Origin: Acidaminococcus timonensis
GTDB lineage: Bacteria; Bacillota; Negativicutes; Acidaminococcales; Acidaminococcaceae
Direction: 5' to 3'
DNA length: 64,000 bases
Assembly (NCBI RefSeq): GCF_900106585.1
Contig: NZ_FNWH01000005.1
Coordinates: 187,962 to 251,961, forward strand
Part shown: piece by piece, positions 1-64,000 of the stretch
Layout: every line of letters begins with the position of its first letter
Position numbering within the stretch: position 1 is the stretch's first letter
Program-made: the position numbers and the translations under genes
Notes under the pieces: model-generated
What the model was told of the DNA's origin: nothing
Seen by the model: the letters and a program-made list of their open reading frames with translations, nothing else
Database searches by the model: none

Positions 1-344
1 ATACCAGATGTATAATCTCCCTCGCCATGCTCGCCGTTCCTTGGATCCATCCAATTTCTCTTCGCGAGCTTGTGAACCTTAGATATCATATATCTTTGGT
101 CCCGGTTCTCAATTACTAAAGACACATTGCTGTGTTCCTAGTTCTCGTTACTCGTTTCTAAATTCGCATTTAGATCAGAGGTGCTTATCCGATCATCACA
201 TCGGATAAGACTTTGTTTTGTCTCTTCTATGAAGTTTTCAAGGTTCATGCTTCAGGGACGAGCCCTGAGAACCAAATATTGTTATGACAGATGTGCGTCG
301 ACGAGAATAGAAGCAAGCCCTCGGGCTCCTTCGGTTCTCCATAG
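1..344 (-). other. Partial 16S-23S internal transcribed spacer
   Basis: This stretch lies 3' of the 16S gene on the transcribed strand and should lead to a 23S gene outside the window. I see no tRNA-Ile or tRNA-Ala in it. It holds a perfect 10-bp hairpin (184-193 with 200-209), a second hairpin (252-257 with 263-268), and the 3' half of the pre-16S processing stem (272-297). The 15-mer AGTTTTCAAGGTTCA (233-247) is repeated exactly in the 16S leader (2026-2040). The small open frames here are not credible genes. Confidence 0.8.
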
Positions 345-1901
<1,557 letters not shown>

Positions 1902-2003
1902 AGATTATTTTGAAGAGCCGCTTGGCTCTCAAATACTAGCTTTGATTTTTTAACCTGGTTTTCATCCAGGTGACTCGATCTCATCACTAAAAGTGACTTG
2001 ACC

Positions 2004-2027
2004 CGCACATCTGTCAACAATATTTAG
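2004..2027 (-). other. 5' half of pre-16S processing stem
   Basis: The leader segment at 2004-2027 is complementary to 272-297, beyond the 3' end of 16S, with only a two-base bulge and one G-U-type difference. The pair would bring the two ends of the 16S precursor together in a long helix, the usual RNase III substrate. The pairing is seen in the sequence; cleavage is inferred from the known biology of rRNA operons. Confidence 0.75.
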
Positions 2028-2067
2028 TTTTCAAGGTTCACCCTTGCTGTCAACTGACAGCTTAATT

Positions 2068-2096
2068 ATATTAACAAATCTTTTGGAATTTGTCAA
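2068..2096 (-). promoter_or_regulatory. rRNA operon promoter P2
   Basis: On the minus strand TTGACA (2096-2091) is followed after 17 bases by TAATAT (2073-2068). It lies between P1 and the 16S leader. A further TTGACA at 2054-2049 has no good -10 and may not be a promoter. Confidence 0.6.
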
Positions 2097-2161
2097 CAAC
2101 TTTTTTAAGCTGTTCCAAATTCTTTGATTTGTCAGCGCTCTCTCAAAGAGAAAGCTTGTAT

Positions 2162-2190
2162 ATAATATCAAACTCTCTCCTTGCTGTCAA
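2162..2190 (-). promoter_or_regulatory. rRNA operon promoter P1, inside the mutY 3' end
   Basis: TTGACA (2190-2185), a 17-base spacer and TATTAT (2167-2162) form a near-consensus sigma-70-type promoter. The -35 box lies within the last codons of mutY, and the mutY stop codon falls in the spacer and -10 region. There is no terminator between mutY and this promoter, so mutY transcripts may run into the rRNA operon. Confidence 0.7.
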
Positions 2191-3229
2191 CACCTTTTTT
2201 CAAAAAAGCTGCCAGTTTTGCATGGGGTCCTGCCAGGGGGACCTGTTCCCACTCCTCCGGGCTGAAGAACGCATACTCTCCTTCCGGTACAATTCCTTCT
2301 TTCAGTACATACGCCTTCATCGTCCAGATCTGGTGGGTGAAGACATGCTTGTGTTCCCAGAGAACCTCTCCTGTTTTGCCCTGCAGCAGTTCATCCAGAC
2401 CCTGCCGAGCTTCTTTTTCCGTCTCCTCCAGCACCATGGGGAATTCCCACATAGACGCAAGCATCCCCTTGGCAGGCCGTTTGTGCAGCAGGAATTTTCC
2501 TTCCCTGATCATCAGGCCGCAGGCAGCAGCAAATTCTTTCTGGGGTGCTTTAGGCCGCTTCACCGGCAACTGTTCCGTCCGCTTTTCCTGATAAGCCCGG
2601 CACTGTTCTATGAGAGGGCACTGCCCGCAGCGAGGATGTTTCGGAATGCATATATTCGCTCCCAGGTCCATCATGGCTTCGTTGAAATCTCCCGGGCGGT
2701 CTTCCGGGATGGACGTTTCTGCCAAACCGGTCAGGGTCCTCTTGCCGGCCGTAGAGGTGATATCCTGATCCACCCCGTAGAGCCGGGCCAGCACCCGGAG
2801 CAGGTTCCCATCCACCGCCGGAACCTTCTGCCCGAAGGCCATGGAAGCGATGGCTCCTGCTGTATAGGCACCGATACCGGGCAGGCTCTGCAGGGTTTTG
2901 GCATCCCGGGGCATTGTCCCGCCGTATTCCACCATCACCTGCCGGGCCGCCTTATGCAGATTCCGGGCGCGGCTGTAATACCCCAGCCCCTGCCAGGCCC
3001 GAAGGATCTGTTCTTCCGACGCCTGGGCCAGATCCTGCAGGGTGGGAAACTGCTCCATCCAGCGGCAGAAATAATCTTTCACGGTTTCCGTACGGGTCTG
3101 CTGGAGCATGATTTCAGAAACCCAGACATGGTATGGATTGCGGGGATGGGTTTCCCGCCAGGGCAGTTCCCGTCTGTGGGCATCGAACCAGTGGAGGAGC
3201 AGCCTGGGCCAGTCATTTTGCGGAATCAA
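2168..3229 (-). CDS. mutY: A/G-specific adenine glycosylase MutY
   Basis: Removes adenine mispaired with 8-oxoguanine or guanine, so that G:C to T:A mutations are prevented. The 353-residue product has the helix-hairpin-helix GPD fold, with catalytic Glu39 in EIMLQQTR and Asp140 in VPAVDGN. A [4Fe-4S] loop has Cys194, 201, 204 and 210 (C-x6-C-x2-C-x5-C). The C-terminal MutT-like domain has the FTH motif typical of 8-oxoG recognition. I chose the TTG start at 3229 because AGGAGG lies six bases upstream; the open frame continues further but only as an overlap with the Nudix gene. The start overlaps the Nudix stop by 17 nt, suggesting coupled translation. Confidence 0.95.
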   Translation of the reverse strand: MIPQNDWPRLLLHWFDAHRRELPWRETHPRNPYHVWVSEIMLQQTRTETVKDYFCRWMEQFPTLQDLAQASEEQILRAWQGLGYYSRARNLHKAARQVMVEYGGTMPRDAKTLQSLPGIGAYTAGAIASMAFGQKVPAVDGNLLRVLARLYGVDQDITSTAGKRTLTGLAETSIPEDRPGDFNEAMMDLGANICIPKHPRCGQCPLIEQCRAYQEKRTEQLPVKRPKAPQKEFAAACGLMIREGKFLLHKRPAKGMLASMWEFPMVLEETEKEARQGLDELLQGKTGEVLWEHKHVFTHQIWTMKAYVLKEGIVPEGEYAFFSPEEWEQVPLAGPHAKLAAFLKKGVDSKERV

Positions 3230-3698
3230 GATGGACCTCCTGGAACAGAGAATGGATGACCTGGTCCCCATCGGGGCCGAACAGGATGGTCCCCCGCAGC
3301 TGCTTCCCGTCCAGCAGAGCCGGCAGCCAGATCCGATCCGCCTGCCACATTTCGTCATAGGGCAGTTCCTCCAGGCTGAACCAGCGGGGCTCCATCTCTT
3401 CCGACAACCGGGGTTCTCCCGCCCATTTCCGGGCAAAATACACCATGCCTCCATGGGACCAGCTTCCGTCAGAAGGCTGGTCGAAATACAGATCGGCCAT
3501 CAGTTCCAGATCTTCCGGTCTCACCTGGATGCCGCTTTCCTCCCGCAATTCCCGTACTGCACACTGGCGCATGGTTTCCCCGTCTTCGATTTTGCCGCCG
3601 AAGCCATTCCACTTGCCCACACCCATACCGCGCCGTTTCCGGCCCAGCAGGATCCGATTCTGTCCATCCAGCAAATAAACCAGGGACGTATCCCGCAT
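3213..3698 (-). CDS. MutT/MTH1-like Nudix hydrolase
   Basis: The 161-residue Nudix protein carries an intact Nudix box at residues 35-57 (G-x5-E-x7-REL-x-EE-x-GI). The segment before the box, GKWNGFGGK, resembles human MTH1 (NUDT1), which cleans oxidised purine nucleoside triphosphates such as 8-oxo-dGTP. It is followed with a 17-nt overlap by mutY, so the two genes probably form an oxidised-guanine (GO) repair operon: one clears the nucleotide pool, the other repairs DNA. Nudix substrates cannot be fixed from the box alone; oxidised dNTPs are the best guess. Confidence 0.9.
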   Translation of the reverse strand: MRDTSLVYLLDGQNRILLGRKRRGMGVGKWNGFGGKIEDGETMRQCAVRELREESGIQVRPEDLELMADLYFDQPSDGSWSHGGMVYFARKWAGEPRLSEEMEPRWFSLEELPYDEMWQADRIWLPALLDGKQLRGTILFGPDGDQVIHSLFQEVHLDSAK

Positions 3699-3715
3699 GT
3701 TCTTCCACCTTTCTC

Positions 3716-4831
3716 CTATTTTGTCAAAACCGCTTTTACCAGCGCTTCCAGAAACCGGAAGCGCGGTTCCAGACTGCTGATTTCTCCATATTCCGTCACG
3801 GCATGGCCGTTGCCGCCTACAGGGCCCAGTCCATCCAGTGTGGGTACCCCCAGGGCGGAGGTAAAGTTGCCGTCACTGCCGCCACCGGCCGCCTGCCAGT
3901 GAAAGGCAACGCCCTGCTCTGCCCCGATCCGATCGGCCAGGCGGCAGAACGCCAGGGACTTTTCCGTAGGCATCATGGGAGGCCGGGCCATGCCCCCATC
4001 CACCGTGACTTTCACCCGGGCATCGAAGGGATGGGCTTCCAATTCCCGCAGGGCCCGGTCGATCCGTTCTCCTTCACTGCTTTTTTGGATCCGTACATCC
4101 ACCACACACCGGCATTGGGCTGCTACCACATTGGCTGCCGTACCGCCCTGCACCAGACCGATGTTCAGCGTGGTCCCCGCCTGCCGATCGGCCAGGGCGA
4201 TGAGCTTTTCACCCCAACGGATGAACTCATTGATGGCACTGGCCCCCTTGTCGGGGTTCACCCCTGCATGGGAGGCTATGCCTTCAAAGGTGATGGTATA
4301 CTTGCAGATTCCCTTCCGTTCATTCACCAGATCCCCATTGGGACGGGCACTTTCCATGATCAGGGCATGATCCGCCTTTCGGGCTTCCCGTTCGATCACA
4401 GGACGGGAATACCGGGAACTGATTTCCTCATCCGGATTGAACAGCAGACATACACTGCCCGGTGCTTTTTCCGCAGCGAGGATTTCTGCCAGGTACACCA
4501 TGAACAGGTCCCCGCATTTCATATCGGCAGAGCCCGGTCCCTTATAATGATCTCCTTCGATGGAGAAAGGCCGTTCCCGGACGGTACCCATCGGAAACAC
4601 CGTATCCATATGTCCCAGCAGGATCACATCATAATGATCCGGATTGCCCCAGACCGCTTTCAGGCAGGGTCCCACAGCGTCTCCCACAGGAATCAGTTCC
4701 GTGGTCCAGCCCGCCCTGTCCAGGCGGTCTTTGATCCAGGCTGCCACCCGGGCCGTGCCTTCCGGGTACGTGCTGAAGGAATCCATATTCACCAGGGTTT
4801 CCATGTCTTTCAAGTATTGCTGTACATCCAT
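3716..4831 (-). CDS. M20 family glutamate carboxypeptidase (CPG2-like)
   Basis: A 371-residue dizinc peptidase of the M20A family resembling carboxypeptidase G2, which releases C-terminal glutamate from folate-like or acyl/peptidyl conjugates. Visible metal and catalytic residues are His74 and Asp76 (LLGHMDTVFP), bridging Asp103, the Glu135-Glu136 pair (FNPDEE), Glu160 and a C-terminal His in GGNGHAVTEY. No signal peptide is evident, so it is probably cytoplasmic. The ATG at 4831 has AGGAGG eight bases upstream; the in-frame upstream extension crosses a terminator hairpin and is not credible. It follows the pxp genes, which suggests glutamate salvage. Its true substrate is unknown. Confidence 0.88.
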   Translation of the reverse strand: MDVQQYLKDMETLVNMDSFSTYPEGTARVAAWIKDRLDRAGWTTELIPVGDAVGPCLKAVWGNPDHYDVILLGHMDTVFPMGTVRERPFSIEGDHYKGPGSADMKCGDLFMVYLAEILAAEKAPGSVCLLFNPDEEISSRYSRPVIEREARKADHALIMESARPNGDLVNERKGICKYTITFEGIASHAGVNPDKGASAINEFIRWGEKLIALADRQAGTTLNIGLVQGGTAANVVAAQCRCVVDVRIQKSSEGERIDRALRELEAHPFDARVKVTVDGGMARPPMMPTEKSLAFCRLADRIGAEQGVAFHWQAAGGGSDGNFTSALGVPTLDGLGPVGGNGHAVTEYGEISSLEPRFRFLEALVKAVLTK

Positions 4832-4852
4832 GCTTGCAGCCTCCTTATCCAC

Positions 4853-4886
4853 AAAAAGGACCGGCACCCCGTGGCGCCAGTCCTTT
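4853..4886 (-). terminator. Intrinsic terminator or attenuator before the M20 gene
   Basis: On the minus strand GGACTGGC and GCCGGTCC (plus 4876-4883 and 4858-4865) form a stem followed by TTTTT (plus 4857-4853). It ends the pxp transcript only about 20 bases before the M20 start codon, leaving no room for another promoter. It may act as a partial terminator within the operon. Confidence 0.7.
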
Positions 4887-4949
4887 TCCCTTCTTCCGAC
4901 ACTGACACAATGATACTTATTCAATGCCGGAACGCATTTTCCTGCTTTT

Positions 4950-5936
4950 TTATCGTTTGACCATCCTTTCCGCATCGGACAGGAACTGGGCCTGCCGTTC
5001 CAGTGCCTGTTCCGCAGCGGTCAGTGTCACCGGTTCGAAGTAGATCTTCTGTCCCGGCTTCATCTGGGCCAGCCGGGGCAGATCAGCCTGGATGACCTGG
5101 GCGATCTTGGGATATCCGCCGGTGGTCTGCCGGTCCGCCATCAGGATGATGGGGTTTCCGTCCGCCGGTACCTGGATGGAACCAAAAGTCACCGGTTCCG
5201 AGATCATTTCCAGGCTGCTGTCCTTATAATGGAGCGGTGTGCCGCTGAGCCGATATCCCATCCGGTCCGACTGGGCCGTAATGGTGTAAGGGTTTTCCAG
5301 GAACGCATACAGGGTTTTGTTGTCGAACCAGTCCGCCTGCAGTCCCTGGGTCACCCGGATGGGATCCCCGGCAAAGAGATTGCCGTCCGGGATGGACCAT
5401 CCCATGGTACAGAAGGGCTTCCCGCTCTGCCTGGAAAGTGCCGCAGCCAGTTTTTCCTGCGCTGCTGACAGGTCCCCCGTTTCCAGCTCGGCTCCATCCT
5501 GAAGAGGAGCCCCATGGAAGCCGCCCAGCTTGGCCCGCAGATAGGTACTTTTGCTGTTCATCACAAGAGGGACGCGAAAGCCGCCGGCCACACTCAGATA
5601 GCCCCGGGCTCCCTGCGCCGCAAAGCCAAAGGAAAGAGTCGTATCTTCTTTGACATAAATGGCCCGATTCAGGGGAACCGATTTGCCCCCCAGTTTGGCA
5701 CTCAGATCTGCGCCGGTCAGGGCAAACACCAAACCAGCCGGGACTTTCAGGAAGGGCCCGCTCATGGTCATTTCCAGTGCCGCTTCCTTTTCCTCATTGC
5801 CCACCAGGATATTGCCCAGCTTCAGGCTGAACAGATCCATGGCGCCACTGACCAGGACGCCGAATTTCTGGAACCCATACCGTCCCTGATCCTGTAACGT
5901 GGTCAAAGGGCCGCCTTTTTTCACCTGGATCTTCAT
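4950..5936 (-). CDS. pxpC: 5-oxoprolinase subunit PxpC (KipA family)
   Basis: A 328-residue protein of the KipA/PxpC family, the biotin-independent carboxyltransferase-like half of the urea amidolyase C-terminal region. With PxpA and PxpB it forms the ATP-dependent prokaryotic 5-oxoprolinase, which opens 5-oxoproline to L-glutamate. The N-terminal signature GPLTTLQDQGRYGFQKFGV is typical, and length is normal. The start overlaps the pxpB stop in an ATGA arrangement, indicating translational coupling. The older name KipA came from a Bacillus sporulation kinase context; the metabolic role fits this neighbourhood better. Confidence 0.95.
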   Translation of the reverse strand: MKIQVKKGGPLTTLQDQGRYGFQKFGVLVSGAMDLFSLKLGNILVGNEEKEAALEMTMSGPFLKVPAGLVFALTGADLSAKLGGKSVPLNRAIYVKEDTTLSFGFAAQGARGYLSVAGGFRVPLVMNSKSTYLRAKLGGFHGAPLQDGAELETGDLSAAQEKLAAALSRQSGKPFCTMGWSIPDGNLFAGDPIRVTQGLQADWFDNKTLYAFLENPYTITAQSDRMGYRLSGTPLHYKDSSLEMISEPVTFGSIQVPADGNPIILMADRQTTGGYPKIAQVIQADLPRLAQMKPGQKIYFEPVTLTAAEQALERQAQFLSDAERMVKR

Positions 5937-6703
5937 TTGACGGCACCTTCTTTCTCTTTGGCAGCCATTGCTTCATATTCTTTGGGTGTGATGCTGTAGA
6001 ATTCCAGACGGTCGCCAGCCTGGAGCAGGCTGGGATGGTCCAGATCCCAGGGCCGGAACAGAGCAAGGGGTGTCCGCCCAATCAGCTGCCAGCCGCCGGG
6101 GGTTTCCAGGGGATAAGCCCCTGTCTGGGAACCGGCGATTCCCACGGAACCTGCCGGAATGACCAGACGGGGCGTTTTTTTCCGTGGCGTGGCAATTTCA
6201 GGTGGCAGACCGCCCACATAGGGAAACCCGGGAGCGAACCCGATCATATATACCAGATAATCCCCACCGGTGTGGATCTTCACCACTTCCTCCGGCGTCA
6301 TGTGGTGATAATCGGCCACTTCCTGCAGGTCGGGCCCATAGTCGCCCCCATAGCAAACCGGGATCCGGATCCTGGCCCGTTCCTTTTCAGCGGTAAAATG
6401 AATTCCATCCAATAGTTTTTTCACTTTGGCCGCGGCTTCCCGATACCCTCTGGACAGCCTGTGATCTTCCGGCAGGGCCGAAGACCGTGCAAGCACCAGC
6501 GGATCGTAGAAAATCGTCACCCCCGTATAGGAAGCTTCAAATTCCAGCAGCCCCGGAAAGGGGTGCTGTTCCAGTTCTGTTACAAGAGCCCGGGCGCAGC
6601 GCAGGATTTCCGGGTCGATGGTATTGCCGAAGGAAACCATCAGCGCTGCCTCCCCTACAGGCCGCAGCTGGGCCGCCTGCAGATATTCCGTTGCTTTATC
6701 CAT
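5933..6703 (-). CDS. pxpB: 5-oxoprolinase subunit PxpB (KipI family)
   Basis: A 256-residue KipI/PxpB family protein, partner of PxpC. The diagnostic GFAPGFPYVGGLP motif lies in the second half, followed by PRLVIPAGSVGIAGSQTG, both typical of the family. The ATG at 6703 is preferred over an in-frame GTG at 6715 because an AGAGGTGG ribosome-binding site stands eight bases before it. The stop overlaps the pxpC start by four bases. The upstream transporter gene ends 15 bases away, so all are likely co-transcribed. Confidence 0.95.
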   Translation of the reverse strand: MDKATEYLQAAQLRPVGEAALMVSFGNTIDPEILRCARALVTELEQHPFPGLLEFEASYTGVTIFYDPLVLARSSALPEDHRLSRGYREAAAKVKKLLDGIHFTAEKERARIRIPVCYGGDYGPDLQEVADYHHMTPEEVVKIHTGGDYLVYMIGFAPGFPYVGGLPPEIATPRKKTPRLVIPAGSVGIAGSQTGAYPLETPGGWQLIGRTPLALFRPWDLDHPSLLQAGDRLEFYSITPKEYEAMAAKEKEGAVK

Positions 6704-6718
6704 GATTTCAACCACCTC

Positions 6719-7909
6719 TTAACCCATCAGTTTGGGCAGTAATTTCGTTGCGGTCTCCACGGCCAGGCAAAGCATGACAGCAAAGATGACCCAGCCAGTG
6801 GCCAGAAGGAACCTGGGGTGGACATAGTCCCCCACAATGGATTTCTTCCGGGCTGCCAGGAGCAGCGCCCCCAGTACCAAAGGAAGGATCAGTCCGTTCA
6901 GAGCCCCTGCCAGGATCAATACTTTCACCGGTTTGCCGATGAAGGCAAAAACGGCCGCAGAGAAGATGATGAATCCAATGATCAGATACCGGTAATTCCG
7001 GTTCAGGCTTTCACTGAATGTACGGATGAAGGAAACCGAAGTATAGGCGCAGCCGATAACCGAAGTGATGGCCGCCGACCACATGACCACACCGAAAATC
7101 TTATAACCCACTTCACCCACTGCCAGTTTGAATACGGACGCAGGCGGATTGGCCGGGTCCAGCGTAAATCCCTGGCTGATGACTCCCAGCGCCGCCAGGA
7201 ACAGGAAAATCCGCATCACACTGGTAATGCCGATCCCGGCCAGAGAACTCCGGTTCACTTCATCCAGCCGTTCCCTGCCGCAGATGCCGGCATCCAGCAG
7301 CCGGTGCCCGCCGGCAAAGGTGATATAACCGCCTACGCTGCCGCCCACCAGGGTCACGATGGACATCAGATCGATCCTGTCCGGCATAAAGGTCTTGCTG
7401 ATGGCTTCTCCCACCGGAGGATGGGACGTAACCGCCACATAGATGGTCAGCAGCACCATGACGCCGCCAGCGATCTGGGCGAATTTATCCATCAGGCTGC
7501 CCGCTTCTTTGCTCAGAAAGATGAAAATGGCAATGGCCGCACTGATCAGGGCCCCGGTAATGGGCGTGATGCCGAACAGTACATTCAGGCCCAGGCCGGC
7601 GCCGCCCAGATTCCCGATATTAAAGGCCAGGCCCCCGAACACCACAAAAGCCGAAACCAGGTAGCCCAGACCGGGCAGTACCATGTTGGCAATGTCCTGC
7701 CCCGGTTTTTTCGCCACAGCGATGACCCGCCATACATTCAGCTGGGCAATGGCATCGATGATGATCATGGCCAGGATGGCAAAGCCGAAGCTGGCTCCCA
7801 ATTGCCCGGTAAATACTGTAGTCTGGGTCAAAAAGCCCGGTCCGATGGCCGAGGTGGCCATCAGGAACGCAGCCCCCAGCAATACACTGATGTTGGATTC
7901 TTTCTTCAT
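6719..7909 (-). CDS. NRAMP-fold transporter (YcsG-like), copy 1
   Basis: A 396-residue polytopic membrane protein with about eleven hydrophobic segments, related to the NRAMP family. The first helix reads TSAIGPGFLTQT where metal-transporting NRAMPs have a DPGN motif. The sixth-helix region reads GGSVGGYITFAGGH rather than the MPH motif. Both canonical metal-ligand motifs are therefore absent. It sits between pxpB and the D-glutamate cyclase family gene, as YcsG does in the Bacillus ycs/kip locus. I infer a substrate connected to 5-oxoproline or glutamate rather than a metal ion. ATG 7909 follows AGGGGGAG; the in-frame N-terminal extension is not supported. A close paralogue lies at 9718-10893. 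Confidence 0.88.
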   Translation of the reverse strand: MKKESNISVLLGAAFLMATSAIGPGFLTQTTVFTGQLGASFGFAILAMIIIDAIAQLNVWRVIAVAKKPGQDIANMVLPGLGYLVSAFVVFGGLAFNIGNLGGAGLGLNVLFGITPITGALISAAIAIFIFLSKEAGSLMDKFAQIAGGVMVLLTIYVAVTSHPPVGEAISKTFMPDRIDLMSIVTLVGGSVGGYITFAGGHRLLDAGICGRERLDEVNRSSLAGIGITSVMRIFLFLAALGVISQGFTLDPANPPASVFKLAVGEVGYKIFGVVMWSAAITSVIGCAYTSVSFIRTFSESLNRNYRYLIIGFIIFSAAVFAFIGKPVKVLILAGALNGLILPLVLGALLLAARKKSIVGDYVHPRFLLATGWVIFAVMLCLAVETATKLLPKLMG

Positions 7910-7982
7910 CACAATCTCCCCCTCATTTGGATCTTGTTCTGGATATGGAATTGTCTCTGATTTCCCAGTGCTTTTTCTTTTT

Positions 7983-8771
7983 TTACAGCACACTCAAATC
8001 AGCATTTTTAACATCCGTGATAAACATGTGTCCCGGTGCGTGCGTAATCATGAACTCCGGTTTCACAGCCATGGCCACAGCCTGGGGTGTGACACCGCAG
8101 GGCCAGAACACAGGGACTTCCCCCGGCTTGATGGTGGAAGGATCCCCAAAATCCGGTTTGTTGATATCCCTGATCCCGATTGCCGCCGGATCCCCAAAAT
8201 GGATCGGGGCTCCGTGGACGTTGGGCATCCGGCTTGTCACCTGGATGGCCCGGATGGCTGCCTTCGGTGTCATGGGGCGCATGGATACCACCATGGGGCC
8301 ATGGAACACCCCTGCCGGTGTGCAGGGAATATTGGTAATGTACATGGGCACATTGTGATTCTCTGTAATATGCCGTACATCCAGTCCTGCATCCAGCATG
8401 GGCCCTTCGAAGGAAAAGCTGCACCCCAGCAGGAAAGCCACCAGATCGTCCCGCCAGTACCTGCTCAAATCCGTCACTTCGTCGGCCAGTTCCCCATGCC
8501 GGTAAATCCGGTATTTGGGGATATCATACCGAAGATCAGCCCCGGGGGCTACAGCCCTGGGTTCCGGGCTTCCCACTTCCGTTACGTCCAGTACCGGACA
8601 GGGTTTGGGGTTTCGGGTGGTAAACAGCAGGAAATCAAAGGCCAAGTCCTTGGGCAGCACCACCAGATTGGCCTGGGCATAGCCATTGCACATGCCGCTG
8701 GTAAAACTGGTGATCCTGCCTTCCCGGATCAGAGACCGTACTTCCCCCGGCTTCATCGTACTGTAATCCAT
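7983..8771 (-). CDS. D-glutamate cyclase family protein (YcsI, former DUF1445)
   Basis: A 262-residue cytoplasmic protein of the YcsI/DUF1445 family, which is grouped with the D-glutamate cyclases that convert D-glutamate to 5-oxo-D-proline. The family pattern MKPGEVRSLIREG near the start, and the conserved GCSFSFE and GPMVVSMRPM segments, are visible. It lies between pxpA and an NRAMP-like transporter. In this setting it could feed or balance the 5-oxoproline pool. Cyclase activity has not been shown for every member, so function is inferred. The ATG at 8771 has AAAGGAG seven bases upstream; an ATG two codons earlier is too close to that site. Confidence 0.88.
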   Translation of the reverse strand: MDYSTMKPGEVRSLIREGRITSFTSGMCNGYAQANLVVLPKDLAFDFLLFTTRNPKPCPVLDVTEVGSPEPRAVAPGADLRYDIPKYRIYRHGELADEVTDLSRYWRDDLVAFLLGCSFSFEGPMLDAGLDVRHITENHNVPMYITNIPCTPAGVFHGPMVVSMRPMTPKAAIRAIQVTSRMPNVHGAPIHFGDPAAIGIRDINKPDFGDPSTIKPGEVPVFWPCGVTPQAVAMAVKPEFMITHAPGHMFITDVKNADLSVL

Positions 8772-8806
8772 GGGCATTCTCCTTTACACATCCACCGGAT
8801 CTGTGA

Positions 8807-9574
8807 TCACTTCAGGAACGTTCCCGAGGCTGCGATTTCCACCCCGTGATCTGCCAGTGCCTTGCGGATCTTCTGGGTGAACAGCAGGGCTTTTTCACCG
8901 TCGCCATGGACGCAGATGGAATCTGCTCTCACGGGAATCACTTTGCCGCTGAGAGCCGTCACCTTGCCATCCAGCACCATGGACAGTACCTGGGCGATGG
9001 ATTTGTCCTCATCGGTGATCATGGCACCGGGCAGGCCACGGGGTGTCAGGGTCCCGTCATCCTGGTAGCTGCGGTCGGCAAAGACTTCGCAGGCCACCCG
9101 CAACCCGATTTTTTCAGCCGCTTTGATGCTTTCCGTACCACCCTGGGCATACAGGATCAGGTCTTTATCCACATCGTATACAGCCTGGGCAATGGCTTCG
9201 GCCAGTTTGGCGTCCTTGGCAGCCATATTGTACATCGCCCCATGGGGTTTCACGTGCTGGAGACGGGTTCCCGCCGCCTTGGCAAAAGCAGCCAGGGCTC
9301 CTACCTGGTACACCACCATGGCATACGCATCGCTGGGAGAAACAGCCATTTTCCGGCGCCCGAATCCAACCAGATCCGGATATCCGGGGTGGGCTCCCAG
9401 GGCAACGCCGCTTTTAACAGCCAGATCCACCGTTTTTTTCATCACCGAAGGATCCCCTGCATGGAATCCACAGGCAATGTTGGCCGAAGTCACCAGCGGC
9501 AGCACCTTGTCATCCATACCGATTTTGTATGCACCAAAGCTTTCTCCCAGATCAGAATTCAGATCGACTTTCAT
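8807..9574 (-). CDS. pxpA: 5-oxoprolinase subunit PxpA (LamB/YcsF family)
   Basis: A 255-residue LamB/YcsF family protein, the third subunit of prokaryotic 5-oxoprolinase. The N-terminus MKVDLNSDLGESFGAYKIG, the block SANIACGFHAGDP and the later HVKPHGAMYN are strong family signatures, with conserved Asp and His residues expected in the active site. An AGGGAG ribosome-binding site precedes the ATG. It is separated from the other two subunits by the YcsI-like gene and a transporter but is in the same orientation with short gaps. A 143-bp upstream region carries an unusual repeat that may be the operator for the whole cluster. Confidence 0.95.
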   Translation of the reverse strand: MKVDLNSDLGESFGAYKIGMDDKVLPLVTSANIACGFHAGDPSVMKKTVDLAVKSGVALGAHPGYPDLVGFGRRKMAVSPSDAYAMVVYQVGALAAFAKAAGTRLQHVKPHGAMYNMAAKDAKLAEAIAQAVYDVDKDLILYAQGGTESIKAAEKIGLRVACEVFADRSYQDDGTLTPRGLPGAMITDEDKSIAQVLSMVLDGKVTALSGKVIPVRADSICVHGDGEKALLFTQKIRKALADHGVEIAASGTFLK

Positions 9575-9604
9575 GATAACAGCTCCCTTCCTGATTGTGC
9601 GCTT

Positions 9605-9642
9605 GAAACGTAATTCATTATAAGTAATCCATTATACGTTTC
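9605..9642 (-). promoter_or_regulatory. Candidate operator/promoter of the pxpA operon
   Basis: On the plus strand the site begins GAAACGTA (9605-9612) and ends TACGTTTC (9635-9642), a perfect 8-bp inverted repeat. Between them are two near-identical direct repeats, GTAATTCATTATA and GTAATCCATTATA (9610-9622 and 9624-9636). On the minus strand each repeat contains TATAAT. The downstream TATAAT has TTGCGA 18 bases ahead of it, so the repeat may be both promoter and operator. A similar TATAATGAATAC string lies upstream of the second transporter at 10979-10991. Confidence 0.5.
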
Positions 9643-9717
9643 GCAACAGTTCACATTTTTATCACAGTATAGTGTATACACCTGTTTTTTTTGTCAAAAA
9701 TGATATGGTTTTCTGTC

Positions 9718-10893
9718 TCAGAAAAACATCTTTATGATGGTCTTTACACTCATGACCATCAACACAGCAAATACCAGCCAACCAGAACAGAACAGGAAGT
9801 TGGAGTGCTTATAGGAACCAACGATCCGTTCTTTTTTCGCAGCCAGCAGGAGGGACCCCAGCACAATGGGCAGAATCAGTCCGTTCAGGGCGCCAACGAC
9901 CACCAGCACCGTAACCGGTTTGCCGATGAACGAAAAGATAAAGGAAGAAAACAAAATAAAACCGATGATCAGATACCGATGATATTTTTCCAGGGTCGGG
10001 CTGAAGGTACGGATGAAGGATACTGAAGTATAGGCACAGCCCACCACGGAAGTAATGGCTGCCGACCACATGACCAAGCCGAAGATCTTATAGCCCATAT
10101 CCCCTGCTGCCAGCTTGAACACAGAAGCAGGAGGATTGGCCGGATCCAGCAGGAAGCCTTGACTGATCACACCCAGCGTAGCCAAAAACAGCAGGATCCG
10201 CATCAGGCTGGTGATGCCGATGCCCATGAGGGAGCTCCGGTTTACCTGATCCATGTTTTCCACCCCGGTAATGCCTGCATCCAGCAGACGATGGCCTCCG
10301 GCAAAGGTAATGTAGCCGCCCACACTGCCACCTACCAGGGTCACGATGGACATGACATCCACCACATCCGGCATCACGGTTTTCTGGATGGCCATTCCGA
10401 CCGGAGGATGGGACGTCAATGCGACGTAGATGGTCAGCAGGACCATGATGCCTCCCACGATCTGGGCAAATTTATCCATTAAGGCACCGGCGCTTTTATT
10501 CAGGAAAATGAATACGGCAATGACCGTACTGATCAGGGCCCCGGTTACAGGCGATACCCCCAGCAGTACATTGAGACCCAGGCCTGCCCCACCTACGTTG
10601 CCGATGTTGAAGGCCAGGCCGCCAGCCACCACAAGGGCTGAGACAAAATACCCCAGGCCGGGCAGCAGGGCGTTGGCAATATCCTGCCCCGGTTTCCGTG
10701 CCGCTGCAATGATCCGCCATACATTCAGCTGGGTAATGGCATGGATCAGGATGGTGGCCAGGATGACGAATCCGAAGCTGGCTCCCAGTTTTCCGGTAAA
10801 TACGGTAGTCTGGGTCAAAAAGCCCGGTCCGATGGCCGAAGTAGCCATCAGGAAGGCAGCTCCCAGAAGGACACTTACATTGGACTCTTTCAT
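9718..10893 (-). CDS. NRAMP-fold transporter (YcsG-like), copy 2
   Basis: A 391-residue paralogue of the protein at 6719-7909, sharing long identical stretches such as SVLLGAAFLMATSAIGPGF and GGSVGGYITFAGGHRLLDAG. It too lacks the DPGN and MPH metal-binding motifs of true NRAMP metal transporters. It is the first gene of the run leading to pxpA, with its own 5' region and an intergenic repeat between it and pxpA. It is thus probably transcribed separately or forms the distal promoter unit. ATG 10893 follows GGGGGAAG. Two similar transporters in one locus may serve different stereoisomers or affinities; that is inference. Confidence 0.87.
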   Translation of the reverse strand: MKESNVSVLLGAAFLMATSAIGPGFLTQTTVFTGKLGASFGFVILATILIHAITQLNVWRIIAAARKPGQDIANALLPGLGYFVSALVVAGGLAFNIGNVGGAGLGLNVLLGVSPVTGALISTVIAVFIFLNKSAGALMDKFAQIVGGIMVLLTIYVALTSHPPVGMAIQKTVMPDVVDVMSIVTLVGGSVGGYITFAGGHRLLDAGITGVENMDQVNRSSLMGIGITSLMRILLFLATLGVISQGFLLDPANPPASVFKLAAGDMGYKIFGLVMWSAAITSVVGCAYTSVSFIRTFSPTLEKYHRYLIIGFILFSSFIFSFIGKPVTVLVVVGALNGLILPIVLGSLLLAAKKERIVGSYKHSNFLFCSGWLVFAVLMVMSVKTIIKMFF

Positions 10894-11189
10894 GTTTCTT
10901 CCCCCTTTTTTACACAATTCTGTTTATTTTCCCGTAAATTTGCCGGCCCTCCCTTCTTTACTTTATTAAGTTGCTGTATGTATTCATTATACATAAAAAC
11001 TGCATATGAATTTTATGCAAATTTTCTATTATTTATCATTGGTCGTCAACCGAAAATCTTTTCTTTCCTTCCGTCCCCCAAACATGGTATACTAACAGAG
11101 CAATGCGTATTCCCGGAGATGTAAATCCAATTGCTGGGGATGCGTTATTTTTTTGCATCCAATTTGCATATCCAAAGGAGATTGTAACA
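10894..11189. promoter_or_regulatory. Divergent intergenic region
   Basis: This AT-rich 296-bp gap separates two divergent genes. On the minus strand a TATAAT at 10991-10986 is a plausible -10 for the transporter but has no good -35. It sits in TATAATGAATACATAC, which resembles the repeats before pxpA. A dyad GCATA-N7-TATGC lies at 11002-11018. On the plus strand TATACT at 11088-11093 may serve the DUF2798-like gene, with no clear -35. No gene is seen here. Confidence 0.35.
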
Positions 11190-11639
11190 ATGCCTGAAAC
11201 CCGAAAAGAAGCTGTGATCTTTACCTGCATGATGGCCTTTGGCATGGTCCTGGGCATGGCTTCCTACAATTCACTGCTGCACCTGGGCTGGCAGGGCCCC
11301 TGGTTCTCTGCCGCGCTACAGAACTTTTTCCACGAATATTTTCTGGCCGTCCCGGTAGCCTATTTCATCGGCAGCCCCATTGCCATGCGGCTGACCCTCC
11401 GGTTCTGGCCCTGGAAAGAGCGGCTGTTTCCCATTGGCATGGGGATCTTTACGCCCTGCATCATGGCCCCCCTTATGACCACCCTGATCCACGTCCTGTT
11501 CTTCCATGTCTATTCCTGGTCCGTTCTGGGACCGGCCTTCCTGCGGAATATTGCCGGTGCCATGGGCATCCAGCTGTTCCTGGTGGGCCCGGTGGTAAGA
11601 CACTGTTTCGGATTGTGGAAATTCCGAAAGCTGAAATAA
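11190..11639 (+). CDS. DUF2798-like small membrane protein
   Basis: A 149-residue protein with about four hydrophobic helices (MTYMMAFGMVLG-like first segment, then ALQNFFHEYFLAVPVAYFIG, LFPIGMGIFTPCIMAPLMTT and a last segment near GIQLFLVGPVV). It resembles DUF2798 membrane proteins of unknown role. The ATG at 11190 has AAAGGAG nine bases upstream and is preferred over earlier in-frame starts. It stands alone, divergent from the pxp cluster, and ends at a strong terminator. No function can be assigned. Confidence 0.75.
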   Translation: MPETRKEAVIFTCMMAFGMVLGMASYNSLLHLGWQGPWFSAALQNFFHEYFLAVPVAYFIGSPIAMRLTLRFWPWKERLFPIGMGIFTPCIMAPLMTTLIHVLFFHVYSWSVLGPAFLRNIAGAMGIQLFLVGPVVRHCFGLWKFRKLK

Positions 11640-11660
11640 AAAACCAGCAGACACTGAAAA

Positions 11661-11698
11661 AAGGCGCTGTGAAAAAATCATCCACAGCGCCTTTATTT
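11661..11698. terminator. Intrinsic terminator
   Basis: GGCGCTGTG (11663-11671) pairs with CACAGCGCC (11683-11691) and is followed by TTTATTT. It ends the DUF2798-like gene. The minus strand also has a T-run after the stem, so it could work in both directions. Confidence 0.85.
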
Positions 11699-11724
11699 CG
11701 CTAGCATCAGCTGGCTTCCATCGG

Positions 11725-11752
11725 CTAGTGACTAGAGACTAGTGACTAGTGA
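11725..11752. repeat. Four tandem heptamers (CTAGTGA)
   Basis: Four contiguous 7-bp units at 11725-11731, 11732-11738, 11739-11745 and 11746-11752 read CTAGTGA, CTAGAGA, CTAGTGA, CTAGTGA. They lie between two terminator hairpins in an otherwise gene-free gap. No function is known to me. Confidence 0.8.
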
Positions 11753-11754
11753 CG

Positions 11755-11790
11755 GGGTGTGAAAAAGCATTTTTTCACACCCTCTTTTTG
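11755..11790. terminator. Hairpin downstream of the macAB operon
   Basis: GGGTGTGAAAAA (11755-11766) and TTTTTCACACCC (11771-11782) form a perfect 12-bp stem with a four-base loop. A TCTTTTT run follows on the plus strand. On the minus strand, where the macAB operon ends, there is no T-run after the stem, so its use as a terminator there is uncertain. Confidence 0.65.
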
Positions 11791-11958
11791 TCAGGTTGTC
11801 ATTTTCCCCACCAGCCACATCAGGATCCCTGCCACAATGGCATACAACAGCAGGGCCCGAGATCGGTCCCTGATATCGAATTTTGTCTTGGGCCGGTGGA
11901 GAAATTCCACGAACCCCCTCCATTTCTGCCGGAGGGTAGGCTTCCTGCTCTCATTCAT
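11791..11958 (-). CDS. 55-residue single-pass membrane protein in the macAB operon
   Basis: A short open frame beginning MNESRKPTLRQKWRGFVEF is very basic for about 33 residues, then has one hydrophobic helix (ALLLYAIVAGILMWLVG) and ends KMTT. Its ATG overlaps the end of the MacB permease gene by eight bases, a strong sign of translational coupling. A hairpin follows the stop. I recognise no family. It could be an accessory or anchoring subunit of the efflux pump. The long in-frame upstream extension overlaps macB and is not likely to be translated. Confidence 0.6.
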   Translation of the reverse strand: MNESRKPTLRQKWRGFVEFLHRPKTKFDIRDRSRALLLYAIVAGILMWLVGKMTT

Positions 11959-13165
11959 ACCGCAGCGCATCGATGGGGTCCAGAAGAGCAGCCTTCTTGG
12001 CCGGATACAATCCGAAGAACAGGCCGATGCCCACGGAGAACAGGACGGAGATGATAGTGGCCGCAATGGAAATCACCACAGGCCAGCCGATGATCTTGGC
12101 TGCGATGACCGAGATCACGGTCCCCAGGATCATGCCTGTGGTACCCCCGGTGACCCCGATGACCATGGATTCCACCAGGAACTGGAGCAATATGTCATGG
12201 TAGGTAGCCCCCAGGGCTTTCCGGATGCCGATTTCCCTTGTCCTCTCTGTGACGGATACCAGCATGATGTTCATAATGCCGATGCCGCCCACCAGCAGAC
12301 TGATGCCGGCGATAATGGCCAGCAGCAGGGTGATGGACCCGGTGGTCTCCTGGGCCGTCTTGATGATTTCCGTCAAGTCACGGACCGTAAAGTCGTCGTC
12401 CTCGCCGGTCCGGATCTTGTGCCGGGTCCGCAGCAGGGTGACCACGTCAGACTGGACCTGGGAGACCGTATTTTCATTTTCACACTGGATGGTGATGTTC
12501 CGGATGTAAGTCAGGCCCATCAGTCTCTGCATGGCCGTGGTCAGCGGTACGAACACCACATCGTCCTGGTCCTGGCCCATGGAAGACTGTCCCTTGGTAG
12601 CCAGCACCCCGATGACGATGAACGGTGCCTTGTTGATCCGCATGATCTGCCCCACGGCTTTCCCGTCAGGGAATAGATTGTCAGCCACGGTCTTGCCGAT
12701 GACGCAAACCCGCTCCCGGCTGTTCATATCATTCTGGGTATACATACGGCCTTCCGAAATCTGGTAGTTCCGGATTTCCAGCACATTGGGGGTGATCCCC
12801 TGGACCTGGGAGTTCCAGTTCTGGTTCCCGGCCACCAGCTGATAGCTGGCCTGCACGCCGGGAGCCACGTATTTGATGCCGTCCACGTTCTTTTCAATGG
12901 CCTTGGCATCTTCATAGGTCAGTTTGGCCCCGCTGCCGCTGGCGATCCGCTGTCCATTGGCCGTACGGCCGCCGCTCATGACGATCAGAAGGTTGCTGCC
13001 CATGCTGGTGATGTTGTCCTTGACTTTTTCCTGCATGCCAAGGCCCAGGGACACCATGGCGATCACGGCGCCTACCCCGATGATGATTCCCAGCATGGTC
13101 AGGAACGTCCGCACTTTATTGGCAACCATGCCTTCGAAGGCCATTTTCACACATTCCCTAAACAA
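11951..13165 (-). CDS. MacB-type ABC transporter permease
   Basis: A 404-residue permease of the MacB/FtsX class: one N-terminal membrane helix (TFLTMLGIIIGVGAVIAMVS), a large extracytoplasmic MacB core domain (roughly residues 45-260), then three C-terminal helices. The segment VTERTREIGIRKALGA is a hallmark. It starts with TTG at 13165, overlapping the ATPase stop, with GGAGG eight bases upstream. With the ATPase and the MacA-like adaptor it should form a tripartite efflux pump; an outer-membrane TolC partner is not in the window. Substrate unknown. Confidence 0.92.
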   Translation of the reverse strand: MFRECVKMAFEGMVANKVRTFLTMLGIIIGVGAVIAMVSLGLGMQEKVKDNITSMGSNLLIVMSGGRTANGQRIASGSGAKLTYEDAKAIEKNVDGIKYVAPGVQASYQLVAGNQNWNSQVQGITPNVLEIRNYQISEGRMYTQNDMNSRERVCVIGKTVADNLFPDGKAVGQIMRINKAPFIVIGVLATKGQSSMGQDQDDVVFVPLTTAMQRLMGLTYIRNITIQCENENTVSQVQSDVVTLLRTRHKIRTGEDDDFTVRDLTEIIKTAQETTGSITLLLAIIAGISLLVGGIGIMNIMLVSVTERTREIGIRKALGATYHDILLQFLVESMVIGVTGGTTGMILGTVISVIAAKIIGWPVVISIAATIISVLFSVGIGLFFGLYPAKKAALLDPIDALRYE

Positions 13166-13856
13166 CGATCTGGCCTCCTCCCTCTTTCTCTTCGGTCAGC
13201 CTGCCGTCCCGCATGACCAGGATCCGCTGGGTCATGGCCGCCAGTTCCGGTTCATGGGTGACCATGATTACGGTCTTGCCCTCATGATTCAGCTTTTCGA
13301 AGATGTCGATGATTTCCAGGGTGGATTTGGTATCCAGGTTCCCGGTGGGTTCATCGGCCATAATGATGGCCGGATTGTTGATCAGGGCCCGGGCAATGGC
13401 CACCCGCTGCCGCTGGCCGCCGGACATCTCGTTGGGTTTGTGGTACATCCGGCTACCCAGCCCTACATCCGTCAGCGCCTTTTCCGCCCGCCGGGTCCGT
13501 TCTTCCAGACTGACCCCGGCATAGATCAGGGGCAGGGCCACATTTTCCACAGCCGTCAGCCGGTTCAGCAGGTTGAAGCTCTGGAAGACGAACCCGATTT
13601 TCTGATTCCGGGTATGGGCCAGTTCATCATCCGTATAGTTGGCGATATTCTTTCCCTCCAGGATGTATTCTCCGGAAGTAGGCCGATCCAGACAGCCCAG
13701 GATGTTCATCATGGTGGATTTCCCGCTGCCGGAAGGCCCCACAATGGATGTGAACTTGCCTTTTTCGAAGTTCACGGTCACATGGTTCAGGGCATAGACA
13801 ACGGTATCCCCCATCTGGTAACTTTTTACGATGTCTTTCAGTTCAATGACATTCAT
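13158..13856 (-). CDS. MacB-type ABC transporter ATPase
   Basis: A 232-residue ATPase of the LolD/MacB class. It has a Walker A motif GPSGSGKS at residues 40-47, signature [15 protein letters not shown] and Walker [13 protein letters not shown]. It is separate from its permease, whereas E. coli MacB is a fusion. It overlaps the permease gene by eight bases and follows the adaptor gene by 19 bases, so the three are one operon. Confidence 0.93.
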
Positions 13857-13875
13857 GACTGCTTTTGTCCTCCCG

Positions 13876-14949
13876 TTACATGGGGGGGCCCATCCGTCTG
13901 TTGTTGCTGGTGCTGGTGGCCTTGGTGGTCTTGACCACCAGTTCCTCGCCCTCCTGCAGGTCAGCTTCCACTGCCGTCCGGTCCGTCCCGGCCAAAAGCA
14001 CCTTCACCGGTACTTTCCGGCTGGTATTGTCCTTCTTGTTATAGACCAGCACATACTGCTGTCCATCCTCCGTGTGGAGGCATTTGTTGGCCACAGTCAG
14101 CACATTGTCCATTTCGTCCACAATCACATTGGCCCGGGCTGTCATGGTAGGAAGCAGCTTCCCCTCGCTGTTTTCCACATCCACATATACGGTATAGTAA
14201 TTCACGTTATTGGTCGTGGTGGCGCTGCGCCCGATCAGGGTCACGGTCCCTTTGAAGGTCTCATTGGGATAGGCATCCACCGTAAATTCCACATTCTGTC
14301 CCTGTTTGATCTGGCCGATATCGGATTCATCCACCATCAGATAGATCTGCATCTTGTCCAGGTTGGCCACACTCATGAGTACCTGCGGCGTGGAAATACC
14401 GGAGGATACGGTCTGCCCCACCGGAGTGGGTTTGCCGATCACATAGCCGTCGATGGGCGTACTGATCACCGTATCGTTCACGTTGGAAGTGGCCTGGTCA
14501 TATTCTGCCTGGGCCACCCGATATTCCGCCTCTGCCGTATCGAACACACTCTGGGCAATGGCCCCCTGATCCAGCAGGGCCGTATCCCGGTCATACGTCG
14601 CCTTTTTATCTGCCAGGGTGGCCCGTTTCATTTCCTGAGTGGCCTTCAGAGATGTATCATCCAGTTTCACCAGGGCCTGGCCTGCCGTCACGTGCTGATT
14701 TTCCTTCACGTACACGGCCACGATACGGCCGGTGATCTTGGAGTTGATATCCACGTTGTCCAGGGCCTTCAGGGCCCCGGTGGCGGAAATGGTCTTGCGC
14801 AGATTTCCCCGCTGGACAGCATCCGTCCGGGTAGCCGCCACGGCCTCCTGGGTTTTCTTCACCTGGTAATACTTGTAGCCGCCGGCTCCCCCGGCAATCA
14901 GTATGGCCAGGAGAATCAGCAGAATCTTATGTTTGCGAATGATGTTCAC
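13876..14949 (-). CDS. MacA-like periplasmic adaptor (HlyD/RND family)
   Basis: A 357-residue membrane-fusion protein. An N-terminal uncleaved helix (ILLILLAILIAGGAGGY) anchors it in the inner membrane. A split biotinyl-lipoyl-like domain, a short helical hairpin and a beta-barrel domain follow (GRIVAVYVKENQHVTAGQ and later QTVSSGISTPQVLMSVANL). It should link the MacB pump to an outer-membrane channel, which fits a diderm Firmicute. It begins with GTG behind a GGGAGG site. The C-terminus ends in RRMGPPM. Confidence 0.9.
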   Translation of the reverse strand: MNIIRKHKILLILLAILIAGGAGGYKYYQVKKTQEAVAATRTDAVQRGNLRKTISATGALKALDNVDINSKITGRIVAVYVKENQHVTAGQALVKLDDTSLKATQEMKRATLADKKATYDRDTALLDQGAIAQSVFDTAEAEYRVAQAEYDQATSNVNDTVISTPIDGYVIGKPTPVGQTVSSGISTPQVLMSVANLDKMQIYLMVDESDIGQIKQGQNVEFTVDAYPNETFKGTVTLIGRSATTTNNVNYYTVYVDVENSEGKLLPTMTARANVIVDEMDNVLTVANKCLHTEDGQQYVLVYNKKDNTSRKVPVKVLLAGTDRTAVEADLQEGEELVVKTTKATSTSNNRRMGPPM

Positions 14950-14991
14950 GCTCTTCCTCCCTCACCGCTCCTGTCTGGACAGGTCGGAACC

Positions 14992-15018
14992 AAAAGGCTG
15001 CAGCATCCCTGCAGCCTT
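14992..15018 (-). terminator. Terminator between proA and macA
   Basis: AAGGCTGCAG and CTGCAGCCTT form a stem with a five-base loop; on the minus strand TTTT follows. It lies 84 bases beyond the proA stop and 42 bases before the macA start. I see no strong promoter after it, so it may be a partial terminator. Confidence 0.7.
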
Positions 15019-15101
15019 GCCGTTTTTCCCATAGTCATTGTAGATGCCACGGATGAACCATCCATGAAAAGACTTTAAACATTTTCATAACAACGGGACT
15101 G

Positions 15102-16364
15102 TCATTTCCTGACCTGGCCGTTGCCGTTCACCAGATATTTGGTGGTGGTCAGTTCCGGCAGACCCATGGGACCTCTGGCGTGGAGCTTCTGGGTGCTGAT
15201 GCCGATTTCGGCCCCGAAGCCGAATTCAAACCCGTCGGTGAACCGGGTGGACGCATTCACATACACCGCTGCTGCATCCACCAGCTGCTGGAACTTCCTT
15301 GCATTTGCGTAGTTATCCGTCACAATGGCTTCCGAATGGCCGGTACCATAGCGGCGGATGTGTTCCACGGCTTCCTCCAGGCTGTCCACCACTTTCACAG
15401 AAAGCCGCAGATCCCCATATTCCGTAGCCCAGTCCTCTTCCGTGGCCGGCTGGACATCCTCACTGTAGCGCTGGGTCCGTTCATCCCCCAGGATGGTCAC
15501 ATGGGCCTTTTTATAGGCCTCCAGCATGGCCGGCAGGAACACATCGGCGATATCCCTGTGCACCAGCAGGGTTTCCATGGCATTGCAGGTGGATGGCCGG
15601 TTCACCTTGGCGTTCATGGCGATTTCCACCGCCATGGGCACATTGGCACAGGCATCCACATAGGTGTGGCACACCCCGGCCCCGGTTTCGATCACCGGCA
15701 CGGAAGCATTGTGCACCACGTTCTTGATCAGGCCGGCACCGCCCCGGGGAATCACCACATCCACCAGGCCTTCCAGGTGGATCAGTTCATCCACCGCTGC
15801 CCGGTCGGGTACATTCACAAACTGGATGGAGCCTTTGGGCAGGCCCGCTTTTTCCCCGGCAGCAATCAGCACATCGCTGACCGCCTTGTTGGAATGGAGA
15901 GCTTCCCGTCCCCCCTTCAGGATCACGGCATTGCCACTCTTCACGCACAGGGCGATGGCATCTGCCGTCACATTGGGCCGGGCTTCATAGATGATGCCGA
16001 TGACTCCCAGGGGTACGGATACCTTGGTGATGGTAAGCCCATTGGGCAGATTGGCTCCGCTGAGGATGCGTCCCACCGGATCCGGCAGATCCGCTACCTG
16101 GCGGATGCCCATGGCCATCTGCACCAGCCGGTCATGGGTCAAAAGCAGCCGATCCAGCAGAGAAGCCCGGAGACCGCTCTTTTTTCCGTTTTCCATATCC
16201 ACAGCATTGGCTGCCAGGATGGTTTCTTCTCCTTCCAGCAGACCGTCGGCCATGCTTTCCAGGATATCGTTCTTGATTTTCGTATTCAAAATGCCCAGTG
16301 TCCGGGAAGCTGCCTTCGCCGCTTCTCCCTGCTGCCGGACCATACCCACTTCATATTCCGCCAT
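15102..16364 (-). CDS. proA: Glutamate-5-semialdehyde dehydrogenase (gamma-glutamyl phosphate reductase)
   Basis: A 420-residue NADPH-dependent enzyme that reduces gamma-glutamyl phosphate to glutamate semialdehyde, the second step of proline synthesis. The aldehyde dehydrogenase-like fold shows SVPLGVIGIIYEARPNVT, the nucleotide-binding NAVILKGGREALHSN, and the catalytic cysteine region VNRPSTCNAMETLL. Length is normal. It begins 14 bases after the proB stop, as in the usual proBA operon. Confidence 0.97.
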   Translation of the reverse strand: MAEYEVGMVRQQGEAAKAASRTLGILNTKIKNDILESMADGLLEGEETILAANAVDMENGKKSGLRASLLDRLLLTHDRLVQMAMGIRQVADLPDPVGRILSGANLPNGLTITKVSVPLGVIGIIYEARPNVTADAIALCVKSGNAVILKGGREALHSNKAVSDVLIAAGEKAGLPKGSIQFVNVPDRAAVDELIHLEGLVDVVIPRGGAGLIKNVVHNASVPVIETGAGVCHTYVDACANVPMAVEIAMNAKVNRPSTCNAMETLLVHRDIADVFLPAMLEAYKKAHVTILGDERTQRYSEDVQPATEEDWATEYGDLRLSVKVVDSLEEAVEHIRRYGTGHSEAIVTDNYANARKFQQLVDAAAVYVNASTRFTDGFEFGFGAEIGISTQKLHARGPMGLPELTTTKYLVNGNGQVRK

Positions 16365-16378
16365 ATGTCCAACCTCCC

Positions 16379-17503
16379 TTACAGGACCACCAGGTTGTCC
16401 CGATGGATCACTTCGTCATAATGCTTGTAACCGATCCTGGCTTCGATCTGACTGGTCTTGCAGCCCTTGATCAGGGCCACGTCTCCAGATCCGTAGTTGG
16501 TCATGCCCCGGGCCAGTTCATGGCCTTCCTGGTCCACCACACTGACCGTATCGCCGCTGTCGAATTCTCCTTCCACGCCCACGATGCCCACGGGCAGGAT
16601 ACTGCAGCTGCCCTCCTGGCGCAGGGCCTTGGCCAGGCCGGCATCCACGATCAGTTTGCCGCTGATCCTGGACCCGAAAGCCAGCCACTGGTTCCGGAAC
16701 CGGAGATGGCTTTCTTTCGGTACGAACAGGGTCCCCACCGGTTCACCCCGCAGGATGTTCCGCAAAATCTCCAGATGCTCCCCATTGGCGATGATCAGGG
16801 CAATGCCGGCGCTCATGGCGTTCTTGGCCGCCTGGAGCTTGGTCAGCATGCCGCCGGTGGCGTTCCTGCTTCCGGCGCCCCCGGCAGTGGCTTCGATTTC
16901 CGGCGTCACTTCCTCCACTACGGACACCAGTTTGGCATCGGGATGGGTCTTGGGGTTGGCCGTATACAGCCCGTCGATATCGGACAGCAGGATATCCAGG
17001 TCCGCATCGGCCAGGCTGGCCACCAGCGCCGACAGGTTATCGTTGTCGCCGATCTTGAATTCGTCAATGGCCACCACGTCGTTCTCGTTGATGATGGGAA
17101 TGACCCCCCAGGAAATCATTTCCTGGAGAGCGTTCCGGGCGTTGGCATAGCTGTGCCGGTTCACCATATCGTTCTTGGTCAGCAGCACCTGGGCCACCAC
17201 CTGGCCGTATTCCCCAAAGATCCGTTCATAGATGTGCATCAGGATGCCCTGCCCCACAGCGGCACAGGCCTGTTTGCCCGGAATGGTCTTCGGTTTGGCC
17301 TCCAGGCCCATCCGCCCCACACCGGCCGCCCCGGCGCCGGAAGACACCAGGATCATTTCCCTGCCCTGATTCTGGAAATCCGTCAGGATCCGGGCCATCT
17401 TTTCGATCTTTTCATAGTTGATCTTCCCATTGGGATAGGTAATGGTACTGGTCCCTACCTTGACCACGATCCGTTTGGCTTCTGCAATCTTTTTGCGTTC
17501 CAT
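16379..17503 (-). CDS. proB: Glutamate 5-kinase
   Basis: A 374-residue kinase that phosphorylates glutamate, the first and feedback-regulated step of proline synthesis. The amino-acid kinase domain begins IVVKVGTSTIT and contains SSGAGAAGVG, PIINENDVV and GTGGM-like NATGGMLTK. A C-terminal PUA domain (about residues 280-370) is present, the form usually subject to proline inhibition. ATG 17503 is preferred to an in-frame GTG at 17512. Obg lies 53 bases upstream, so obg-proB-proA is a likely operon. Confidence 0.97.
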   Translation of the reverse strand: MERKKIAEAKRIVVKVGTSTITYPNGKINYEKIEKMARILTDFQNQGREMILVSSGAGAAGVGRMGLEAKPKTIPGKQACAAVGQGILMHIYERIFGEYGQVVAQVLLTKNDMVNRHSYANARNALQEMISWGVIPIINENDVVAIDEFKIGDNDNLSALVASLADADLDILLSDIDGLYTANPKTHPDAKLVSVVEEVTPEIEATAGGAGSRNATGGMLTKLQAAKNAMSAGIALIIANGEHLEILRNILRGEPVGTLFVPKESHLRFRNQWLAFGSRISGKLIVDAGLAKALRQEGSCSILPVGIVGVEGEFDSGDTVSVVDQEGHELARGMTNYGSGDVALIKGCKTSQIEARIGYKHYDEVIHRDNLVVL

Positions 17504-17556
17504 GCACTCCACCCCTCATTCATCCCCGAGAGCCGGGCTTTCTCTTCAGCCTTCCC

Positions 17557-18837
17557 TCAATAGTGTTCCTTGTAATCGAAGATCATATCCCCGATTTTCA
17601 CGGACTGTCCTTCTTCAATGCCCTTGTCCTTCAACGCCTGTTCGATGCCCAGCCGCCGCCAGATCAGCTGGAAACGGTACAGAGCCTCATCGTTGTCGAA
17701 ATTGGTCATAGCCACCAGCCGCTCGATGTTCTTCCCCTTCACCTCGAAATCCGCATCTTCCGTATCCCGGGTGATGGTGAAGGAATCCGGATCGGCCTCC
17801 TTCACATGGCCGATGTCGATGATTTCTTCCTCCTTGGGAGCCTTCTGCAGCATTTCGTAGGCCTTCCACATGATTTCCTTCAGCCCCTGTCCCGTTGCTG
17901 CAGACGCCTTCATGATGGGATAGCCCTGACTGGTCACATAGTCAGCCAGTTTCTGATAGTTGGCTTCGGCATCCGGCAAATCCATTTTATTGGCCACCAC
18001 CAGCATGGGCCGTTTGGCCAGCTTTTCGCTGTACAGCACCAGTTCCTCGTTGATCTTCTTGAAATCCTCCACCGGATCCCGTCCTTCGCAGCCGCTGACA
18101 TCCACAATGTGGAGGATGACCCGGGTGCGTTCGATGTGCCGCAGGAAATCATGTCCCAGGCCCACACCTTTGGAAGCCCCGTCAATCAGACCGGGCAGGT
18201 CGGCCAGCACAAAACTGTGCTCGGCATCCAGCCGCACCACGCCCAGTACAGGGCTCAAAGTGGTGAAATGATAGGCCGCAATGGCCGGACGGGCAGCCGA
18301 TACCCGGGCTACAATGCTGGATTTCCCCACACTGGGATACCCCACCATGCCCACATCGGCCAGCATTTTCAATTCCAGCCGCAGCCAGCCTTTGGTGCCC
18401 GGTTCGCCTTTTTCCGCAAAGGTGACTCCCTGCTTGGTACTGGTCACGTAGCAGGCATTCCCCTTGCCGCCCCGGCCGCCCCGGGCTGCCACGAATTTGT
18501 CCCCGTCATGGCACAGGTCTGCCAGGGCCACACCTGTGGCATCATCGTATACCACAGTGCCCAGTGGCACTTTCACCTCCACATCAGGAGCCTTATGACC
18601 GGTGCAGTTTTTGGCAGCACCGTTGCCTCCCTTTTCCGCCACGAATTTCCGCTTGTACCGAAAATCCACCAGGGTATTCAGATCCTTGTGGGCCACCAGC
18701 ACCACTGAGCCGCCCCGGCCTCCGTTGCCTCCATCCGGGCCGCCACAGGCCACATATTTCTCTCTCCGGAAGCTGGAGGCTCCGTCGCCCCCAGAACCGG
18801 CTTCCACATAGATTCTCGCTTTATCTGTAAACAGCAT
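17557..18837 (-). CDS. obgE: Obg/CgtA GTPase
   Basis: A 426-residue essential GTPase that binds the 50S subunit late in assembly. Domains in order: glycine-rich Obg fold (GSGGDGASSFRREK, then GGRGGKGNACY), G domain with P-loop GYPSVGKSS near residue 165, DLPGLIDGA and NKMDLPD, and a C-terminal OCT domain after about residue 340. The usual neighbours rplU and rpmA are not beside it here. ATG 18837 follows AAAGGTG; earlier in-frame codons are unlikely starts. Confidence 0.97.
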   Translation of the reverse strand: MLFTDKARIYVEAGSGGDGASSFRREKYVACGGPDGGNGGRGGSVVLVAHKDLNTLVDFRYKRKFVAEKGGNGAAKNCTGHKAPDVEVKVPLGTVVYDDATGVALADLCHDGDKFVAARGGRGGKGNACYVTSTKQGVTFAEKGEPGTKGWLRLELKMLADVGMVGYPSVGKSSIVARVSAARPAIAAYHFTTLSPVLGVVRLDAEHSFVLADLPGLIDGASKGVGLGHDFLRHIERTRVILHIVDVSGCEGRDPVEDFKKINEELVLYSEKLAKRPMLVVANKMDLPDAEANYQKLADYVTSQGYPIMKASAATGQGLKEIMWKAYEMLQKAPKEEEIIDIGHVKEADPDSFTITRDTEDADFEVKGKNIERLVAMTNFDNDEALYRFQLIWRRLGIEQALKDKGIEEGQSVKIGDMIFDYKEHY

Positions 18838-18952
18838 GTTGCACCTTTGCCTTTCTTTCCTAAACAACAATGGATTAATATCTTATTATATAATATCCCT
18901 GTTGAATTGAATAGCCTTCAGGATTTCTTTTTGGTTTTTTACAAAAAAGTTG

Positions 18953-18981
18953 TTGACATTTTATCACCTTTCCCCTATAAT
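18953..18981 (+). promoter_or_regulatory. tRNA-Arg promoter
   Basis: TTGACA (18953-18958), a 17-base spacer and TATAAT (18976-18981) form a consensus promoter. The tRNA begins 17 bases after the -10 box. Confidence 0.9.
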
Positions 18982-18998
18982 AATGACTGTTCGGTAAT

Positions 18999-19075
<77 letters not shown>

Positions 19076-19087
19076 TTTGAATGATCA

Positions 19088-19122
19088 GAGAGCTGTTGCA
19101 AATGCAACAGCTCTCTTTATTT
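19088..19122 (+). terminator. tRNA-Arg terminator
   Basis: GAGAGCTGTTGC (19088-19099) pairs with GCAACAGCTCTC (19104-19115) across a four-base loop, followed by TTTATTT. Confidence 0.9.
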
Positions 19123-19178
19123 GTAGTGTAACAATCAATACGTTTTTTCTTTACTTGGATAAAGGAAATTGATTTTTC

Positions 19179-19207
19179 TTGCAATTTTTCCAGGATGCGG
19201 CTATGAT
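19179..19207 (+). promoter_or_regulatory. Promoter of the PepSY-like gene
   Basis: TTGCAA (19179-19184), a 17-base spacer and TATGAT (19202-19207) precede the gene by about 60 bases. Confidence 0.6.
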
Positions 19208-19268
19208 ATAGATGAACGAAGGAAAGGTCCTCAAGGAGAGGCTTTCCGGATGACAGGAGGAGATTCCA

Positions 19269-19796
19269 ATGGGCCTACAAAAAAAGATCGCTAAAGCAAT
19301 CGTTGCCGGATTGGTTGTTGCTTCCTCTTTAGGTACGGTTGTTCCCGCAATGGCTGCACCAGCCGTGAAAGATACCATTGCCAGCAAACGGGCTGCAATC
19401 GATGCTGCAGCAAAGGTGGTACCGCCTGAAGCGGTGCTGACAAGTGCGAAAACGGATGATGCAAAATTTGATCTGGAGTACCTGGTCCCTGATACCCTGC
19501 AACGGTATGAGATCGTTGTGGATCGGGCCACCAGCAAAGTACAGAAGGCCGTCATCAAGACGTCCAATTATCCCGGATCCGTTACGGTGAACAAAACGGA
19601 AGCTGATGTGAAAGGAACCATATTGGCAGACTATCCGGATGCCAAAAACATTGTGGTCACGAAATATACAGACGATAAGAGCGGTACACCGTTTGTGATT
19701 TACAAAGCCACTTTCGAAACTGCAACCCTTACCGGGACGGCTCTTTTGAACCCGGCAACTGCGTTGATCGGTTATCAGGAATTGCAATTCAAGTAA
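19269..19796 (+). CDS. Secreted PepSY-like protein
   Basis: A 175-residue exported protein. The N-terminus (lysines, then AIVAGLVVASSLGTVVPAMA) is a Sec signal peptide with likely cleavage after Ala29. The mature part has two beta-rich blocks resembling PepSY-like domains: DLEYLVPDTLQRYEIVVDR and, later, VIYKATFETATLTGTALLNP. In this diderm lineage it should be periplasmic. AGGAGG stands before the ATG. It is a single-gene unit with its own promoter and terminator. Function unknown; PepSY proteins are often thought to restrain peptidases or bind ligands. Confidence 0.75.
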   Translation: MGLQKKIAKAIVAGLVVASSLGTVVPAMAAPAVKDTIASKRAAIDAAAKVVPPEAVLTSAKTDDAKFDLEYLVPDTLQRYEIVVDRATSKVQKAVIKTSNYPGSVTVNKTEADVKGTILADYPDAKNIVVTKYTDDKSGTPFVIYKATFETATLTGTALLNPATALIGYQELQFK

Positions 19797-19809
19797 GCCA
19801 ATTGGCCTT

Positions 19810-19882
19810 TGGGGTGAGTCCAAAATACAGGATCGTGTAAGTACGAAAAGAAATGATTATTGGGGTGAGTCCAAAATACAGG
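19810..19882 (+). repeat. Two 22-bp direct repeats, 51-bp period
   Basis: TGGGGTGAGTCCAAAATACAGG occurs exactly at 19810-19831 and 19861-19882. A related string, TTGGGGTAAGCTCCAA, lies at 19986-20001 within the left end of the insertion sequence. They may be remnants of mobile-element ends or protein-binding sites. Confidence 0.8.
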
Positions 19883-19928
19883 TTCAATTGTGTGAACAAG
19901 AGATGACAACTAAATCAACAGGATATTG

Positions 19929-19968
19929 AAGCTCCCGTGAAATGAGTCAGTTTCCGGGAGCTTATTTT
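19929..19968 (+). terminator. Terminator of the PepSY-like gene
   Basis: AAGCTCCCG (19929-19937) pairs with CGGGAGCTT (19955-19963), with additional GAAA/TTTC pairing inside, followed by ATTTT. Confidence 0.75.
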
Positions 19969-20018
19969 AGGTTCTTTGTCAAATGTTGGGGTAAGCTCCA
20001 ATTCATCTACCACACACG

Positions 20019-20053
20019 GACGTGAGCGATTTTTGCTCACGTCTGTTTTTATT
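20019..20053 (+). terminator. Hairpin at the left end of the IS
   Basis: GACGTGAGC (20019-20027) pairs with GCTCACGTC (20035-20043) and is followed by TGTTTTTATTTT on the plus strand. It would block host transcription from entering the transposase gene in antisense. Confidence 0.75.
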
Positions 20054-21242
20054 TTAATTTCACCATCGAAAGCAGTAAAATCCGAGAACGGAATCGTTCA
20101 AAGTTGCGAAAACCAAATGCTACTCTCTTTAACACCTTAATCTTATTGTTCATTCCTTCCGTAAAACCATTCGAATACGCTTGACTCAATCCTTCCAAAA
20201 TCTCTGTCTTCCAATCAGTGAACGTCTTTATAACACTCTTGAATTCTTCAACCCCACTTTCTTCGACTAATGATAACCAACGAGATAAGAATGAAGCAAC
20301 AGCAGACCGTTCTTTCATAGAAAACACCTTAAAGAATGCCTCTTTTAAGGCATAGGCTCTCTGTAATTCTGAAGACTGCTTCAAGATTTCCCGAAGGCTG
20401 GCCAGTTCTTCTTCTGTCAGACGATCACCCCTCTTGTTCAAGATATGTTTGTTTCTCTTGAAATAAATTCTTTTTTCGTCGAATAACTTTTGTACATTTT
20501 TCCTAACCCGTTCAAGCGCCCAAATGACCAGTCTCTGTATGTGGAATCGGTCACCAATAATTGTTGCACCAGGAAACATCGCTCTGATGACCTTGCGGAA
20601 AAGTGACGAAAGGTCCATTACGACAAATTTTACTTTCAATCGCTCTGCTCTTGAAAATTGGCTAAAATAACGAATCAATTCCAGCGCTGTCCTCTTTGGC
20701 AAAATATCGAGAGTTTCATGACGCTGAGGGTCATTCACAGCGACCTGGTATCTTTGCCCATGAGCGTTCCCACGAAATTCGTCTAAAGAAAGAACTTCAG
20801 GCAGATGGAGAGGCCTTTTAAAAGTAAGTCCATCAAAATACCGGATTACGGTGGAAACAGAGACACCATGGCTTCTGGCAATAGCTTTAAAGCTCGCCAG
20901 TTCAGAACAGGCTTGGATGATGCTGTTCTTTACATCGTTAGAACGCCGCTGGTAATGCTCGACGCCAGGAATTTTTTCATAAAATGTCTTATGGCAGCAA
21001 GGGCAAAAAAATCTTCTTTTATGAACAATAGCAGAAACAGGATGGGTGTTCCAGTGCCCTAAGAGGACTTTTTGGTCCCGATAGTCCTTAATATGAAGAA
21101 TTTTATGATGACAGTAGGGGCAACGAGAAGCTGTAGAAGTGAATTCCACGTAAAGGAGGAGGCTGGATCCCAATTTTTCAAATTCTTTTATGGAACCCTC
21201 TTCCCAATGGAAGCTTTTTTCGATAAAATGAAAGAAAGACAT
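20049..21242 (-). CDS. ISL3-family transposase
   Basis: A 397-residue DDE transposase. The N-terminal zinc-binding region has CPYCHHK and, later, CPCCHKTF. An HTH-like segment (ASFKAIARSHGVSVSTVIRYF) follows. The catalytic triad is visible in SLDEFRG (first Asp), FVVMDLSSLF and GDRFHIQRL (second Asp region) and NGFTEGMNNKIKVLKR (Glu). The ATG at 21242 follows AAAGGAG; an in-frame extension upstream crosses the terminal hairpin and is unlikely. The frame appears intact, so the element may be active. Confidence 0.93.
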   Translation of the reverse strand: MSFFHFIEKSFHWEEGSIKEFEKLGSSLLLYVEFTSTASRCPYCHHKILHIKDYRDQKVLLGHWNTHPVSAIVHKRRFFCPCCHKTFYEKIPGVEHYQRRSNDVKNSIIQACSELASFKAIARSHGVSVSTVIRYFDGLTFKRPLHLPEVLSLDEFRGNAHGQRYQVAVNDPQRHETLDILPKRTALELIRYFSQFSRAERLKVKFVVMDLSSLFRKVIRAMFPGATIIGDRFHIQRLVIWALERVRKNVQKLFDEKRIYFKRNKHILNKRGDRLTEEELASLREILKQSSELQRAYALKEAFFKVFSMKERSAVASFLSRWLSLVEESGVEEFKSVIKTFTDWKTEILEGLSQAYSNGFTEGMNNKIKVLKRVAFGFRNFERFRSRILLLSMVKLK

Positions 21243-21391
21243 ATCTATTCTCCTTTCAGTTCTTCGTGGTGGTTGAGGTGAAATGTAGCTTAGATATGTC
21301 TTTATTTTATCGTAAGACAAGGGGTCTTGTGAACAGGAGTGTCCACAAGACCCCAACATTTATTATAGAACCTTATTTTACTGCGTTGTAC

Positions 21392-21420
21392 TTGCATTTT
21401 ATTGTTACACACGTTACAAT
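21392..21420 (+). promoter_or_regulatory. hydG promoter with overlapping Rex-like operator
   Basis: TTGCAT (21392-21397), a 17-base spacer and TACAAT (21415-21420) make a good promoter. Across the spacer and -10 lies TTGTTACACACGTTACAA (21402-21419), an 18-bp imperfect palindrome. It resembles the TTGTTAA-N4-TTAACAA consensus of the redox repressor Rex, differing at three of fourteen specified positions. Rex commonly controls hydrogen and fermentation genes in anaerobes. The assignment is inference. Confidence 0.6.
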
Positions 21421-21430
21421 ACACATAATA

Positions 21431-21540
21431 TGCTCCCTGCGTACAAGGTTTACCGCGTACTAAGGCAGTACCGATCCAACAAAGACATCCTTGGAGGGAG
21501 CTGCGCCCAAAACGGGCGGCAGCTCCTTTTTTCTAGGGGG
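21431..21540 (+). promoter_or_regulatory. hydG leader with attenuator-type terminator
   Basis: Between the promoter and the gene lies a terminator: GGGAGCTGCGCCC (21496-21508) pairs with GGGCGGCAGCTCC (21514-21526), with TTTTTT after it. Upstream, GCTCCCT (21432-21438) is complementary to AGGGAGC (21495-21501), which forms the 5' arm of the terminator, and could act as an antiterminator. No gene reads into this terminator on the plus strand, so it most likely controls hydG itself. I recognise no known riboswitch class. Confidence 0.55.
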
Positions 21541-21557
21541 AGCAAAGGGGAGGAAAA

Positions 21558-22979
21558 ATGACCATACCGTACAATCCGGCATCACCGAAAGCGGACGAAT
21601 TCATCAACCATCAGGAAATCCTGGACACCCTGACTTTTGCTGATGAAAAGAGCAAAGACATGGCCTACTGCCAGAGCCTGCTGGAAAAAGCCCGCACCCT
21701 GAAGGGTCTGAGCCACCGGGAAGCCTCCGTGCTCCTGGCCTGCGAAGATCCCGCCATCCTGGAAGGCATCTACGACCTGGCCAAAGAAATCAAGGACAAA
21801 ATCTACGGCCAGCGCATCGTCCTGTTTGCCCCTCTGTACCTGTCCAACTACTGCGTCAACGGCTGTGTGTACTGTCCCTACCACCAGAAGAACAAACACA
21901 TTGCTCGGAAAAAGCTGACCCAGGAAGAAATCAAGAAGGAAGTCATTGCCCTGCAGGATATGGGCCACAAACGACTGGCCCTGGAAGCCGGTGAAGACCC
22001 GGTGAACAACCCCATCGAGTACATCCTGGAATGCATCCACACCATCTATAGCATCAAACACAAAAACGGTGCCATCCGCCGGGTAAACGTGAACATCGCC
22101 GCCACCACTGTGGAAAACTACCGGAAGCTGAAGGAAGCCGGCATCGGCACCTACATCCTTTTCCAGGAAACCTACCACAGGGAAAACTATGAAAAGCTCC
22201 ATCCCAATGGTCCGAAACATGACTATGCCTACCATACGGAAGCCATGGACCGGGCCATGGAAGGCGGCATCGATGACGTGGGCGTAGGGGTACTGTTCGG
22301 ACTGAACATGTACCGGTACGACTTTGCCGGCCTGCTGATGCACAAGGAACACCTGGAAGCCGTATTCGGCGTAGGCCCCCACACCATCAGCGTACCCCGG
22401 ATCCGCCCTGCCGATGACATTTCCGTCAAGTCCTTCCCCAACGCCATCAGTGATGACATGTTCAAGAAGATCGTGGCCATCCTGCGGATCACCGTGCCCT
22501 ACACCGGGATCATCATTTCCACCCGGGAAAGCGCTGCCACCCGGAAAGCCGTGCTGGACGTGGGCGTTTCCCAGATCAGTGGGGCTTCCCGTACCAGTGT
22601 GGGCGGCTATGCAGAAGAGGAAGAGGAAGATTCTGCCCAGTTCGAAGTCAACGACAACCGGACCCTGGATCAGGTGATCAACTGGCTGCTCACCGACGGG
22701 TACATCCCCAGCTTCTGCACCGCCTGCTACCGGGCAGGCCGTACCGGGGACCGGTTCATGAGCCTGGCCAAGACCGGAGAAATCTCCAACTGCTGCCAGC
22801 CCAATGCGCTCCTGACCCTGCGGGAATACCTGGATGACTATGCCAGCGAAGATACAAAGAAAAAAGGCATGGAAGCCATCAAACGGGAACTGAATCACAT
22901 CAAGAGCCCGGTGGTCCGTGCCACCTGCGAAGGCTACCTGGAAAAGATCGATCAGGGGGAACGGGATTTCCGTTTCTGA
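21558..22979 (+). CDS. hydG: [FeFe]-hydrogenase maturase HydG (radical SAM tyrosine lyase)
   Basis: HydG cleaves tyrosine to make the CO and cyanide ligands of the hydrogenase H-cluster. The 473-residue product has the radical SAM cluster Cys99, Cys103 and Cys106 (CVNGCVYC, spacing C-x3-C-x2-C). It also has the C-terminal auxiliary cluster motif beginning CTACYRAGRTGDRF and ending SNCC, the C-x2-C-x22-C pattern that separates HydG from ThiH. GGGGAGG precedes the ATG. HydE, HydF and the hydrogenase itself are not in this window. A strong terminator follows. Confidence 0.96.
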   Translation: MTIPYNPASPKADEFINHQEILDTLTFADEKSKDMAYCQSLLEKARTLKGLSHREASVLLACEDPAILEGIYDLAKEIKDKIYGQRIVLFAPLYLSNYCVNGCVYCPYHQKNKHIARKKLTQEEIKKEVIALQDMGHKRLALEAGEDPVNNPIEYILECIHTIYSIKHKNGAIRRVNVNIAATTVENYRKLKEAGIGTYILFQETYHRENYEKLHPNGPKHDYAYHTEAMDRAMEGGIDDVGVGVLFGLNMYRYDFAGLLMHKEHLEAVFGVGPHTISVPRIRPADDISVKSFPNAISDDMFKKIVAILRITVPYTGIIISTRESAATRKAVLDVGVSQISGASRTSVGGYAEEEEEDSAQFEVNDNRTLDQVINWLLTDGYIPSFCTACYRAGRTGDRFMSLAKTGEISNCCQPNALLTLREYLDDYASEDTKKKGMEAIKRELNHIKSPVVRATCEGYLEKIDQGERDFRF

Positions 22980-22989
22980 TTGCCTTATC

Positions 22990-23028
22990 AAAAAGAGCTG
23001 TGAACAAAATCGTTCACAGCTCTTTTTT
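22990..23028. terminator. Bidirectional terminator between hydG and the TPM gene
   Basis: GAGCTGTGAAC (22995-23005) pairs with GTTCACAGCTC (23012-23022), with A-run before and T-run after, so it can serve both converging genes. Confidence 0.9.
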
Positions 23029-23037
23029 CACATCTTT

Positions 23038-23805
23038 TTACCAGCTCCGACTGGAACCGCCGCCTCCGCCGGACCCGCCGCCGAAGCTGCCGCCGCCGAA
23101 ACCGCCACCTCCGCGGCCGCCGCCACGGAAGAAGAAGCTGTAGAGCAGGAACCGGAACAGGGCTCCGCCCAGGAAGATCCGGTCCAATAAAAACAGGATC
23201 AGGAAGCCCACCAGGCCGATGCCCAGGGTCAGAGGAGAAATCTCCCCTCCCGGATCCGTCTTCGCCGGCTGGGCGCCCTGCACATCCAGATCCTTTATTG
23301 TCAGGTTGTACTCCTTCAGCACGGTCTGGAGCAGGGCCGAATAGCCGTTCAGGATCCCCTTGTCGTAGTCGTTGCTGCGGAAATAAGGCAGCATGTACTG
23401 ATCCTGGATCCGTCCGGTGAGCCCGTCGGGCAGGGCTCCTTCCAGCCCATATCCCACTTCGATCCGGCTTTTCCGGTCCTGCACTGCCACCAGCAGCAGG
23501 ACTCCGTTGTTCTTTTCCCGATCCCCGATGCCCCACGACCGCAGCACGGTCAGGGAATAGTCCTCCAGGGACTGTCCCTGGAGGCTGGGTACCGTGAGCA
23601 CCACGATCTGGGCTTTGGTCTTCTTCTGCAGTGCCGTACTGTAAGCATTGATGGCTGCCCTGGTATTGCGGGAAAGGACCCCGGCCTGGTCCTGCACATA
23701 GATGCTGGTGGCAGGTCTGGGAGGCACCTTTGCCTCAGCGCCGACCTTCAGGGGAGCAGCCAGCAGCTGGCAGAAGACCATCAGGAGCAGCAGCAATCGT
23801 TTCAT
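23038..23805 (-). CDS. TPM-domain (YgcG-like) exported membrane protein
   Basis: A 255-residue protein with a Sec signal peptide (about residues 1-23), a TPM domain (about 30-170, VQDQAGVLSRNTRAAINAY and the later YGLEGALPDGLTGRI), a membrane helix near residues 190-215 (TLGIGLVGFLILFLLDRIF), and a glycine/serine-rich tail with repeated FGGGS units. It follows the LemA gene by 30 bases, a pairing seen in many bacteria where the two are thought to act at the envelope. Biochemical role not settled. Confidence 0.9.
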   Translation of the reverse strand: MKRLLLLLMVFCQLLAAPLKVGAEAKVPPRPATSIYVQDQAGVLSRNTRAAINAYSTALQKKTKAQIVVLTVPSLQGQSLEDYSLTVLRSWGIGDREKNNGVLLLVAVQDRKSRIEVGYGLEGALPDGLTGRIQDQYMLPYFRSNDYDKGILNGYSALLQTVLKEYNLTIKDLDVQGAQPAKTDPGGEISPLTLGIGLVGFLILFLLDRIFLGGALFRFLLYSFFFRGGGRGGGGFGGGSFGGGSGGGGGSSRSW

Positions 23806-23835
23806 GGCATGCCTCCTTCCCGGACTGTCAGGCTA

Positions 23836-24390
23836 TCAGAACTTCACCTGGGGTGCGCTCTGGGCCTGGGCATCTGCCTTGAAATAGCTCCGTTCCGTAA
23901 ATCCCATGAGCCGGGCCACGAACACTGTAGGGACGCTCTTCAATTTGGCATTGTAAGCCTGGGCCGCATCGTTGTAGTCCTTCCGGGCCACCGCCAGCCG
24001 GTTTTCCGTACCGGCCAGTTCATCCTGCAGCTGGATGAAATTGGTGTTGGCCTTCAATTGGGGATAGGCTTCCGAAATGGCCAGCAGACGGTTCAGGGCG
24101 CTGCTCAGTTCTCCGTCAGCCCGGGCTGCATCGGTCACATTCTGGGCTCCGGCCAGTTTGGCCCGGGCATTGGACACATCGGCAAAGACTTTCTCCTCAT
24201 GGGTGCTGTACCCCTTCACGGTATTCACCAGGTTGGGGATCAGATCGCTGCGCCGCTGCAGCTGGGTTTCCACCTGGCTCCATTTGCCACTGACATTTTC
24301 ATTGGCAGTGACCAGCCCATTGTAGGATCCAAAGATCCAGCCAACCAGCAGCAGAATTACCACTGCAATGGTAACCAAGACTTTTTTCAT
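23836..24390 (-). CDS. lemA: LemA family protein
   Basis: A 184-residue protein with an N-terminal membrane helix (VLVTIAVVILLLVGWIFGSY) followed by a helical bundle. The LemA signature VETQLQRRSDLIPNLVNTVKG and the RLLAISEAYPQLKAN region are clear. The ATG at 24390 follows GGGAGG; the upstream in-frame stretch overlaps the promoter and is not coding. First gene of a two-gene unit with the TPM protein. Confidence 0.93.
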   Translation of the reverse strand: MKKVLVTIAVVILLLVGWIFGSYNGLVTANENVSGKWSQVETQLQRRSDLIPNLVNTVKGYSTHEEKVFADVSNARAKLAGAQNVTDAARADGELSSALNRLLAISEAYPQLKANTNFIQLQDELAGTENRLAVARKDYNDAAQAYNAKLKSVPTVFVARLMGFTERSYFKADAQAQSAPQVKF

Positions 24391-24427
24391 AGAAGTTTCC
24401 TCCCTTACTTGTACTTTTTCTGCCTCC

Positions 24428-24456
24428 AGAATATCGGATGGACCCCTTTCTGTCAA
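24428..24456 (-). promoter_or_regulatory. lemA promoter
   Basis: On the minus strand TTGACA (24456-24451), 17 bases and TATTCT (24433-24428) lie about 40 bases before the lemA start. Confidence 0.7.
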
Positions 24457-24479
24457 TAGAAAAAGTCAAAAAGTCAAAA

Positions 24480-25733
24480 TTATGTCAAATTCTGCACGAA
24501 CAGCTTGATCAGGATCAGGGTATGGGTCTGATAGAACAGGTCCAGCAGGCAGGATCCCACCACCGGGACGATCAGGAAGGCTTTCTGGCTCATGCCGTAC
24601 TTTTCCGTCAGCACATTCATGTTCACCAGGGCGGACGGCATGGCCCCCAGCCCGTGACCGCAGAGCCCGGCGCACATGATGGCCGCATCGTAGTTGGAGC
24701 CCAGCACCCGGAACACCAGGAAATAGGCCACCAGGACCATGAATACCACCTGGGCCAGGACGATGAGGAACACACTGCCCAGGATTCCCTGGAGATGCCA
24801 GACCTGCAGGGTCATCAGGGCAATGGCAAGATACAGGTTCAGCATCATTTCCCCGGTATTCCCGATAAGCCGTACACCGTACCGGTACCAGTGGAACTGT
24901 TCATTCAGGAAACGGACTGCCACTCCCACCAGCATCCCGCCTACATACCCGGGAAATTTCATATGGAGCAGACAGCCGATGCCCTCGGAAACCAGAATGC
25001 CGAGGCCCATGCACAGCAGGAATACCACCATATTGGTATAGATTTCCGTCTGGCTCAGGGGAACCTGGGCCGGTGCTTCCCCCGGCGCACTTTCCACACT
25101 GGCCTCCTGCTGCTCCGGTTCCGGCTGCAGATGATGCCGTACGATCAGCTTCTGTCCCAGCGGTCCCCCCACCATGACAGCGAAGATCAGCCCCAGGGTG
25201 GCCGAGGCCGCTCCCACTTCCATGGCGGCCGGGTAGCCCATGCTCACAAAAGTACTGCCATAAGCACCGGCCGCCCCGTGGCCGCCCACCATAGAAATGG
25301 CTGAGGCCAGCAGGGCATAAGCCGGCTCCAGGTGAAGGAAATGGCCCAGGGTCAGGCCGATCAGGTTCTGGCATAGGGAAATGACCCCGCAGGCAGCCCA
25401 ATAGACCAGCAGCAGTTTCCCTCCGGTATTGACTCCGCTCTGGAAGGACTTCAGGTTCACCCCCATGCCGATAGCCGTAAAGAACGCCATCATAAAGGGA
25501 TACAGGAAACTTTTATCGAAATTGAATTCCAGGATACCGGTCAGATGACAGACCAGCACCAGGAACATGGCCAGGAAGCCGCCCACCACCGGGACGGGCA
25601 GACAATATTTTTGCAAAAGGCTGGAACGGGCTTTCAAAAAGCCTCCCAGCAGCAGCATCAGGGCTGCCAATGCTACGGTACAGATAGCGTCGATCTGGAG
25701 AACGGGAACGCCATGCTGCAGCATGATACACAT
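24480..25733 (-). CDS. gltS: Sodium/glutamate symporter GltS
   Basis: A 417-residue inner-membrane transporter of the GltS family, importing glutamate with sodium. About ten to twelve hydrophobic helices form two inverted halves. The family motifs MVGGHGAAGAYG and, in the second half, CGHGLGAMPSALVNMN are clear. A hydrophilic loop rich in Glu and Pro (about residues 205-235) separates the halves. The ATG at 25733 lies 11 bases after AAAGGAG, slightly long. A terminator hairpin stands only about 27 bases before the start, so expression may depend on read-through from serC. It fits a glutamate-using organism. Confidence 0.95.
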   Translation of the reverse strand: MCIMLQHGVPVLQIDAICTVALAALMLLLGGFLKARSSLLQKYCLPVPVVGGFLAMFLVLVCHLTGILEFNFDKSFLYPFMMAFFTAIGMGVNLKSFQSGVNTGGKLLLVYWAACGVISLCQNLIGLTLGHFLHLEPAYALLASAISMVGGHGAAGAYGSTFVSMGYPAAMEVGAASATLGLIFAVMVGGPLGQKLIVRHHLQPEPEQQEASVESAPGEAPAQVPLSQTEIYTNMVVFLLCMGLGILVSEGIGCLLHMKFPGYVGGMLVGVAVRFLNEQFHWYRYGVRLIGNTGEMMLNLYLAIALMTLQVWHLQGILGSVFLIVLAQVVFMVLVAYFLVFRVLGSNYDAAIMCAGLCGHGLGAMPSALVNMNVLTEKYGMSQKAFLIVPVVGSCLLDLFYQTHTLILIKLFVQNLT

Positions 25734-25759
25734 GATGATCTTGACTCCTTTGGTTCTGC

Positions 25760-25790
25760 AAAAAGGGGCATTGCCGGTTCGCAATGCCCC
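25760..25790 (-). terminator. Terminator between serC and gltS
   Basis: GGGGCATTGC and GCAATGCCCC (25765-25774 and 25781-25790) form a perfect 10-bp stem, followed on the minus strand by TTTTT. The gltS ribosome-binding site comes a few bases later, so there is no space for a separate promoter. Confidence 0.85.
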
Positions 25791-25825
25791 TGCTGTTGTG
25801 ATTCTTGAAAATGGATCCCCGCCTG

Positions 25826-26911
25826 TTACCGGTTCTTCCTGTAGAATTCTTCCATATAGTCCACCAGAGCCTGCACCCCTTCTGCAGGCATGGCGTTATA
25901 GATGGAAGCCCGGATGCCACCCAGGGACCGATGGCCCTTCAGGCCCACCAGGCCATGGACCCCGGCTTCTTCCACGAACTTCTTTTCCAGATCCCCAGTC
26001 GGCAGATTGAAAGTTACATTCATCAGGGACCGGCTGTCTTTCCGGGCATGGCCCCGATAGAAGTCCGGATAGGTATCCAGCAGGTCGTAGACCTTCCGGG
26101 CCTTGGCAATGTTGTTCTGTTCCACTTTTTCCAGGCCGCCCTGGTCCAGCAGCCACTGGCTCATCAGATCCACCAGATAGATGCCGAATACCGGCGGCGT
26201 ATTGTAGGTGGAATCGTGATCGGCGTAGGTTTCATAGTTCAGCATGGTGGGCAGCTGGGGATCCCGACCCTTCAGGAAATCCTTTCTGGCCATGACTACC
26301 GTCACCCCGGCTGGCCCGATATTCTTCTGGGCGCCGTTGTAAATCAGAGAAAATCGCTCCAGATCGATGGGCCGGCTCAGGATGTCCGAGGACATATCCA
26401 CGATCAGGGGTACATCCCCCGTATCCGGATATTCGAAGTATTCCAGCCCTTCGGCGGTGCAGTTGCCGGTCAGATGCAGATACGCACAGTTGTCCGGCAA
26501 TACCAGTTCTTCCGGCCGCGGTACCCGGTCAAGACCGGTAGCCTTACTGCTGTAGATTTCCACCGCATCTCCTACCTTGTGGGCTTCCTTGATGGCCTTT
26601 TCAGAGAAGGTACTGGTAATGGCATAAGCCGCCACCTTCCCGGGCGTCAAAAAGTTCATGGGAACCATGGAAAACTGCAGGGAAGCGCCCCCGCCCATGA
26701 ACATGACCACCCAGCTGTCATCCATGCCCAGCAGACGTTTGATATGTTCCTGGGCCTGATCATTGACCTCTTCAAACAGCTTATTCCGATGGCTGATTTC
26801 CAGCATGGACATGCCACTGCCCTTGTAATCCAGCAATTCCCGCTGGGCCTGTTCCAGTACCGGCAGCGGCATCATGGAGGGTCCTGCTCCGAAATTAAAG
26901 ACTCTTCCCAT
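25826..26911 (-). CDS. serC: Phosphoserine aminotransferase
   Basis: A 361-residue PLP enzyme that makes 3-phosphoserine from 3-phosphohydroxypyruvate with glutamate as amino donor; it may also act in pyridoxal phosphate synthesis. The N-terminus RVFNFGAGPSMMP, the FMGGGASLQF phosphate-binding part and the PLP-lysine segment YNGAQKNIGPAGV are present, as is the C-terminal GGIRASIYNAM. The ATG at 26911 follows AGGAG by nine bases; the ATG three codons earlier touches that site. The start lies within the end of the DUF1015 gene (17-nt overlap). Confidence 0.96.
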   Translation of the reverse strand: MGRVFNFGAGPSMMPLPVLEQAQRELLDYKGSGMSMLEISHRNKLFEEVNDQAQEHIKRLLGMDDSWVVMFMGGGASLQFSMVPMNFLTPGKVAAYAITSTFSEKAIKEAHKVGDAVEIYSSKATGLDRVPRPEELVLPDNCAYLHLTGNCTAEGLEYFEYPDTGDVPLIVDMSSDILSRPIDLERFSLIYNGAQKNIGPAGVTVVMARKDFLKGRDPQLPTMLNYETYADHDSTYNTPPVFGIYLVDLMSQWLLDQGGLEKVEQNNIAKARKVYDLLDTYPDFYRGHARKDSRSLMNVTFNLPTGDLEKKFVEEAGVHGLVGLKGHRSLGGIRASIYNAMPAEGVQALVDYMEEFYRKNR

Positions 26912-28160
26912 CCTGTTCATCTCCTATCATATGTACCGTCAGTGCATCCCGCAGCTTGGGTTCAAACCAGGTGGATTTGGGAGGCATCACTTCGCCCCGG
27001 TCGGCCACCTTCATCAGCTGGTCCATGGACGTGGGATACAGGGAGAAGGCCACCGTGGCATCTTCCCCATCCACGGCATCTTCCAGCGCTCCCAGGCCCC
27101 GGACGCCGCCCACGAAATCGATGCGGGGATCCGTCCGTGGATCGTCGATGCCCAGCACCGGTGCCAGCAGGTTGTCCTGCAGAATGCTCACATCCAGGGA
27201 ATGGATGGGATCCGTTTCCGGATAGGTCCCTTCCCTGGCCGTCAGTTTGTACCATTGGCCGCTGATGTACATGCCAAAGACGTGGGGAGCCTGAGGTGCT
27301 ACCGGCCGGTCATCCTTTTCCAGTTCAAAGTTTTCCTGGACCATTTCCAGGAACTTCTCCTCGCTCAGTTCACCCAGATCCCGGACTACCCGGTTATAGG
27401 GCAGGATGTGCAGCATATTGGAAGGGAAAATCACGGACAGTACATAGTTGTATTCTTCCTTCCCCGTCTGGCCGGGCCGCTTGCCCAGTTCTTCCGCCAC
27501 CCGCAGGGCCGCCGCACAGCGATGATGCCCGTCGGCAATATACAGTTCCGGAACCTGCTGGAACAGGCGGGTCACTTCCTTCACCTTCAGCGGTTCGTTG
27601 ATTACGTACAAGGTGTGGCGGACCTTATCCTCCCCTGCGAAATTGTAGACGGGCGTATGGCTTCCCATGTACTCCAGCAGGAATGCCGTCAAAAGGCCCT
27701 TGCTCCGATAAGCCAGGAACACCGGCCCCGTCTGGGCCTTCGTGGCCATGATGTGGTTCACCCGGTCCGTTTCCTTCCCCTGGCGGGTCAGTTCGTGCCG
27801 TTTGATGATGCCTTCCTTATATTCCTTCAGAGAAGCGACGGCCACCAGACCGATCTGGATATAGGCGCCCATCTGCTGGCGGTAGATATAGTAGCAAGGC
27901 TGGGGATCCTGCTTCATCTGCCCCTTGGCGATGTACTCCTCCAGGTTCTCTCTGGCTTTGGCATAGACTTTCGGATCCGTTTCGGAAATCCCTTCCGGCA
28001 GGTCTGCTTCGGCCCGGCTCACCCGGACGAAACTCAGGGGATTTTTCTTCAGGATATCCCTCGCTTCCCGGGTACTCATCACATCATAGGGTAATTCTGC
28101 AATTTGGCTGACCAGTTCCGGTACCGGACGCAGGGCAGCAAACGGTCTGATTTCGGCCAT
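26895..28160 (-). CDS. DUF1015 family protein
   Basis: A 421-residue cytoplasmic protein of the DUF1015 family. Typical segments are IRPFAALRPVPELVSQIAEL near the start, YDVMSTREARDIL, YIADGHHRCAAALRVAEELG in the middle and HSLDVSILQDNLLAPVLGID later. The conserved ADGHHR block suggests an active or metal site. Its 3' end overlaps serC, a linkage that points to serine metabolism; it could perform a step for which no classical gene is nearby. Function is not established. Confidence 0.88.
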   Translation of the reverse strand: MAEIRPFAALRPVPELVSQIAELPYDVMSTREARDILKKNPLSFVRVSRAEADLPEGISETDPKVYAKARENLEEYIAKGQMKQDPQPCYYIYRQQMGAYIQIGLVAVASLKEYKEGIIKRHELTRQGKETDRVNHIMATKAQTGPVFLAYRSKGLLTAFLLEYMGSHTPVYNFAGEDKVRHTLYVINEPLKVKEVTRLFQQVPELYIADGHHRCAAALRVAEELGKRPGQTGKEEYNYVLSVIFPSNMLHILPYNRVVRDLGELSEEKFLEMVQENFELEKDDRPVAPQAPHVFGMYISGQWYKLTAREGTYPETDPIHSLDVSILQDNLLAPVLGIDDPRTDPRIDFVGGVRGLGALEDAVDGEDATVAFSLYPTSMDQLMKVADRGEVMPPKSTWFEPKLRDALTVHMIGDEQDGKSL

Positions 28161-28246
28161 TGGTATCACTCCCATTAGAAAACAATAAAATCTTATGGAT
28201 TCTTTGTATGATTCAAGGCGCAAGTATACGCTTACAGCATAGGGTT

Positions 28247-28298
28247 ATTATACCATATCTAAGCTTCTATAGTAAAAAATTGTAAAGTGGTATATAAT
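28247..28298. promoter_or_regulatory. Divergent promoters of DUF1015-serC and azlCD
   Basis: Plus-strand TATAAT (28293-28298) and minus-strand TATAAT (28252-28247) lie back to back. Each has its 17-base-spaced -35 position at the same hexamer, 28270-28275 (TAGTAA, or TTACTA on the minus strand). The shared -35 is weak by consensus. The plus -10 also has a TGG extension. Confidence 0.45.
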
Positions 28299-28359
28299 AG
28301 GGGCCAAGAATTCTGTATGCAGAATACAACGTCTGGTTCCTTTAGAAAGAGGTGTTCTC

Positions 28360-29136
28360 ATGGGCTACATTACACGTCGGGTGGTTCAGAAAGATACCCC
28401 CATCATCATCGGCTATTTCGTCCTGGGGATGGCCTGCGGGATGCTGGGAGAAAAGGCGGGACTGTCTCCCTTCCTGATGTTCGTCATGAGTGTGCTGGCC
28501 TTTGCCGGCAGTTCCCAGTTCATCGGGATCGCCATGATGATCCAGAGTGCTTCCTATATCTCCATTGCGCTGACCATTTTGATGGTCAACCTGCGCTATT
28601 CCCTGTTCACTTCCACCCTGGCACCTCTGGTCTCCAGGAAATCCAGCCTGTATACCACCCTGTTCTCCTACGGGACCACCGACGAGACTTTCGCCCTGAA
28701 CCTTTCCTCCTTCCAGGATGAAAAAGAGCACTGGACCCACAAAGAAGCCCTGGGGCTGGATCTGCTCAGTATGTTCGTCTGGGCCGTAGCCAATGCCTTC
28801 GGCTGCTATGCCTCCACCCTGATCCACCTGGATCTGTCCCTGGTATCCTATATCCTGACCGCTATGTTCCTGGGCATCTGGTCCAACTATCTGAAGGATA
28901 GGACCATGGTGCTCACCGGGCTCACGGCCGGTATCCTGGCGGTGGTGCTGTCCCAGTTCGTGCCCTACAAGCTGCACATCGTACTGGCCTCCCTGCTTCC
29001 CTCCGGAATCGCTGCCTGGTTGTACATGAAGCATGGGGGAAAAGGAGCCAGTCCTTCGGAAGAGGGGGAAAAACTGTCAGAAACCGATGATGAGGAAGCC
29101 TATGGAACCATGGAGGAAGGAGGAAGCGACGTATGA
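28360..29136 (+). CDS. azlC: AzlC family branched-chain amino acid exporter, large subunit
   Basis: A 258-residue inner-membrane protein with about six to seven helices and the AzlC signature MLGEKAGLSPFLMFVMSVLA followed by FAGSSQFIGIAMM. With AzlD it exports branched-chain amino acids or their analogues. The C-terminal tail is acidic (EEGEKLSETDDEEAYG). An AGAGG site precedes the ATG. The stop overlaps the azlD start by four bases. Confidence 0.93.
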   Translation: MGYITRRVVQKDTPIIIGYFVLGMACGMLGEKAGLSPFLMFVMSVLAFAGSSQFIGIAMMIQSASYISIALTILMVNLRYSLFTSTLAPLVSRKSSLYTTLFSYGTTDETFALNLSSFQDEKEHWTHKEALGLDLLSMFVWAVANAFGCYASTLIHLDLSLVSYILTAMFLGIWSNYLKDRTMVLTGLTAGILAVVLSQFVPYKLHIVLASLLPSGIAAWLYMKHGGKGASPSEEGEKLSETDDEEAYGTMEEGGSDV

Positions 29137-29465
29137 CCCCTATGAACCAGACCTACATTCTGACTGTTGTCTTGATCATGGCCCTGACGGGCTTTCTGCC
29201 CCGGGTGATCCCCATGGCCATCATACGGAAACATCCCATTCCCCAATGGTTCAAGGTGTGGCTGAATTTCGTCCCGCCGGCGATTTTCGGTGCCCTGGTC
29301 TTTCCGGATATTTTCCTGACCCAGGGCCGCCTGAATCTTTCCCTTACGAACATACCCCTGCTGACCACGCTGCTCATCACCCCGCTGGTCCTGAAGACCA
29401 AGTCTCTGGGGGTGGCCGTGGTCGCCGGTGGCGGGGTTTTCGCCCTGCTGGAATACCTGCTGTAA
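29133..29465 (+). CDS. azlD: AzlD family branched-chain amino acid exporter, small subunit
   Basis: A 110-residue protein with four hydrophobic helices, partner of AzlC. The segment TGFLPRVIPMAIIRKHPIP is typical. ATGA overlap with azlC shows coupling. A strong terminator follows at once. Confidence 0.92.
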   Translation: MTPMNQTYILTVVLIMALTGFLPRVIPMAIIRKHPIPQWFKVWLNFVPPAIFGALVFPDIFLTQGRLNLSLTNIPLLTTLLITPLVLKTKSLGVAVVAGGGVFALLEYLL

Positions 29466-29501
29466 AAAGAAAGTGTAACCACGTGTTACACTTTCTTTTT
29501 T
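29466..29501 (+). terminator. azlCD terminator
   Basis: GAAAGTGTAAC (29469-29479) pairs with GTTACACTTTC (29485-29495), followed by TTTTTT. Confidence 0.9.
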
Positions 29502-29536
29502 GTCAAAATAATTAATTGTGAAATTAATTTGTTCTT

Positions 29537-29564
29537 TTGACTTTTAATTTTAGCCGACTATAAT
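29537..29564 (+). promoter_or_regulatory. Promoter of the radical SAM gene
   Basis: TTGACT (29537-29542), a 16-base spacer and TATAAT (29559-29564) precede the gene. Just upstream, the AT-rich palindrome AATTAATTGTGAAATTAATT (29510-29529) could bind a regulator. Confidence 0.65.
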
Positions 29565-29607
29565 AGGGTATAGAAATTGCTTATGATGATGAAGGAGATG
29601 ACAGATC

Positions 29608-31017
29608 ATGGTGAACAAGCTGACCCATGATGCAGAGCGCAAGGCAGTCGAAGTGATCGTCGACCACGTTTTATCGGTAAAGGATCCGGAGGATCGGAAA
29701 AAATCCCTGCTCCGGCTTTCCTATGTGATGGAAAAATTCTTCGGGAGCTTTTTTGACAAAAGTTCCTTTGAGGGTGCCCGGACGCTGATCCAGCAGGGTG
29801 GCAAATGGTGGAACTTCGTAGAGCGGGGCCTGGATACCCTGAACCCCAACATCCTGAAAAAGGGCATCATGAACCTGGGCTTTGAATCCGGATTCTACGG
29901 TTTAAAGACCCGGAAGGCCTGCAGGGAAAAATACCACTGCAACATTCCCTGGACCATCCTGTTCGACCCCACCAGTGCCTGCAACATGCACTGCATCGGC
30001 TGCTGGGCTGCCGAATATGGTCATACCCTGAACCTTTCTTATGAAACCATGGACAAAATCGTCAAACAAGGCAAGGCGCTGGGCGTCCATACCTTCATGA
30101 TGACCGGCGGCGAACCTCTGGTCCGCAAGACTGATATCCTGCGCCTGTGCCGAGCGCATCCGGACTGTGAATTCCATACCTTCACCAATGGGACCCTGAT
30201 CGATGAAGACTTCTGCAACCAGGTCACCGATGTAGGGAACCTAAGCTTCTCTCTGAGCATCGAAGGTTATAAAGCTGTCAACGACAGCCGCCGGGGCGCC
30301 GGTGACTTTGACAAGGTCATGCATGCCATGGACCTTCTGAAGAAACACGGTATCTTCTTCGGCACCTCCATCTGCTACACCCGCAAGAATATCTCCACGG
30401 TCACCAGCGACGAATTCCTGCAGATGCTGGTGAATCACGGTGTGTGGTACAGCTGGTTCTTCCACTATATGCCGGTGGGCAACGCCGCTTCCCTGGATCT
30501 GCTGCCCACGCCGGAGCAGCGGGCCTATATGGTCCATCGGATCCGGGAAATCCGGTCCAGTGACAACCCCATCGCCCTGTTCCCCATTGACTTCCAGAAT
30601 GATGGCCAGTTCATCGGCGGCTGCATTGCCGGTGGACGGAACTACTGCCACATCAACCCGGCCGGGGACGTGGAACCCTGTGTGTTCATCCACTACTCCA
30701 GCGCCAATATCAACAGGGACGACCTGCTCACCTGCCTGCAGCAACCCCTGTTCCGGGAATACGCCAAAGGTCAGCCCTTCAACAGGAACCATCTGCGTCC
30801 CTGCCCCATGCTGGAAAATCCGGAGTGCCTGAAAGCCATGGTCCATCGCAGCGGAGCCCATTCCACCGACCTGCAGTCGCCGGAAAGTGTGGACACCCTG
30901 TGCGACAGCTGTGAAGCCTATGCCAGGGCCTGGAAGCCCATGGCTGACAAACTGTGGAAGCAGATTGAAGGAAAGCAACACACACAGAAAGAAAAACTTC
31001 CGCTAGGCGCTGATTAA
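29608..31017 (+). CDS. Radical SAM protein with SPASM-like C-terminus
   Basis: A 469-residue radical SAM protein. After about 115 mostly helical residues comes the cluster motif CNMHCIGC (C-x3-C-x2-C, near residue 124), then MMTGGEPL for SAM binding. The second half has GRNYCHINPAGDVEPC and further cysteines (RPCPML, NPECL, CDSC), a SPASM-like set that may hold auxiliary iron-sulfur clusters. Such proteins modify peptides, cofactors or lipids. It is a single-gene unit between its own promoter and terminator, with no obvious peptide substrate next to it. Function unknown. Confidence 0.85.
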   Translation: MVNKLTHDAERKAVEVIVDHVLSVKDPEDRKKSLLRLSYVMEKFFGSFFDKSSFEGARTLIQQGGKWWNFVERGLDTLNPNILKKGIMNLGFESGFYGLKTRKACREKYHCNIPWTILFDPTSACNMHCIGCWAAEYGHTLNLSYETMDKIVKQGKALGVHTFMMTGGEPLVRKTDILRLCRAHPDCEFHTFTNGTLIDEDFCNQVTDVGNLSFSLSIEGYKAVNDSRRGAGDFDKVMHAMDLLKKHGIFFGTSICYTRKNISTVTSDEFLQMLVNHGVWYSWFFHYMPVGNAASLDLLPTPEQRAYMVHRIREIRSSDNPIALFPIDFQNDGQFIGGCIAGGRNYCHINPAGDVEPCVFIHYSSANINRDDLLTCLQQPLFREYAKGQPFNRNHLRPCPMLENPECLKAMVHRSGAHSTDLQSPESVDTLCDSCEAYARAWKPMADKLWKQIEGKQHTQKEKLPLGAD

Positions 31018-31056
31018 AAAATCGGGTATCGCACCCAGATGCGATACCCGATTTTT
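31017..31056. terminator. Bidirectional terminator
   Basis: A perfect 17-bp stem (31017-31033 with 31040-31056) including flanking A and T runs; it serves both the radical SAM gene and the converging folT-like gene, whose stop lies within it. Confidence 0.9.
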
Positions 31057-31570
31057 ATGCTCTTTTCTCCAGATGCTTCTGCAGTACCGGCAGGACCAGG
31101 CCCAGCAGCAGAACCTTGATCACAATCCCGGTGGCGCACTGAAACAGCCGCAGAGCCACCAGATCTTTCCAGGACACCTGGAACAGCACCGTCAGCCAGA
31201 AGGTGTTCAGCAGCAGGCTGATGCCCAGCTGGACGATCAGTACCGCCAGCAGGATCTGCTTCCTGCCCGTGCCCTTCTGGAAAATGACTCCATAAACGGC
31301 CCCATCCAGAAACGCCGACAGGGTGAACCCGGGAAAGTAGGCCCCCACCGGAAACAGCAGGGCTCCGATCAGGTCCCCCAGCGCTCCGGTAAGGCCACCG
31401 GCCAAAGGGCCGCCCCAGCAGGCGGCTGCCACCACCGGCAGGAAACTGAATCCGATTTTCAGGTTCCAGGTATGCAGGGACAGGAACCGGGCCAAGATCA
31501 CCTCCATGGCCACACAGAAACCGATCATGGTGATCCATTGCCCGGGCCTCCTTCTGTTCGCCCCCGTCAT
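31055..31570 (-). CDS. ECF transporter S component, folate family (FolT-like)
   Basis: A 171-residue membrane protein with six predicted helices. The segments LKIGFSFLPVVAAACWGGP, GALGDLIGALLFPVGAYFPG and FTLSAFLDGAVYG match the FolT-type substrate-binding subunit of energy-coupling factor importers. It would need the shared EcfA/EcfT module, not in this window. It begins three bases after the ureohydrolase stop and so is co-transcribed. Substrate could be folate or something linked to the ureohydrolase. Confidence 0.85.
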   Translation of the reverse strand: MTGANRRRPGQWITMIGFCVAMEVILARFLSLHTWNLKIGFSFLPVVAAACWGGPLAGGLTGALGDLIGALLFPVGAYFPGFTLSAFLDGAVYGVIFQKGTGRKQILLAVLIVQLGISLLLNTFWLTVLFQVSWKDLVALRLFQCATGIVIKVLLLGLVLPVLQKHLEKRA

Positions 31571-31573
31571 GGG

Positions 31574-32539
31574 TCAGGCCTTCGGTTCTTTGGCTTTGGT
31601 GGCAAACCCCAGCATGTCGGAAATCAGCCGGGCTGCCAGGTACCCGGTGGTCCCGCCTACATCATCAAAAGGAGGAGCCACTTCCGTCAACACCATCCCC
31701 ACCAGTTCTGTATGGCGTGCGATGGCCTCCAGCATGTCCACTGCATCGTCATAGTTGAATCCCCCGAACATGGGAGAGCCGGTGGCCGGTGCATAGACTG
31801 CATCCATGGCGTCGATGTCGAAGCACAGCACCACTTTCTCTGCCGGCCTGAATTCCTCCAGGATGGTGTCGATGCCTTTTCTCCGCACATCCCGTACCGA
31901 ATAGATCCCGTCCCCGTGTTCCCGGGCTTCCGCAAAATCTTCCGGACCGCTGCTGCCGATCCCCCGGATGCCCAGGTGCAGGATCCGGCCCACGTAAGGC
32001 AGTCCGGCCGCATTCCGCATAGGAGAACCATTGAAGTATTTCTGTCCGTCCAGGGGCTTGGTCCAGTCCAGATGGGCATCGATGTGGATGATATCAAAAT
32101 TTCCCACGCCTTCCATCCCCTGGAGCATAGGAAAATCAACGCCGCAGTCGCCGCCCAGGACCACCGGCATTACCTTCTGGGACTGGATGATTTTCACGGC
32201 TTCCCGCAGATTGGCCATGGTACCCAGCAGATCTCCGGGGATGTAGTCCACGTCCCCACAGTCAACCACTTTCCACTTGTCCGTATCCATATAGAATTCT
32301 TTCCGTTCGGAATCGTAGGTGCCACCCTTCTTGTAGCTGAACCGGGTGGACCCCAGCCGGATGCCCCGGGGCCCCAGGCGGCAACCCGTCCGGCCCTGGA
32401 TGGCCAGGTCAAAGGGAGCCCCGATGACCGCGATATCCCCATCGAGGTGATAGATATCCGTTGCCAGTTCACTCTTGGCAAAGGTGGCAATGCCCGTAGG
32501 GGCCATATTCAACGGTTTTTGCAGACTGAAGTTATCCAT
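31574..32539 (-). CDS. Ureohydrolase (agmatinase/arginase family) with altered metal ligand
   Basis: A 321-residue member of the arginase/agmatinase superfamily, which removes urea from guanidino compounds using two manganese (or nickel) ions. DAHLD (Asp154, His156, Asp158) and CFDIDAMD (Asp241, Asp243) are intact metal motifs. The first motif reads GGDCGV at 129-134, so the usual histidine ligand of GGDHS is Cys132. The APATGSP segment after the DxD motif is conserved. The substrate is uncertain: agmatine, guanidinobutyrate, arginine, formiminoglutamate or guanidine are all possible. Co-transcribed with a FolT-like gene and divergent from an IclR regulator. Confidence 0.88.
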   Translation of the reverse strand: MDNFSLQKPLNMAPTGIATFAKSELATDIYHLDGDIAVIGAPFDLAIQGRTGCRLGPRGIRLGSTRFSYKKGGTYDSERKEFYMDTDKWKVVDCGDVDYIPGDLLGTMANLREAVKIIQSQKVMPVVLGGDCGVDFPMLQGMEGVGNFDIIHIDAHLDWTKPLDGQKYFNGSPMRNAAGLPYVGRILHLGIRGIGSSGPEDFAEAREHGDGIYSVRDVRRKGIDTILEEFRPAEKVVLCFDIDAMDAVYAPATGSPMFGGFNYDDAVDMLEAIARHTELVGMVLTEVAPPFDDVGGTTGYLAARLISDMLGFATKAKEPKA

Positions 32540-32587
32540 AAGTTTCTCTCCTTCTCACTTGAAACTGTATTTTCCATGTATGGCCCC

Positions 32588-32616
32588 ATTATAGGAACCC
32601 CCCCAGGAGAAGTCAA
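32588..32616 (-). promoter_or_regulatory. Ureohydrolase promoter
   Basis: On the minus strand TTGACT (32616-32611), 17 bases including a G7 run, and TATAAT (32593-32588). The IclR regulator is divergent, so this region probably holds its operator. Confidence 0.8.
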
Positions 32617-32667
32617 CGAAATTGGACACCATTTTGCAATTCGTACACTATAATGAAACAAACTTCC

Positions 32668-32696
32668 TTGACGTTGGCATATCCCTTTCTTATAAT
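32668..32696 (+). promoter_or_regulatory. iclR-like gene promoter
   Basis: TTGACG (32668-32673), a 17-base spacer and TATAAT (32691-32696), about 40 bases before the regulator's start. Confidence 0.8.
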
Positions 32697-32737
32697 GAGA
32701 GCGAAAAACGTGTTTTCCCTGAGAAAGGAGTCCCATC

Positions 32738-33493
32738 ATGGCTGAAACCACCCCCCTGGTCCATTCCGTCCTGCACGCCACCCGGATCCTGGAACTGTAT
32801 GCCTCCCAGCGCAAGGAATCCCTGAGCCTGACCGAAATCAGCCGGGCCCTGGACCTGCACAAGACCACCGTCTACCGTCTGCTGCGAACTCTGCAGTATG
32901 CGGGCTGGATCCGCCAGTCCCCCCAGACCGGTCGCTATTGCCTGGGCACCGGCATTTTGCTGGTAGCTTCCGCCGTTTCCGTCCACAACACCTCCCGGGA
33001 TCTCCTTTCCGAAGAGATGCACCGGCTGGCCGAGAAGTTCAACGAAACCGTGGTCCTGTCCGTACTCCTGGGTCATACAGGAATCTGTGTGGATATGGCC
33101 AAAAGCCGCCATCGGCTTGGTATCGCCGGTGAACGGGGCTACATCGTACCCCTGCAGATGGGAGCCTCCGGCAAAGCCCTCCTGGCTGCCCAGCCGGAAG
33201 CACTGCGCAATGCCCTCGTGGAAGAACTGTACCCGGAGGACCGGACGAAACAGCGGCTGCTGAAGAATCAGCTGCTGCAGATCCTGCGGGACGGATATTG
33301 CATCTCCGAAGGCGAAGTGGATCAGGGCGTCGCCGCTGTTGCCATGCCTCTGCATATGAAGGAAAAAATCTTTATTCTCAGCATTTCCGGCCCCATCGAG
33401 CGGCTGCAGAAGATCGGTTATCCCACGCTCCAGCAGGGCCTGGCCGAAACTGTACAACGGCTGGAGCAGAAAAGCAGGATGGTGGAAGTATAA
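32738..33493 (+). CDS. IclR family transcriptional regulator
   Basis: A 251-residue regulator with an N-terminal winged helix (about residues 6-65, SLTEISRALDLHKTTVYRLLRTL) and a C-terminal IclR effector domain (about 80-245, with GASGKALLA and GYCISEGEVDQGVAAVAMPL). It is divergent from the ureohydrolase-folT unit and convergent with the ABC importer operon. The divergent unit is the most likely target. AGAAAGGAG precedes the ATG. Confidence 0.93.
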   Translation: MAETTPLVHSVLHATRILELYASQRKESLSLTEISRALDLHKTTVYRLLRTLQYAGWIRQSPQTGRYCLGTGILLVASAVSVHNTSRDLLSEEMHRLAEKFNETVVLSVLLGHTGICVDMAKSRHRLGIAGERGYIVPLQMGASGKALLAAQPEALRNALVEELYPEDRTKQRLLKNQLLQILRDGYCISEGEVDQGVAAVAMPLHMKEKIFILSISGPIERLQKIGYPTLQQGLAETVQRLEQKSRMVEV

Positions 33494-33518
33494 ATGGAGA
33501 CCCGCTGGCGCCGAAAAA

Positions 33519-33557
33519 AAGGAACTGTGGATATTTTTTCACAGCTCCTTCTTTTTT
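33519..33557. terminator. Bidirectional terminator
   Basis: AAGGAACTGTG (33519-33529) pairs, with one mismatch, with CACAGCTCCTT (33540-33550), flanked by A7 before and CTTTTTT after. It separates the convergent regulator and ABC ATPase genes. Confidence 0.8.
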
Positions 33558-33559
33558 GA

Positions 33560-34630
33560 TTACGTAATGATATAGTTGCTTTTCTCATTGCCCAGAGGGA
33601 TCACCGCGTCCAGATCCAAATACAGGGTTTCTCCGTCAGCCCATTGATGATACGAACTGCCATGGGTGATCACCCGCAGTACCTGCGCTCCCACCTGGAT
33701 CCGGTAATCCACGGCATCCCCCATGTAGAACCGGTGTTTCACCTGGCCCTGGAGCATGCCTCCCGTCCTGGAAAGGGTGATGTTTTCCGGCCGCACGCCC
33801 AGTACAGCCTCGCCCTGGGGCAGCCCTGCCGTATTGGGGAAGGAAACCTGGGTCCCTTTTACGAAGATCCGGTCTCCTTTCACTTCTGCCGGCAGGAAGT
33901 TCACCAGTCCGATGAAATCGGCTACCATCTTGTTGGCCGGATGGGTGTATACATCATACGGTTTGCCCACCTGCTGGATCACTCCGGCGTTCATCACCAC
34001 GATCCGGTCGCTCATGGTCATGGCTTCCGACTGATCGTGGGTCACATAGATCACCGTAATGCCCAGCCGTTTCTGCAGGGAAGAAATCTCGAACCGCATG
34101 CTTTCCCGCAGTTTTGCATCCAGGTTGGAGAGAGGTTCATCCAAAAGCAGCAGTCCCGGCTGGGCGATCAGGGCCCGGGCCAGAGCCACCCGCTGCTGCT
34201 GACCACCGGAAAGCTGGCTGGGGTACCGCTCGCCATACCGGTCCAGGTGGACCATTTCCAGGGCTTCCTTCACTCGTCTGTCCCGTTCTTCCCGGGGCAC
34301 TTTCTGGATCTTCAGGGGATAGGCCACATTTTCTGCTACGGTCATATGCGGCCATACGGCGTAGGACTGGAATACCATCCCAATATTCCGTTTTTCCGGC
34401 GGCACGAACACATGGGATTCCGCACTGCTCACCACCTGGTCCCCCAGAAGGATATCCCCTTCCGTAGGCCGCTCGAATCCGGCAATCATGCGCAGGGTGG
34501 TTGATTTGCCGCAGCCGGAGGGCCCCAGGAAGGATACGAATTCTCCATCCTGGACTTCCAGGTTGAAATCTCCCACAGCCGTAACATTTCCAAACCGTTT
34601 ATACAAATGTTCCAATTTGACTTGTGACAC
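33560..34630 (-). CDS. ABC importer ATPase (FbpC/PotA-like)
   Basis: A 356-residue ATPase of the iron(III)/spermidine/phosphonate importer class. Walker A is GPSGCGKST near residue 36, signature LSGGQQQRVALARAL, Walker B LLLLDEPLSNLD and the H-loop THDQSEAM. A TOBE domain occupies the C-terminal third. Last gene of the garR-SBP-permease-ATPase run. It cannot by itself show the substrate. Confidence 0.92.
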   Translation of the reverse strand: MSQVKLEHLYKRFGNVTAVGDFNLEVQDGEFVSFLGPSGCGKSTTLRMIAGFERPTEGDILLGDQVVSSAESHVFVPPEKRNIGMVFQSYAVWPHMTVAENVAYPLKIQKVPREERDRRVKEALEMVHLDRYGERYPSQLSGGQQQRVALARALIAQPGLLLLDEPLSNLDAKLRESMRFEISSLQKRLGITVIYVTHDQSEAMTMSDRIVVMNAGVIQQVGKPYDVYTHPANKMVADFIGLVNFLPAEVKGDRIFVKGTQVSFPNTAGLPQGEAVLGVRPENITLSRTGGMLQGQVKHRFYMGDAVDYRIQVGAQVLRVITHGSSYHQWADGETLYLDLDAVIPLGNEKSNYIIT

Positions 34631-34645
34631 GATATTCCCTCCTCA

Positions 34646-36331
34646 TCAGATGGCAATGTTGCCCTTGGACACCTTGTTCAGGATCAGGTTCCCTACCATG
34701 ACGATCAGCAGGATGATCACGGACAGGACTGAGGCATTCTGGGTATCCGCATAGGTCTGCAGTTCATACAGCAGCACCCCGATGGTCTGGGTATCACTGC
34801 CATAGAGCAGGTTGGACATGGTCAGTTCGTAGAAGCTGGGCATGAAGATCAGGAACCAGCCGGCCACGATGGACGGTGCGATCAGCGGCATGATGATGTC
34901 CTTGCAGATCCGCAGCCAGTCCGCTCCGGCGTTGAGCCCGGCTTCCTCCAGGCTGCTGGAAATCTGGCTCAGAGAAGCCGCAATGGTCCGCACGCTCATG
35001 GTCATATACTTCACCAGGTAGCTGACGATCAGGATCCACATGGTGGAATACAGGTTCAGCCCGAAATTGCCGGAGAAGAAGATGATCAGGGCCAGGGCAA
35101 TGACCACGCTGGGGGTACTGCCTCCCACCATGACCAGGATATCCGGCAGAGACCGTCCCGGCACCTTCGTCTTCACGGACAGGTACGCCACGAACAGTGC
35201 CAGTAATGTACCGATGCAGGCCGAGATAAAGGCATAACCCAGAGACCGCCAGATGCAGTCCAGGTACTGGCTGTTCTCCAGCACCGGAATCCAGGCGTCG
35301 ATGCCGAAGTTATCCAGCCGGATTCCTTTGGACATGCTGACCATGAACGAGGTCATGATGATGGACCCCAGAGGCAGGATCACGGATAGGAAGGCATAAG
35401 CACCCACAAAGAACGTAGCCAGCCCCTTCCATTTGCCCAGTTCCACCAGTACCGGCCGGGTGCTCTTGCCGCTGATGGTGGTATAGTCCTTCCGGCCCAG
35501 CATCCAGCTCATGAAGAACAGCAGCCCGTTGGCCAGGAACATCAGGGAAACGGCCAGGGTGGTGGCATCCCGGATGCCCTTGTCATCTCCCATGTACACG
35601 AAGGAAACGATCCGGGTGGTCAGCACTTCGATATTCCCCGGCATCCCCACGATGGCCGGAATACCGAAACAGGAGCCGGCACCGATGAACACCAGGAGGC
35701 CACCGGCCAGAATGCTGGGCGCCATCAGAGGCAGCGTCACATCCCACAGGGCCTTCAGAGGGGAAGCCCCGGCAATCCGGGAAGCCTCTTCCAGGGTGGG
35801 ATCCATCTTTTCCATGGCCCGGGAAATGGTAATGAAGGCAAAGGGAGAATAGAATAAGGTCAGGACCCAGATCATCCCGCCCCGGGTATAGATGTTAAAG
35901 GGAGCCTGGGACAGGGAAAACAGGGTCTTGAGCAGCTGATTCAAATATCCCACATCCGGGTTCAGCAGCTGGGTCCAAGCAATGGCCCCCACATAGGGAG
36001 GGATCATATAGCTGGCCACCAGCAGGGTCCGGAATCTTTTCCGTCCCGGCAGGTCCGTACGGCCGATGAGCCAGGCCAGAGGAAAAGTGATCAGCACACT
36101 GAGGACCATGACCAGCAGGGAAATCTCCACCGTATTCCACAGGGCCTTCAGGTTCACTTTCTGACTGTACACCGCCGCATAATTGCTCAGGTCAAACGTC
36201 CCATTCACCATGACACTGTCATAAATCAGTACCGCCAGAGGCAGCACGATGAAATAGACCAGCGTCACCACGGATAGGGCTATGACCGCGAATTTACTGT
36301 CGATTCGAGGCAAGTTCCATTTTTTCACCAT
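34646..36331 (-). CDS. ABC importer permease, two fused domains (FbpB-like)
   Basis: A 561-residue permease made of two homologous halves, each with about six helices and an EAA loop: EEASRIAGASPLKALWDVTL in the first and EEAGLNAGADWLRICKDIIM in the second. This fused form is typical of FbpB-type iron(III) and of some 2-aminoethylphosphonate importers. An AAAGGAG site lies only three bases before the ATG, so the GTG codon right after it could be the real start. A hairpin between the binding protein gene and this gene probably lowers its expression. Confidence 0.9.
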   Translation of the reverse strand: MVKKWNLPRIDSKFAVIALSVVTLVYFIVLPLAVLIYDSVMVNGTFDLSNYAAVYSQKVNLKALWNTVEISLLVMVLSVLITFPLAWLIGRTDLPGRKRFRTLLVASYMIPPYVGAIAWTQLLNPDVGYLNQLLKTLFSLSQAPFNIYTRGGMIWVLTLFYSPFAFITISRAMEKMDPTLEEASRIAGASPLKALWDVTLPLMAPSILAGGLLVFIGAGSCFGIPAIVGMPGNIEVLTTRIVSFVYMGDDKGIRDATTLAVSLMFLANGLLFFMSWMLGRKDYTTISGKSTRPVLVELGKWKGLATFFVGAYAFLSVILPLGSIIMTSFMVSMSKGIRLDNFGIDAWIPVLENSQYLDCIWRSLGYAFISACIGTLLALFVAYLSVKTKVPGRSLPDILVMVGGSTPSVVIALALIIFFSGNFGLNLYSTMWILIVSYLVKYMTMSVRTIAASLSQISSSLEEAGLNAGADWLRICKDIIMPLIAPSIVAGWFLIFMPSFYELTMSNLLYGSDTQTIGVLLYELQTYADTQNASVLSVIILLIVMVGNLILNKVSKGNIAI

Positions 36332-36356
36332 AAACTCCTTTATGCCGGTCTGGCAG

Positions 36357-36393
36357 AAAAGGAGCCAGGGCTGGAATTCCAGTCCCTGACTCC
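36357..36393 (-). terminator. Attenuator hairpin between binding-protein and permease genes
   Basis: GGAGCCAGGG (36361-36370) and TCCCTGACTCC (36383-36393), with CTGGAATTCCAG between them, form a long near-perfect dyad. The minus strand then reads TTTT. Such hairpins often give more binding protein than permease from one transcript. Confidence 0.75.
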
Positions 36394-36440
36394 CTTCTCC
36401 TGCCAGGCAAAATGGGCATCACATGTCGGTCAAACGCAGG

Positions 36441-37487
36441 TTATTGATCCATGACTCTGGACCGGAATTCTTCTTTGATCTGGGATTCATTTTTCGTCAG
36501 TTTCTCCCAATCCACTTTCAGAGCCTTTTTCAGCAGATCTTTCAGGCTGTATTTAGCTCCCTTGGGTTTCTCTACGTCATCCCGCACCGAATACATCCAG
36601 CCGGCCGTCACAGCCGCCTGGCCTTCCTTGCTCAGCCACCAGTCGGTAAGAGCTTTGGCCCCTTCCGGATTCTTGGTGGACTTGAAGATACCGATCGGCG
36701 AAGAAATCAGGATGCAGCCCTCTTCCGGATAAACCACTTCCAGCGGTTCCTTCTTGGTCTGCTGCAGTTTCAGAATATTTTCTTCCAGGATGATGGCAGC
36801 CATGTATTCACCCGTGAGCAGTTTGTTCTGGATGGCGCTGTTACCTTCTTCCACCCGCAGGCCATTGGCTTTCAGGGCATCGAAGTAATCCCAGCCAAAT
36901 TTATCTGCCAGAGCCCCGACAGCTACATAGGCCGTCCCGGAAAGCAGCGGGTTGGGCATGGCGATCCGGCCCTTGTATTTGGGATTGGTCAGGTCTTTCC
37001 AGCTCTTGGGTACGTCTTCCGGTTTCAGCTTATCCTTGTTGTAGGCAATGATCATATTGCAGACCCGGACAGCGGCCCAGGCCCCGTCCTTATCCACTTC
37101 CATGATGTGGTGTTTCGTTTCCGGCGATTTATAGTTCAGCAGCAACCCCTTATCCTTCAGGTAGATATAATACGAAGGATCGGCTACCATCAGCACATCG
37201 TCGCTGATCTTGTTGGCTTTGACTTCCCCGGCAATCTTGGTCTTGATTTTTTCGGTCCCGCCCTGGAACCAGCTGACCTTCAAGTCAGGAAATGCCTTTT
37301 GGACTTTCGGTTTACACATGGAATTCACGATATCCGGATACATGGAAGTATAGACCATTACATTACCGGATACCCCTTTCTTGCCACCAGCTTCTTTCTT
37401 GTCCCCGCTGCCTCCGCAGCCGGCCAGGAGCAGTGAACCGCAGGCCAATAATGCTGCTGCCACTGCCAGCCATTTCTTTCTACCCAT
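36441..37487 (-). CDS. ABC importer substrate-binding lipoprotein
   Basis: A 348-residue solute-binding protein of the family that includes FbpA/IdiA/AfuA and phosphonate binders. The lipobox LLAGC puts the lipidated cysteine at residue 24. The mature part starts with a Gly/Lys-rich linker and then VMVYTSMYPDIVNSMCKPK, followed by typical two-lobe segments (VMADPSYYIY-like and GRIAMPNPLLSGTAYVAV). The tyrosine pair seen in iron binders is not obvious, so a non-iron ligand such as an organic acid or phosphonate is possible. Confidence 0.88.
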   Translation of the reverse strand: MGRKKWLAVAAALLACGSLLLAGCGGSGDKKEAGGKKGVSGNVMVYTSMYPDIVNSMCKPKVQKAFPDLKVSWFQGGTEKIKTKIAGEVKANKISDDVLMVADPSYYIYLKDKGLLLNYKSPETKHHIMEVDKDGAWAAVRVCNMIIAYNKDKLKPEDVPKSWKDLTNPKYKGRIAMPNPLLSGTAYVAVGALADKFGWDYFDALKANGLRVEEGNSAIQNKLLTGEYMAAIILEENILKLQQTKKEPLEVVYPEEGCILISSPIGIFKSTKNPEGAKALTDWWLSKEGQAAVTAGWMYSVRDDVEKPKGAKYSLKDLLKKALKVDWEKLTKNESQIKEEFRSRVMDQ

Positions 37488-37590
37488 ACAATCGCGTCCT
37501 TTCCTGATGATTTTCTCTGTCTCTCTTTTTTATCGATGCCCTGCCTGCAGGGATGAAACCAATCAGAATGCACAGCTTCCCTTGTGCGGT

Positions 37591-38466
37591 TTATTTTTTC
37601 TGGTAATACGTATACAGCGCCTGGGTACCCAGGTCCCCCTTGCCTTCTTTTTCCAGTTCCCGGTATTCCTTCAGGACCTGCTGCAGTACGGGCAGGTCCA
37701 GGCCCTTCTTTTCCGCCTCTTCTTCCGCCAGTCCCATGTCCTTGATGAAGTGCTTCAGGAAGAAGCCCGGAGCAAAATCTCCCTTGATCATCTTGGGCCC
37801 GAAGGCGTTCAGCTGGGCACTGCCGGCTGCGCCGGTGGATACAGCTTTTAATAGGGTTTCCAGATCCAGTCCGTTGGCTTTGGCGTAGTTCAGGGCTTCG
37901 CAGACCCCCGACATGGCACCGGCGATCATGATCTGGTTGGCCATCTTGGCGTGCTGGCCCATTCCGGCCCCGCCCATATAATTGATGTTGGTGCCCATGC
38001 CCCGGAAAACAGGCTGCAGGGCCTCGAAATCGGCTCTGTCACCGCCCACCAGGATGGACAGGGTCCCGTTCTTCGCACCGGTATCTCCGCCGGTCACAGG
38101 AGCATCCAGGACGTGGAAGCCCCGTTTCGTCCCTTCTGCATACAGCTTCTGGGCCAGGGTAGGGCTGGTGGTGGTCATATCGATCAGGATGGTCCCGGGG
38201 GCCGCACTTTCCAGCAGGGCGCCCGGTGCAAAATAGACCTGCTCCACATCTTTGGGGAAGCCCACAATGGTGATGATGCACTGGCAGGCTTTGGCCAGAT
38301 CGGCAATGGAAGGATGGATGGCCACTCCTTCTTCCTTCAGATCTTCCACCTTCTGAGGATGACGGGCATAACAATGCATGGTATACCCGGCCTTGCCCAG
38401 GTTCCGCAGCATGGATTTTCCCATGATGCCGGTACCGATGAATCCAATATCATGAATCTCCTGCAT
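37591..38466 (-). CDS. 3-hydroxyisobutyrate dehydrogenase family (GarR-like tartronate semialdehyde reductase)
   Basis: A 291-residue beta-hydroxyacid dehydrogenase. The Rossmann motif GFIGTGIMGKSM is at residues 8-19, the substrate segment DAPVTGGDTGAKNGTLSILV in the middle, and the catalytic lysine in GQHAKMANQI. Similar enzymes reduce tartronate semialdehyde (GarR/GlxR) or oxidise 3-hydroxyisobutyrate. First gene of the run with the ABC importer, hinting that the importer brings in a related hydroxy acid. AGAGGAG precedes the ATG. Confidence 0.88.
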   Translation of the reverse strand: MQEIHDIGFIGTGIMGKSMLRNLGKAGYTMHCYARHPQKVEDLKEEGVAIHPSIADLAKACQCIITIVGFPKDVEQVYFAPGALLESAAPGTILIDMTTTSPTLAQKLYAEGTKRGFHVLDAPVTGGDTGAKNGTLSILVGGDRADFEALQPVFRGMGTNINYMGGAGMGQHAKMANQIMIAGAMSGVCEALNYAKANGLDLETLLKAVSTGAAGSAQLNAFGPKMIKGDFAPGFFLKHFIKDMGLAEEEAEKKGLDLPVLQQVLKEYRELEKEGKGDLGTQALYTYYQKK

Positions 38467-38491
38467 AGGATCAACTCCTCTAAAAAATAAT

Positions 38492-38541
38492 AAAGTCCGA
38501 ATAAGTCTGAACTTTGCTAAAATTATTATAATTTATTTCCA
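38492..38541 (-). promoter_or_regulatory. Candidate garR-operon promoter and operator
   Basis: On the minus strand TATAAT lies near 38531-38526 with TTGCTT 18 bases ahead. Downstream of it, AAAGTCCGA (38492-38500) and TCTGAACTTT (38506-38515) form an imperfect dyad that may be an operator. Both are tentative. Confidence 0.4.
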
Positions 38542-38563
38542 TAGCCAAAAGCAATGGAAAATC

Positions 38564-38597
38564 AAAAAAAGACTGCCAAAATCAGCAGTCTTTTTTG
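38564..38597 (-). terminator. Terminator of the lipoprotein gene
   Basis: GACTGC and GCAGTC (38571-38576 and 38585-38590) with A7 and T6 runs on either side; on the minus strand it ends the lipoprotein gene. Confidence 0.8.
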
Positions 38598-38619
38598 TCA
38601 TGAGAAATGGACCACAACG

Positions 38620-39372
38620 TTACTTCGCATTGCTGGGTGTGATCTTCAACGTGTTGATGATCTGTGTCAGCCTGTGTTCGTCGGCGCTCCAGTACCTGTC
38701 ATCCGCCTTATTCCAAACCACCATCAGGGTATGGATCCGATCCCGGTTGAACAGCGTCCATCGTTCTGCATGGAACGTAATCAAATGCTGCCCGTTCTTC
38801 AGGACTTCCATATCAAAGGCCGTGTGGAGGTTCTCCACTCCGTTCACAATGGTACTCTTCATAGGCTGCCAGTTGGAAAACTTCAGACTGTACCCCTCCG
38901 GCAGCATTTTTCTGTATATCCCTTCCAGGCTCTTTTGGGTAATATTCCCAAAATCCTGGATCTCATTGCCCTTCAATCCCAGGTTCTGTCCGTATTTCGG
39001 CAATTTCTCCGGGCTGGCCATGGTCTTGAATTCCACCCATACCAGCTTTTCATCCGTATTCCAGGGAATGGGATCCAGCCTGCCGCTCTGGACGATGACA
39101 CAACCGGGTTTCTGCACAGTTTCCTGATCTGCCTTCAGCCATACCTTCAGCAGCGGATCCAGATCCGGTGCCTTCAGCAGTTCATCACGGGTTTCCTGGC
39201 TCTGGAGGACCATTTCCGGAGGTACGGCAAAGCTGGCCTGGTCTCCTGCCTTGATTTCCACCCAGCCCGGATAGGATGCCACCTGGATATTTTCTGCTTT
39301 ATTGGACTCCCTGCCGCAGCCAGCCATCAAAAAAGCCAGCAGACAGCAACACAGTACGATCTTCTTGAACAT
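38620..39372 (-). CDS. Lipoprotein of unknown function
   Basis: A 250-residue exported lipoprotein with signal peptide and lipobox LMAGC (Cys19). The mature part begins with a Pro/Glu-rich beta region (SYPGWVEIKAGDQASFAVPP) and later has WVEFKTMASPEKLPKYGQN and HAERWTLFNRDRIHTLMVVW. I do not recognise the family. The ATG at 39372 follows AAAGGCGGG; the in-frame upstream residues overlap the promoter. It is a single-gene unit between garR and the ribosomal operon. Confidence 0.8.
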   Translation of the reverse strand: MFKKIVLCCCLLAFLMAGCGRESNKAENIQVASYPGWVEIKAGDQASFAVPPEMVLQSQETRDELLKAPDLDPLLKVWLKADQETVQKPGCVIVQSGRLDPIPWNTDEKLVWVEFKTMASPEKLPKYGQNLGLKGNEIQDFGNITQKSLEGIYRKMLPEGYSLKFSNWQPMKSTIVNGVENLHTAFDMEVLKNGQHLITFHAERWTLFNRDRIHTLMVVWNKADDRYWSADEHRLTQIINTLKITPSNAK

Positions 39373-39402
39373 GATTTCCCGCCTTTCTCTCGTACGGGCA
39401 TA

Positions 39403-39411
39403 ATTATAGCA
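39403..39411 (-). promoter_or_regulatory. Lipoprotein gene promoter (extended -10)
   Basis: The minus strand reads TGCTATAAT (39411-39403), an extended -10 element without a good -35, directly after the rplQ terminator. Confidence 0.5.
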
Positions 39412-39419
39412 CAAACAAA

Positions 39420-39452
39420 AAAAGCCCGCACCGCCCTCCAGGCAGTACGGAC
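39420..39452 (-). terminator. Terminator of the ribosomal protein operon
   Basis: GCCCGCACCGCC (39424-39435) and GGCAGTACGGAC (39441-39452) form a 12-bp stem with three G-U pairs; the minus strand continues TTTTTTT. Confidence 0.85.
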
Positions 39453-39466
39453 TTCTTTCACGGAAC

Positions 39467-39805
39467 TCAGATCAGTTCCAGGATCGCCATTTCGGCAGCA
39501 TCGCCACGGCGGGGAGCCGTTTTGTAAATACGGGTATAACCGCCATTGCGGTCAGCGTATTTCGGAGCGATTACATCGAACAGCTTCTTCGTTGCATCTT
39601 CATCCACGAGGAATGCCAGGACCTGACGACGAGCGTTCAGATCGCCCTTCTTTGCCAGGGTGATCATCTTATCAGCCAGACCGCTGATTTCTTTGGCTTT
39701 CGTTTCGGTGGTTTCGATTCTCTCGTTTTTGAAGAAGGCGGTCAAGACGCTGCGGAACATAGCTTTCCGGTTGCTGGTGTTCCGGTTAAATTTTCTATAG
39801 GACAT
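39467..39805 (-). CDS. rplQ: 50S ribosomal protein L17
   Basis: A 112-residue ribosomal protein that sits near the exit tunnel of the large subunit. [16 protein letters not shown] at the N-terminus is diagnostic. Last gene of the alpha operon, 14 bases after rpoA, followed by a terminator. The length matches short bacterial L17. Confidence 0.97.
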
Positions 39806-39819
39806 CTTTCGTCTTCCTC

Positions 39820-40791
39820 CTATTCTTCGTCAGAATTGCGCAGATGCAATCCCAACTCTTCGATCTTGTTCTTGACTTCTTCCAAGGATTTGCTGCCCAG
39901 GTTCCGGACGCAAATCAGCTCGTCTTCCGTCTTGTTGATGATATCTTCTACCGTATTGATGCCGGCCCGTCTCAAGCAGTTGTTGGAACGGACAGTCAGA
40001 TCCAGATCATCGATGGACATTTGCAGCACGGAAGACTTGTTGCCTTCATCGCTGGTCTTGTTGCCATCTTCATCCCCCTGGATGCGGGGCACGTTCGTGG
40101 TCTTGAACAGAGCCAGATACTTGATCAGGATTTCTGCTGCAGAAGTCACAGCTTCATCCGGCCCCAGGCTCCCATCAGTCCATACTTCCAGGGTCAGGCG
40201 ATCATAGTTGGTCACGTTGCCTACCCGGGTATCGGTTACACCGAATTTCACACGGGTAATGGGGGAGTAGATGGAGTCTACAGGAATGAAGCCGATGGGC
40301 TGATCCTTGCTCTTGTTCTTCTCGGCCTGTACGTAGCCACGGCCCACGTCAACGTAGATTTCCATGTTCAGGGTAGCGTTCTTATCCAGGGTTGCAATGT
40401 GCAATTCCGGATTCAGGACTTCCGTATCCTGATCGGTAATCACGTCGGCGCCAGTCACTTCGCCTTCGCCGGATTTTTTGATGTAGAACGTCTTGGGCTC
40501 AAAGGAGGTCTGGTCATCCAGGCCTACTTTGAAGCACAGGGCTTTAATGTTTAATACGATATCCGCAACGTCTTCTCTGACTCCCTCAATGGTAGAGAAC
40601 TCATGGAGAACACCATCGATTTTAATGCCCGTCACAGCCATGCCGGACAAGGAAGAAAGCAGTACACGACGCAGACTATTACCTAAAGTAATACCGTATC
40701 CACGTTCCAAAGGTTCCCAGACAAACTTGCCATAACGTCCATCAGGGGAAATTTCGTCGATAACCAGGCTAGGTTTTTCGATTTCCTTCAT
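39820..40791 (-). CDS. rpoA: RNA polymerase alpha subunit
   Basis: A 323-residue subunit that nucleates polymerase assembly. The N-terminal domain shows [18 protein letters not shown] and [17 protein letters not shown] charged linker (about residues 235-255) leads to the C-terminal domain with [19 protein letters not shown], which contacts UP elements and activators. GGAGG precedes the ATG. Confidence 0.98.
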
Positions 40792-40854
40792 GCGGAAGCC
40801 TCCTTTCGCGCATTACCACAATACGCGGTATAAAAACTGGAGAACAGTATCAAA

Positions 40855-41448
40855 TTACTTGGAGTACAATTCGACGATAGCCTGTTCTTCGATAGGAACG
40901 TCGATGTCTTCCCGAACCGGCAGACGATCAACCTTTCCGCTGAGGTTTTGAGCGTCTACAGAGATCCAGGCAGGAACGGAAGTCTTGCCCAGGACTTCAG
41001 CCATGCCCTTGAAGTAGGCAGAGCTGCGGCTGCTTTCCATAACGGATACTACATCCCCGGCTTTTACCAGAGCAGAAGGAATATCCAGACGTTTGCCGTT
41101 CACGGCAATATGCCCATGGGTCACCAGCTGACGAGCCTGACGACGGGTATGGGCCAGGCCCAGGCGATATACCACGTTGTCCAGTCTGCGTTCCAGCAGA
41201 ACCAGCAGGTTGGTACCAACGATACCTTCCATTTTCTTGGCTTTTTCATAGTAACCACGGAATTGTTTTTCCAGAACGCCGTAGATGAACTTGGCTTTTT
41301 GTTTTTCAGCCAGCTGCATCCCGTATTCGCTCTTCTTTTTGAACTGCCGTTTCGGCTGACGATGGGATTCTTTCATAACCCCAACGAAGGCCGGAGACAT
41401 ACCCAGGGATCTGCATCTTTTCAGAACAGGAGTCTTATCAATAGCCAT
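40855..41448 (-). CDS. rpsD: 30S ribosomal protein S4
   Basis: A 197-residue primary 16S-binding protein. The S4 RNA-binding domain [20 protein letters not shown] lies near residues 85-105. The N-terminal region has one cysteine, so the zinc knuckle found in some S4 forms is absent. Located between rpsK and rpoA as in the alpha operon. Confidence 0.97.
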
Positions 41449-41466
41449 CTAGTCTTTCACCTCCAA

Positions 41467-41859
41467 TTATACTCTTCTGCGTTTCGGCGGACGGCAGCCA
41501 TTGTGAGGAATCGGAGTCACATCTTTGATGGATTCCACTTCCAGGCCTGCAGCCTGCAGAGCACGGATAGCAGCTTCACGGCCAGCACCAGGACCCTTCA
41601 CGTATACTTCGATGCGTTTCAGGCCATGTTCCATAGCAGCTTTGGCAGCCGTTTCAGCAGCCATCTGTGCGGCAAAAGGAGTGCTTTTCCGGGAACCACG
41701 GAAGCCCTGACCGCCGGCAGAGGCCCAGCTCAGGACAGCCCCGTTCAGATCGGAAATCGTCACGATCGTGTTATTAAAGGTGGAGCGGATATGTGCTACA
41801 CCAGCTTCAATGTTTTTGCTTACTTTCCGTTTGTTACGGACAACTTTTTTACCAGCCAC
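41467..41859 (-). CDS. rpsK: 30S ribosomal protein S11
   Basis: A 130-residue protein of the 30S platform. [20 protein letters not shown] and the C-terminal [12 protein letters not shown] are universal S11 blocks. Alpha operon, after rpsM. Confidence 0.98.
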
Positions 41860-41884
41860 TCGTCTAATCCCTCCTTAGACAAAC

Positions 41885-42250
41885 TTACTTCTTAGCGCCG
41901 GCCACTTTTTTCGGGCCTTTACGGGTACGAGCATTGTTTTTGGTGTTCTGACCGCGAACAGGCAGGCCTGCACGATGTCTACGACCACGATAGCAGCCGA
42001 TTTCCACCAGACGTTTGATGTTCAGGGATTCCTCACGACGGAGGTCACCTTCCACTTTATATTCATGATCCAGGATTTCACGCAGCTTGGCGATTTCAGC
42101 TTCCGTCAGATCCTTGACACGAGTATCAGGGTTGATCCCGGTTTTGCTCAGGATTTCCCGGGACAGAGTCAGACCGATACCATAAATGTACGGCAGAGCA
42201 TATTCGATACGTTTATCTCTAGGCAAATCTACACCGGCGATACGAGCCAT
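41885..42250 (-). CDS. rpsM: 30S ribosomal protein S13
   Basis: A 121-residue head protein of the 30S subunit, contacting the P-site tRNA and the large subunit. [19 protein letters not shown] and [16 protein letters not shown] are typical. It follows rpmJ closely. Confidence 0.98.
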
Positions 42251-42263
42251 TCAAAGCACCTCC

Positions 42264-42377
42264 TTATCCTTGTCTTTGTTTATGTTTCGGGTTTTCGCAA
42301 ATGACCATAACACGGCCTTTGCGTTTGATAATCTTGCATTTGTCGCAAATGCGTTTTACAGACGGTCTTACTTTCAT
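42264..42377 (-). CDS. rpmJ: 50S ribosomal protein L36 (zinc-binding form)
   Basis: A 37-residue protein beginning [18 protein letters not shown]. Cys11, Cys14, Cys27 and His32 form the zinc-ribbon ligands of the C+ type. It lies between infA and rpsM, the standard position, and is easily missed because of its size. Confidence 0.97.
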
Positions 42378-42407
42378 GTTGCTTGAACCTCCTCTTGCCA
42401 AGTCCTC

Positions 42408-42626
42408 TTATTTGAACCGATACGTAATCCGGCCCCGGTTCAGGTCATAGGGCGTCAGCTCTACAGTCACCTTATCCCCAGGGAGGATCTTGATAAAGTT
42501 CATACGTATTTTCCCGGAAATGTGAGCCAGGATTTCGTGATCGTTTTCCAGTTTCACCCGGAACATAGCGTTGGGTAAAGATTCCAAGACAGTACCTTCT
42601 ACTTCGATCGCATCTTGTTTGGACAC
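42408..42626 (-). CDS. infA: Translation initiation factor IF-1
   Basis: A 72-residue S1/OB-fold protein that occupies the 30S A site during initiation. [19 protein letters not shown] and [12 protein letters not shown] are characteristic. It follows adk directly; the map gene usually found between them is absent. Confidence 0.98.
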
Positions 42627-42638
42627 TTGAATGCCTCC

Positions 42639-44551
<1,913 letters not shown>

Positions 44552-44992
44552 TTAGATCACCTCTACCTTACCGCCGGCAGCTTCGATCTTGGATTGAGCC
44601 GTTTTGCTGAAGCCCATAGCTTTTACAGTGACCTTCTTGGTCAGTTCGCCATTCCCCAGGACACGGATACCGTCACGGATGTTTTTCACCAGGCCGGCTT
44701 CAATCAGGGATACAGGATCGATTACAGCACCGTCGTCAAAGCAGTTGAATACTTCCACGTTGATTTCAGTGTAATGTTTACCGAATTTATTGTAGAAACC
44801 GCGTTTCGGCAGACGCAGATACAACGGTTTTTGGCCGCCTTCGAATCCAGGCCGTTTCACCCCGCCGCTACGGGATTTCTGACCTTTTTGACCTTTGCCG
44901 GCCGTTTTACCCACACCGGAACCCAGGCCGCGGCCTACGCGGACGCGAGCTTTCTTGGAGCCGGCAGCGGGAGCCAATTCATGCAAATACAT
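44552..44992 (-). CDS. rplO: 50S ribosomal protein L15
   Basis: A 146-residue protein with a long basic glycine-rich N-terminal extension ([17 protein letters not shown]) that threads into 23S rRNA. Position between rpmD and secY is standard. Confidence 0.97.
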
Positions 44993-45007
44993 TTGCAGAC
45001 CTCCTTA

Positions 45008-45196
45008 TTACGCCTGAACGTCTTCTACTTTGACCATATGAGCCACTTTGTGGAGCATACCGCGCAGAGTAGGAGAATCTTCTTTGACAACGCTGGAACG
45101 GATCTTGGTCAATCCCAGAGCTTTCACAGTAGCGCGTTGGTCTTTGGGATACCCGATTAAGCTACGGGTCAGCGTGACTTTAACTTGTGCCATCAT
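45008..45196 (-). CDS. rpmD: 50S ribosomal protein L30
   Basis: A 62-residue protein, [20 protein letters not shown] near the start, normal for bacterial L30. Between rpsE and rplO in the spc operon. Confidence 0.97.
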
Positions 45197-45205
45197 GCTA
45201 CCTCC

Positions 45206-45706
45206 TTAGCCTAACAATTCTTCAACGGTTTTGCCGCGCAGAGCAGCAACGTCTTTGGCATTCTTCAGGGACTTCAGACCTTCCATGGTAGCCCGAACCA
45301 CGTTGTTGGGGTTGGAGGTACCCTGGGATTTGGTCAGGATGTCACGGACACCAGCCAGTTCCAGGACCGCACGGACAGGACCGCCGGCGATAACCCCGGT
45401 ACCTTCCATAGCCGGTTTCAGCAGAACACGGCCAGCACCGAAAATGCCGATTACTTCGTGAGGAATGGTGGTGCCTTTCAGAGGAACGGTAATCAGGTTC
45501 TTTTTGGCATCATCCACACCTTTGCGGATGGCTTCGGGAACTTCGGCTGCTTTGCCCAGGCCCATGCCAACCTTACCGTTTTCATCACCTACAACAACCA
45601 AAGCAGAGAAGGAGAAACGACGTCCGCCTTTTACGACCTTAGCTACGCGGTTGATGAAGACTACTCTTTCTTTGAAGCCATCATCTTGTTTTTCGTAATT
45701 AGCCAC
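45206..45706 (-). CDS. rpsE: 30S ribosomal protein S5
   Basis: A 166-residue protein near the mRNA entry site and involved in decoding accuracy. The N-terminal dsRBD-like domain has [20 protein letters not shown] and [17 protein letters not shown]. It starts with GTG at 45706 behind a GGGAGG site. Confidence 0.97.
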
Positions 45707-45724
45707 TCTTATGTCCTCCCTCTG

Positions 45725-46087
45725 TTAAAATTCCAGACCGGCTTCGCGGGCGGCTTCAGCCAGGGCTGCCACACGGCCATGGTACAGATAACCACCACGG
45801 TCGAAAACAACAGTTTTGATGCCCTTTTCCAGAGCTTTCTTAGCGATTTCCGTGCCAACAGCTTTGGCAGCTTCAATGTTGCCGCCGTAGTTTTCCTTGT
45901 TGGCTTTTTCAACGGTGCTGGCAGATACCAGGGTTTCACCAGTTTCATCGTTGATGATCTGAGCGTAGATGTTGCTCAGGCTGCGATATACATTGAAACG
46001 GGGTTTTTCAGCCGTTCCTACAATATTTCTGCGCATACGCAGATGCCGTTTTTGGCGAGCTGCGTTTTTATCTTTCTTGTTCAGCAA
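45725..46087 (-). CDS. rplR: 50S ribosomal protein L18
   Basis: A 120-residue 5S rRNA-binding protein with [20 protein letters not shown] near the start. I prefer a TTG start at 46087: AAGGAG stands eight bases before it, while the in-frame GTG at 46096 sits right on that site. The resulting length is typical of the family. Confidence 0.95.
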
Positions 46088-46112
46088 GAGATTCACTCCT
46101 TCCTCTTAGAAA

Positions 46113-46661
46113 TTATTTCTTGCCTTTGGCGCCGGCTTTACCTTCCTTGCGGATGATATGTTCGCCTACATAGCGGATCCCTTTGCCTTTGTAGGGTTCG
46201 GGAGCACGCAGGCTGCGGATTTCAGCAGCTACAGCACCAACTTTTTCTTTATCGATACCGGAAACAATGATTTCCGTAGAGTTCGGGCAATCGAAGGAAA
46301 TGCCTTCGGGAGGATCCATCACGCAGGGATGGGAGAAGCCCAGGGTGAAGCTCAGCGCTTTGCCCTTTTTGGCTACACGGTAGCCGACGCCTTGGATTTC
46401 CAGATGTTTGGAGAATCCTTCCGTAACACCCAGGATCATGTTGTTGATCAGGGTACGGGACAAGCCGTGCAGGCTGCGATACAGTTTATCATCGTTGGGA
46501 CGGGAAACGGTGATGACACCGTCTTTCAGTTCCACGGTCAGTTCTTTATTGATTTGACGGCTCAGTTCACCTTTCGGTCCCTTAACGGTAACCAGGTTAT
46601 CTTGTACCGTTACCGTTACCTTGTCAGGTACGGTAATCGGAGCTTTACCAATTCTAGACAC
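46113..46661 (-). CDS. rplF: 50S ribosomal protein L6
   Basis: A 182-residue protein with two similar L6 domains, MSRIGKAPITVPDKVTV at the start and PEPYKGKGIRYVGEHIIRKE at the end, contacting the sarcin-ricin loop. Confidence 0.98.
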   Translation of the reverse strand: MSRIGKAPITVPDKVTVTVQDNLVTVKGPKGELSRQINKELTVELKDGVITVSRPNDDKLYRSLHGLSRTLINNMILGVTEGFSKHLEIQGVGYRVAKKGKALSFTLGFSHPCVMDPPEGISFDCPNSTEIIVSGIDKEKVGAVAAEIRSLRAPEPYKGKGIRYVGEHIIRKEGKAGAKGKK

Positions 46662-46691
46662 TTATAAGCACCTCCGGTCCTAGGGAATATC

Positions 46692-47090
46692 TTACCAAAC
46701 GTAAGCGACGACTTCGCCGCCCAAGCCAGCCTTCCGGGCAGCTTTGTCCGTCATCATACCCTTGGAGGTGGAGATTACGGCAATGCCCAGGCCGCCCAGT
46801 ACGCGAGGCAGCTGGTCCTTTTGGGTGTAAACTCTCAAACCGGGTTTGGAGATACGTTTGATACCAGAAATCACTTTTTCCTTGTTAGGACCGTATTTCA
46901 GTTCTACACGGATCACATTCTGATGTTCACCGGCTACGACTTCGAAATTCTTAATGAATCCTTCTTCCTTCAAAATCTCTGCGATGGCAGTTTTGATTTT
47001 GGAGCAGGGGATTTCAACTTTATCGTGATGAACCGAATTGGCATTACGGATTCTCGTAAGCATATCGGCAATCGGATCAGTCATGGTCAT
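46692..47090 (-). CDS. rpsH: 30S ribosomal protein S8
   Basis: A 132-residue protein that binds 16S rRNA and, in many bacteria, its own spc operon m[22 protein letters not shown] and [20 protein letters not shown] are characteristic. GGAGG lies ten bases before the first of two close ATG codons. Confidence 0.97.
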
Positions 47091-47121
47091 TTATAAAAGC
47101 CCTCCTTCCTTTTTCCGCTTC

Positions 47122-47307
47122 TTACCAGCTTGCTTTCGTTACACCGGGAATGGCGCCTTCGTAAGCGTATTTCCGGAAGCAGATACGGCAGATGCCGAAT
47201 TTGCGCATGTAAGCATGCGGTCTGCCACAGATTTTGCAGCGATTATATTTACGGACCTTGAACTTCGGTTCCGCTTTCCATTTTTCAATCAATGCGGTCT
47301 TTGCCAC
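47122..47307 (-). CDS. rpsZ: 30S ribosomal protein S14, zinc-binding type Z
   Basis: A 61-residue S14 of the short zinc form. [20 protein letters not shown] supplies the four cysteines. This form is usual in Firmicutes and allows persistence in zinc-replete conditions; no zinc-free paralogue is in the window. Confidence 0.97.
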
Positions 47308-47319
47308 GGTTTTTCCTCC

Positions 47320-47862
47320 TTATGCCCCAAACGGCATACCCAGAAGCTTCAGCAGTTCTCTGCCTTCTTCGTCGGTCTTAGCAGTCGTAACAATGATTAC
47401 ATCCATGCCGCGGACTTTGTCGACTTTATCATAGTCGATTTCGGGGAAAATCAGCTGTTCTTTCAAGCCGATGGAATAGTTGCCACGACCATCGAAGGAT
47501 TTCGGGTTCACGCCTCTGAAGTCACGCACCCGGGGCAGGGCAATATTCATGAATTTATCCAGGAATTCGTACATCCGGCTGCCACGCAGGGTCACTTTGA
47601 CGCCGATGGGCATACCTTCACGCAGTTTGAATGCAGCGATGGATTTCTTGGCTTTGGTGATGATGGGTTTCTGACCGGCGATCATGGTCATATCTGCAAC
47701 AGCACTTTCAATGGCTTTGCTGTTGGTCACAGCTTCACCGCAGCCGATATTCAAAACAACTTTTTCCAGTTTCGGAATTTCGTTGACGTTCTTGTAATTG
47801 AATTTTTCCATTAAGCCTTTTACAGCTTCGGAATTGTATTTGTCTTGCAGTCTCGTTGCCAT
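47320..47862 (-). CDS. rplE: 50S ribosomal protein L5
   Basis: A 180-residue 5S rRNA-binding protein. [18 protein letters not shown] and [20 protein letters not shown] are typical. The ATG at 47862 follows GGAGG; earlier in-frame codons overlap rplX. Confidence 0.97.
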
Positions 47863-47885
47863 CTGTTTTCCTCCTTTCCCGAAGA

Positions 47886-48215
47886 TTATTTGTCGATGAC
47901 TTCCCCGCACTTTTTGCAGGCTCTGGCGAATCCATCACCATTGGCCACTTTCTTAACGCGGGTCGGTTTCTTGCAGGACGGGCATACCAGCATCACGTTG
48001 GAAACGTTGATCGGAGCTTCTTTGGTGATGATCCCACCCTGGGGGTTGCTCTGGGAAGGTTTCGTATGACGCTTTACTTCGTTGACGCCTTCCACAGTAA
48101 CCTTGGATTTCTTCGGGAAAGCAGCCAGTACTTTGCCTTCCTTGCCTTTATCTTTACCGGTCAATACCACGACGGTATCGCCTTTTCTTACGTGCAATTT
48201 TACGGCTTCAGCCAT
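47886..48215 (-). CDS. rplX: 50S ribosomal protein L24
   Basis: A 109-residue assembly-initiating protein with the KOW motif [20 protein letters not shown]. The C-terminal half has four cysteines (CPSCKK and CKKCGE), suggesting a small zinc ribbon as seen in many Firmicute L24 proteins. Confidence 0.97.
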
Positions 48216-48236
48216 TTCTGCAACACCTCCTTGTTC

Positions 48237-48605
48237 TTAGAGCACTTCCGGTGCCAGGGAAATGATCTTCATGAAGTCTTTATCACGCAGTTCCCGGGCA
48301 ACCGGCCCAAAAATACGAGTGCCCTGAGGGGTCTTATCGTCTTTGATCAAAACGGCAGCGTTTTCATCGAAACGGATGTAAGAACCATCCGGACGACGGG
48401 TGCCTTTTACGGAACGCACCACAACGGCCTTTACTACATCACCTTTTTGGACAACGCCACCGGGTGTAGCATCTTTGACAGAAGCTACGATGATGTCACC
48501 GATGTTGGCGTATCTCCGATAGGAACCGCCCAGCACACGGATGCACATAATCTTTTTGGCGCCGGTATTGTCCCCAACATTCAGCACAGTCTGCTGTTGA
48601 ATCAT
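48237..48605 (-). CDS. rplN: 50S ribosomal protein L14
   Basis: A 122-residue protein at the subunit interface. [19 protein letters not shown] and [20 protein letters not shown] are near-universal L14 blocks. Confidence 0.98.
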
Positions 48606-48644
48606 GGTTTACCTCCCTTGCCAAGCTATGCTCAGCAGTCTATC

Positions 48645-48905
48645 TTATTTTGCCCGTTCTACGATTTCAACTACGCGCCAGCATTTATCCTTGGACAAAG
48701 GACGGGTTTGAGCGATTTTCACGATATCGCCAACATGAGCGTCGTTGTTTTCGTCATGAGCCTTCAGTTTAATGGTATGCATTACGCCTTTTTTGTAAAG
48801 AGGGTGTTGAACCAGACGTTCAATAGCAACGACAACGGTCTTCTGCATCTTGTCGCTTACGACTTTACCAGTACGCGTAACACGTAAGTTTCTCTCTTCA
48901 GCCAC
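48645..48905 (-). CDS. rpsQ: 30S ribosomal protein S17
   Basis: An 86-residue OB-fold 16S-binding protein with [20 protein letters not shown] and ETRPLSKDK-like [16 protein letters not shown]. Confidence 0.97.
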
Positions 48906-48941
48906 GGATTGTATCCTCCTTCGCTTAGGGTAGTACCCGGA

Positions 48942-49136
48942 TTAAGCGTTTACTTCGCGTTCCCGTTGGATCGTTTTGATCTGGGCAATGGACTTCTTGA
49001 CTTCTCTGATCTTCATCGGATTGTCCAGTTGTCCGGTTGCCATTTGAAAACGCAAGTTAAAAAGTTCATCTTTTAAGCCTGTCAGCTTTGCATCCAGCTC
49101 TTCAACAGACATTTCTCTGATTTCGTTAGTTTTCAT
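48942..49136 (-). CDS. rpmC: 50S ribosomal protein L29
   Basis: A 64-residue helical protein near the tunnel exit; [20 protein letters not shown] and [16 protein letters not shown] are typical. Its start overlaps the rplP stop by one base. Confidence 0.97.
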
Positions 49137-49594
49137 TAAGCTTCACCACCTACTCCATTTTCACGCGCGGTGACTTCGGCATCTAACTGAGCTTTCGTTA
49201 CAAAGCGAGTCTTGATCGGCAGTTTGTTGCCAGCCAGACGCATAGCTTCCTTAGCGATATCTTCCGTTACGCCAGCCATTTCAAACAGAACACGGCCAGG
49301 TTTCACTACCGCTACCCAATACTCAGGAGCACCTTTACCACTACCCATACGGCTACCAGCAGCTTTGGCAGTTACGGGTTTGTCAGGGAAAATTTGAATC
49401 CAAACTTGACCGCCACGTTTGATGTAACGGGTCATAGCAATACGAGCAGCTTCGATCTGCCGGTTGGTGATCCAGGACGGTTCCAGTGCCACCAGACCGT
49501 ATTCACCGTGAGCAACCCGGTTGCCACGCATTGCACGGCCTTTCATGCGGCCTCTCTGCTGTTTACGATGTTTTACTCTCTTCGGTAATAACAT
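49136..49594 (-). CDS. rplP: 50S ribosomal protein L16
   Basis: A 152-residue protein important for A-site tRNA placement. [19 protein letters not shown] and [20 protein letters not shown] are diagnostic. A C-terminal tail of about eight residues (ENGVGGEA) exceeds the common length. Start overlaps the rpsC stop by one base. Confidence 0.97.
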
Positions 49595-50271
49595 TATTTC
49601 GCCCCTCCTTCTTGCGCTTCAGGAGCTTCTTTCTTTGCAGGTTTGGTCGGCAGGACTTCGCCTTTATAGATCCATACCTTTACGCCGATACGGCCATAAG
49701 TGGTATGAGCTTCTGCAGTCCCATAGTCGATGTTGGCACGCAGGGTATGCAGGGGGATACTGCCATCACGATAGCTTTCGGTACGGGCAATTTCAGCACC
49801 GCCCAGACGACCAGCGCACTGGATCTTGATACCCTTGGCACCCAGACGCATGGTACGGCCCACGCACTGTTTCATGGCACGACGGAAAGCAATCCGGCGT
49901 TCCAGCTGGGAAGCCACGTTTTCAGCAACCAGGGTAGCATCCATATCCGGTTGTTTAACCTCGATGATGTTGATGTCCAGTTTGCTGTCGGTCATCTTAG
50001 CCAGGTCTTTTTTCAGCAGTTCGATGTTGCTGCCCTGACGGCCGATCACGATACCAGGTTTTGCGGTGTAGATGCTGATGCGCATCTTTTGTTCGGTCCG
50101 TTCGATCACGACCCGAGAGATGCCAGCCTGGAATTGTTTATCTTTAATGAAGTTACGAATCTTGATATCTTCCAACAGATTCTTTTGATAGTCTTTGTCG
50201 GCGAACCATTTGGAATCCCAATCGTCGATTACGCCCACTCTGAAACCATGTGGATTAACTTTTTGACCCAC
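49594..50271 (-). CDS. rpsC: 30S ribosomal protein S3
   Basis: A 225-residue protein lining the mRNA entry channel. It has a KH domain ([20 protein letters not shown]-like) and an S3 C-terminal domain ([18 protein letters not shown]). [20 protein letters not shown] at the start is typical. Confidence 0.98.
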
Positions 50272-50299
50272 TATTCATTCCCTCCTTCTGTCAGGATGT

Positions 50300-50635
50300 T
50301 TATTTTTCGGAAACAGCCACAGTGACATGGCTGGAACGTTTCAGGATCTTGAAGGCCTGTCCACGAGACCGCGGATGGATTCTCTTCATGGTAGGACCCT
50401 GGTCAACGAAAGCGTTGGAAACGACCAGTTTGTCAACGTTCATGTCAAAGTTATGTTCAGCGTTCGCAACAGCGGAGCGAAGAACTTTTTCAATAACCTC
50501 AGAACCAACCTTCGGGGTAAACTTGAGGATTGCAAAGGCTTCGTTCACAGACTTGCCACGGATCAGGTTGATCACGATGCGCAGTTTGCGAGGTGCGATA
50601 CGGATGTATTTGGCAACAGCTTTAGCTTCTTGCAT
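50300..50635 (-). CDS. rplV: 50S ribosomal protein L22
   Basis: A 111-residue protein whose beta-hairpin lines the exit tunnel. [20 protein letters not shown] and [19 protein letters not shown] are characteristic. Confidence 0.98.
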
Positions 50636-50658
50636 CTATTTTATCCTCCTTCCCCTGA

Positions 50659-50937
50659 TTATTTCGTAACGGCAGCGGCTTTATCGCCATGGCCCTTGAA
50701 CAGACGGGTAGGAGCGAATTCGCCTAATTTATGGCCGACCATATCTTCGGTGATATACACAGGCACATGTTTCCGACCATCATGGACGGCAATCGTGTGG
50801 CCCAAAAATTCAGGGAGAATCGTGGAGCTGCGGGACCAAGTCTTGATGACTTTCTTTTCCTGTGCAGCGTTCAGCGCTTCAACTTTTTTCAGCAGACTAG
50901 CTTGGACATAAGGTCCTTTTTTAACGGATCTGGACAC
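50659..50937 (-). CDS. rpsS: 30S ribosomal protein S19
   Basis: A 92-residue head protein. [20 protein letters not shown] and [17 protein letters not shown] are diagnostic. Confidence 0.98.
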
Positions 50938-50965
50938 TCTTTATGCCTCCTTTCAACAAACTCTA

Positions 50966-51796
50966 TTATTTCGTTCTGCGTTTCAGGATCAGTTTCGTAG
51001 AAGCTTTCTTGTGCTTCCGGGTACGAGTACCGAAGGCGCTCTTGCCCCAAGGAGTAACAGGACGCTTACGACCAACAGGGGAGTGACCTTCACCACCACC
51101 ATGCGGATGGTCGTTCGGGTTCATTGCCACACCACGGTTGGCAGGACGGACACCCAGCCAACGGGTACGACCAGCTTTACCCAGGTTCAGGTTTTCGTGA
51201 TCCAGGTTACCGATCTGACCGATGGTTGCACGGCAGAAGATGTGTACCTGACGCAGTTCGCCGGAAGGCATACGCAGCAGAGCATAGCTGCCTTCTTTAG
51301 CCATCAGCTGAATGGCGGCACCGGCGCTGCGGCCCAGCTGGCCACCTTTGCCGATCTTCATTTCCACATTGTGGACCATGGTACCCAGAGGGATGTTCTG
51401 CAGGGGCAGTGCGTTACCGATCTTGATATCGGCTTCCGGACCGCTGACCAGCACATCGCCAACCTTCAGGCCCTGAGGAGCCAGGATGTACCGTTTTTCA
51501 CCGTCTGCATAGTTCAGCAGAGCAATGTTGGCGCTGCGGTTGGGATCATATTCGATGGTCGCAACTTTAGCAGGGATGTTGTCTTTATTCCGTTTGAAAT
51601 CGATGATACGATATTGTCTCTTATGACCGCCGCCCTGATGACGAACCGTGGTCTTACCGGTGTAGTTACGGCCGGCATGCTGGTTCAGTTTAACAACTAA
51701 GGGGCGATGGGGCTTGTCCGTAGTGATCTCTTCGAAGGTGGACACAGTCATGTTCCGCCGAGAAGGAGAGTACGGGTTAAAGCTTTTAATAGCCAT
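50966..51796 (-). CDS. rplB: 50S ribosomal protein L2
   Basis: A 276-residue core protein near the peptidyl transferase centre. [20 protein letters not shown] and [20 protein letters not shown], including the conserved His region, are present. Confidence 0.98.
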
Positions 51797-51817
51797 TGTT
51801 TGTCCTCCTTATGCGAA

Positions 51818-52108
51818 TTACATTCCTTCGAACAGCGGAATTGTATTACCTTCAGCCAGTTTTACAATCGCTTTCTTGTAATCGGAACGTTTGCCTTCAT
51901 ATTTGCCCATGCGCTTGGTTTTGCCCAGTACGCGGATGGTGTTGACATTTACTACCTTCACATTGAAGATATCTTCAATGGCTTGGCGAATTTCAGTCTT
52001 GTTTGCGCCCATAGCTACCTGGAAAGTATATTTGTTATCCTTCATCATATCAGAAGTCTTTTCGGTCACGATGGGTCTGATGATAATGTCGCGAGGATTA
52101 GCAGCCAT
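51818..52108 (-). CDS. rplW: 50S ribosomal protein L23
   Basis: A 96-residue tunnel-exit protein that docks trigger factor and [23 protein letters not shown] is typical. Its start overlaps the rplD stop by one base. Confidence 0.97.
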
Positions 52109-52737
52109 TATGCGAGCACCTCCTCAATTCTTGCTACGGCATCTTTAGCCAGCAGTACTTTTTCCGCATTCAGGATATCGTAAACGTTCAGGCAGTCGTT
52201 GGACAGAGCCTTAACCTTTTCGATGTTGCGGGAAGATTTTTCTACGTTTTCGTTTTCCCCATCCGTAATGATCAGGGCTTTTTTGTCAACAGCTTCGAAA
52301 CCTTTCAGCAGAGCGACTGCATCTTTGGTTTTGGGAGCTGCCAGGGTCAGGCCGTCAACAACGACCAGAGCGCCTTCAGCAACTTTTGCGCTCAGTGCGC
52401 AGCGGATTGCCAGACGACGAGCCTTGCGGGGCATATCGATTGCATGACTCCGGGGAGCAGGACCGAAGACGGTACCACCGCCTACCCACAGAGGAGAACG
52501 GACGGAACCAGCACGAGCACGGCCGGTGCCTTTTTGTTTCCAGGGTTTTCTGCCACCGCCGCGGACCAGACCACGGGTCTTGGTTGCATGAGTGCCCTGA
52601 CGTTCGTTAGCTTGTTGCATGACAACAGCCTGATGGACAACTGCTTCGTTGAATTCTACGCCAAAGACGTAATCCATCAATTCTATTTCTTCACCGGTTT
52701 GTTTGCCGGTCATATCGTAAATTGCTACTTTCGGCAT
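52108..52737 (-). CDS. rplD: 50S ribosomal protein L4
   Basis: A 209-residue protein with a loop in the exit tunnel. [20 protein letters not shown] and [20 protein letters not shown] are diagnostic. In several bacteria L4 also represses the S10 operon; no such leader structure was identified here. Confidence 0.98.
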
Positions 52738-52762
52738 TGAAACGCCCTCCTTTCGTTAAACC

Positions 52763-53422
52763 TTATTTTGTAACTGCTTTCACGACATCGGGACGAACCG
52801 TGTCTCTCAGCAGCAGGAAGGTACCAGCGGCACCAGGTACAGAACCTCTCACCATGATCAGGTTGCGGTCCTTATCCACTCTTGCGATCTTCAAACGTTG
52901 CACAGTCGCGCTGATTCCACCCATACGGCCAGGCAGCTTTTTGCCTTTGATTACACGGCCGCCAGGACCGGAATGCATAGGACCGTTGGAACCGGGTTCA
53001 CGATGGGATTTGGAACCGTGTTTCATGGGACCGCATGCGAAGTTGTGGCGTTTGATCGTACCAGCGAACCCTTTACCGCGGGAAACGCCGACAGCGTCAA
53101 CCAGATCGCCGGCTGCGAAAATGTCAGCAGCAATCTTGTCACCGATTTTATATTCAGAAGGAGCATCCAGGCGAACTTCACGGACAACCTTTACAGGAGC
53201 CACGCCAGCTTTGTCGAAGAAGCCCTTCATGGGTTTGTTGACTTGTTTTTCTTTGATATCACCGAAACCGAGTTGAACAGCATTGTAGCCGTCTTTTTCT
53301 TCGGTCTTGTTTTGCAGCACGACGCAGGGACCCGCTTCTACAACAGTAACGGGAACCAAAGTACCGTCAGCTTCAAAAATTTGGGTCATACCTAATTTTT
53401 TGCCAATGATTCCTTTAGCCAT
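52763..53422 (-). CDS. rplC: 50S ribosomal protein L3
   Basis: A 219-residue protein near the A site. [20 protein letters not shown] and the long loop [20 protein letters not shown] are typical. Two ATG codons are adjacent; the second (53422) has the better seven-base spacing from AGGAGG. Confidence 0.97.
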
Positions 53423-53434
53423 CATCGCACCTCC

Positions 53435-53746
53435 TTACGCTTTGATCTCGATATCTACACCAGCAGGAAGATCCAAGCGAGTCAGTGCATCGATCGTCTT
53501 AGCTGTAGGTTCCAGGATGTCTACCAGTCTCTTGTGAGTCCGCATTTCGAACTGTTCACGAGAGTCTTTGTTGACATGCGGGGAACGCAGAATCGTATAG
53601 ATGTTTTTTTCCGTAGGCAGGGGAATCGGACCGGATACTTGCGCACCCGTGCGTTTCGCCGTTTCTACGATTTTGGAAGCACTCTGATCCAGTGCTTTGT
53701 AGTCATACGCTTTCAGGCGTATACGGATTTTTTGAGTCTTTGCCAT
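53435..53746 (-). CDS. rpsJ: 30S ribosomal protein S10
   Basis: A 103-residue protein also known as antitermination factor Nus[21 protein letters not shown] and [19 protein letters not shown] are diagnostic. ATG 53746 follows GGAGG; the in-frame upstream codons are leader. It begins the S10 operon, about 120 bases after the tuf terminator. I could not find a convincing promoter in that leader; a TTGGCC-17-TATGTT pair overlapping the terminator is weak. Confidence 0.97.
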
Positions 53747-53849
53747 TCGTAATTTCCTCCATTCGCCACGTTTCCAAGAACGGACATACTCAGCAGAAGT
53801 TCCCTTCCCAGCCAGCGGGCCAGAAGCCATCTTCTGCCTCATCGCGGGC

Positions 53850-53896
53850 CCTAAAAAACATAAGAATATGAGGGGCTTTGGCCAAGCCCCTCATAT
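53850..53896 (-). terminator. tuf terminator
   Basis: ATATGAGGGGCTT (53866-53878) pairs with AAGCCCCTCATAT (53884-53896) as a perfect 13-bp stem; the minus strand then reads TCTTATGTTTTTT. It splits the str and S10 transcription units. Confidence 0.85.
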
Positions 53897-53924
53897 GGGC
53901 TTTCATTTCATTGAACCGAAGTGA

Positions 53925-55118
53925 TTAGGCTTCGATTTCAGTAACAACACCGGCGCCAACCGTATGGCCGCCTTCGCGGATAGCGAAACGCAGACCTTGT
54001 TCGATGGCGATCGGGGTGATCAGTTCCACATCCATCACAACGTTATCGCCAGGCATTACCATTTCGGTGCCTTCGGGCAGGTGAGCTACACCAGTAACGT
54101 CAGTGGTACGGAAGTAGAACTGCGGACGATAGCCGTTGAAGAACGGAGTATGACGGCCGCCTTCTTCTTTGGTCAGTACGTAAACCTGACCTTTGAATTT
54201 CGTATGAGGATGGATGCTGCCCGGTTTGGCCAGTACCTGACCTCTTTCTACTTCAGTACGGTCGATACCACGCAGCAGGCAGCCGATGTTATCGCCGGCT
54301 TCAGCCTGATCCAGGGTCTTGCGGAACATTTCCAGACCGGTGGCAACGGATTGTTTCTTTTCGTCTTTCAGACCTACGATTTCAACCGTGTCGCCAACTT
54401 TGATCACGCCACGTTCCACACGGCCGGTAGCAACGGTACCACGACCGGTGATGGTGAATACGTCTTCGATAGGCATCAGGAACGGTTTGGCCAGGTCATG
54501 GACAGGAGTCGGAATGTAGTCATCCACAGCTTCCATCAGTTTGCGGATGTTGTCTTCCTGTTCCTTGTCGCCTTCCAGGGCTTTCAGAGCGGAGCCTACA
54601 ACGATGGGCACTTCGTCTCCAGGATAACCGTACTGGCTCAGCAGTTCACGGACTTCCATTTCAACCAGCTCGATCAGTTCAGGATCGTCGACTTGGTCGG
54701 ATTTGTTCAGGAACACTACGATGGCAGGTACGCCAACCTGACGAGCCAGCAGGATGTGTTCACGGGTCTGAGGCATAGGACCATCAGCAGCGGAAACAAC
54801 CAGGATGGCACCGTCCATCTGAGCAGCACCGGTGATCATGTTCTTTACATAGTCAGCGTGCCCCGGGCAGTCAACGTGTGCATAGTGTCTCTTCTGGGTT
54901 TCATATTCAACGTGAGCCGTGTTGATGGTGATACCACGTTCTCTTTCTTCCGGAGCCTTATCGATATCGGCATACGCTTCGAAAGTAGCTTTGCAGCCCG
55001 GAGTTTCGGACAGGACTTTGGTGATAGCCGCAGTCAGAGTGGTCTTGCCATGGTCAACGTGACCAATGGTACCAATGTTCACATGGGGTTTGGTTCTTTC
55101 AAATTTCTCTTTAGCCAT
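53925..55118 (-). CDS. tuf: Elongation factor Tu
   Basis: A 397-residue GTPase that delivers aminoacyl-tRNA to the ribosome. GHVDHGKT at residues 19-26, [22 protein letters not shown] and the NKSDQ guanine-binding motif are all present. It follows fusA by 28 bases and ends at a strong terminator. AGGAGG precedes the ATG. Confidence 0.99.
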
Positions 55119-55146
55119 TGTTATATCCTCCTAATGATCACAAGGC

Positions 55147-57234
55147 TCAGCCCTGTGCAGTTCCTTTATTTTTAGCAATGATCGCTTCTGCGATATTCTT
55201 AGGAACTTCTTCGTAATGGTCTACTTCCATGGAGTAGTTGCCGCGGCCCTGGGTCTTGGAACGCAGGTCCGTTGCATACCCGAACATTTCGGACAGGGGA
55301 ACATAAGCCGTAATGACTTGTGCGCCGCTTCTGGCTTCCATGCCTTCGATGCGGCCCCGGCGAGAGTTCAAGTCGCCGATAACGTCGCCCATGTATTCTT
55401 CGGGGATCGTGACTTCCACTTTCATATACGGTTCCAGCAGAACAGGGTTGGCTTTCATAGCGCCGTTCTTGAAGCCCATGGAACCGGCAATCTTAAATGC
55501 CATTTCAGAGGAGTCGACTTCGTGGTAGGAACCATCAAACACGGTAACACCGATGTCCACCATAGGATAGCCGGCCACAACACCGTTTTCCATGGCTTCC
55601 TTGACACCTGCTTCAACAGGAGCGATGTATTCTTTCGGAATAGCGCCACCAACGATCTTGTTTTCGAACTTGAAGCCTTCGCCCGGTTGCAGCGGGGTCA
55701 GTTTCAGCCAGCAATCGCCATACTGCCCTTTACCACCGGACTGACGGACGAATTTGCCCTGGCTTTCCACTTCCTTGCGGATGGTTTCTCTGTAAGCTAC
55801 CTGCGGGTTACCCACAGTGCAGTCTACGTGGAACTCTCTCTTCAGACGGTCAACGATGATATCCAGGTGAAGTTCGCCCATCCCGGAGATGATGGTCTGA
55901 GAGGATTCCGGATCCGTGCGGACACGGAAGGTGGGGTCTTCTTCAGCCAGTTTGCTCAGAGCGATACCCATCTTTTCCTGGTCAGCTTTCGTCTTCGGTT
56001 CGATGGCTACGGAAATAACCGGTTCAGGGAAGACCATGGATTCCAGGATGATCGGGGCTTTTTCATCGCACAGGGTGTCGCCGGTGCCGGTGTCTTTCAG
56101 ACCTACAGCAGCAGCGATATCGCCGGCGTATACATCATTGATTTCCGTTCTGTGGTTGGAATGCATCCGCAGGATACGGCCAATGCGTTCTCTCTTTTCC
56201 TTGTTGGCGTTGTACACATAAGAGCCAGCGCTCAGGGTACCGGAATATACCCGGAAGAAGGCCAGACGACCAACATAGGGGTCAGTTGCGATCTTGAAGG
56301 CCAGAGCTGCGAACGGAGCATTGTCGTCGGAAGGACGTTCTTCTTCTTCGCCGGTCTCAGGATTGGTCCCTTTGATGGCAGGTACATCCAGAGGAGAAGG
56401 CATGTAATCGATGATGGCATCCAGCAGAGGCTGTACGCCTTTGTTCTTGTAGGAAGAACCGCAGGTTACAGGGAAGAGTTTGCATTGGCAGGTCATCTTC
56501 CGAATGGCGCCTTTGATTTCTTCCTTGGTCAGGTCTTCGCCTTCCAGGTATTTCTCCATCAGGTTGTCATCGCTTTCCACGATGGCTTCCAGCAGGATCT
56601 GACGATATTTTTGAGCCTGTTCCACGTATTCTTCAGGAATCGGTTCAAATTCTTCATCTTTACCCAGTTTATCGCCGTAGATGATGGCTTGCATCTCTAC
56701 CAGGTCAACCAGGCCTACGAAGCTGTCTTCTGCGCCCATGGGGATCTGGATGGCAACAGCGTTGGCACCCAGGCGGTCCTTCATCATTTGGATTACGTTG
56801 AAGAAATCAGCACCCGTGGTATCCATCTTGTTGACATAAGCGATACGAGGAACATTGTATTCTTCCGCCTGACGCCATACGGTTTCGGACTGGGGTTCAA
56901 CGCCGCCCTTGGCGCTGAACACAGCCACAGAGCCATCCAGGACACGCAGGGAACGTTCAACTTCTACGGTGAAGTCAACGTGGCCCGGGGTGTCGATGAT
57001 GTTAATAGAATGGCCTTTCCAATGGCAAGTCGTAGCAGCGGAAGTAATCGTAATACCACGTTCTTGTTCCTGGACCATCCAGTCCATGGTGGCAGCGCCG
57101 TCATGAACTTCACCGATCTTATGAGTCTTACCGGTGTAGAACAGGATCCGTTCCGTGGTCGTAGTCTTACCGGCATCGATGTGAGCCATGATGCCGATGT
57201 TTCTAATTTTCTCTAAGGGAAACTCTCTACCCAC
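55147..57234 (-). CDS. fusA: Elongation factor G
   Basis: A 695-residue translocation GTPase. AHIDAGKT at residues 17-24, [20 protein letters not shown] and NKMD are the G motifs. Domains II to V follow, ending in [20 protein letters not shown]-like sequence. It starts with GTG at 57234 behind AAGGAGG. The long open frame on the opposite strand is a shadow. Confidence 0.98.
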
Positions 57235-57257
57235 GAATTACTCCTCCTTAAGGAATC

Positions 57258-57758
<501 letters not shown>

Positions 57759-57776
57759 CTACAGCTGGCAGGCTAA

Positions 57777-58160
57777 TTATTTCTTAGCTGCTTTCGGGCG
57801 CTTAGCGCCGTATTTGGAACGGCCTTGGTTGCGGTCAGCAACACCGGCGGTATCCAATGCACCGCGAATGATGTGATAACGAACACCAGGAAGGTCCTTG
57901 ACTCTTCCGCCTCTGATCAGGACAACACTGTGTTCCTGCAGGTTATGGCCAATACCAGGAATGTAAGCAGTTACTTCAATACCATTGGTCAGACGGACAC
58001 GAGCAACCTTCCGCAGAGCAGAGTTAGGTTTTTTCGGAGTGGTGGTGTACACTCTCGTGCAGACACCGCGTTTTTGCGGTGAATTTTTCAATGCTGGCGC
58101 CGTGGATTTTTGAGTAATAACTTGTCTACCTTTACGAACCAATTGGTTGATTGTAGGCAT
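57777..58160 (-). CDS. rpsL: 30S ribosomal protein S12
   Basis: A 127-residue decoding-centre protein. [20 protein letters not shown] carries the lysine (usual K43 region) whose change gives streptomycin resistance, here the sensitive form; [20 protein letters not shown] follows. GGAGG precedes the ATG. Confidence 0.98.
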
Positions 58161-58226
58161 TCCGGCACCTCCTTTCTCGAGAATAAGATTTAATGATTAT
58201 GAAGATCTTCCGCAAAGCGGAAGATT

Positions 58227-58481
58227 CTACCGGGTTTGGAGCACAGCAGCAACGGATGCTCCCACGTGGATGCCGCAGGCCCTGCCGAGTTCCTGCATGG
58301 TGGGGACCGTCTCCACGACGATACCCTTGGCTTCGCACAGGTCCTTTACGGGACCCGTCACGTGTTCATCTGCATCCAGGGCGATCAGGACTCCAGCAGC
58401 CTGATCCCGGGCGATGGCTTTCTGGGATTGCTTCACACCGACTACAACTGGAGAACCGTTTTTTACGTCTGCGAGAAACAT
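58227..58481 (-). CDS. L7Ae/L30e-family RNA-binding protein (YbxF/RplGB-like)
   Basis: An 84-residue member of the L7Ae/L30e/S12e family, which binds kink-turn RNA. KNGSPVVVGVKQSQKAIARD and CEAKGIVVETVPTMQELGRA fit YbxF. In Firmicutes it normally sits between rpoC and rpsL. Here it leads the str operon with its own promoter, and rpoBC are not upstream. GGAGGTG precedes the ATG. Confidence 0.92.
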   Translation of the reverse strand: MFLADVKNGSPVVVGVKQSQKAIARDQAAGVLIALDADEHVTGPVKDLCEAKGIVVETVPTMQELGRACGIHVGASVAAVLQTR

Positions 58482-58525
58482 TTGACACCTCCAAAAGACA
58501 TACTACCCCTCTGTGACACTGTGGT

Positions 58526-58557
58526 ATTGTAACATCCTTGACACCCAATGTCAAGGT
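58526..58557 (-). promoter_or_regulatory. str operon promoter with palindromic -35 region
   Basis: TTGACA (58554-58549), a 17-base spacer and TACAAT (58531-58526) on the minus strand. The -35 lies in a perfect palindrome, CCTTGACA-N5-TGTCAAGG (58537-58557), which could be an operator or a chance duplicate of the hexamer. Confidence 0.8.
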
Positions 58558-58774
58558 TTTTCTCAATATTTTTTGCGCTTTAGCCCACATTTTATGCGCT
58601 TCTTTCTTTACACAGTTCCTAGTGTTTCTTTTTGCTGTAAACAATGGCTGTTTTTCTCATGTTTCGGGCATTGGTACTGTGCTAAAGCAACGAAATTTTC
58701 TCGTTTTTGGTCTCAATTTGGACGAAGCAGGATGCATAGAATATCAATGTTTCACAAAAAGTTTTCATTTATTG
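58558..58774. other. AT-rich intergenic region without a gene
   Basis: Between the str promoter and the cupin terminator I see no credible gene, tRNA or repeat. It probably holds upstream promoter sequence only. Confidence 0.6.
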
Positions 58775-58818
58775 GCAAAAAAAAATAAACAGGAACTGTC
58801 TGGAGAGCAGTTCCTGTT
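58775..58818 (-). terminator. Cupin gene terminator
   Basis: AACAGGAACTG (58788-58798) pairs with CAGTTCCTGTT (58808-58818); on the minus strand a long T-rich run follows. Confidence 0.88.
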
Positions 58819-58898
58819 ATCTTTTATAATCTGTGACCTGGAAACGGACGCCCCTCATGGGTCGTCCCTACGGAGGTCCGGGCAAACACGATTCAATA

Positions 58899-59252
58899 TT
58901 ACCGCTGATAGCCCGGGGTGTTGTTGATCAGGGCGATGAACACCAGATCTTCTCTGCCTGTGTTCTTCAGCCCGTGGGTTCCGCCGTCGGCGCAGAACGT
59001 CACGTCACCTGCCTTCACCATCAGCGTCTTGTCCTCGTCGGTGTATTCCCCTTCGCCCTTCAGCAGATAGTAGGTCTCGTTATTTCCCAGATGCTGATGG
59101 ACGGGGACGGCACAGCCTGGATGCAGGGTGATCCGGGCAAACAGGTCATTGGTGCCATTGAAGTATTTGGGATCCAGCAGGATTTCCTTTTCGATGGTAC
59201 CGGTCTTCGGATTCTTCACCACCTGTTTTTCTCTCGTCGTGAAAACTGCCAT
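58899..59252 (-). CDS. Small cupin-domain protein
   Basis: A 117-residue single-domain cupin. The metal-site pattern VPVHQHLGNNETYYLLKGEG, with two His and a Glu, and a later His (GGTHGLKNTG) are visible. Such proteins bind small ligands or act as isomerases or dioxygenases; the role here cannot be told. The ATG at 59252 follows GGAGGAG; the in-frame upstream codons overlap the promoter. It is a separate unit with its own promoter and terminator. Confidence 0.85.
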   Translation of the reverse strand: MAVFTTREKQVVKNPKTGTIEKEILLDPKYFNGTNDLFARITLHPGCAVPVHQHLGNNETYYLLKGEGEYTDEDKTLMVKAGDVTFCADGGTHGLKNTGREDLVFIALINNTPGYQR

Positions 59253-59283
59253 GGCAATCTCCTCCTCTCTATTCTCTATGGGT

Positions 59284-59312
59284 ATTATAGCCATTTCCCC
59301 GTGCCTTTGCAA
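59284..59312 (-). promoter_or_regulatory. Cupin gene promoter
   Basis: TTGCAA (59312-59307), a 17-base spacer and TATAAT (59289-59284) on the minus strand, about 30 bases before the cupin start. Confidence 0.75.
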
Positions 59313-59322
59313 AAAAGCAGCC

Positions 59323-59793
59323 CTATTTCCCGCCCTTTTTCGTTATGAGCTGGCGGCTGGTCTTATACACCTTGGCCAGGCCCGAAACCAGCAGGATCCC
59401 CATGGCAATGGCCATGGCATCCAGGGCTGCCGACACGAACGTATGCATCCCCATGCTGTAGGAATCCAGCATGGTATAGTTCATGGCCCGGTACAGGGGC
59501 AGCCCGGGGACCAGCGGAATGACTCCGGGGATGGAGAAGATGGGCACCGGCTGTTTGTACCAGCGGGCAAAGATTTCGCTGCAGATGGAAAGAGCCACCG
59601 TGCCTGCGAAGTTGCTGAGCATGGAACTGAGCCCAAATCCGCTCAGGAGGATGATATAGACCTCGAAGCCCACCATGCCCACGAATCCAGCCTTGTACAG
59701 GCAGCTTCTGGGACAGTTGAACAGTTTCCCGAACGCCACCGTGGCAAAAAAGGAAAACAGGGTTTTGATGAATATGGTTGCAGCCAGCGGCAT
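59323..59793 (-). CDS. Threonine/serine exporter family, YjjB-like subunit (DUF3815)
   Basis: A 156-residue protein with about four to five membrane helices, including VGFEVYIILLSGFGLSSML and PIFSIPGVIPLVPGLPLYRA, the DUF3815 signature. It is the C-terminal half of the ThrE exporter split into a separate gene; its partner is just upstream. In E. coli YjjP-YjjB exports succinate, so the substrate could be a dicarboxylate as well as an amino acid. Confidence 0.88.
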   Translation of the reverse strand: MPLAATIFIKTLFSFFATVAFGKLFNCPRSCLYKAGFVGMVGFEVYIILLSGFGLSSMLSNFAGTVALSICSEIFARWYKQPVPIFSIPGVIPLVPGLPLYRAMNYTMLDSYSMGMHTFVSAALDAMAIAMGILLVSGLAKVYKTSRQLITKKGGK

Positions 59794-59802
59794 ACATGCC
59801 TC

Positions 59803-60573
59803 CTACATATACAGAATGCCCAGGACGGTGGCGATGCCCACAGCGACCCCCACTACCAGGAAAATGGCTTCCCCGGCCCGACAGGTGCCACTGAGCAGGT
59901 CGCCGGCCATAAAGTCACGGATTCCATTGGTAAAAGCCATACCGGGCAGCCAGGGCATGGCACCTCCCGCAATGGCCAGCTCCATGACCATATCCGGACA
60001 GATTTTCCGGAACAGGACCACAGTCAGGCAGATGATAGCCCCGGCCATGGTGGTGGCCCAGAAGTTGCTGGGACGGAAGGGAGACAGCGCCTTCACGAAA
60101 GCCATGGAAAACAGAGAACCCAGGAAGGCTGCCAGGAATTCCAGCAGGCCGCCTCCCAGCACCACAGCAAAGAAACCGCCGGCCAGCCCTGACCAGAAGA
60201 TATCTTCCCGGGCCGGGCGGGGCTTGCGCATGGTTTTTTCCGCAAGCATGGCCATGGTATCCTGGAAACTCTTGTTCCAGTGGGGCATCTGAAAACTCAT
60301 GGCGTTGACCTCGCTGATGAGGGTCAGGTCCGTCCCCCGTTCCGTCACCCGGTACATGAGGCTGGCCCCTTCCATGGTCTCCTCCCCGATCATGATCAGG
60401 GACGGAGTGCAGAAGGAGGCGATGGTGTGCATGCCCCCCTCATGGCAGATCCGCAGCATGGTATCCTCCACCCGATAGGTCTCCGCTCCACTGACCAGCA
60501 GGATCTTGCCTGCGGTCAAGGCAATTTTCAACACTTGTTCCTTGCTCATGGAAGCTAAGGTACTTCTTTGCAT
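59803..60573 (-). CDS. Threonine/serine exporter family, YjjP-like subunit (DUF1212)
   Basis: A 256-residue protein with a cytoplasmic N-terminal half (LLVSGAETYRVEDTMLRICH, diagnostic of DUF1212) and about five C-terminal helices. Partner of the YjjB-like protein nine bases downstream. AAAGGAG precedes the ATG. Together they form a split ThrE-type exporter. Confidence 0.9.
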   Translation of the reverse strand: MQRSTLASMSKEQVLKIALTAGKILLVSGAETYRVEDTMLRICHEGGMHTIASFCTPSLIMIGEETMEGASLMYRVTERGTDLTLISEVNAMSFQMPHWNKSFQDTMAMLAEKTMRKPRPAREDIFWSGLAGGFFAVVLGGGLLEFLAAFLGSLFSMAFVKALSPFRPSNFWATTMAGAIICLTVVLFRKICPDMVMELAIAGGAMPWLPGMAFTNGIRDFMAGDLLSGTCRAGEAIFLVVGVAVGIATVLGILYM

Positions 60574-60594
60574 GGCAGACTCCTTTGCCCGTTC

Positions 60595-61284
60595 TTACTG
60601 GTGAAACAGCCGATCCACAGCCTCCCGGAACCGGTTGGCGCCGCCCATGGACGGATGGGGCACCGCCGCACAGGGCACCCCGTATTTCTCCAGCGTACCG
60701 GCACTTTTCCGCCCGATGGCGATCACTTTCATCCCCGGCAGCAGTTCCAGCAGATCCCGGGCGAACTGGATGCCCACATCCAGTTCCGGCCCTGTGGGCG
60801 TCCGGTTGGTCAAAATACCGGAAGGTTTATAGGGATGGAAAGGAAAAATGTTCCACAGCACGGTCTGGAAGGGTGCCAGGCCCTGCTTGGCCAGTTCCCC
60901 CCACATGATGGTGGCCGTGGGTTCGTTGAACCCCTCCTCCCGCTGTTTGCGGTTGAGAAGCGGGCTTTCCGGATTGCTGGTCCGCCGATAGTCCCAGTTT
61001 TCCCCCAGCACCACCTCCGGACGTACCGTGGGATGATGCCCCAGCAGGATCCGTTCGCTGGTCATGGCCATACCGGAAAAATGGCCGCCCTGGTACCCCA
61101 GGCCCTCGGCGATGAACAGGAACCGGGCGTCCCGGCGCAGCTCCAGGTAGCGGCGAAAATTGGCCGACCGGATCACCGGTGCCTGGGGCCCGATATCACA
61201 TTGGGGATCATAGTCCCCCCATGGGTTGAAGCAGCCCTCCCCGTGGAAGTGCTGCAGTTTCTGCAAAAACTCTTCAATGGTCAT
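60595..61284 (-). CDS. Uracil-DNA glycosylase family protein
   Basis: A 229-residue protein of the UDG fold. LFIAEGLGYQGGHFSG matches the water-activating motif region, and AAVPHPSMGGANRFR matches the C-terminal DNA-intercalating H-P-S motif. The central TVLWNIFPFHPYK fits the family. It is not a classic Ung; its specificity is unknown. ATG 61284 overlaps the stop of the ABC-F gene in an ATGA arrangement, so the two are coupled. Confidence 0.8.
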   Translation of the reverse strand: MTIEEFLQKLQHFHGEGCFNPWGDYDPQCDIGPQAPVIRSANFRRYLELRRDARFLFIAEGLGYQGGHFSGMAMTSERILLGHHPTVRPEVVLGENWDYRRTSNPESPLLNRKQREEGFNEPTATIMWGELAKQGLAPFQTVLWNIFPFHPYKPSGILTNRTPTGPELDVGIQFARDLLELLPGMKVIAIGRKSAGTLEKYGVPCAAVPHPSMGGANRFREAVDRLFHQ

Positions 61285-63233
61285 TCCAAAGACTCCATCA
61301 GTTTTTCCCATTTCTCCATAAGCCCGTCCAGGATCTTTTCCTGTTCCGCGTACTCATTGGCCAGTCGGGTACTGGTTTCCAGATCCTGCTGGTTGGCCGG
61401 GTCGGCGATCTGGTTGCTGAGGACCTTCTGCAGGGCTTCGTACTCCCGGATCTTCAGTTCTACCTGGGGCAGCAGTTTCTGGGCCTCTCCGGGGCTGTAG
61501 GGCTTCTTCTCCGTTTTCTTTTCCGCCGGCCGGGGAGCAGCCGGTTTCCGGGATTCCGGAGCAGGCATATCTTTTTCCGTGGGTTTCGTTTCTTTGGCTT
61601 TTTCCTCCGGTGCCGCGGCTGCCGTTCCCGTCAGCCGTTTCTGCCGTTCCTCCAGATAAAAGTCGTAGTTGCCCTTGTAATCGATCACATGGCCCTGTTC
61701 CACCGCCCAGATCCGATCTGCTACCTCGTTGACCAGGTACCGGTCGTGGCTGACCAGCAGCACGGTGCCGTCGAAGGTCTCCAAGGCCGCTTCCACAGCC
61801 TCCTTGGCGGCGATATCCAGATGGTTGGTGGGTTCGTCCAGCAGCAGGCAGTTGGCCCCGTCCAGTACCAGTTTCAGCAGTACCAGCCGGGCTTTCTGGC
61901 CCCCTGACAGGGTCCCGATCACCTTGAACACATCTTCGCCGTGGAACATCATGCTCCCCAGAAGGCGGCGGGTCTGCTCATCCGTCAGCCCATACTCTGT
62001 CAGGAAGTTCTCCATAATGGTCTGCTTCTCGTCCAGCCGTTCATAGCTCTGGGAGAAGTACCCGATCTTCACCCGGTTTCCGATGCGGGCCTCTCCCTTC
62101 AGAGGCGGCAGTTCCTGGAGGATGGTTTTCAACAGAGTGGATTTGCCACAGCCGTTGGGACCGATGATGGCCACCTTCTCCCCCCGGCGCAGGGTCAGAT
62201 CCACATCCTGGAGCAGCGTCGTTCCGGGATATCCCACGTCCAGATGCTCCAGCATGATGACCTTTTCCGCACATTCGGCAGCATGGGGCAGCCGCAGTTC
62301 GAATTCTTCCTCCTGTACCGGAGCGTCGATCCGTTCCAGCCGGTCCAGCTGGGACTGGCGTCCCCGGGCCATCTTGCTCTTGATTCCCGCCTTGAACCGA
62401 CGGATGTAGGCCTCCTGGCGGGCAATGTATTCCTGCTGGGCCTCGTAAGCCCGAGTCTGGGTCAGGACCTGCACTTCCTTCTGTTCCAGATAACGGGAAT
62501 AATTTCCCTTGAAACGATGGATGGTTCCCCCTTCCATTTCCAGGATGTCATCCACTACATTATCCAGGAAAGCCCGGTCGTGAGAGATCACCAGCACCCC
62601 GCCCCGGAATTCTCGCAGGTATTTTTCCAGCCATTCGCTCATGACAATATCCAGATGGTTGGTGGGTTCGTCCAGGATCAGCAGATCCGGGGAATTCACC
62701 AGAGCCGCCGCCAGCTGCAGACGGGTCTTCTGGCCTCCGGACAGCTTGTCCGCCCGGTTTTCCCAGGTTTCCTCAGGATAGCCCAGGCCGATGAGTACCC
62801 GTTTGATGTTGCTTTCATAATGATAGCCGTCCAGATGGGCATAGCGGCTCTCGGTACGGGCATACTGGTCCAGGATCCCCTGGAGCTCCTCTCCCCCGGC
62901 TTTGCCGCTGGCCTCTTCCAGTTTCTGCATCTTGTCCCGCAGGCTCAGGATGTCCGGGCAGGCATGCTGCATGAACTGCCAGATGGTCTCCTCCCGGAAA
63001 TCATCGAACCCCTGTTCCACATAGCCCAGGCGCAGCTCCCCGGCGAACTTCACCGTGCCTCCGTCCGCAAAATCCGGGTTCAGCAGGCAGCGCAGCAGCG
63101 TAGTCTTGCCGGAGCCGTTGACCCCCACCAGACCCACTTTTTCACCCTGCCGGATGGTAAAACGTACATTTTGAAAAATATCGTGGACGCCGAAACTTTT
63201 TTTCAGGCCGTCCACGGTAACTAAAATATCCAT
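61281..63233 (-). CDS. ABC-F family ATPase
   Basis: A 650-residue soluble protein with two ABC domains: Walker A GVNGSGKT near residue 37 and GPNGCGKST in the second, signatures LSGGQKTR and LSGGQKAR, and two LDEPTNHLD motifs. A linker (P-site tRNA-interaction region) separates them and a charged C-terminal coiled coil follows a Pro/Lys/Glu-rich hinge, as in Uup. ABC-F proteins act on ribosomes in stalling relief or antibiotic protection. It follows galE by six bases. Confidence 0.94.
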   Translation of the reverse strand: MDILVTVDGLKKSFGVHDIFQNVRFTIRQGEKVGLVGVNGSGKTTLLRCLLNPDFADGGTVKFAGELRLGYVEQGFDDFREETIWQFMQHACPDILSLRDKMQKLEEASGKAGGEELQGILDQYARTESRYAHLDGYHYESNIKRVLIGLGYPEETWENRADKLSGGQKTRLQLAAALVNSPDLLILDEPTNHLDIVMSEWLEKYLREFRGGVLVISHDRAFLDNVVDDILEMEGGTIHRFKGNYSRYLEQKEVQVLTQTRAYEAQQEYIARQEAYIRRFKAGIKSKMARGRQSQLDRLERIDAPVQEEEFELRLPHAAECAEKVIMLEHLDVGYPGTTLLQDVDLTLRRGEKVAIIGPNGCGKSTLLKTILQELPPLKGEARIGNRVKIGYFSQSYERLDEKQTIMENFLTEYGLTDEQTRRLLGSMMFHGEDVFKVIGTLSGGQKARLVLLKLVLDGANCLLLDEPTNHLDIAAKEAVEAALETFDGTVLLVSHDRYLVNEVADRIWAVEQGHVIDYKGNYDFYLEERQKRLTGTAAAAPEEKAKETKPTEKDMPAPESRKPAAPRPAEKKTEKKPYSPGEAQKLLPQVELKIREYEALQKVLSNQIADPANQQDLETSTRLANEYAEQEKILDGLMEKWEKLMESLE

Positions 63234-63238
63234 ACTGC

Positions 63239-64000
63239 TTATTTTTCGTATCCTTTGGGATGACCCTCATGCCACCGCCAGGCCGTAGCCACGATCTCTT
63301 CGATGTTGCTGTGGCGGGGTTCCCAATGGAGCTCCTTCTTGATTTTTTCCGAAGAAGCGATCAGTTTGGCCGGATCCCCGGCTCTTCTGGCTTCTTCTTT
63401 CACCGCAAAACTGCGGCCGGTGACCTTTTTCACCGTTTCGATGATTTCCCGTACGGAAAAACCGTTTTCCGTACCCAGGTTGTACACCCGGCTGCCGCCC
63501 CCCTCTTTCAGGTGGTTCATGGCCAGTACATGGGCGCTGGCCAGGTCCTTCACATGGATGTAGTCCCGCAGGCAGGTTCCATCCGGGGTGGGATAGTCCG
63601 TCCCGAAGATGGACACACTGTCCCGCTGTCCCAGCGCCGCCTGGATGATCAGAGGGATCAGATGGGTCTCCGGCCGGTGGTCTTCTCCGATGTTCCCCAA
63701 AAGAGACGCACCGGCAGCGTTGAAGTACCGCAGGGCCACATAGCGAAGGCCATAGGCCTTGCTGTAGTCTTCCATCATCTTTTCGATCATCAGCTTGGTC
63801 CGGCCGTATACGTTGGTGGGATGCAGGGGCATATCTTCCGTGATGGGCACCTGTTCCGGTTCCCCGTATACCGCAGCCGTGGAAGAGAACACCAGCTGTT
63901 CCACGCCGGCTTCCCGCATGGCATCCAGCAGGCCCAGGGTCCCTGCCACGTTGTTGTAGTAGTATTTTCCCGGGTTCACCATGGATTCGCCCATCTGGCT
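63239..64000 (-). CDS. galE: UDP-glucose 4-epimerase (5' part outside window)
   Basis: The last 250 or so residues of GalE, which interconverts UDP-glucose and UDP-galactose. SSTAAVYGEP and the catalytic YGRTK pair are present, as is ALRYFNAAGA and the C-terminal RAGDPAKLIASSEKIKKEL. The N-terminal NAD-binding part lies beyond 64000; the sequence before the first Met already fits the family (SQMGESMVNPGKYYYNN). Confidence 0.95.
   Translation of the reverse strand, partial: SQMGESMVNPGKYYYNNVAGTLGLLDAMREAGVEQLVFSSTAAVYGEPEQVPITEDMPLHPTNVYGRTKLMIEKMMEDYSKAYGLRYVALRYFNAAGASLLGNIGEDHRPETHLIPLIIQAALGQRDSVSIFGTDYPTPDGTCLRDYIHVKDLASAHVLAMNHLKEGGGSRVYNLGTENGFSVREIIETVKKVTGRSFAVKEEARRAGDPAKLIASSEKIKKELHWEPRHSNIEEIVATAWRWHEGHPKGYEK

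Follow-up and report, generated by a model that had tools for sequence, protein, structure and literature searches.

What decides whether transcription reaches hydG, the gene for a radical SAM maturase of the hydrogenase H-cluster, when a strong terminator stands between its promoter and its start codon? The question is raised by a 64-kb window (the whole stretch of DNA analysed here), which is part of an Acidaminococcus genome and carries a hydG with 94% identity to its A. fermentans counterpart. To our knowledge, it is poorly understood how cells adjust their supply of the hydrogenase H-cluster to the demand. With five matches to the [FeFe] hydrogenase large-subunit domain in the genome, the maturase has clients. 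The gene and its nearest signals are the following.

21558 to 22979, plus strand: hydG, H-cluster radical SAM maturase (TIGR03955, E 6e-273)
21546 to 21553, plus strand: ribosome-binding site of hydG, AGGGGAGG, read from the sequence
21392 to 21397, plus strand: -35 box TTGCAT of the hydG promoter (TTGNNN is kept in nine aligned upstream regions)
21415 to 21420, plus strand: -10 box TACAAT (TACAAT, TATAAT, TAAAAT or TAGAAT across the nine species)

The two promoter boxes are 17 bp apart in the window, and their position places the probable transcription start at about 21428-21432, just upstream of 21432. The upstream neighbour of hydG is a minus-strand ISL3 transposase, which agrees with the initial annotation in that the terminator ends no upstream gene on the plus strand. 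This ISL3-family transposase (20049-21242, minus strand) separates the upstream gene from the hydG promoter. The relatives have no copy at this place, which gives it the look of an insertion specific to the strain; it lies a few tens of bases 5' of the -35 box. Near its end, at 21321-21354, there is a 15-bp inverted repeat. In addition, the repeat TTGGGGTGAGTCCAAAATACAG is present twice, in tandem, at about 19808-19880 of the window and also occurs upstream of hydG in A. fermentans (L002) and in G001 (L003), which supports an insertion of the element between this repeat and hydG. A TM1266-family gene is present in all nine Acidaminococcus genomes, but it does not adjoin hydG; it is located beside ABC-transporter genes (L148, G000:C6:762500-770500), unlike in the sister genera, where it lies directly 5' of hydG.

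The initial annotation had recommended an alignment of hydG upstream regions from relatives, and this comparison revealed a conserved hairpin at the predicted 5' end of the transcript in nine Acidaminococcus species.

21432 to 21469, plus strand: 5'-end hairpin, GCU-C-CCU-GC-GUAC-AA-GG-loop-CC-GC-GUAC-UA-AGG-C-AGU (alignment A1, covariance model R1)

The hairpin, which the annotation had missed as a conserved unit, is 38 nt long in the window and scores 60.7 bits with R1. It is almost invariant among the nine species: 26 of the 42 alignment columns do not change, and the flanking DNA has otherwise diverged. Directly after the -10 box, the nine hydG upstream regions share the block GCTCCCTGC[GA]TAC[AG]AGG-n4-6-CC[GA]NGTA[CT]TAAGGC, which folds into one long irregular hairpin whose 4-bp helix is flanked on both sides by 2x2 internal loops. 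The 111-nt leader of the window folds better than all of 200 shuffled versions (z -4.0). In G002, a G-C has become an A-U through changes on both sides of the 4-bp helix, and the loop differs in length by 2 nt; covariation within Acidaminococcus is thin, with this one compensatory pair and nine of 12 pairs that never vary. R1 detects one copy per genome in all nine Acidaminococcus genomes, always before hydG, and no convincing second copy in these genomes, in 59 genomes of the family or in 380 of the class; the [FeFe] hydrogenase loci examined carry no copy of the leader. Separately, at least 14 low-scoring R1 matches, most of equal score, are scattered through one Acidaminococcus genome (G006:C1, e.g. 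228489-228512); they resemble a dispersed repeat that includes a part of the GUAC hairpin.

Downstream of the hairpin, the leader contains the elements of a possible transcriptional switch.

21496 to 21532, plus strand: intrinsic terminator (stem 21496-21526, T-run 21527-21532; -24.8 kcal/mol)
21432 to 21438, plus strand: GCUCCCU, the 5' strand of the outer stem and candidate antiterminator strand, exact complement of 21495-21501
21495 to 21501, plus strand: AGGGAGC, base of the 5' arm of the terminator, complementary to 21432-21438

Both the strong terminator before hydG and the exact complementarity between the upstream 7-mer and its 5' arm had been recognised in the initial annotation and are borne out here. 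A terminator is found between the hairpin and the start codon in all nine species, 30-61 nt before the ATG, and no second promoter is visible between the two in any of them. As the terminator lies past the only conserved promoter, with none visible after it, hydG must be reached by read-through. Taken together with the hairpin, this makes it very probable that the hydG leader is a conserved leader RNA with a premature terminator.

The 7-mer complementarity on its own is weakly significant, with a complement of the same length in 177 of 5000 shuffled leaders (3.5%). When transcripts ending after the 5' arm of the terminator were folded, the predicted antiterminator broke the outer stem of the hairpin in every one of the nine species, through the 5' strand of the hairpin in five of them and, in the other four, through the 3' strand. 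In the A. fermentans clade, the 5' strand GCUCCC pairs with GGGAGC, and in the A. intestini clade it is the 3' strand AAGGCAGUGAA that pairs with UUUGCAUGCCUU and its variants. The significance of the antiterminator in any single species is weak, with shuffled linkers matching its gain in 2-28% of trials. The terminator/antiterminator switch proposed earlier is thus upheld in kind, by the terminators of all nine species and the alternative pairings, but its particular 7-mer pairing is restricted to the A. fermentans clade. Judged on these folds and alignments, an antiterminator switch is likely.

These features suggest that the hydG leader is likely to be a cis-acting transcription attenuator. 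RNA polymerase would start just upstream of 21432, and the first ~40 nt would fold into the conserved irregular hairpin, with its two small internal loops around the 4-bp helix. When the hairpin is held folded, presumably by an effector, the downstream terminator would form and hydG would not be transcribed, while opening of the hairpin would allow one strand of its outer stem to pair with the 5' arm of the terminator and lead to read-through into hydG. A closed hairpin should favour termination because the antiterminator uses up an outer strand of the hairpin, so that the formed hairpin is rather likely to correspond to the OFF state. At the sequence level, the proposal is backed by the conservation of the hairpin next to the promoter, by the terminator, by predicted pairings that exclude each other and by the association with the gene. 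Candidates for the effector, whose existence and nature we infer, are metabolites and proteins with a link to H-cluster assembly, such as the protein TM1266.

A hairpin of the same geometry is found before hydG, hydE or a TM1266-family gene in many other Bacillota. Before hydG outside Acidaminococcus, where it often stands just before the ribosome-binding site, it takes the form CU-RA-YNNN-RA-AG-loop-CU-GA-NNNR-NA-AG. Carriers outside the genus include the sister genera, Clostridia and MAGs labelled Spirochaetes and Deltaproteobacteria. Hairpins at the ribosome-binding site of hydG in MAGs labelled Spirochaetaceae or Deltaproteobacteria (L068, L070, L072, L088, L090, L091, L093, L096) imply either that the element is old or that it has spread horizontally with hydG. 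In copies at the ribosome-binding site, the outer strand on the 3' side touches or overlaps the Shine-Dalgarno sequence, again suggestive of OFF for the closed hairpin.

The pairing of this hairpin was assessed with a pattern defined by sequence only, which required no pairing when 96 hydG upstream regions outside Acidaminococcus were searched. It gave 42 matches, 39 of which have a perfect 3-bp stem, as compared to a permutation mean of 26.7, and none of 10000 permutations was as high; the background (1.19 Mb) yielded 149 matches of the same pattern, eight with the stem. The element is lacking in 56 of the 96 regions. In the combined alignment A3, 97.5% of the cells are paired and the covariation score is 0.594, against 0.207 (sd 0.026) in shuffles, where part of the sequences of A2 and A3 had been picked with the 3-bp stem required, which inflates the pairing counts; the sequence-only pattern test in the 96 regions is the only one free of pairing-based selection. 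With a covariance model trained without Acidaminococcus (R2), all ten matches above 30 bits in 398 genomes of the phylum precede hydG (seven) or hydE (three, with the identity of hydE confirmed), and those below 30 bits are mixed, several of them not before hyd genes. The E-values of the covariance models are rough owing to short calibration. The joint model that includes Acidaminococcus (R3) finds copies outside its training set at the head of operons led by hydE (L038, L040, L052, L089) or by a TM1266-family gene (L042, L046, L047, L051, L062, L084).

A terminator of their own lies downstream of all ten operon-head copies examined, and counting also three hydE leaders, the distance is 9-65 nt, mostly 21-59 nt. 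At twelve representative loci, the hairpin strands pair with the arm of their own terminator at a mean of -10.5 kcal/mol and with those of other leaders at -8.1 kcal/mol; none of 5000 permutations was as good for all representatives, and p is ~0.001 without Acidaminococcus. Of all the evidence, this matching speaks most strongly for an alternative pairing that has a function and is not accidental. One locus (L069) has two copies of the hairpin for a single hydG, at 2774-2804 and 2946-2976: one, brought to light by R3, is adjacent to a TATAAT and followed by a terminator, and the other is at the ribosome-binding site.

What might hold the hairpin closed is addressed by two readings. Attenuation by a bound protein, with a putative RNA-binding protein of the hyd system holding the hairpin and setting termination, is a serious contender that falls a little short of an even chance. 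The element is small and consists of a hairpin only, and its confident matches are tied to hydG, hydE and TM1266, not to general SAM, tyrosine or iron genes; candidate binders are the TM1266-family protein, whose own gene is preceded by the element in several genomes and which every Acidaminococcus genome encodes, although away from hydG, as well as HydG and HydF. RNA binding by TM1266, HydG or HydF is assumed here, CsrA is absent, and the single NusG-type gene leaves no LoaP-like paralogue. Tentatively, the leader may instead represent a new class of riboswitch, one that would respond to a metabolite of H-cluster assembly or to some related signal by feedback on the expression of hydG, hydE and TM1266 in Bacillota and other anaerobes. 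Depending on the species, it would act on termination or at the ribosome-binding site.

Other regulators were considered and rejected. The motif GUACAAGG resembles the CsrA consensus, and control by CsrA was rejected because the genome encodes no CsrA (the controls were positive). Processive antitermination by LoaP was set aside as each genome gives one NusG-type match and no second gene of the NusG family. A tyrosine-rich leader peptide (in the window, ATG CTC CCT GCG TAC AAG GTT TAC...) was rejected since the relatives lack the start codon, and also by an in-frame TAA in G002.

Whether the Acidaminococcus hairpin belongs to the wider hyd leader family bears on how far the attenuator can be generalised. 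Its core has the family geometry.

21437 to 21464, plus strand: core with family geometry (CU / 2x2 loop / 4 bp / 2x2 loop / inner pairs / AG)

The Acidaminococcus hairpin has the complete arrangement (CU / 2x2 loop / 4 bp / 2x2 loop / inner pairs / loop / AG). It stands ahead of hydG, a gene of H-cluster maturation, in nine of nine genomes, and is followed by a terminator matched to its own element, as in the operon-head copies. On this comparison of sequences and predicted folds, it is quite probably a member of the family. Convergence of a genus-specific attenuator on the widespread hyd hairpin would account for the failure of R2 to give any match at the Acidaminococcus leader up to E 10, and for the helix GUAC and the loop GC/UA, where CGGG and GA/NA are the most frequent versions. 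On its 3' side, the second internal loop is usually GA in the family; five of the nine Acidaminococcus species have GA, the A. intestini clade has AA, and the window copy, with GC, is off at one conserved base. Convergence is nevertheless unlikely, given that the geometry is identical and the genes are the same, and that a pattern built from the invariant positions outside Acidaminococcus matches five of the nine Acidaminococcus leaders and occurs only five times in 1.6 Mb of background. Furthermore, hydE leaders from another Bacillota genus (L166-L168) combine the family hairpin with a CCU/AGG outer stem as in Acidaminococcus and with a terminator downstream, and in L166 the hairpin begins 7-8 nt after a TATAAT, the same place at the promoter. 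Including Acidaminococcus in the model also lifts untrained operon-head copies, as R3 raises L038 from 14.5 to 27.1 bits and alone finds L051, L084 and L046.

It is improbable that hydG is unregulated, with a constitutive leader and a leaky terminator, or with a small RNA gene that ends at the terminator. Such a view would fit the alternative pairings of single species, which are not far above shuffles, but two Acidaminococcus clades and no fewer than ten other loci have both a terminator and an alternative pairing, differing in sequence and in each case matched to the element of that leader. Very unlikely, in turn, is a DNA operator at the start site in place of an RNA structure: the strong conservation of primary sequence over 38 bp at this site and the palindromic GUAC would be expected of one, but on inspection of the sequence the arm lengths fit only hairpin pairing and not two DNA half repeats, the loop of G002 departs by 2 nt, and the wider family shows covariation and loops of varying length.

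The remaining explanation, put forward in the initial annotation, is a Rex operator at the promoter that ties hydG to the NADH/NAD ratio.

21402 to 21419, plus strand: 18-bp imperfect palindrome TTGTTACACACGTTACAA, the proposed Rex operator (10/14 to the Rex consensus of PMC6391272)

The palindrome does overlap the hydG promoter as described, and Rex has hydG among its targets in Caldicellulosiruptor bescii (PMC6391272). Rex control of the window's hydG is almost certainly wrong, short of a non-homologous protein that reads the same site: no Rex gene was found in its genome (family models PF06971 and NF003995) or in nine Acidaminococcus genomes (NF003995; control genomes positive), a finding that the annotation had itself named as refuting its proposal, its score is reached by 35 sites in the 64-kb window, and a TTGTGAANNNNTTCACAA-like palindrome is not conserved in the relatives, decaying within the genus, unlike the -35 and -10 boxes, which are retained. 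The palindrome is best read as the promoter spacer plus part of the -10 box.

The annotation had recognised no known riboswitch and suspected a new RNA element; consistent with this, no family of Rfam 15, be it T-box, SAM, THF or any other, gave a match to the window leader or to the elements of its relatives, and the element extends further than suspected, to many Bacillota and to MAGs of other groups. No paper on RNA control of H-cluster maturation genes was found, in a search that left most subscription journals outside, and the main texts of the structured-RNA papers examined do not contain hydG or hydE; the hyd hairpin family is seemingly undescribed so far. If the element is common to hydG, hydE and TM1266 operons across anaerobes, it would offer a direct handle on the control of H-cluster supply. 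It would also supply a compact, short and testable candidate for a new class of sensor, and is an example of one conserved domain that is wired to terminators differently in neighbouring species.

Among known systems, the Rex system of C. bescii (PMC6391272) likewise regulates hydG at the promoter region, whereas Acidaminococcus has no Rex gene. The ribonucleic antiterminator of LicT/BglG is another parallel, being a small irregular hairpin with internal loops that is mutually exclusive with a terminator, but the Acidaminococcus hairpin lies ~25 nt (98 nt in one species) before its terminator and does not overlap it, and no regulator of this type was identified for the Acidaminococcus leader. 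Compared to riboswitches, the hyd element is only 30-40 nt long, consists of a hairpin only and matches no Rfam family; it nevertheless resembles them as a kind, as a single conserved RNA domain placed ahead of metabolically related genes, with two outputs, a terminator/antiterminator and a position at the Shine-Dalgarno sequence.
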